Below are positions 1-22,175 of a stretch of 22,175 nt of DNA, piece by piece. Origin of the DNA: a virus; IMG/VR virus record IMGVR_UViG_3300025849_000254, positions 1 through 22,175 of that record; one strand, 5' to 3'. The number at the start of each line of letters is the position of its first letter. Within the stretch, counting starts at the first letter, position 1. Under the pieces are notes generated by a model. It was given only the letters and a program-made list of their open reading frames with translations, ran no database searches and was not told the DNA's origin. A program made the position numbers and the translations under genes.

Positions 1-394
1 CCAAGTACATGCCCAACAATTCTTTAACGATTACATCGCGTAGCTGCTCACCGGACACGCCCAGGCACCATATCTTTGTAGGTCGGGTGAACCTGATCCC
101 CACCCACCAATCTGGATATAAGCCTGTGAGGTGAAATGCTACTTCTGCTGCCTGGGAGGCAGTTTTGCCTACGCGGTTTGCGGCCATCAGCATTCGTTGT
201 TTGTTGTCTTTACCAGCGGCGTAGAAGTCTTCTTGCCAACCGTATGGCTCCCAATACTTCAGACGGTTCTGCGCTTTGTGCAGCTTCACCACGCGGATGG
301 CTTCCGCTATTTTGAGCGCCTTATTTTTTGCGGCCTCATTTTTCAGAAGACCGTCTTTTTTGCGAACCGCTTTTTTTGAAGTCGTTTCTGTCAA
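1..394 (-). CDS. terL: Terminase large subunit, N-terminal part (cut by window edge)
   Basis: ATPase-nuclease motor that packages phage DNA into the prohead; only about the first 131 codons are present. Seen: a basic leader, the stretch WEPYGWQEDFYAAG, then a Walker A-like loop ANRVGKT (residues about 72-78) followed by hydrophobic and Trp-rich sequence (YPDWW), as in P22/T7-type large terminases. The nuclease domain lies off the left edge. The frame is open from a stop near 470 and has no ATG before the ATPase loop. I chose a TTG at 392-394, whose TTGA overlaps the stop of the preceding gene, as expected for translational coupling. A GTG pair about 33 codons later is an alternative. It is the fourth gene of the minus-strand terminase block. 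Family assignment is firm, the start is not. Confidence 0.88.
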   Translation of the reverse strand, partial: MTETTSKKAVRKKDGLLKNEAAKNKALKIAEAIRVVKLHKAQNRLKYWEPYGWQEDFYAAGKDNKQRMLMAANRVGKTASQAAEVAFHLTGLYPDWWVGIRFTRPTKIWCLGVSGEQLRDVIVKELLGMYL

Positions 395-642
395 AAGTTT
401 ACGCCCATCTTTTGCATCGGTGGGTAAACGGTTCCCGCTCGATATCGCGTAGCAAAGTCTTCATCCTCATTGATCCGAATCTGTGCGGCTTGTAACATCG
501 GGACAGACATCTGTTCTGGGTGCGTACTGATAAGCTCGTCATCAGTAAAAGAGTTACGTTGTTGGTGGAGAACCCCTTCGCCTTCACGGACAACGCTTGG
601 CGTATCGTCGGCCAGCCGGTGCATAAATTTAGCGAGTGGCAT
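391..642 (-). CDS. Small hypothetical protein between terminase subunits
   Basis: An 83-residue protein of unknown function in the terminase operon. It has no membrane segment and no motif I recognise; the middle is acidic (FTDDELIS, INEDEDFATRY). Coding is supported by context: the ATG starts one base after the stop of the upstream small gene, a GGGG-rich ribosome site lies about 9 bases upstream, and its stop overlaps the proposed TTG start of the large terminase. Small genes at this place in other phages can be packaging accessory or head proteins, but nothing in the residues allows that call here. Confidence 0.7.
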   Translation of the reverse strand: MPLAKFMHRLADDTPSVVREGEGVLHQQRNSFTDDELISTHPEQMSVPMLQAAQIRINEDEDFATRYRAGTVYPPMQKMGVNF

Positions 643-643
643 A

Positions 644-853
644 TTAAAGCGCCCCTATATGTAACGAGATATGTGGGGGCGTAGCGCCCCAGCGAGGTAC
701 CTCGATTTTGCGAAGCGCATCTGAAATGGGCGCTTCCCAGGCTATTCGGTTATCAAATGCAACGTCTTTTTGTGATCCGGTGACGTAAGTCATTGATTTA
801 TATAGCTTTTTATCCAATGCCGCATTGGACGTTCTATAGCTTGCTTGGATCAA
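644..853 (-). CDS. Small hypothetical protein downstream of terS, probable TTG start
   Basis: A 69-codon frame (about 69 residues) overlapping the last codons of terS and ending one base before the next gene. The first ATG downstream (793) has no ribosome site. A TTG at 851-853 has AAGGA 8 bases upstream, in line with TTG starts at neighbouring genes, so I prefer it. The product is soluble-looking, with the stretch NRIAWEAPISDALRKIE and a Pro/His-rich tail (ATPPHISLHIGAL). No family recognised. Support comes mainly from the gapless packing between terS and the 83-residue gene. The DNA inside also holds a 17-bp palindrome and a GGGGCG/CGCCCC hairpin, so a regulatory role for part of this stretch remains possible. 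Confidence 0.5.
   Translation of the reverse strand: MIQASYRTSNAALDKKLYKSMTYVTGSQKDVAFDNRIAWEAPISDALRKIEVPRWGATPPHISLHIGAL
813..829. repeat. 17-bp perfect palindrome just after terS stop
   Basis: TCCAATGC, a central C, then GCATTGGA: 8-bp arms with no mismatch, a few bases past the terS stop codon and inside the next small gene. As RNA it could fold only after opening a few central bases. It may be a protein-binding site (for example for TerS or a regulator) or a processing hairpin. Confidence 0.6.
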
Positions 854-1217
854 TGCCAGCTTCCTTGAGTGATGCGAGTGCAGCATCAACATCGTGATTG
901 ACCGTGACATCACCGCTTACGTTAGCATCCACTTCGGTCTTATCCCGCCAACCTGCTCGGTTCTTGAGGAAGAATATGGCTGCGCTTGTGTTGGGTTTGG
1001 CTGCATCAGTAGCGGAGTTGAACAGTTGGTTGGTCACGGCGGTGATGCCTTCCTGCTTGCCAGCCTTTATGGTGTCGGCAAATAGGTCATCATCCCGCTT
1101 ACGCCTGGATATAGTAGACACTGATATGCCAAGGCTTGTAGCTATCTGCTCTTCTGACAGCCCCATCTTTGCTAGGTTGTACAGCTTTTCGTAGTCAATG
1201 ACCTTAGTGTTAGCCAA
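834..1217 (-). CDS. terS: Terminase small subunit
   Basis: DNA-recognition subunit of the packaging terminase; it binds the packaging site and feeds DNA to the large subunit. The 127-residue protein has an N-terminal helix-turn-helix (GLSEEQIATSLGISVSTISRR, about residues 19-39) and the stretch AIFFLKNRAGWRDK (about 80-93), a hallmark of small terminases, then an acidic, helical tail. Length is normal for the family. The start is TTG (1215-1217) with GGGAG 9 bases upstream; there is no ATG in a suitable place. It heads the minus-strand block terS, small gene, small gene, terL and diverges from the gene at 1393. A TATAAT box on its strand lies at 1253-1258 without a good -35. Confidence 0.87.
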   Translation of the reverse strand: MANTKVIDYEKLYNLAKMGLSEEQIATSLGISVSTISRRKRDDDLFADTIKAGKQEGITAVTNQLFNSATDAAKPNTSAAIFFLKNRAGWRDKTEVDANVSGDVTVNHDVDAALASLKEAGIDPSKL

Positions 1218-1252
1218 TGCTGATCGCTCCCGTTAGATGCTTAAAGAGCAGC

Positions 1253-1258
1253 ATTATA
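1253..1258 (-). promoter_or_regulatory. Possible -10 box for the terminase operon
   Basis: Reads TATAAT on the minus strand, 36 bases ahead of the terS TTG. I see no convincing -35 at 16-18 bp spacing, so a promoter here would need an activator or be weak. Confidence 0.35.
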
Positions 1259-1294
1259 TTGCATTGTTGGGTGTGGGTTTGTGTCCTAACGATA

Positions 1295-1315
1295 GTTGAC
1301 TGTGACGGTTGACTG
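1295..1315 (+). repeat. GTTGACTG direct repeat in divergent terS / 1393 region
   Basis: Two exact copies of GTTGACTG (1295-1302 and 1308-1315), 13 bp apart start to start. They lie between the two divergent -10 boxes, where an operator would be expected. A 10-base version, AGTTGACTGT (1294-1303), recurs in the integrase leader at 14144-14153. Confidence 0.4.
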
Positions 1316-1338
1316 AATGAGGGGACACAGAATGCTGC

Positions 1339-1347
1339 TGATATAAT
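1339..1347 (+). promoter_or_regulatory. Extended -10 promoter for the lone plus-strand gene
   Basis: TGATATAAT is a consensus extended -10 element (TGn plus TATAAT), 45 bases before the TTG start at 1393. Extended -10 promoters can work without a -35 box. Transcription would start near 1354. Confidence 0.6.
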
Positions 1348-1392
1348 GATCAATGCCTACTCAGGCACAGCCAACCCCAGCGGAGCATCCCA

Positions 1393-1857
1393 TTGATCGC
1401 AGAAATAACAATGGCGGTGAGCGCCGCCAAGTCAGCACATAGTTTCATCACGAGGGCAGTCGGTGCTGGCCACAGCATTATGGACTTGTCAGATCGTGTC
1501 GCTAAGTTTTACGACAGCAGAGACGCTGTCCTGGCTGCTGAAGCTGCCAACAAAACAAAAGCAGGGTTTCTTACCAGTGGTTCAGTCGAGGCTGAAGCGT
1601 TGCAGATCGTCACAGCTAAAAAGCAGATAGCTGACTTTGAGCGGGACTTGAGGGAGGTCATACTCTATACCGCAGGCAAAGAGTTCTACACCGACATGCT
1701 GCGTGAGCGTCGAGCGATTAAGGATGCCCGCATCAAAGCAGCAAAGTCTAAAGCTGCACGGAAGCAATACCTGATCAACATCGTTGCCATTGCCGGTGCA
1801 ACACTAGTCATAACAGCCATGATGCCTTTCCTAATCGTGGCCATTGCCAGGGGCTAA
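1393..1857 (+). CDS. Phage protein with C-terminal membrane segment, function unknown
   Basis: A 154-residue protein. The N-terminal half is Ala-rich and helical (SAAKSAHSFITRAVGAGHS). The middle looks like amphipathic coiled coil (EAEALQIVTAKKQIADFERD) with YTAGKEFYTDMLRERR, followed by a Lys/Ala-rich stretch and a strong transmembrane helix (about residues 126-150). The plan resembles uncharacterised small proteins common in marine podoviruses and myoviruses; I know no function for them. It could act at the inner membrane (holin- or spanin-like, superinfection exclusion, or a minor virion part). The start is TTG at 1393 with GGAG 7 bases upstream; an ATG at 1411 lacks a good ribosome site and would give 148 residues. 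It is transcribed alone against its neighbours, from its own extended -10 promoter. Confidence 0.75.
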   Translation: MIAEITMAVSAAKSAHSFITRAVGAGHSIMDLSDRVAKFYDSRDAVLAAEAANKTKAGFLTSGSVEAEALQIVTAKKQIADFERDLREVILYTAGKEFYTDMLRERRAIKDARIKAAKSKAARKQYLINIVAIAGATLVITAMMPFLIVAIARG

Positions 1858-1864
1858 ATAGCCT

Positions 1865-2158
1865 GCACAGGACGCACAGGCGCACAGGTGCATAAAAAGC
1901 CACATGTGCGCCTCAAAGCCGCATAGCCATTGGGTTTCAGACAAAATGCACAGGGTACAGGTAAAATCGGACATGTTTGGTAGCTGGAGTTTTTATAGCC
2001 TCACAGGCTTATATTTATCTCTTTATTTTCTCTCTAAACTTAAAAAGCAAATAACCTGTTCTCCCTGTGCATCCCTTACCCCGCCTAACTCACAGACGCA
2101 CAGGTGGACGCACAGGTGCCTATTTTACCCTGTGCATTTGGCCCTTGCCTGTGCGTCC
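1865..2158. repeat. Reiterated GCACAGG motif, both orientations
   Basis: GCACAGG starts at 1865, 1874, 1882, 1948, 2098 and 2110 on the plus strand; its complement CCTGTGC starts at 2064, 2129 and 2148. The longer form GGACGCACAGG (2106-2116) and its complement (2148-2158) make a perfect 11-bp inverted repeat around 31 bases. Three copies at the left are 8-9 bp apart. Nine copies of a 7-mer in 300 bp is far above chance. Confidence 0.8.
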
Positions 2159-2198
2159 CCACACCTTAAAGGTTAGTATCCACTAACTTAATCACTTT

Positions 2199-2270
2199 TT
2201 CCATCTGGAAATAATATGTTCCAACTGGAACCAGTTTTTCCCACGGGAACCGACTTTTCCCACCTGGGAA
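2199..2270. repeat. Four phased TTCC/GGAA dyads
   Basis: Palindromes TTCCATCTGGAA (2199-2210), TTCCAACTGGAA (2219-2230), TTCCCACGGGAA (2238-2249) and TTCCCACCTGGGAA (2257-2270). Their centres are 20, 19 and 20 bp apart, two helical turns. Arms differ between copies but change together on both sides (A/T to C/G), so symmetry is kept. This pattern fits sites for a dimeric DNA-binding protein lined up on one face of the helix. Confidence 0.85.
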
Positions 2271-2494
2271 TCATCCACCGCTATCATCACCAACATTGTT
2301 ACTACATATACACACCACAAAAACACGACAATCCTCACAAGCTAACACGACAGTTAAGGCGGCATTGTAGTGCTTGGCTTGTGTAGCACAAATGCTAAAA
2401 GCCTATGAGTGACATGCATAAAAGTGCATGGGCCAGGCACTAATAGGCGCATATAAATGTATACCGCAGTGTACAAAGTATATTTTATGGCACA

Positions 2495-2518
2495 TAAAAA
2501 AAACCGCCCGAAGGCGGC
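2495..2518 (-). terminator. Intrinsic terminator of the minus-strand early operon
   Basis: On the minus strand CCGCC-TTCG-GGCGG is followed by a run of T. The stable UUCG-type loop and U tract are textbook. It lies about 40 bases past the stop of the last gene of the operon. Confidence 0.9.
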
Positions 2519-2556
2519 AAAGGTTCACTCAGGGGAGAGTAATCGGTTAGCTATAA

Positions 2557-2835
2557 CTATTCCTCGTCCTCATCGGACATATATTGATTTAACATGTAGT
2601 CGTTCTTCAGCATCTCGACAGCGCCTATAAGCGCGTTGTGAGGCAGCGCAGAGAACCAAGTGGTAACGATCTCACCTGACTCGCTGCAAGATACAGCCGC
2701 AAAGCTCTTAGCCTTTGAGGTGTCCATGATCGCAGCGAACTCGTTGAGGGTGATAAGCAGGTTAATATCTAAACCCTCATCCTCATCCGGTTTTGAGGGT
2801 TTTACTGCTGTTAGCTTCACAACTTTGTCGGTCAT
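2557..2835 (-). CDS. Small acidic hypothetical protein
   Basis: A 92-residue acidic protein, last gene of the minus-strand early operon. The N-terminus is mixed-charge (KPSKPDEDEGLD), then comes a hydrophobic-helical core (NLLITLNEFAAIMD, WFSALPHNALIGAVEML) and an acidic end (YMSDEDEE). No family recognised. Its ATG overlaps the stop of the preceding membrane-protein gene by four bases (ATGA), so translation is probably coupled. An intrinsic terminator follows. Confidence 0.75.
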   Translation of the reverse strand: MTDKVVKLTAVKPSKPDEDEGLDINLLITLNEFAAIMDTSKAKSFAAVSCSESGEIVTTWFSALPHNALIGAVEMLKNDYMLNQYMSDEDEE

Positions 2836-3032
2836 AGGAGTCTCTCTATCCAGCTATCAGCGCCAAGCACTATCAGCACCATTACGACCATACCTATCCC
2901 CGCTAGAGTCTCGTAGACCTCCTGCTGGATGGCCTCGCGGCGCTCTCGTTTCTTTATCTGTGATAGCTGACACACGTTAATTGTTTTCATAATTACCTCG
3001 TGCTTGATTATACCACTGTCGATAATTGTCAC
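2832..3032 (-). CDS. Small single-span membrane protein, two possible starts
   Basis: A 66-residue frame from a GTG (3030-3032), or 52 residues from an ATG (2988-2990). The shared part has a Lys/Arg/Glu-rich N-terminal region (QIKKRERREAIQQEVYETL) and one transmembrane helix near the C-terminus (GIGMVVMVLIVLG). Both starts look usable: the GTG has GGAGG 8 bases upstream and overlaps the previous stop (GTGA), and the ATG has GAGG 5 bases upstream. Positive charge before the helix suggests the N-terminus stays in the cytoplasm. No family recognised; a holin or membrane-anchoring role is possible but unsupported by neighbours, which are early genes. Confidence 0.7.
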   Translation of the reverse strand: MTIIDSGIIKHEVIMKTINVCQLSQIKKRERREAIQQEVYETLAGIGMVVMVLIVLGADSWIERLL

Positions 3033-3205
3033 GGGCGTATCCTCCGACCGCAGTTACGGCAACCAGTCACCCAGTCGCCGTAACGCTCTTTACAGCCGCA
3101 CTTGCAGTAAGACTTTCGGCACTGCTCTTCTTCAAAGAAGTAGCTGCCCGTAGTCTTGATCTTCTTGGGCTTGAACTGCATACGCTCACTCGCTGTTATG
3201 ATCAT
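3029..3205 (-). CDS. 58-residue Cys-rich zinc-ribbon-like protein
   Basis: A very short gene. The ATG at 3203-3205 overlaps the preceding stop (ATGA), AAAGG lies 9 bases upstream, and its stop overlaps the next GTG (GTGA). The protein has a basic N-terminus (FKPKKIKTTGSYFFEEEQ) and six cysteines at 29, 34, 36, 38, 49 and 52 (CKCGC and CRNCG), consistent with one or two zinc-binding knuckles. Small zinc-ribbon proteins in phage early operons can bind nucleic acid or host polymerase, but no specific role can be assigned. The coupling on both sides makes coding very likely. Confidence 0.75.
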   Translation of the reverse strand: MIITASERMQFKPKKIKTTGSYFFEEEQCRKSYCKCGCKERYGDWVTGCRNCGRRIRP

Positions 3206-3429
3206 GCTGCTTCACCTTTGTCCTGATTAAACAAGCCGAGGTCATGGAACAGTTTATCAAGCTGCTGCGCCGTGTAGCTGCCATCGACGATGATGTGGTG
3301 CGTGGGCCACACGTCGAAATCACCCATCCACCCGCCCTGGCGAGGGTCTACGGTGTCAAACACATCACGTTCGGCATCGTAGAAGTAGTTCTTCACGTTT
3401 GGGCCTTTGGCCGCGTTGATCACTTTCAT
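3202..3429 (-). CDS. Small hypothetical protein
   Basis: A 75-residue protein in the early operon with no recognised family. The sequence is rich in aromatic and acidic residues (YFYDAERDVFDTVDPRQGGW, FDVWPTHHIIVDG) and ends in a helical stretch (SYTAQQLDKLFHDLGLF). It looks like a small folded soluble protein. The ATG has a strong ribosome site (AAGGGG about 7 bases upstream), and the next gene starts within its stop codon. A G+C-rich hairpin sits just before its ribosome site. Confidence 0.75.
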   Translation of the reverse strand: MKVINAAKGPNVKNYFYDAERDVFDTVDPRQGGWMGDFDVWPTHHIIVDGSYTAQQLDKLFHDLGLFNQDKGEAA

Positions 3430-3445
3430 TTTGTTCCCCTTAGTT

Positions 3446-3461
3446 GCCCCCCGTAGGGGGC
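3446..3461 (-). promoter_or_regulatory. G+C-rich hairpin ahead of the 75-residue gene
   Basis: Five C:G pairs around a three-base loop (CCCCC-GTA-GGGGG on the plus strand) between two genes of the same operon, ending a few bases before the ribosome site. It lacks a U tract, so it is not an intrinsic terminator. It may stabilise or pace the mRNA. Confidence 0.4.
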
Positions 3462-3468
3462 GGTTAGA

Positions 3469-3714
3469 TTAGATTGCTTCGATGCGCTGACGACCCAACC
3501 CCTCGTACATACGGTCACTAAAATCGTTACCAATGTCTGCGGTCTGCATTGTGTCAGGGCGGTCTGTATATTCTTTGCCTTCGGATATTGATTTAGTTAC
3601 CGTAAATTCAATCATGCCTTTATCAATGCTAGTAATAACGCCTTCGATGTAGCAGTCAGTGCGTGAGATGAAGTCATAAGAGCGGATGTTCTGGCCGGTT
3701 TGAAAGTTAGTCAT
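3469..3714 (-). CDS. Small hypothetical protein
   Basis: An 81-residue protein, unrecognised. The first 55 residues look like a small beta-barrel (NIRSYDFISRTDCYIEGVIT, GMIEFTVTKSI), reminiscent of short phage proteins that bind nucleic acid, though no motif proves it. The ATG has AGGGG about 8 bases upstream. A terminator separates it from the gene before it, so it may be expressed by read-through or from a promoter in the 150-bp gap, where I see no clear consensus. Confidence 0.72.
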   Translation of the reverse strand: MTNFQTGQNIRSYDFISRTDCYIEGVITSIDKGMIEFTVTKSISEGKEYTDRPDTMQTADIGNDFSDRMYEGLGRQRIEAI

Positions 3715-3788
3715 TTTTGTTTCCCCTGGTGTATCTCGTTAGTGAGGTACTATTATAGCGTCAACCTGGAATTGACCTAACAATACGA

Positions 3789-3814
3789 GTGACCGCAAAG
3801 GCTCAAACGGTCAC
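3789..3814 (-). repeat. 7-bp inverted repeat downstream of terminator
   Basis: GTGACCG (3789-3795) and CGGTCAC (3808-3814) flank 12 bases, just beyond the terminator and ahead of the next gene. A stem-loop or an operator are both possible. Confidence 0.45.
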
Positions 3815-3818
3815 GCAC

Positions 3819-3841
3819 AAAAAAGCCCACCGAAGCGGGCT
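3819..3841 (-). terminator. Intrinsic terminator inside the minus-strand early operon
   Basis: On the minus strand AGCCCGC-TTCG-GTGGGCT followed by six T. The stem has one G:U pair and a UUCG loop. It follows the diphosphohydrolase-like gene by about 25 bases, so it would reduce expression of the five small genes downstream. Confidence 0.88.
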
Positions 3842-3843
3842 GT

Positions 3844-3864
3844 CTGCTTACTGCTTACTGCTTA
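3844..3864 (-). repeat. Three tandem CTGCTTA units
   Basis: Exact 7-bp unit three times, ending directly at the stop codon of the diphosphohydrolase-like gene and before the terminator. Unit length is not a multiple of the coding frame issue here because it is outside the gene. Probably slippage. Confidence 0.75.
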
Positions 3865-4251
3865 TTACTCTTTGCGTTCTAAATGCTTTTCCAAGTGCGC
3901 CATAGCCCTCCAAGCTACTTGCTCCCAGTCCCCGTCAATCATGTGACGCATCATTGCATCCAACTCGTCTCCAGAAAGAGGTCGATCCCAGTGCAGCGTC
4001 TCGCGTGTCTGCCCGTGCTGAATGCCGCCCGCAAGCGATACCTGGGCTACCGCAGCAATGGCTCGTGGGAAGTAGGCAAAGAAACCAGAATAGACTGGTA
4101 TGTTCTTTCTTTGCTGCGCGTTAACTGGCAGCTTAAACGGCACGATGTGCTGCACCGATTGGCTCTGCTCTGCCGCTGCTTTGTTAGTTTCTATAGCTGT
4201 ACACTCTTCTTGTAGTCGCTTCCACTTTGTTGTTACGTCTTTATTTTTCAT
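3865..4251 (-). CDS. dATP/dGTP diphosphohydrolase-like protein (DUF5664-type)
   Basis: A 128-residue protein resembling the phage dATP/dGTP diphosphohydrolase N-terminal family (Pfam dGTP_diPhyd_N), which includes putative nucleotide pyrophosphatases. Seen: RKNIPVYSGFFAYFPRAIA, VAQVSLAGGIQHGQ, LHWDRPLSGDELDAMMRHMI and VAWRAMAHLEKHLE, the family's usual order of signatures, with conserved His/Asp in QHGQ and MMRH as likely metal or substrate ligands. The role would be trimming the host or phage dNTP pool. I start at ATG 4249-4251, which has GGAGG 8 bases upstream; a GTG five codons earlier has none. It overlaps the preceding gene by 11 bases. Family call by eye; activity is inferred. Confidence 0.72.
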   Translation of the reverse strand: MKNKDVTTKWKRLQEECTAIETNKAAAEQSQSVQHIVPFKLPVNAQQRKNIPVYSGFFAYFPRAIAAVAQVSLAGGIQHGQTRETLHWDRPLSGDELDAMMRHMIDGDWEQVAWRAMAHLEKHLERKE

Positions 4252-4507
4252 CAACACTTCCTCCACATTTTATACAACTCAAATAAATTTCTACTCGCTC
4301 CACTCGCTGGTCGCCATAAGACTCCATGTTCACCTCACGTTCCGCATAGACATCGTGCTTATCGATGCCACCGCACCGCTCACAGTCGTAGTCGAACAAA
4401 TCCTCTTCTTCTTCTTGCTCATCGACCACGGGCTTATTGAATATTGCGTCGAAGTTTGCAGAGAACTGAGCGTGATCAGTTGGTCGTTGCTTGCTACCTT
4501 TTCCCAT
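4241..4507 (-). CDS. Zinc-ribbon phage protein of the MGKGSKQRPTD type
   Basis: An 88-residue protein. Its N-terminus (MGKGSKQRPTD, then FSANFDAIF) is a signature seen in many small phage proteins of unknown function. The middle is strongly acidic (DEQEEEED). Two Cys pairs, CERC (42-45) and CIKC (78-81), each followed by GG, frame a beta-rich stretch and should form a zinc ribbon. It starts in a TAATG junction with the primase-helicase stop, so it is probably coupled to it, suggesting a helper role in replication or early transcription. Function is unknown. Confidence 0.8.
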   Translation of the reverse strand: MGKGSKQRPTDHAQFSANFDAIFNKPVVDEQEEEEDLFDYDCERCGGIDKHDVYAEREVNMESYGDQRVERVEIYLSCIKCGGSVDEK

Positions 4508-6774
4508 TACATATCTCCCCAGTTGTCAGGATCGAGGGGGTCAGTGTTTGGCCCGATGTCTAATGTTGCCCACTCGATGTTGCTTAAATTGTTTGCAGCC
4601 TCAAATATCCACCGTGCCGCCTCAGTGGTGTTGACCTTCACTGTCCGATACCTGTGACCCGCATCGGATCGCATAGCGCCGTCTTGAAACATGTTGTCGA
4701 ACGACTTCATACGCTTCCAGAACGGTGCCTCCTTCATCGGAACCTCAAACTTATTTGATCGGAGGCTGCTTACATATATGTCGTATATTTCAGACTTTGG
4801 AGCCTCTTCACCGAAGTTCACCACGTTGCCTGCTACGCGGTTCTCACGCATCTCGCCGGTCTGCAAGCAGTTGTAAATCCATGCGGTGACGTTATCCAAA
4901 GCCTCTAACTTCTGATCTGTAAGCGCCTCAGTTTGCGGCACCAGGCGTAGGTTGATATTTGTCAGGTCGAAGTTACGCAGGTAATGGATCAGCGCGTTGG
5001 CCCCACCGGCCTCATACCACGCGGTAAGACCGGCAAAGTATTCGCTGTCCTGCTGCCTAGAGTTGCCGACATCAAAAACGGCAAACCTTCTTTCATCGAG
5101 ACTTGCAGGAACAACGTAGTCTTCGTTACTGGTAAACAGGATGCGGGTGTAGTTTGGCGCTGTGTAGCTATCGACACCCTTGCGCTCGATCTGAATCTTG
5201 TCGTTGGTCAGCAGGTCTTTCAGCGCACCCTCAGAGGCTTTTGCGCCAGCCCAGTAAGCCTCATCGGCTTGCAGCAGAAGCGTGTCTTCGAGGTGCCGGT
5301 TAAAGTTGCCGGTGATGTGTTCAGCGCGGCTAACTATCTTGTGATGTGCAGCGACTAGGCCACCCAGCATCTCACCGAACTTGGTCTTGCCTGTGCCTTT
5401 ACGGCCTCTAAGCACAAGCCCGACACCAACCTTGGTCATGGGCTTCTGGATCATCTGCGCGGCCCACGCGACTATATAGTTGGCGTATACAGCGTTGCCG
5501 TCAGCGACCACATCGGTGACAAAGTCCAGCCACGGCTGCACATCACCCTCCCTCGCTTCGTAACTCCAACCCCGCCACAGGTTGTAGCGTTGAAGCACCT
5601 GCATGTCTGGGGCAAAAGTAAGGCCAGCCGCATAGGTTCTGCGCTCTGGGTGTTCAAGCCACATATCTACTAGATTAATTAGCTTGGGCTTTTCATCGCC
5701 CGACAAGACCCGACAGTTCATGTGTTCTTTCTTCAGATCGTCTAGCTTGTACAGCACCAGATTGTCTTTGTTCAGGTCTTCACGCATCACACGCGCCGAC
5801 CCTTCGACATGCACAAAGGCCCACTCTCTGAGCATCTTAGGTAGCCGCTCTTCCTTGATCTCTTCACGCACAGCCTCAACCTCCATAGCCTTCACGCTGG
5901 CGAGGGTTACTGGCGTCTTGCTGCTGCTATCAAAGGTTGCGTACCTGCGCTCACACTGCCCGTCGATGTACGTCTCACCGTCAGATGACCAGTCGTCCCA
6001 GATCATCCAGCCTGTGTCGTCACCATCGAAGTGGTGATGCAGCGCCATGCCTACCCTCACCCACTCGTCGTGATGACAGTTCGCATCAACCGATTCTAGT
6101 AATTGACGGACGCCTTGTTCATCTACATCCATCTTGGGCCGAAACATAGACAGGTCATCTGGGTCTATCTCAGCGGCAGCCATACCCTTTCGGGCCAATT
6201 CCCAGCCGTCCTGCTGCCCCGCGATCTCTTCAAAATAGGCAATAAATGCTTCTGCCTGCTCTTTTGTGATAATCGGCAACTCGCTGTGAGATACATCGGC
6301 AATGCTCTTACCTCTCACCCACTTGTAAGGCTCGTTGGTCGCAGGATGTATGCCGTAAGCCACAAACTGCTGCCCGTCTGCTAACACCTCAACGGCGTGT
6401 TTAGAGCCGACCTCATCCTCATATTCACAGGATCGAATCTTAGAAAAGCCGCCCTCAACTCTAAAAGGTAGGATGCACTTCGGCGCTTGGCCTACTCTCG
6501 TTAGCGACCTGCCGATATTTTCATCTACCCACTTGAGCAGCTTGTAATTCACATCTCTATTTAAGCAGTCGATATCAACTGCAACTGTGTTTCGGCAGAG
6601 AACGCCTACACCACCATCAGCGTGACCATTCCCAAGCCACTTATCTACATCTTCGTGAGTGGCCCTGATGTCCTGCCACCCTTTTAACATGGGCGCTTTT
6701 TTGCCCTTCATTATGGGAACAATTTCGTAGCCGTTATCGACTAGCTGATGGCCGTGTTGCTTTAAAAACGCCAT
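4507..6774 (-). CDS. Bifunctional primase-helicase (AEP prim-pol plus SF3-type helicase)
   Basis: A 755-residue replication protein that should prime and unwind DNA at the phage origin. The N-terminus (1-200) is an archaeo-eukaryotic primase domain with the metal-binding VDID (66-69), PFR and a His-containing strand (FVAYGIHPATNEPYKW). Residues about 220-300 resemble PriCT-2 (ESVDANCHHDEWVRVGMAL, then RYATFDSSS). The C-terminal part is a helicase of the DUF5906/virulence-E type: Walker A GRKGTGKT (457-464), acidic Walker B QADE (502-505), then ILFTSNEDYVVPASLDERRF with the sensor Asn and an Arg finger candidate. The ATG has GAGG 7 bases upstream. It is the main gene of the minus-strand operon; the polymerase lies in the opposite, divergent operon. 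Confidence 0.92.
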   Translation of the reverse strand: MAFLKQHGHQLVDNGYEIVPIMKGKKAPMLKGWQDIRATHEDVDKWLGNGHADGGVGVLCRNTVAVDIDCLNRDVNYKLLKWVDENIGRSLTRVGQAPKCILPFRVEGGFSKIRSCEYEDEVGSKHAVEVLADGQQFVAYGIHPATNEPYKWVRGKSIADVSHSELPIITKEQAEAFIAYFEEIAGQQDGWELARKGMAAAEIDPDDLSMFRPKMDVDEQGVRQLLESVDANCHHDEWVRVGMALHHHFDGDDTGWMIWDDWSSDGETYIDGQCERRYATFDSSSKTPVTLASVKAMEVEAVREEIKEERLPKMLREWAFVHVEGSARVMREDLNKDNLVLYKLDDLKKEHMNCRVLSGDEKPKLINLVDMWLEHPERRTYAAGLTFAPDMQVLQRYNLWRGWSYEAREGDVQPWLDFVTDVVADGNAVYANYIVAWAAQMIQKPMTKVGVGLVLRGRKGTGKTKFGEMLGGLVAAHHKIVSRAEHITGNFNRHLEDTLLLQADEAYWAGAKASEGALKDLLTNDKIQIERKGVDSYTAPNYTRILFTSNEDYVVPASLDERRFAVFDVGNSRQQDSEYFAGLTAWYEAGGANALIHYLRNFDLTNINLRLVPQTEALTDQKLEALDNVTAWIYNCLQTGEMRENRVAGNVVNFGEEAPKSEIYDIYVSSLRSNKFEVPMKEAPFWKRMKSFDNMFQDGAMRSDAGHRYRTVKVNTTEAARWIFEAANNLSNIEWATLDIGPNTDPLDPDNWGDM

Positions 6775-6804
6775 TGCGTCACCTCTTCACTTCACATTTT
6801 GAAT

Positions 6805-6975
6805 TTATTTTTTTAATTGGTTTGCAAGTATCGCCCAGTGGTCGCAGTAAGCTGAAAAAGATAAAAGCTTCACCGACATCCAATGCGCTATGGGTGACGC
6901 GATGCGGGTCACCTTCTCAACCGCTCGCCAGTACCAAATTCCCGCAACCTCTTTAATTCTTTCTAGACGTTTCAT
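6805..6975 (-). CDS. Small basic hypothetical protein
   Basis: A 56-residue, Lys/Arg- and Trp-rich protein (MKRLERIKEVAGIWYWRAVE) between the regulator gene and the primase-helicase. The helices look amphipathic, without a clean transmembrane span. I start at ATG 6973-6975 because GAGG lies 6 bases upstream; ATGs upstream would overlap the regulator gene more deeply and lack ribosome sites. It overlaps the regulator by 23 bases. No family recognised; by position it might be an early regulatory or replication accessory protein. Confidence 0.6.
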   Translation of the reverse strand: MKRLERIKEVAGIWYWRAVEKVTRIASPIAHWMSVKLLSFSAYCDHWAILANQLKK

Positions 6976-7234
6976 AAATGACCTCGCTCGACTGTTCATA
7001 ATCCGCAACGATGTCTGGACACATCCGTTTCCACGACACCACGCCTTTTGCCATTAGTTCCATTTGCAACGCTCTATGGGCTGGAACAACCCCTGTTTGT
7101 CGCCACTTACTCAACGCCTGCTTGCTTACGTCCAGGCGACGAGCCAGGGCGTTGCAGTTTTTCACGCCAGAAGATTTCACCACATCATCAATCGCTGACC
7201 GCACTTCATCAGCAAACTCGCTAACAAAATTCAT
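6953..7234 (-). CDS. Cro/YdaS-like HTH regulator
   Basis: A 93-residue DNA-binding protein, first gene of the minus-strand early operon. A helix-turn-helix covers about residues 28-50 (ALARRLDVSKQALSKWRQTG), followed by VPAHRALQMELM and SWKRMCPDIV, the arrangement of YdaS/Cro-type phage regulators (usual length 70-100). The ATG has GAGG 8 bases upstream. It faces the plus-strand replication operon across a 120-bp control region, so it most likely binds there to repress its own gene and set the lytic/lysogenic balance. No larger CI-type repressor is seen, so this may be the only repressor. Confidence 0.85.
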   Translation of the reverse strand: MNFVSEFADEVRSAIDDVVKSSGVKNCNALARRLDVSKQALSKWRQTGVVPAHRALQMELMAKGVVSWKRMCPDIVADYEQSSEVIYETSRKN

Positions 7235-7247
7235 ACTTATTGCCTCT

Positions 7248-7338
7248 TAACTAAATTGTTTGTCGTTTTGGAGTTGACACAATAGAAATTTATTTTTAAG
7301 GTGTCAACCACAGATACAAAAAGTTAGTAACTAAATTG
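7248..7338. repeat. TAACTAAATTG direct repeat flanking the divergent promoters
   Basis: Exact 11-bp copies at 7248-7258 and 7328-7338, one near each gene start and on either side of the TTGACA palindrome. The right copy is part of the palindrome TTAGT-A-ACTAA (7324-7334). The GTTAGT/ACTAAC inverted repeat at 2172-2187 has the same half-sites. These are candidate operators for the Cro/YdaS-like protein. Confidence 0.6.
7273..7308. promoter_or_regulatory. Divergent promoter/operator palindrome
   Basis: GTTGACAC (7273-7280) and GTGTCAAC (7301-7308) are a perfect 8-bp inverted repeat 20 bp apart, each containing a consensus -35 box TTGACA. On the minus strand TTGACA (7302-7307) is followed 17 bp later by TATTGT (7279-7284), a fair -10 for the regulator operon. 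The plus-strand -10 is weak (TAAGGT, 7297-7302). The two promoters overlap, so use of one should block the other, and a protein binding the palindrome would cover both. Confidence 0.65.
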
Positions 7339-7357
7339 CTCAATGAGGTTTAAAGTG

Positions 7358-8500
7358 ATGAAACATGCATTATTAGGTGCTAGTAAGGCTCACCGATGGA
7401 TGACCTGCCCTGGCTCCATCAGCCTGGAGTCAACATTTCCAGAGCAAGAATCTTTCTATGCCGCCGAAGGAACAGCCGCACACGCTCTAGCTGAAGAGTG
7501 TCTACTCAAACAAAAACCACCAGAACATTTCATAGGCGTAGAGTTTGAAGGCTTTATCGTCGATGCAGATATGGCTAACCATGTCGCAACATATGTGGAC
7601 TTCTGCAATAGCCAAGAATCTGACGAGGCTCATGTTGAACTTCGTGTTGACTACTCAGAATGGGCCGCTGGCGGCTTCGGAACGGCAGATTATGTGGTGC
7701 TTCACGATGGCGTTCTGCACGTTATAGATTTGAAGTACGGCCAAGGCTTAAAGGTCAACGCCAATCGTAACGAGCAACTTATGCTGTACGGATTAGGCGC
7801 AGCTTATGAGTTCATTGACAAAGTCGATACGGTGAGCATGACCATCGTGCAGCCACGACTTGATCACATCGACACCTACTCTATGCGGGCCAAAGACCTG
7901 TTCACATGGGCAAACGATGTTGTTAAGCCAGCAGCGCGTAGAACTATGTCTCCAGACCCAACATATAACCCCAGCAAAAAGGCGTGTCATTTTTGCAAAG
8001 CCAAGCCAACTTGCAGAGCGTTAGCTGAACACAACTACTCTTTAACGCTAAGTAATTTCGACAATCTTGAAGAGCCTCTGCTCGTCCAAGTGCCGCACAC
8101 CTTAAATGTTGAAGAGATCAGTAACCTTTTACCCAAAATGGACGCACTGATTTCGTGGGCGCAAGGGGTTCAGAAACACGCGCACAAGCTGCTGCTTGAC
8201 GGCGGCATTTTACCCAACCACAAATTGGTTGCGGGCCGTGGTCAGCGCAAGTGGCTCGACACAGAGATTGCAGAGGAACAACTAATTCAGATGCTGGGCA
8301 ATGATGCTTATGTGTCAAAACTAATTTCGCCAACCCAAGCTGAAAAAGCACTGGGAAAAGCGAGATATGGTGAGATCGTCGATCTTATCCATAAACCCGA
8401 AGGTCGGCCAACACTCGCGCAGGACACTGATCCACGCCCTGCTGTTAAGCCAGAAGCAGCCGATTTTTTTACTGATATATCTAATGAGGAAAAGTCCTAA
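7358..8500 (+). CDS. DUF2800 family protein, RecB/Cas4-like nuclease
   Basis: A 380-residue protein of the DUF2800 family, opening the plus-strand replication operon. The N-terminus HALLGASKAHRWMTCPGS and EGTAAHALAEECL are family hallmarks. The PD-(D/E)XK core is visible as GTADYVV (Asp111) and VIDLKYGQG (Asp124, Lys126). Four cysteines, Cys17 plus Cys210, Cys213 and Cys219 (CHFCKAKPTC), match the iron-sulfur staple of Cas4/AddB-type nucleases. Expected role: 5'/3' end processing in phage recombination or replication. I start at ATG 7358 with GAGG 9 bases upstream, not the ATG at 7343. Its stop shares one base with the next ATG, which fits co-translation with the ssDNA-binding-like protein. 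Confidence 0.88.
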   Translation: MKHALLGASKAHRWMTCPGSISLESTFPEQESFYAAEGTAAHALAEECLLKQKPPEHFIGVEFEGFIVDADMANHVATYVDFCNSQESDEAHVELRVDYSEWAAGGFGTADYVVLHDGVLHVIDLKYGQGLKVNANRNEQLMLYGLGAAYEFIDKVDTVSMTIVQPRLDHIDTYSMRAKDLFTWANDVVKPAARRTMSPDPTYNPSKKACHFCKAKPTCRALAEHNYSLTLSNFDNLEEPLLVQVPHTLNVEEISNLLPKMDALISWAQGVQKHAHKLLLDGGILPNHKLVAGRGQRKWLDTEIAEEQLIQMLGNDAYVSKLISPTQAEKALGKARYGEIVDLIHKPEGRPTLAQDTDPRPAVKPEAADFFTDISNEEKS

Positions 8501-9048
8501 TGACTACAATCACGCTTAAAAATGTACGCTTATCATTCCCACAAATCTGGACTCCGAAGGCATATGTAGAGGGCCAAACAGCTAAATACTCAGCAAATCT
8601 ATTGCTCGATAAAGATGGCGACAAAGAACAACTCGACCAGCTTAAAAAAGCGATAAAGCAAGCCGCAACGGTTAGCTTTAACGGCGAGATACCAAAGGGT
8701 TTGAAGACCTTTTTGGGGGACGGCAATGAAAAAGCATATGACGGCTATGAAAATGCAATGTTTGTTAGCTGTTCCAGCCGCCAGCGGCCAAGCACCATCG
8801 ACCGCGACCGAGTTCAGTTGGTTGAAGAAGACGGAAAGCTGTACGCCGGTTGCTATGTAAACGCTGCAATTTCACTTTGGGTACAAAACAACACATGGGG
8901 CAAGCGCGTTAACTGTAACTTGTTAGCCCTTCAGTTCGTGAAAGACGGCGAAACTTTTGGGGCTGGTGGCGTGAAAGTCGAAGAGATGTTTGACGATATT
9001 TCTTCTGAACAAGCAGATGACGCTGCTGATGATGATTTTCTTAGCTGA
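8500..9048 (+). CDS. DUF2815 family protein, probable ssDNA-binding protein
   Basis: A 182-residue protein of the DUF2815 family (TTITLKNVRLSFPQIWTPK near the start, then KYSANLLLDKD). It is predicted to be an OB-fold ssDNA-binding protein like T7 gp2.5. The C-terminus is very acidic (DDAADDDFLS), as in SSBs that use this tail to recruit partners. A conserved Trp-containing stretch (SLWVQNNTWGKRVNC) could stack on bases. It is coupled to the DUF2800 nuclease by TAATG and followed by an intrinsic terminator, so it may be made in larger amounts than the polymerase downstream. Confidence 0.85.
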   Translation: MTTITLKNVRLSFPQIWTPKAYVEGQTAKYSANLLLDKDGDKEQLDQLKKAIKQAATVSFNGEIPKGLKTFLGDGNEKAYDGYENAMFVSCSSRQRPSTIDRDRVQLVEEDGKLYAGCYVNAAISLWVQNNTWGKRVNCNLLALQFVKDGETFGAGGVKVEEMFDDISSEQADDAADDDFLS

Positions 9049-9059
9049 GTAAGTTGATC

Positions 9060-9085
9060 GGGGCTGCGTGTCAGCCCCTTTTTTT
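9060..9085 (+). terminator. Intrinsic terminator within the replication operon
   Basis: GGGGCTG (9060-9066) and CAGCCCC (9072-9078) form a perfect 7-bp stem with a five-base loop, followed by seven T. It sits right before the ribosome site of the next gene, so it must act as a partial attenuator or be overcome by antitermination. Confidence 0.92.
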
Positions 9086-9094
9086 GAGGTTTTT

Positions 9095-9382
9095 ATGAAA
9101 GCAACTTTGTCTTATCCATACGTTGGTTCTCGATACCCAGACCTATCTGGCAAAAGTGTCGTTATCAAAGAGATCGCGGAACTTGCAGACATCCCATACG
9201 CCCTGCTGAAGAACCGCATGGGTATGAAGAAAAAAAGGGCTGGCACCATACGTTCCGTTTTTATCGAAGACAAAGACCTTGATCCAAAAAAACGCAACAA
9301 ACCATCAAAAAAGCAGCGTCTAAGTTACCAGAGTGCCATCAACACTTTATCAACTGAGTGGTTAAAGAGACCGATAATATGA
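9095..9382 (+). CDS. Small basic hypothetical protein, HTH-like stretch
   Basis: A 95-residue, strongly basic protein between the ssDNA-binding-like protein and the polymerase. The segment VVIKEIAELADIPYALLKNR (about 27-46) looks like a helix-turn-helix; a Lys-rich part (MKKKRAGTI, DPKKRNKPSKKQR) follows. It probably binds nucleic acid, perhaps as a replication accessory, but no family is recognised. I chose ATG 9095 with GAGG 5 bases upstream; a GTG at 9068 lies inside the terminator and is unlikely. Its stop overlaps the polymerase ATG (ATGA). Confidence 0.78.
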   Translation: MKATLSYPYVGSRYPDLSGKSVVIKEIAELADIPYALLKNRMGMKKKRAGTIRSVFIEDKDLDPKKRNKPSKKQRLSYQSAINTLSTEWLKRPII

Positions 9383-11283
9383 AAATCTCAATCGATTTTG
9401 AGACATACAGCGAATGCGATATTTTCAAGGCTGGGGCTTATGCCTATGCCGATCACCACAGCACTAAGGTTCTATGCCTTGCTTACGCCGTCGATGACGG
9501 TGAGCCAAAACTGTGGACACCTGATATGCCAGTCCCAACAGCACTGTTTAATTTAATAACAGGCGGCGCTGTTTTGTGGGCGTGGAATAGTTTTTTTGAG
9601 ATGAGCATTTGGAGTCAGGTACTAGGCTGGCCCGAAGTGCCTATAAGCCAGTGGCGAGATACCGCAGCCCTTGCAGCCGCACAGGCTTACCCCCGTGCAT
9701 TGGGAAAATGCGGCGAGGCGCTTGGCCTGACTGGTGATGCCGCAAAGTCTAAGCGCGGCAAGCTGCTTATCCAGAGGCTGTGCAAGCCTTATCGCGGTGA
9801 GCGCAGGAAAGACCCAGAACTATTTAAAGAATTGTGCGACTACTGCCTCCAGGACGTTGTAGCCGAGCGTGAAATACGAAATAAATTAAGACCACTGCGT
9901 GGTATTGAAGAACAAGTGTGGATCGTGGATCAGTTAATTAACTGGCGCGGCGTAAGACTTGACCGCGACTCCATATTTAACGCGCTGGACATCATCGACA
10001 AACACTCACTTGTGCTAAACGCACAGGTTAAAAACATAACTAATAACCAGATGGATTCGACGGGATCAAGAGCCAAGTCCATGATGTGGATTGAGCAACA
10101 GGGTTACACCATCGCAAGCTACGACAAAGCCGCTATTGCAGAGGCTATGTCAGACGATTCATGCCCCGAAAACGTCAAGAAATTTCTTGAAATAAGGCAG
10201 GCATTGTCACGCTCCAGCACCAAGAAATATGAATCGATGAAGACCCTTCTGGGTGGCGATGGCCGCGCACATGGTGTGCTGATGTATCACGGCGCTGCAA
10301 CAGGACGCTGGTCAGGCAGAGGCTTCCAGCCGCAAAACTTACCGCGACCCACCATCAAAGATGTTGATGCGGTCATTGAGCAAATGACTCTGCGAGAGCC
10401 AAGTGAGATTGACGGTGAGCCGATGGAGTCGTTAGCCAGTTGTCTGCGCGGAATGTTGATTGCATCTGAGGGTAACAGGCTAGTCGTGTCTGACTACTCA
10501 AGCATTGAAGCGCGTGTTCTTTCCTGGCTTGCAGGCCACTACGATGCACTCGACATTTTTAAAGATAACAAAGACATATATAAGTACACAGCCGCTGAGA
10601 TGTACGGAATAGCGTACGGCGATGTGAATTACGACCAACGCTTTGTCGGCAAAGTAGCCACGTTGGCCCTTGGATACCAAGGCGGCGTGAGAGCGTTCCA
10701 GAAAATGTCTGAGGCTTACGGAACTGAGGTTACTGAAGATCAGGCACTTAAAATTCGCAACGACTGGCGTGAGGCCAACGACCCAATCGTGAAATTGTGG
10801 GTGAAAGTTGAGAAACAAGCCCGCAACGCCATTAGCTATAAAGACAACCGTGATGTTGACTATGAGTGTGCCAAGGGCGCGTTTAAATTTGTGAAGGGCG
10901 ACCTCCTTTTCAGATTACCCAGCCGCCGAATTTTGTCGTTTCCGCAAGCCAAATTTGTAGAAGGTGATCGCGGTATGGATTTGGTCTACAACGGCATGAA
11001 TAACCACACGCACAAATGGGGTCAAATTAAAGCCTATGGCGGCTCACTCGTTCAGTCGATCACACAGGCTGTCGCCAGAGACCTTCTTGCTGAAGCAATT
11101 CTAAGACTTGAAAAAGCAAACTATCCAATTGTCCTTCACGTTCACGATGAAATCGTGGCCGATGTGCCTAATGGCTTCGGGTCTCTGGCTGAATTTGAAA
11201 AACTAATGTGCGTTTTGCCTGACTGGGCTGTAGGTCTGCCAGTAACAGCGGAAGGCTACGAAAGCCAACGGTATCGAAAGTGA
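9379..11283 (+). CDS. polA: Family A DNA polymerase with 3'-5' exonuclease
   Basis: A 634-residue replicative polymerase of the phage PolI type. The N-terminal DnaQ-like exonuclease has Asp6 and Glu8 in SIDFETYSE, an ExoII-like WNSFFE and YCLQDVVAERE as ExoIII. The polymerase has motif A DYSSIEARVLSW (Asp372), motif B with Lys425 and Tyr433 (GKVATLALGYQGG), and motif C VLHVHDEIV (Asp590, Glu591). All catalytic residues are present; there is no 5' nuclease domain. ATG 9379 overlaps the previous stop; a GTG seven codons earlier has no ribosome site. The next gene starts in its stop codon. It should copy phage DNA together with the primase-helicase made from the opposite operon. The symbol is for the family, not for host polA. 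Confidence 0.95.
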   Translation: MKISIDFETYSECDIFKAGAYAYADHHSTKVLCLAYAVDDGEPKLWTPDMPVPTALFNLITGGAVLWAWNSFFEMSIWSQVLGWPEVPISQWRDTAALAAAQAYPRALGKCGEALGLTGDAAKSKRGKLLIQRLCKPYRGERRKDPELFKELCDYCLQDVVAEREIRNKLRPLRGIEEQVWIVDQLINWRGVRLDRDSIFNALDIIDKHSLVLNAQVKNITNNQMDSTGSRAKSMMWIEQQGYTIASYDKAAIAEAMSDDSCPENVKKFLEIRQALSRSSTKKYESMKTLLGGDGRAHGVLMYHGAATGRWSGRGFQPQNLPRPTIKDVDAVIEQMTLREPSEIDGEPMESLASCLRGMLIASEGNRLVVSDYSSIEARVLSWLAGHYDALDIFKDNKDIYKYTAAEMYGIAYGDVNYDQRFVGKVATLALGYQGGVRAFQKMSEAYGTEVTEDQALKIRNDWREANDPIVKLWVKVEKQARNAISYKDNRDVDYECAKGAFKFVKGDLLFRLPSRRILSFPQAKFVEGDRGMDLVYNGMNNHTHKWGQIKAYGGSLVQSITQAVARDLLAEAILRLEKANYPIVLHVHDEIVADVPNGFGSLAEFEKLMCVLPDWAVGLPVTAEGYESQRYRK

Positions 11284-11543
11284 GAGAGTCTTACATCGAA
11301 ACGAAGGTAACTCAGGCCGCAAAGGCTAACGGGTGGCTATCTTATAAATGGGTATCACCCTCTCAGCGTGGAGTTCCAGACCGCATGTATTTTAAGAATG
11401 GATCATTAGTGATCGTTGAGTTTAAAGGGCCAGGTAAGCTACCGACCCCTTACCAGCAGGCAATCCATAGAAAGTTAAAGGCTGTCGGCTTTATCGTACA
11501 TATCATAGATGATATTGAAAAAGGGAAAGCGTTGCTATGTTAG
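11280..11543 (+). CDS. VRR-NUC domain nuclease
   Basis: An 87-residue single-domain nuclease of the VRR-NUC family. The catalytic pattern is visible as GVPDR (Asp34) followed by VIVEFKG (Glu47, Lys49), and the C-terminal QQAIHRKLKAVGFIVHII matches the family. Length is typical for phage stand-alone forms. It starts with GTG in a GTGA overlap with the polymerase stop and overlaps the helicase gene by 7 bases. With the SNF2-type helicase it forms a pair often seen next to phage polA; the family includes structure-specific nucleases, so a branch-processing role is likely but inferred. Confidence 0.92.
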   Translation: MRESYIETKVTQAAKANGWLSYKWVSPSQRGVPDRMYFKNGSLVIVEFKGPGKLPTPYQQAIHRKLKAVGFIVHIIDDIEKGKALLC

Positions 11544-12895
11544 ACCGCAAAAACCTACACGCTTATCAGGAAAAGGCTGTTGATTTTGTTTTATGTAATT
11601 CGGGAGCTGCACTCTGGATTGACATGGGTTTAGGAAAAACCGTGTCCACCCTCACAGCCTTATCTGATTTAAAGCGTGATAAGAAGATAAAAAAGACGCT
11701 AGTCATTGCTCCGTTGCGCGTTGCAACGCACACATGGCCGACTGAGATAGCTACATGGTCGCATATCGACATGCGATATACAGTCTTAGCAGGACTTACA
11801 GCACCAAAACGTCTTAACGCTCTGGACGATGACACAGACCTGCACATAATTAACCGCGAGAACATTCCGTGGCTGGTCGATCAACTGGGCCAGTCGTGGC
11901 CTTACGACTGCGTTGTTATCGACGAAAGCAGCAGCTTTAAATCTCACACCTCAAAGCGATGGAAGGCGCTGCGGAAGGTTCTGGGCAAGGTTAAGCGCAT
12001 GGTGCAGCTAACAGGCACACCGGCACCCAACGCGCTGCTAGAACTGTGGCCGCAACTGTACTTGCTCGACCAGGGGCAGCGCCTGGAGAAGACCAGAGGC
12101 AAGTTCTTAACAAAGTATTGCACGTTGGTCGGCAACCCGCAGTGGAACCAGTGGGCTGTCAAACCTGATCGAGCAGATGCGATTCACCGCGCAGTTGCTG
12201 ACGTTGTTTTACGCATGAATGCCGATGACTATCTCGACTTGCCAGAGCGCATAGATATTAATGTGCCTGTTGTTTTGCCGCCAAAGGGCCGCAAAGCCTA
12301 TGAGGATATGAAGCGTGATTTTCTAGTCGCATATGACGGCGGTGATATTCTTTCTGTTAACGCTGCCGTTCAGTGCAACAAATTGTTGCAAATATGCAAC
12401 GGTAACCTATATACAGAAGATGGGGACTTTATTAATATACATGCCGCAAAGTTGGACGCGCTTATTGACATCGTCGAAGCCGCCAACGAGCCAGTCTTGA
12501 TCGCTTATTCGTACAAAAGCGACCTCTCAAAAATAAAAGGCGCAATCCCTTACGCTGTCGTTTTAGACAAAGACCCCAGCGTTATCGATAGATGGAATAA
12601 AAAACAGATTCCGGTTCTGCTCACCCACCCTGCTTCCGCAGGCCACGGGTTGAATTTGCAGAAGGGTGGCAGCCTGATCGTGTGGTACGGGCTGTCCTAC
12701 AGCCTTGAACTTTACCAGCAGTTTAACGCGAGACTACATCGCCAGGGGCAAACAAAGCCCGTGCGCGTAATGCATTTGCTTGCCGAAAATTCGGCAGACT
12801 ATGCGGTTCTTGATGCTTTAAAAAATAAATGTGAGACACAGGATTCATTATTGAATGTGGTCGAGCAGCTAAGAAAAACTGAAATAAGAGACTAG
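11537..12895 (+). CDS. SNF2/DEAD-like superfamily 2 helicase
   Basis: A 452-residue SF2 ATPase. Motif I MGLGKT (30-35), Ia TLVIAPLRV, motif II DESS (129-132, a variant of DEAH), motif III LTGTPAPN (158-165), then the second RecA lobe with HGLNLQ and motif VI QQFNARLHRQGQ (394-405) with its Arg fingers. This is the short SNF2 type found in phage replication modules. It should translocate on duplex DNA, perhaps to process forks or recombination intermediates with the VRR-NUC protein whose gene overlaps it. The next gene follows after 8 bases. No truncation seen. Confidence 0.93.
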   Translation: MLDRKNLHAYQEKAVDFVLCNSGAALWIDMGLGKTVSTLTALSDLKRDKKIKKTLVIAPLRVATHTWPTEIATWSHIDMRYTVLAGLTAPKRLNALDDDTDLHIINRENIPWLVDQLGQSWPYDCVVIDESSSFKSHTSKRWKALRKVLGKVKRMVQLTGTPAPNALLELWPQLYLLDQGQRLEKTRGKFLTKYCTLVGNPQWNQWAVKPDRADAIHRAVADVVLRMNADDYLDLPERIDINVPVVLPPKGRKAYEDMKRDFLVAYDGGDILSVNAAVQCNKLLQICNGNLYTEDGDFINIHAAKLDALIDIVEAANEPVLIAYSYKSDLSKIKGAIPYAVVLDKDPSVIDRWNKKQIPVLLTHPASAGHGLNLQKGGSLIVWYGLSYSLELYQQFNARLHRQGQTKPVRVMHLLAENSADYAVLDALKNKCETQDSLLNVVEQLRKTEIRD

Positions 12896-12903
12896 AGAGA
12901 CAA

Positions 12904-13107
12904 ATGATCAGACCGTATTACACCATGCAGGAACTTGCAGAGATTATGTCGATGAGCCTTAAAGGCTTACACAATGCGCTGCACAATAAACAGTTCCCCA
13001 TCCCAACGTACAAGTTGGGTAAGCGCAGAGTGGCAGACAAGGAAGTTGTAGAGCGTTTTTTTGATCAGAAACGCTCTGAGGGCATGGATAGGATGGCTGA
13101 AAATTAG
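12904..13107 (+). CDS. HTH_17/excisionase-like protein
   Basis: A 67-residue DNA-binding protein, last of the plus-strand operon. MQELAEIMSMSLKGLHNALHN followed by FPIPTYKLGKRRVADKEVVERFF is the winged-HTH MerR/excisionase layout (helix-turn-helix then a basic wing ending in an anchoring helix). Because its gene runs directly into the integrase gene, with a 4-bp tail-to-tail overlap, it may be the recombination directionality factor (Xis), made with the lytic replication genes. It could also be an AlpA-like regulator. Ribosome site GAGAG lies about 4 bases before the ATG. Confidence 0.75.
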   Translation: MIRPYYTMQELAEIMSMSLKGLHNALHNKQFPIPTYKLGKRRVADKEVVERFFDQKRSEGMDRMAEN

Positions 13108-14126
13108 TTAGACAGCATCGCCAAAACCTTTTTTGGTGTGAGGTGCGTGTAGCGTTTGAGCATGTTCAAGTCCTTGTGACCGCTGAACAGGCTCACTGTC
13201 ATCGCATCTAAACCTCTTTCAAACAAGCGGCTGCATCCTTCATGGCGCAAGTCGTGCCAGCGGATTTCACCTACACCGGCTTTCTCACGCGCTTTTCTGA
13301 AGGCATTTGACACGCTGTCGCCATCATATGGAAATATAAACTTCTCTTCGCCAGACACGGAAATCTGCTTTTTGATAATTTCTACCGCTTCTGGCAGCAA
13401 AGGCACCCGCTCGTCACGTTTTTTCTTCGGGTGTTTACGCCGTCGAATTAACACCGATTCTTCACCCTCAGTCAGATCAAGATCATCCCACTCAAGACGC
13501 ACAACCTCTGCTCTGCGCATTGCGGTATGAATAGCGAATCTAGCCAACTCAGCAATAGGCATTTTGGTGTAACCAACATTCGCCAGTATTAAATCTAGCT
13601 CCCTGTCGCTGCACCGCGTGTCTCTGTGATCGCTCTCACCAATGACACCGATACGCTTTAATGTTCTGTGCGCCTTCCGATACACTTCGAGGTCGTAGTC
13701 TAATTCCCACATATCTTTAGCAGTAGATAGGATCACCCCAAGTTGAATCATCTCGCCCATCACCGTAGACGGGTGTCTACCTCTGCCTATGGCGTAGTCC
13801 ATAATAGCCTTGGTAGTTAGGTCTTTTAACTTTAAACGGCCCAGAGATGAGCGTCTGAGGTACTCTATGTGATCGCTCTTAGTCCGACCCCACTTTTGTA
13901 TAGGCCACAACTCAGATGAGTACCTGCGGCACAGCAACCCGAAATTTGTTTCTTCTTGGCAATACTCGCCACGCTCAATAGCGGCCTCAGTGTCTCTGGC
14001 CCACGCTTTGGCATCTTCTTTAAGGGTGAATGTCTTAGATATTGGCTTCTTCAGGTCAACGCGCCTTATTTGTGCCATGTGTCTGATAACACCTTTTGAC
14101 GTCTTTTTCTTTGTAAATGTTGCCAT
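13104..14126 (-). CDS. int: Tyrosine integrase, dusA-targeting type
   Basis: A 340-residue site-specific recombinase. The N-terminus has an arm-binding-like region (residues about 1-55), then a core-binding SAM-like domain (60-165) and the catalytic domain. The catalytic set is complete: Arg204 (TAMRRAEV), a Lys in the RRRKHPKKKR loop, His291 and Arg294 (HDLRHEGCSR), His317 (FSGHKD) and Tyr326 (KRYTHL). The attP next to its start matches the beginning of dusA, so I assign it to the published dusA-specific integrase group. The ATG has a GGGCGAG ribosome site. Its 3' end overlaps the excisionase-like gene tail to tail. Between its start and the core lie a GTTGACTG copy and a 6-bp inverted repeat. 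Confidence 0.95.
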   Translation of the reverse strand: MATFTKKKTSKGVIRHMAQIRRVDLKKPISKTFTLKEDAKAWARDTEAAIERGEYCQEETNFGLLCRRYSSELWPIQKWGRTKSDHIEYLRRSSLGRLKLKDLTTKAIMDYAIGRGRHPSTVMGEMIQLGVILSTAKDMWELDYDLEVYRKAHRTLKRIGVIGESDHRDTRCSDRELDLILANVGYTKMPIAELARFAIHTAMRRAEVVRLEWDDLDLTEGEESVLIRRRKHPKKKRDERVPLLPEAVEIIKKQISVSGEEKFIFPYDGDSVSNAFRKAREKAGVGEIRWHDLRHEGCSRLFERGLDAMTVSLFSGHKDLNMLKRYTHLTPKKVLAMLSN

Positions 14127-14148
14127 GCTAAACTCGCCCTATAAGTTG

Positions 14149-14165
14149 ACTGTTTCTACAACAGT
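14149..14165. promoter_or_regulatory. 6-bp inverted repeat in the integrase leader
   Basis: ACTGTT (14149-14154) and AACAGT (14160-14165) with a five-base spacer, beginning about 20 bases upstream of the integrase ATG and overlapping a GTTGACTG copy (14145-14152). The position suits an operator over the integrase promoter; on the minus strand TTGCAA and TAAATA upstream could serve as weak -35 and -10 boxes. Confidence 0.45.
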
Positions 14166-14199
14166 TTATTTATGTTTTTTATCTCAAAATTGCAACCTG

Positions 14200-14378
14200 A
14201 GTCACATCTTGAAAGGGCAGTGTACCGTTTTACCCCGATCTGTAAAGGCAAGGACATGGAGCAGCATGGAGTTAAGTGCTTGAAAACAAAGAGAATTATT
14301 TCGGTTGCGCCGATGATGGCTTGTACAATACCCCTTATAAATCAATGACTTACAAGCTAAATAGCAAATAAGTCACAT
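14200..14378. repeat. Candidate integrase arm sites around attP
   Basis: AGTCACAT occurs at 14200-14207 and 14371-14378, one on each side of the core. CATGGAG is repeated at 14255-14261 and 14265-14271. To the right, GCTTGTA (14319-14325) pairs with TACAAGC (14351-14357), and TGACTTA (14346-14352) pairs with TAAGTCA (14369-14375). Such direct and inverted repeats around a core are typical of integrase and Xis/IHF sites, but which protein binds which is unknown. Confidence 0.4.
14256..14319 (+). other. attP: attP core and phage-supplied dusA start
   Basis: The core TTTCGGTTGCGCCGATGATG begins at 14299. It encodes Ser-Val-Ala-Pro-Met-Met in frame, the conserved N-terminal motif of tRNA-dihydrouridine synthase A (usually followed by Asp-Trp-Thr). 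Homology ends after 14319 and the frame soon stops at phage TGA. Upstream in the same frame are an ATG at 14256 (AAAGG 7 bases before) and a TTG at 14280 (GGAG 8 bases before), giving a new N-terminus such as MKTKRII ahead of SVAPMM. Integration would therefore fuse phage translation signals to host dusA. Because phage genes flank both sides, the site is unrecombined. Confidence 0.88.
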
Positions 14379-14382
14379 TTTT

Positions 14383-16923
14383 TTAAATAGGGCTAAATAA
14401 TTTACCAAATTCTTTAGCTTTTTCTGCCCTTTCCACCGCTTCTGGGTCATCCTCGTCGTACAAAAGAGGCTTCACCACAGGGTCAACAAGGTTGCTCACC
14501 GGACTCACTATAGAAGGTGCAGTGAATCTGCTAAGACCCTCGTTGGCAGGATCGTACTGCAACCGAATCAGATTAACAGGGTTCAAGTAGTCGAGGGTTT
14601 CTGCGCCAGTTTCAATCACCCCTTGTACAGCGTTGCCAAACGAAGGGAGCATTGTTGAAAGCGTGTGATCCCGCAAAGCCTTTGAGGCTCTTGGCGCGTG
14701 TTTGCGCTCACGGGGACTCATCGTATTTCTGGCATCCCGCTCCGCGTAGATCGCATCGTAGTTCTTTTCGCCTGTGTCCGGTTCGGCTGCGGCGGCTGAT
14801 CCAGCAAAACCGGCGGTTATTGTGCCTGCTGCTATTTCTGCCTTGTACTTCTCTACTCCATCGAGCCATTTCTGGTCAGCAACTTCATACCCATCTTTCC
14901 GTATGTTCATCGCCACAATTGCCTGGTCGTGAGTCATTAGCTTCCCAGACCGAGTTTTCGTGTTCCTGTACCTTTTATAGCTTTCGGGAAAGAAAACCTC
15001 AAAAGGCAGAGATTGCTCAAGACCGCCGTTATCGTCACCAGGCATTCTATGTGAGTAGCTGTCGTGGTAATCGATTGGCTCGATACCCTTCGATGCGTCC
15101 ACATTGTATGTGCTGATGCCTGAGTCCCCATAATTTGCTCCTGCAAGTTCAGGGTCTTCGACTGCTTTGACCATCTCTTCGTAGCTAGGGAACCCTCGAT
15201 CTCGATAGTGCGCTTTTTTCATAGTCGTTGTTAAGACTGTTCTCAGAGCGCCATGCTGGGGGTAGCCGTCTTTACCCATAATCTGGCTCATAGCTTCTGG
15301 GTGATCGAGTCCGACCCAATCTTTCATCGGATATGAAACAACTGTTGTCCCGTCTTTTTTCTTAGTGGTCTTTTTAAACGCTCTCACTTCTTCATCAAAC
15401 TTTTTGACATCTGCAAGGTCTAGCTTTTGAAGTGCAGGTATTTGCTGAAACATCCCCTGTGCAATTGGCGTACTGAAATTGACAGAGTCCTCGCCCATAG
15501 CGTTATAAACACCAACGACATCGTTTTGAGTGGCTTCCGCAGCGTCCACTAATTTAGCGTGTTGGCCTTGAGCAATACCTTCTGCCGATGCCCACCCGCC
15601 GTTTTGACGGGTAAACTTCTTACCGGCCTGAACGTCAACGTCTACTTTTTGACCACCGACCTGCGTCAAGTGTCCAAGGTCACTTCTGTCTCCGCGAACA
15701 GGCGCTATTGTTTTACCCTGCAAATCTTCTGGCGTTATTATTTTTCTTGGTGGTAGTTCAGTTGGGTTAAAGATCGTCTCAAAACCGTTTGCGTAGGCTT
15801 TTCGCTCTCTGTCAGCAAAAGCCTCATTTTCTTTCATCAGCTTGTTGTACTTATTAGTTGCGAGTTTTATCGCTCTTGGATTGTTGATCGAATCAGCCTT
15901 TAACATGCCCAGGTCTATTATTCGCTGACCAATGTGGATCGCGTTTGCAACTGGGCCAGCTTCTGCATCCTGGGGAGCCAAGGCTGAAGCGGTAAACACA
16001 GCACCCAACGCAGTAGTACCCACGCTGGCTAACAGGTTGTCGCTTTCACCATCATTAAACTGAGCATATTTCGACCGCACGTTTGAAGGGTCTAATGATA
16101 TGTACGAATTAGGGTCTTGTTGGTATTTCGGGTTATCAAAGACCCCGTTTAGTTCGGTCATTAACGCATCACGTTTTTTCGTTTCCGCAGAGGTTGTGAA
16201 GTCTAAAGGGTTATAACTGATGTAATTTTCTATTTGCTCTTGGGTAGCGTTCATGGGGGGTGCTTCTTTTTTCGGCATACGCGCCCGAACACCATCGTCA
16301 ATAGCTTTTACTTGCTCTCGTAACTCTGCCGACCTTGCATCACCCGCTTTTGTTATGCCCGCACCTGATCCGTAGTTATTTTCAACTTCGTTCAGATATT
16401 TTATAGAGTTGTAGCCCTTGCCTTTAATTATGTTTCTGGCTTCATCTAGCATCATCCTGTTCTCAGGACTTTGAAGAAAATCTTCTCCCATCTCTGCATA
16501 CAACTGATCTATTTCTTCAAGAATGTTGTTGATCAGGAATTGATCATCATCGCTATTAAACGCTTTGTTATGACGTAGACCCTCAAAAACTTGATTGCTG
16601 TTACTCCAATCTCCAACGTCTGACATCTCTAGCGATTTGCCTAAACGCGCTTTTACAGGAATTATGTTTGCGCCTTCTCTAAAATTATCTCCTGAGTAGC
16701 GGCTTCCAGAACCTCGCGTGTCTTTCAAACGGTTGTTAGCTTGCTGATCTGTGCCTAAGTGAATACCCAAATCCACTTTGTCAGGGTCAACAGAATCAAA
16801 ATCCGAGTGCGTCCCGTGATACAAATCTTCCGTGTACCCTTGATCCTGCGCCCTCTCCATACGGCGGGCCACGCTATTCTTTAAACTACCAGCGACGATA
16901 TCAAATACAGATTTAGCCCCCAT
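14383..16923 (-). CDS. Large polyvalent virion-associated protein with N-terminal ADP-ribosyltransferase-like domain
   Basis: An 846-residue multi-domain protein, last gene of the virion operon. Residues about 30-290 carry the signatures of ADP-ribosyltransferases of phage polyvalent proteins: LYHGT (34-38), IHLGTDQQA (54-62), IIPVKARLGKSLEM, KGYNSIKYLNEVEN (168-182) with the likely catalytic Glu, and LDPSNVRSKYAQFN (277-290). About 80 residues are inserted between the last two. A hydrophobic helix follows (297-316). Residues 390-680 resemble an uncharacterised domain of large phage proteins (PPRKIITPEDLQG, PVRGDRSDLGHL, WASAEG). The C-terminus is helical and acidic. The likely role is an effector ejected with the DNA that modifies host proteins or nucleic acid. 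Fold assignment is by motif only. Confidence 0.75.
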   Translation of the reverse strand: MGAKSVFDIVAGSLKNSVARRMERAQDQGYTEDLYHGTHSDFDSVDPDKVDLGIHLGTDQQANNRLKDTRGSGSRYSGDNFREGANIIPVKARLGKSLEMSDVGDWSNSNQVFEGLRHNKAFNSDDDQFLINNILEEIDQLYAEMGEDFLQSPENRMMLDEARNIIKGKGYNSIKYLNEVENNYGSGAGITKAGDARSAELREQVKAIDDGVRARMPKKEAPPMNATQEQIENYISYNPLDFTTSAETKKRDALMTELNGVFDNPKYQQDPNSYISLDPSNVRSKYAQFNDGESDNLLASVGTTALGAVFTASALAPQDAEAGPVANAIHIGQRIIDLGMLKADSINNPRAIKLATNKYNKLMKENEAFADRERKAYANGFETIFNPTELPPRKIITPEDLQGKTIAPVRGDRSDLGHLTQVGGQKVDVDVQAGKKFTRQNGGWASAEGIAQGQHAKLVDAAEATQNDVVGVYNAMGEDSVNFSTPIAQGMFQQIPALQKLDLADVKKFDEEVRAFKKTTKKKDGTTVVSYPMKDWVGLDHPEAMSQIMGKDGYPQHGALRTVLTTTMKKAHYRDRGFPSYEEMVKAVEDPELAGANYGDSGISTYNVDASKGIEPIDYHDSYSHRMPGDDNGGLEQSLPFEVFFPESYKRYRNTKTRSGKLMTHDQAIVAMNIRKDGYEVADQKWLDGVEKYKAEIAAGTITAGFAGSAAAAEPDTGEKNYDAIYAERDARNTMSPRERKHAPRASKALRDHTLSTMLPSFGNAVQGVIETGAETLDYLNPVNLIRLQYDPANEGLSRFTAPSIVSPVSNLVDPVVKPLLYDEDDPEAVERAEKAKEFGKLFSPI

Positions 16924-16926
16924 TAA

Positions 16927-17394
16927 TTACTCCGCTAATGTTGTAGGTTTTTGACTTTCTGGTCTTGTCATATCTGTAAGAACTGCGTTTTGCTGCGCCT
17001 GTTTTTCTAGGCGCTGTCTCTCGTAATCGTTAATGTCAGCTTCAGCCGCATCTATTGCCTGATACTGTTCTGGCTGCTCTTGTGACTGCGCCAGCGGTAA
17101 CGCTGCCCCTGGAGGCGTTAACGAGCTAAGAGAAGGCATCGCGTCAAACACTTGAGTGCCTCCGCGAAGCTGACCAGCTACTGGATTAGATATGCCAGCC
17201 TGTGACATAACACTTTGCATACCACCCGTAGCGTCTTGATAATTACTAGGGCGAGTCTCTTTAAATTCGTTATGTTTAGCTAAAAGATATTTGGATTCCT
17301 TGTCAGGATCGTCCATACCAAAAAGAGGCTTGGTAAGTACGTTGTTGGCAAGTTTATCAGCGGCACCTGTTATTAACTTTAATAAATCACTCAT
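16927..17394 (-). CDS. Small virion-module protein
   Basis: A 155-residue protein between two large ejection-type proteins. The N-terminal helix (LLKLITGAADKLANNVLTK) is amphipathic; the middle is Gly/Pro/Ser-rich and probably disordered; residues about 115-140 (AEADINDYERQRLEKQAQQN) look like a coiled coil. No family recognised. It overlaps the preceding gene by four bases (ATGA) and ends 3 bases before the ADP-ribosyltransferase-like gene, so all three are translated together. Possibly a small internal virion protein or chaperone-like partner; this is inference from context. Confidence 0.78.
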   Translation of the reverse strand: MSDLLKLITGAADKLANNVLTKPLFGMDDPDKESKYLLAKHNEFKETRPSNYQDATGGMQSVMSQAGISNPVAGQLRGGTQVFDAMPSLSSLTPPGAALPLAQSQEQPEQYQAIDAAEADINDYERQRLEKQAQQNAVLTDMTRPESQKPTTLAE

Positions 17395-19400
17395 TCTTCT
17401 AGCACCCCATTCCCTTCATTTTTACTGAAGTCACCGAAACCATCTGACCAAGCATCAAACACATTTTGAAAACCGTTGTTTATGGCAATTCTTTTACCCG
17501 CAGCTTTCCACTTTTTAACAGCGACCTTTGACGCATCAACGGGGGCGTTACGCAGCCAACCTGTGAAAGCATCTGACTGGATACCCTTAGATGCCATATA
17601 CTGAGTGAACACATAAAGTGAGCCAGCAATTGCAGGAACAACGTCACCTGACGCTAGAGACGCTACGGCTGTACCAGCACCGGCGAGAGCCTCCCCTGCT
17701 TGTAGCTGAGTGCCAGAGTTGGAGTTGTTTACCATGCGCTCTACATCGCGGGTACTTTCCGCAAACGTCCTCATGTCAGCCAAAATAATCCTAGAGTCTT
17801 GATTAAGAAATATCTCTTGAGCCTCATCTGACATCTTTGATGATTGAGTCAACACCCGTGACGGAGACAACTGGTCACCAGCGGCGTTTTGGTTACGGCT
17901 AGTTGCTTGGCCTATGTCATCAAACATGCTTGACGCAACAGCGTTAAAATCGCCTTCTTCTAAAACACCTGAGTCCCTCAAATCTGCTGCGGTTTGCGGT
18001 TTGTTCATCAGGCCGCTAACTCTTTTGGTCGCCTCTGCGGGGTCAACCCAGCTTCCATTATTCATCATCAGAGGTTCGACAAACTTCTCTTGAACATCCA
18101 TACCTGCTTTATAATGGTCGTTAAACTTTCGGGCCACATCACCGATAGCGCCGCCCATAGAATCTGCCGCTGCAAACTTATCTTTTGTCATAGCCTTGTA
18201 GATTTGTTTCAACTCGCCTTGAGTAACATCGCCAATAGACTCATTGTTTTTTAGCATCCCACCAATGCGAGTACGCAATGCACTCAACGCTTCATACGAA
18301 AGCTGACCGTTCTGAGCCTCAAACGCGCCAGACAAAGCCTGGGGATACGAATTTTGTATTAGCTTTTGGAAAGCTGGATCATTTTTAAATGCATCTGCGT
18401 ACTGCTTTAGAAGGGTCACAGTTTCATCCGCGCTGACCATTGTCCCTGGTGGGATCATCTCAGCCAGTTCATCCGACAATGTTTGCGATGTGTCAATAAA
18501 CTGTTTTTGGTAGCTTTGACCTCTTTGAATTAAATCCATACCAGCACTTGTTGGTGTTTGCTTACCACCAAGCGAAGTCTGAAAGTCATCAACCATACGA
18601 CCAAAACCATCAAGCATCTCGTCGTAACGCTTCTGCCAAGCATCAACAGTAACCATAGACTTTTGCTGCACAGCGTCGAGGATACCGATCATCTTATTAC
18701 CCACCACTCCCGCTGTAGGTGCAATATCGTACTTATTTAAAACATCTTGTATTCTATCGTTAGTAGACGACAAAAAATCGCGCACTGGTGGAGATATTTT
18801 ACTACCAACTTTCTTCAGTGCTTCTGGGATAGGTAACGAGTTCCAAACGAAATCAACGGTTGAGTCATACATCCGATCTCCAAAATCTCTGGAGTCAGTG
18901 CCGCCAAGCGCACCGCGCACTGCCATATCGTAACCTTCACCAGCCAGTGTCGCTCCAAGTCCAGCCGCTGGGAACACACCTGGCCCACTGACTGATGCCG
19001 GTAATGTCGCTAATGCGCCACCAGCAACCTCTGGGATAAAACCAAAGTTCTCAGCGAGGTCACCTGTTATTGTGTCCATCCGCAGAAAACCTTCAGGGTT
19101 ATATATAGTGGGCCTTCCCTCTTCACGATCAAAGTATGCGTAGTTGTCATCACCTACAGGCATTGCTTCTGGATAGTGCTTCCTGAGATTCGTAAGTTTA
19201 TCACCTTCATCCGAAGCACCGACCAACATGCGAGTGGTCATCGGCGCACCCTTGTCACTCAGACTGTCGCGGGGTGTGTTTGCGGGGTTGTAGTCCGATG
19301 ACATGCGCCTCGCTTTTTCAGCGTAAGCAGCAGCCAGTTCGTGATTGTTGTTAGACGCAGCGGCATCCATTGAGGATAAAAGTTGTTTTAGGTTGTCCAT
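17391..19400 (-). CDS. Internal virion / DNA-ejection protein
   Basis: A 669-residue, mostly helical protein in the virion operon, likely carried inside the capsid and ejected with DNA. The N-terminal helical segment (NNNHELAAAYAEKARRMS) resembles short linker helices in phage internal proteins, then DLAENFGFIPEVAGGALATL with an Ala/Gly-rich hydrophobic stretch, long predicted helices (200-540, with QKRYDEMLDGFGRMVDDF), and a second Ala/Gly-rich hydrophobic stretch (about 575-610) that could insert in a membrane. No enzyme motif or lysozyme domain seen. TAATG joins it to the upstream gene. Call rests on composition, size and position. Confidence 0.72.
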   Translation of the reverse strand: MDNLKQLLSSMDAAASNNNHELAAAYAEKARRMSSDYNPANTPRDSLSDKGAPMTTRMLVGASDEGDKLTNLRKHYPEAMPVGDDNYAYFDREEGRPTIYNPEGFLRMDTITGDLAENFGFIPEVAGGALATLPASVSGPGVFPAAGLGATLAGEGYDMAVRGALGGTDSRDFGDRMYDSTVDFVWNSLPIPEALKKVGSKISPPVRDFLSSTNDRIQDVLNKYDIAPTAGVVGNKMIGILDAVQQKSMVTVDAWQKRYDEMLDGFGRMVDDFQTSLGGKQTPTSAGMDLIQRGQSYQKQFIDTSQTLSDELAEMIPPGTMVSADETVTLLKQYADAFKNDPAFQKLIQNSYPQALSGAFEAQNGQLSYEALSALRTRIGGMLKNNESIGDVTQGELKQIYKAMTKDKFAAADSMGGAIGDVARKFNDHYKAGMDVQEKFVEPLMMNNGSWVDPAEATKRVSGLMNKPQTAADLRDSGVLEEGDFNAVASSMFDDIGQATSRNQNAAGDQLSPSRVLTQSSKMSDEAQEIFLNQDSRIILADMRTFAESTRDVERMVNNSNSGTQLQAGEALAGAGTAVASLASGDVVPAIAGSLYVFTQYMASKGIQSDAFTGWLRNAPVDASKVAVKKWKAAGKRIAINNGFQNVFDAWSDGFGDFSKNEGNGVLEE

Positions 19401-20773
19401 TATTGATTCGCCTCCAACCGCTTTATGCGTTCTTCTAAACTGAAATCATCTAGCTGCGTGAAATCAAAAGTTCCGGCCTGTCCACCAGAAACATCTGTTG
19501 GCACAGCGAGTCCAGGGGTTGGTCTTCTAATCAATGGAGGCGCTTCGTTTATAACTTGTGGATATCGCGGATCTTCCGAACCAAACTCTGGTATTTCTAA
19601 ACTTTTCCCAAGGAAGTTGTTGACCATTCCCTCATCACCATAGCCCAACATATCCATATTACTAATCGCGTCTTTACGGTATCGCTTGTATGACTTTGCA
19701 TAGGTTTGCATTATCTCAGTCGCGTACTTTTTCATTTGCTCACGAACTGGTGGAGGTAGAATTGCTCCCTCCGCATACTGACTTTGAAGATTTTTCATTT
19801 TATCCCAAATGCCTCCTGCGTTCGCTGCGACTTGGAACTCGCTGTCTCTAACCACAGATCGAGGATCAAGAGATTTCATAAAACTAAAGATTGCGGCAAC
19901 GTCACCCACACCGCCAAAATCCCCAGATAGAGCAGTCATCATTCGACTATAATTCCCATAAGCCTCTGCGGTTCCTTCAGCCAACTTTTTAAAATTAGTG
20001 CCGTAACCTTCAAACTTTGAAAACAAAGCACTTGAAATAATTCTGTTAGACCCATCGTTGATCGGGAAAGCCTTTTGCTGTTGAACGTCAAACATGTTTT
20101 GCAATTGGCTCTGCGACTCAGGTGTCCTATCGTTGTACATATCAAGAAGATTGTTAGCTAATGCAAACTCTCTTAACGATTTCTGCTCTGGGCTTTGTGG
20201 TTGATTCATATCAAAGGCTTGTTTTCGACGGGTCATTGAGTTGCTATACATTGTCTCCGCTCGTCCAAGTCTAGCGTCACGGGCGTTAACTAGCTTCTGG
20301 TACATACCAACCCTAAGAGCGTCAGCCTCCTTCATAGCGGTTTTATAACCTGCGTCCAAACGTGCGGAGGGGTCATATTTACTGGTGTCTTCACCACTAA
20401 GCCAAAAGAGCGGCGACATAAACAGGCGGCCAGCATCTGCAAGAGTATCGCCAATTCTAAAAAGAGGGCTTTCTTTTTTTCTCAGATACTCTGCTTCAAC
20501 CCTCGCAGCTTCTCTGTCAGCCTTCTCAGTGTAATGTTCAACTAACGATCTGCTTGGAGTTACCATTTCGTTTGGGTTGGTGGGATGCTGTTGAAAGCCT
20601 GCACCGCTTAAAAACGGTGCGCTATCCTCGTTACTGTTTATCGCAGGCAGATTATCAATTTCGCCAGAGACAAAATTTAACGGGTTGCCGTTTTCATCAT
20701 AATCGCCGTAGGTGTCCAACATTCCTTGCGTGGTGCTACGACCAAAAAGCGAGTCAAAATATGGATTAGCCAT
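19400..20773 (-). CDS. Putative internal virion protein
   Basis: A 457-residue helical protein. Its strongest signature is GDVAAIFSFMKSLDPRSVVR followed by DSEFQVAANAGGI (about 290-325), a motif that recurs in internal virion proteins of many podoviruses. Upstream are Lys/Glu-rich helices (YTEKADREAARVEAEYLRKK) and a short hydrophobic segment (LFMSPLFWLSG). The C-terminus is Pro-rich and ends in an acidic helix (LEERIKRLEANQ). Probably an ejection-complex component acting with the 669-residue protein, to which it is coupled by TAATG. Function is inferred. Confidence 0.72.
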   Translation of the reverse strand: MANPYFDSLFGRSTTQGMLDTYGDYDENGNPLNFVSGEIDNLPAINSNEDSAPFLSGAGFQQHPTNPNEMVTPSRSLVEHYTEKADREAARVEAEYLRKKESPLFRIGDTLADAGRLFMSPLFWLSGEDTSKYDPSARLDAGYKTAMKEADALRVGMYQKLVNARDARLGRAETMYSNSMTRRKQAFDMNQPQSPEQKSLREFALANNLLDMYNDRTPESQSQLQNMFDVQQQKAFPINDGSNRIISSALFSKFEGYGTNFKKLAEGTAEAYGNYSRMMTALSGDFGGVGDVAAIFSFMKSLDPRSVVRDSEFQVAANAGGIWDKMKNLQSQYAEGAILPPPVREQMKKYATEIMQTYAKSYKRYRKDAISNMDMLGYGDEGMVNNFLGKSLEIPEFGSEDPRYPQVINEAPPLIRRPTPGLAVPTDVSGGQAGTFDFTQLDDFSLEERIKRLEANQ

Positions 20774-20800
20774 TTTTATATTTACCTGAAATTTTTAACA

Positions 20801-22039
20801 TTAACCGAAAGACATGCCAATAGAACTGCTGCTGCCTTTGCTGCTTGCTGTTGCAGTGCTGAGATTATTAGGCGCACCCACAACGCTGTTGTAGAAATTC
20901 AGGGAGTTGTATGGAGCCATGCCCTGTTGGTACTGATTACCAAGCAGTTGCTGATCGTATGCGCGTTGCTGATCACCAGCGCCCGCCGCCATGCCGATGC
21001 CTGTGTTCATCATTCCTTGACCCGCCTGCATGTTACTCACGCCCTGCGCTCCAAGGTTCTGAGCCATACCGGCACCGAACTGTTGGTTCTGCAAGTTGGT
21101 GTTGAAAGCATTTGCACCAACACCTGTACCGAACTGCCGCGCTGAGTTGTATGCGCCTTGATTTCCCATAGCCGCCTGCTGGCTTCGACCAAGGTTGCCT
21201 TGTAACTGTGAGGCACCGATATTGTACCCCTGGCTCTGCGCTGAATTTTGAGCGCCTGCATTAAACTGGTTAGTACCTTGAGAAAGCTGCGCGTTTTGTG
21301 TGGCCCTACCGGCCTCAATACCAAGACCTTGATTGTAAGCGTTGCCTCTAATAGAAGCTGAAGCGTCAGCAATTCTGTCTGCCGCCCTCTGTCCCGCACC
21401 GAAGTCCAGTTTTTGCTTCATCGAAGAACCCATGTTGCCGCCACCGATAGCCGCAGATGCGTTGCCAGTCAGTTCGTTTTCCCGAAGGTTACGAGTGATG
21501 TCTCTGCTTACGGCGTCAACCTGCCCATCAATAACAGAGTTATTCATGTAGCTGTTAAGGTTGCCGGTGTTGATTCCCTGGTTCTGCGCCATGCCGCTTT
21601 GAGCAGCCATGCCACCCATTCGCCCAGCCATATTATAATCAGCGCCGCCGCCCTGGGCAGCGTTCACATTCATCGTGCCGCCCGCGTACTGGTTACCAGT
21701 TCCCAACGCCGTCCCAATGCCTTGGCCCGCGTTACCGCCCATTGCCTGACCCGCGTAATTCATCGCAGCACCAGAGCCTTGGGTCAGACCGCTGCCTTGC
21801 GCCATCAAATTAGCGCCAGCGCCCGCCTGCATTTGGCCGCCTTGGTTTGCCATGCCCATTGCATTTAGTTGCGTTTGGTTTAGACCAGCAACGCCCTCAA
21901 CGGGCATACCGCCTTGGTTGTTTAGCGCCCGTGCCTGGTTCCGTATATCGGCTAAGTACGGAGCCTGTGCGCGATCAACATATGTGTTCGCGCTGCTATT
22001 AGATGAACTTTTGCTTTTTGAACCTGAAAAACCAAACAT
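20801..22039 (-). CDS. Gly/Ala/Asn/Gln-rich virion protein
   Basis: A 412-residue low-complexity protein (Gly, Ala, Asn, Gln and Met dominate) with a Ser-rich head (GSKSKSSSNSSANTYVD) and tail (SSKGSSSSIGMSFG). Many degenerate repeats of the form QGxxxxGQ/NAGQG run through it. A more ordered central part (about 165-235: VIDGQVDAVSRDITRNLREN, then NMGSSMKQKLDFGAGQRAA) resembles proteins of marine podoviruses placed among tail or internal virion genes. No charge-rich or enzyme motif. It probably forms an extended or helical element of the tail tube or ejection apparatus. The ATG has AGGAAA 9 bases upstream. Confidence 0.75.
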   Translation of the reverse strand: MFGFSGSKSKSSSNSSANTYVDRAQAPYLADIRNQARALNNQGGMPVEGVAGLNQTQLNAMGMANQGGQMQAGAGANLMAQGSGLTQGSGAAMNYAGQAMGGNAGQGIGTALGTGNQYAGGTMNVNAAQGGGADYNMAGRMGGMAAQSGMAQNQGINTGNLNSYMNNSVIDGQVDAVSRDITRNLRENELTGNASAAIGGGNMGSSMKQKLDFGAGQRAADRIADASASIRGNAYNQGLGIEAGRATQNAQLSQGTNQFNAGAQNSAQSQGYNIGASQLQGNLGRSQQAAMGNQGAYNSARQFGTGVGANAFNTNLQNQQFGAGMAQNLGAQGVSNMQAGQGMMNTGIGMAAGAGDQQRAYDQQLLGNQYQQGMAPYNSLNFYNSVVGAPNNLSTATASSKGSSSSIGMSFG

Positions 22040-22051
22040 GATAATTGTTTC

Positions 22052-22175
22052 CTATGCTATTTTTACCCAACCGCCGGTGTCGTAGTAATAAAGACCACGG
22101 CCATTGTTTGGATTCCAAGATGTGCCATCTGCAAATACGATTTGCCCAATCTGCGGCTTCGTAGGTGCGGCTGTT
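22052..22175 (-). CDS. C-terminus of a virion protein (cut by window edge)
   Basis: The last 40 codons of a gene that begins beyond the right edge. The visible end, PQIGQIVFADGTSWNPNNGR followed by GLYYYDTGGWVKI and the stop, has the Gly/Trp/Tyr beta-rich ending seen in phage tail-fibre or virion surface proteins. It lies 12 bases before the next ATG in the same operon. What precedes it is unknown. Confidence 0.7.
   Translation of the reverse strand, partial: TAAPTKPQIGQIVFADGTSWNPNNGRGLYYYDTGGWVKIA

Follow-up and report, generated by a model that had tools for sequence, protein, structure and literature searches.

What do four closely spaced palindromes do in the genome of a temperate phage? 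The stretch analysed, hereafter the window, comprises the 22,175 bp of a virus record and encodes an integrase, a primase-helicase and a terminase small subunit (TerS). Four palindromes are centred at positions 2204.5, 2224.5, 2243.5 and 2263.5, with steps of 20, 19 and 20 bp, or two helical turns, in agreement with the first-pass annotation. Written as 14-mers, dyad 1 (TTTCCATCTGGAAA, 2198–2211, core palindrome TTCCATCTGGAA at 2199–2210) and dyad 2 (GTTCCAACTGGAAC, 2218–2231, core TTCCAACTGGAA at 2219–2230) are kept in relatives, dyad 3 (TTTCCCACGGGAAC, 2237–2250, core TTCCCACGGGAA at 2238–2249) is the only one left in two phages (L006 and L007), and dyad 4 (TTCCCACCTGGGAA, 2257–2270), the first to be reached from the side of a micro-ORF, is the most widely conserved. 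All four fit the consensus TTYCCANNTGGRAA, dyads 2 and 3 with one or two mismatches, and the change in arm length between copies is only apparent, as it reflects a base change at a fixed position of the 14-mer. No other TTCC-N4/6-GGAA dyad occurs in the 22 kb of the window. The sequence TTCCNNNNGGAA, expected 0.35 times, was found three times, a count reached by 1 of 100 shuffles, and a chain of four dyads in a 19–21 bp register has an expectation of about 2e-12, which assumes independent base composition and ignores tandem duplication and is hence a bound only. Chance is not a reasonable explanation for the four dyads. A further palindrome, GTTAGT-N4-ACTAAC (2172–2187), adjoins the array and is shared by the window's lineage and L027; its centre varies, being ATCC in the window and different in L074 and L027.

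To follow the array in related phages, we used 75 IMG/VR loci carrying the same primase-helicase, together with further scans that reached the membrane protein and TerS. The dyad-bearing phages belong to an uncultured, mostly marine family; no DNA relatives were found among named phages, where protein relatives are only distant. Scanning genomes turned up no prophage in an isolate; the nearest match was the MAG contig L102 (59%). In the first set of IMG/VR relatives, 17 of 27 distinct TerS-upstream regions carried one to four dyad copies, and 14 of 16 centre-to-centre steps measured exactly 20 bp. Phages whose primase-helicase is about 70% identical to that of the window retain two to four copies, a second copy has decayed in L074, L011 and L030, and the array is missing from entire lineages that have the same primase-helicase. 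The first-pass annotation had looked to related phages for both the dyads and their phasing: the phasing recurs, the spacing being non-random wherever dyads occur, but the dyads themselves are missing from many relatives. A search of the array-less phages for other palindrome arrays found none. Upstream of TerS in one dyad-less phage (L247:384-1683), a single long inverted repeat, GTTCCAAC...GTTGGAAC, lies about where the dyads would be.

The two arms of the dyads were compared across 18 distinct sites, which are not independent because of kinship. Position 2 from the centre was complementary in 15 of these 18 (permutation p 0.024) and position 5 in 14 (permutation p 0.009); pairs 5 and 2 thus covary beyond shuffled columns, and the compensating arm changes noted at first reading are confirmed, within the limit that the sites share ancestry. 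Dyad symmetry, covarying arms and a fixed register, the features of a generic dimer operator array, are all present, and the family-wide conservation, the 20 bp register (14/16) and the covarying arms together support the earlier proposal of selection on a symmetric, double-stranded DNA site. Judging from these alignments, the four dyads are a real, evolutionarily kept array of probable protein-binding sites beside a probable replication origin. The further proposal that all dimers would sit on one face of the DNA fails across the whole array, in which, at 10.5 bp per turn, successive dyads rotate by about 34–69 degrees and the outer dyads, three steps or 59 bp apart, by about 137 degrees. A tandem duplication drifting without function would account for the variable copy number, the decayed copies and the several lineages without an array, but it is very unlikely given that the 20 bp register and the arm covariation persist across primases about 70% identical, while the spacers between dyads diverge.

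The same palindromes might instead act in RNA, as a row of small hairpins in a transcript that crosses the array, and the plus-strand fold does beat its shuffles (z −4.05; minus strand, z −1.63). Any DNA palindrome, however, also folds as RNA, and the pair adjacent to the centre, which is A-T or C-G at 21 of the 24 sites, stays complementary even though it would lie in the tetraloop of the would-be RNA. Minimum free energy folds, moreover, pair different dyads with one another and yield no single regular set, making an RNA signal highly improbable. The array had no match in Rfam.

A minus-strand membrane micro-ORF of 44 codons (2192–2326, GTG start, M-FLWCVYVVTMLVMIAVDD...) has the array as its 3' half in the window's lineage. 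Its N-terminal membrane peptide, of the M-VYWCVYVVMMLV type, is kept in phages with and without dyads, and the dyads occur in two of its reading frames, the first dyad encoding ...DDSQVGK in one lineage and ...VFPAGKE-stop in another. Since the dyads fall in different frames in different phages, it is the DNA and not the encoded peptide that is selected. The micro-ORF is unannotated; it is similar to small hydrophobic peptides of a type I toxin-like or lysis-related kind, and perhaps to the C-terminal end of the 2832–3032 product. In relatives, a promoter-like motif akin to the TerS one precedes it; a generic promoter scan made no call there, so that this promoter is proposed from sequence only.

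The general gene order is replication operon, terminator, micro-ORF, dyads, iteron region, TerS promoter and TerS, nearly all codirectional. The leftward early operon ends, ahead of the micro-ORF, at a terminator-like hairpin (2503–2518, minus strand). The array was itself considered as a terminator and rejected, as it lacks a proper T-tract and the terminator-like hairpin is the one at 2518–2503. TerS (834–1217, minus strand; phrog_309, 1.1e-28) is the first late gene and is codirectional with the replication genes. The plus-strand membrane protein gene at 1393–1857, inserted between origin and TerS, is specific to the window's lineage; many relatives have no such gene between array and TerS. 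The first-pass annotation had placed the dyads between converging genes and had argued from this against a promoter operator. The convergence is not an essential part of the context, as it stems from this insertion, and the argument fails with it, because the flanking genes are codirectional in relatives and a promoter-like motif lies before the micro-ORF there. Wherever it occurs, the array borders the iteron region, in most phages towards the micro-ORF; in L035 and L070 it lies on the TerS side, 117–157 bp upstream of TerS. Across phages, the array lies 117 to 1067 bp upstream of TerS, and in most of them about 450–1050 bp.

The iteron region (1865–2154) resembles an origin: nine GCACAGG iterons in both orientations surround an AT-rich core, in which the AT-richest 60 bp (1987–2046, 73% A+T) is a candidate unwinding element. 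GC skew was uninformative, since it follows gene direction. Found with or without dyads, this region is on sequence grounds the best origin candidate, and the array adjoins it, in keeping with the link to an origin made at first reading. Among related phages the iterons are swapped as a whole set, with at least eight types in a similar orientation layout around an AT-rich core, including CGTTCAAGG in L085, L087 and L074, CTCACAGG in L024 and L049, GCACGGG in L038, GTACGGGG in L037, ACTCAGGG in L070, GTGTCAGG in L027 and GGTCAAAGG in L052. L085 (same region in L221) has the window's exact four dyads but GTTCAAGG iterons in place of GCACAGG. Because the dyads are retained with other iterons, different proteins would read the two kinds of site; the iteron reader was accordingly rejected as the dyad binder, and dyads and iterons evolve independently.

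A plausible candidate for the iteron reader is the C-terminus of the Prim-Pol/PriCT-2/DUF5906 primase-helicase (4507–6774, minus strand). Its last 146 residues (4510–4947) are the most variable part of the protein and are predicted to form a winged helix (pLDDT 77.5, one of five models); the Foldseek neighbours of the model are mostly winged helices, with Orc1/Cdc6 and PadR first, none of them below E 0.05. Between L037 and L038, whose iterons are GTACGGGG and GCACGGG, this C-terminus differs at few residues only.

If the array itself were the core origin, the closest parallel would be phage lambda, whose ori consists of four inverted-repeat iterons bound by the O protein beside an AT-rich tract, a number that rises to six in Stx phages (PMC7466680). 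The window likewise has tandem inverted-repeat sites (2198–2270) near an AT-rich core (1987–2046), and copy number varies between relatives in both cases. Phased TTCC/GGAA dyads with a 21–22 bp period also lie inside the replication-initiator genes of five unrelated phages (L091, L092, L094, L097 and L099). The window differs from lambda, however, in that the dyads are dispensable in the phage family, dropping to one copy or none, and in that the origin layout is carried by a separate, conserved and widespread set of inverted iterons, which surrounds the AT-rich core in dyad-less phages as well. Neither a lambda-O-like nor an HTH_36 initiator was found in Pfam and PHROGs scans of the submitted window proteins, which recovered the primase-helicase and did not include the rightward early genes. 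In the HTH_36 or Lin1244-type initiator genes of L092, L094, L097 and L099, the TTCC-N4-GGAA dyads are similar in sequence and period (21–22 bp) but internal to the initiator gene, and no such gene was identified in the window. We therefore regard core origin iterons as a distinctly unlikely identity for the dyads. Three of these genes (L094, L097 and L099) carry GTTCC-N4-GGAAC dyads with a 22-bp period, probably the origin of another phage group.

Among the further IMG/VR pattern matches, those in L089, L090, L100 and L101 were set aside as coding minisatellites, and that in L191 as a chance match in a tail-protein-like gene; the matches in L091, L092, L094, L097 and L099 are the initiator genes described above, and those in L186 and L192 are XRE-like operators. 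The latter two, which are unrelated phages, have two copies of TTCCCATATGGGAA, an identical dyad type, at a distance of 19 bp and next to an XRE-like HTH gene (L186:2485-2517 and L192:10981-11013), and these pairs are probable repressor operators. The XRE and lambdoid repressor operator clusters thus share with our array dyads of about 14 bp in small groups about 20 bp apart; the window array differs in that it is not at a repressor-gene promoter. By comparison with these systems, the layout of the array appears most like a lambda ori iteron cluster, and the size of its sites like XRE operators. A literature search on the motif and on marine phage origins, of partial coverage, gave no match.

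As to which protein binds the dyads, the first-pass annotation had named the Cro/YdaS-like repressor (6953–7234, minus strand) among the candidates. The phage's probable Cro operator, GTTGACAC...GTGTCAAC (7273–7308), is unlike the dyads; the motif GTTGACA...TGTCAAC is conserved upstream of cro in nearly all loci inspected, the Cro recognition helix is nearly constant among relatives, and the dyad motif is not found at the cro promoter. Since Cro has its own conserved operator of a different sequence, and GTTGAC/GTCAAC-type elements also precede TerS, we rejected it as the dyad binder. No further dyad copy was found in the window, nor any phage gene whose own promoter carries one, and an autoregulated partner can therefore not be named.

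TerS was the candidate that would make the array a packaging recognition site (pac or cosB). In lambda-type phages, cosB spans about 120 bp and contains the R sites bound by TerS (PMC4669245), and our array, similarly, comprises several sites upstream of a TerS gene whose product has an HTH. The distance to TerS, however, ranges from 117 to 1067 bp, and the array is lost in close relatives, from which a core packaging site should not vanish. The TerS recognition helix, moreover, is equally conserved in phages without dyads, its key position varies among phages with near-identical dyads, and the array does not change with it. TerS is consequently disfavoured as the dyad binder, the packaging role suggested at first reading loses its support, and we consider it very doubtful that the dyads are a packaging site. 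No cosN was identified. Either identity discussed here, a λ-O-type core origin or a packaging site, is less likely for the array than a regulatory one.

A 58-aa zinc-ribbon protein (3029–3205, minus strand), another candidate binder, co-occurs with the dyads. Its gene was found in all 17 array-bearing loci that span the position and in none of 9 array-less loci, and the L020/L247 phage, which falls within the array-bearing clade, has neither array nor gene. The dyads might then be the sites at which this small protein activates late genes, much as Ogr does in P2. Ogr/Delta-type proteins of P2 are zinc-finger late activators, and here too a small zinc-binding phage protein accompanies dyads that lie between early and late genes. 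But the co-occurrence is confounded by ancestry, with two to three independent contrasts on the primase tree, and L027 lacks the zinc-ribbon gene despite its two perfect dyads. Ogr-type sites should precede late promoters at a short and constant distance, whereas in most phages about 450–1050 bp separate the array from the start of TerS. The protein has no sequence match to Ogr/Delta, its cysteine spacing differs, a profile scan found no relatives of it outside the phage family, and its AlphaFold model is poor (pLDDT 56), so that DNA binding is only putative. For its clade confounding, the L027 counterexample and the poor fold model, we did not accept the zinc ribbon as a proven binder, and an Ogr-like role for the dyads seems unlikely.

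The reading that we tentatively prefer, at somewhat less than an even chance, takes the array for a cluster of regulatory operators bordering the replication origin, placed between the early (replication) operon and TerS and occupied by cooperating dimers. An operator array fits better than an essential origin core or a packaging site because of the variable copy number, the tolerated decay, the loss in some lineages and the exact register; one to four copies, some of them decayed, are as expected of a tunable regulatory element. In such a scheme, a small dimeric DNA-binding protein, coded by phage or host, would occupy every dyad of 14 bp (TTYCCANNTGGRAA), dimers on adjacent dyads, 20 bp apart, would touch and bind cooperatively, and the copy number (1–4) would set the strength of the array. 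The bound array might modulate transcription from the micro-ORF promoter into the origin and late region, or else origin firing. Gating of either is suggested by the position of the array between the early operon and the late genes, flanking the origin. The dyads probably tune the origin and late-gene region.

A fuller version of this arrangement, rather unlikely as a whole, is an origin of two layers. The inner iterons would be replaced in concert with the winged helix of the primase-helicase, so that related phages would differ in replication specificity, and the outer dyad array, independent of them, would be read by a second small regulator, possibly the zinc ribbon, that gates the firing of the origin or the switch from early to late. 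Such primase-helicase phages are represented here by uncultured contigs only, and in the literature searched, where and how they begin replication is unstudied. From the alignment comes an origin map open to testing: a conserved arrangement of inverted iterons, iteron types that replace one another, a domain that may read them and, apart from these, dyads in variable copy number. Should the dyads govern the origin or the late switch, one site would link the replication of a temperate phage to its late expression. The set-wise turnover of the neighbouring origin iterons may be more interesting than the dyads.

Two GTCAAC elements (1295–1313, minus strand) lie upstream of the TerS promoter of the window (TATAAT, minus strand, about 1258–1253), and GTCAAC also occurs upstream of TerS in phages with and without dyads. 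Such GTCAAC/GTTGAC elements (1295–1313 and 7273–7308 in the window) are common to the cro and TerS promoter regions of nearly all relatives, which suggests that the Cro-like repressor may also act on the first late gene.
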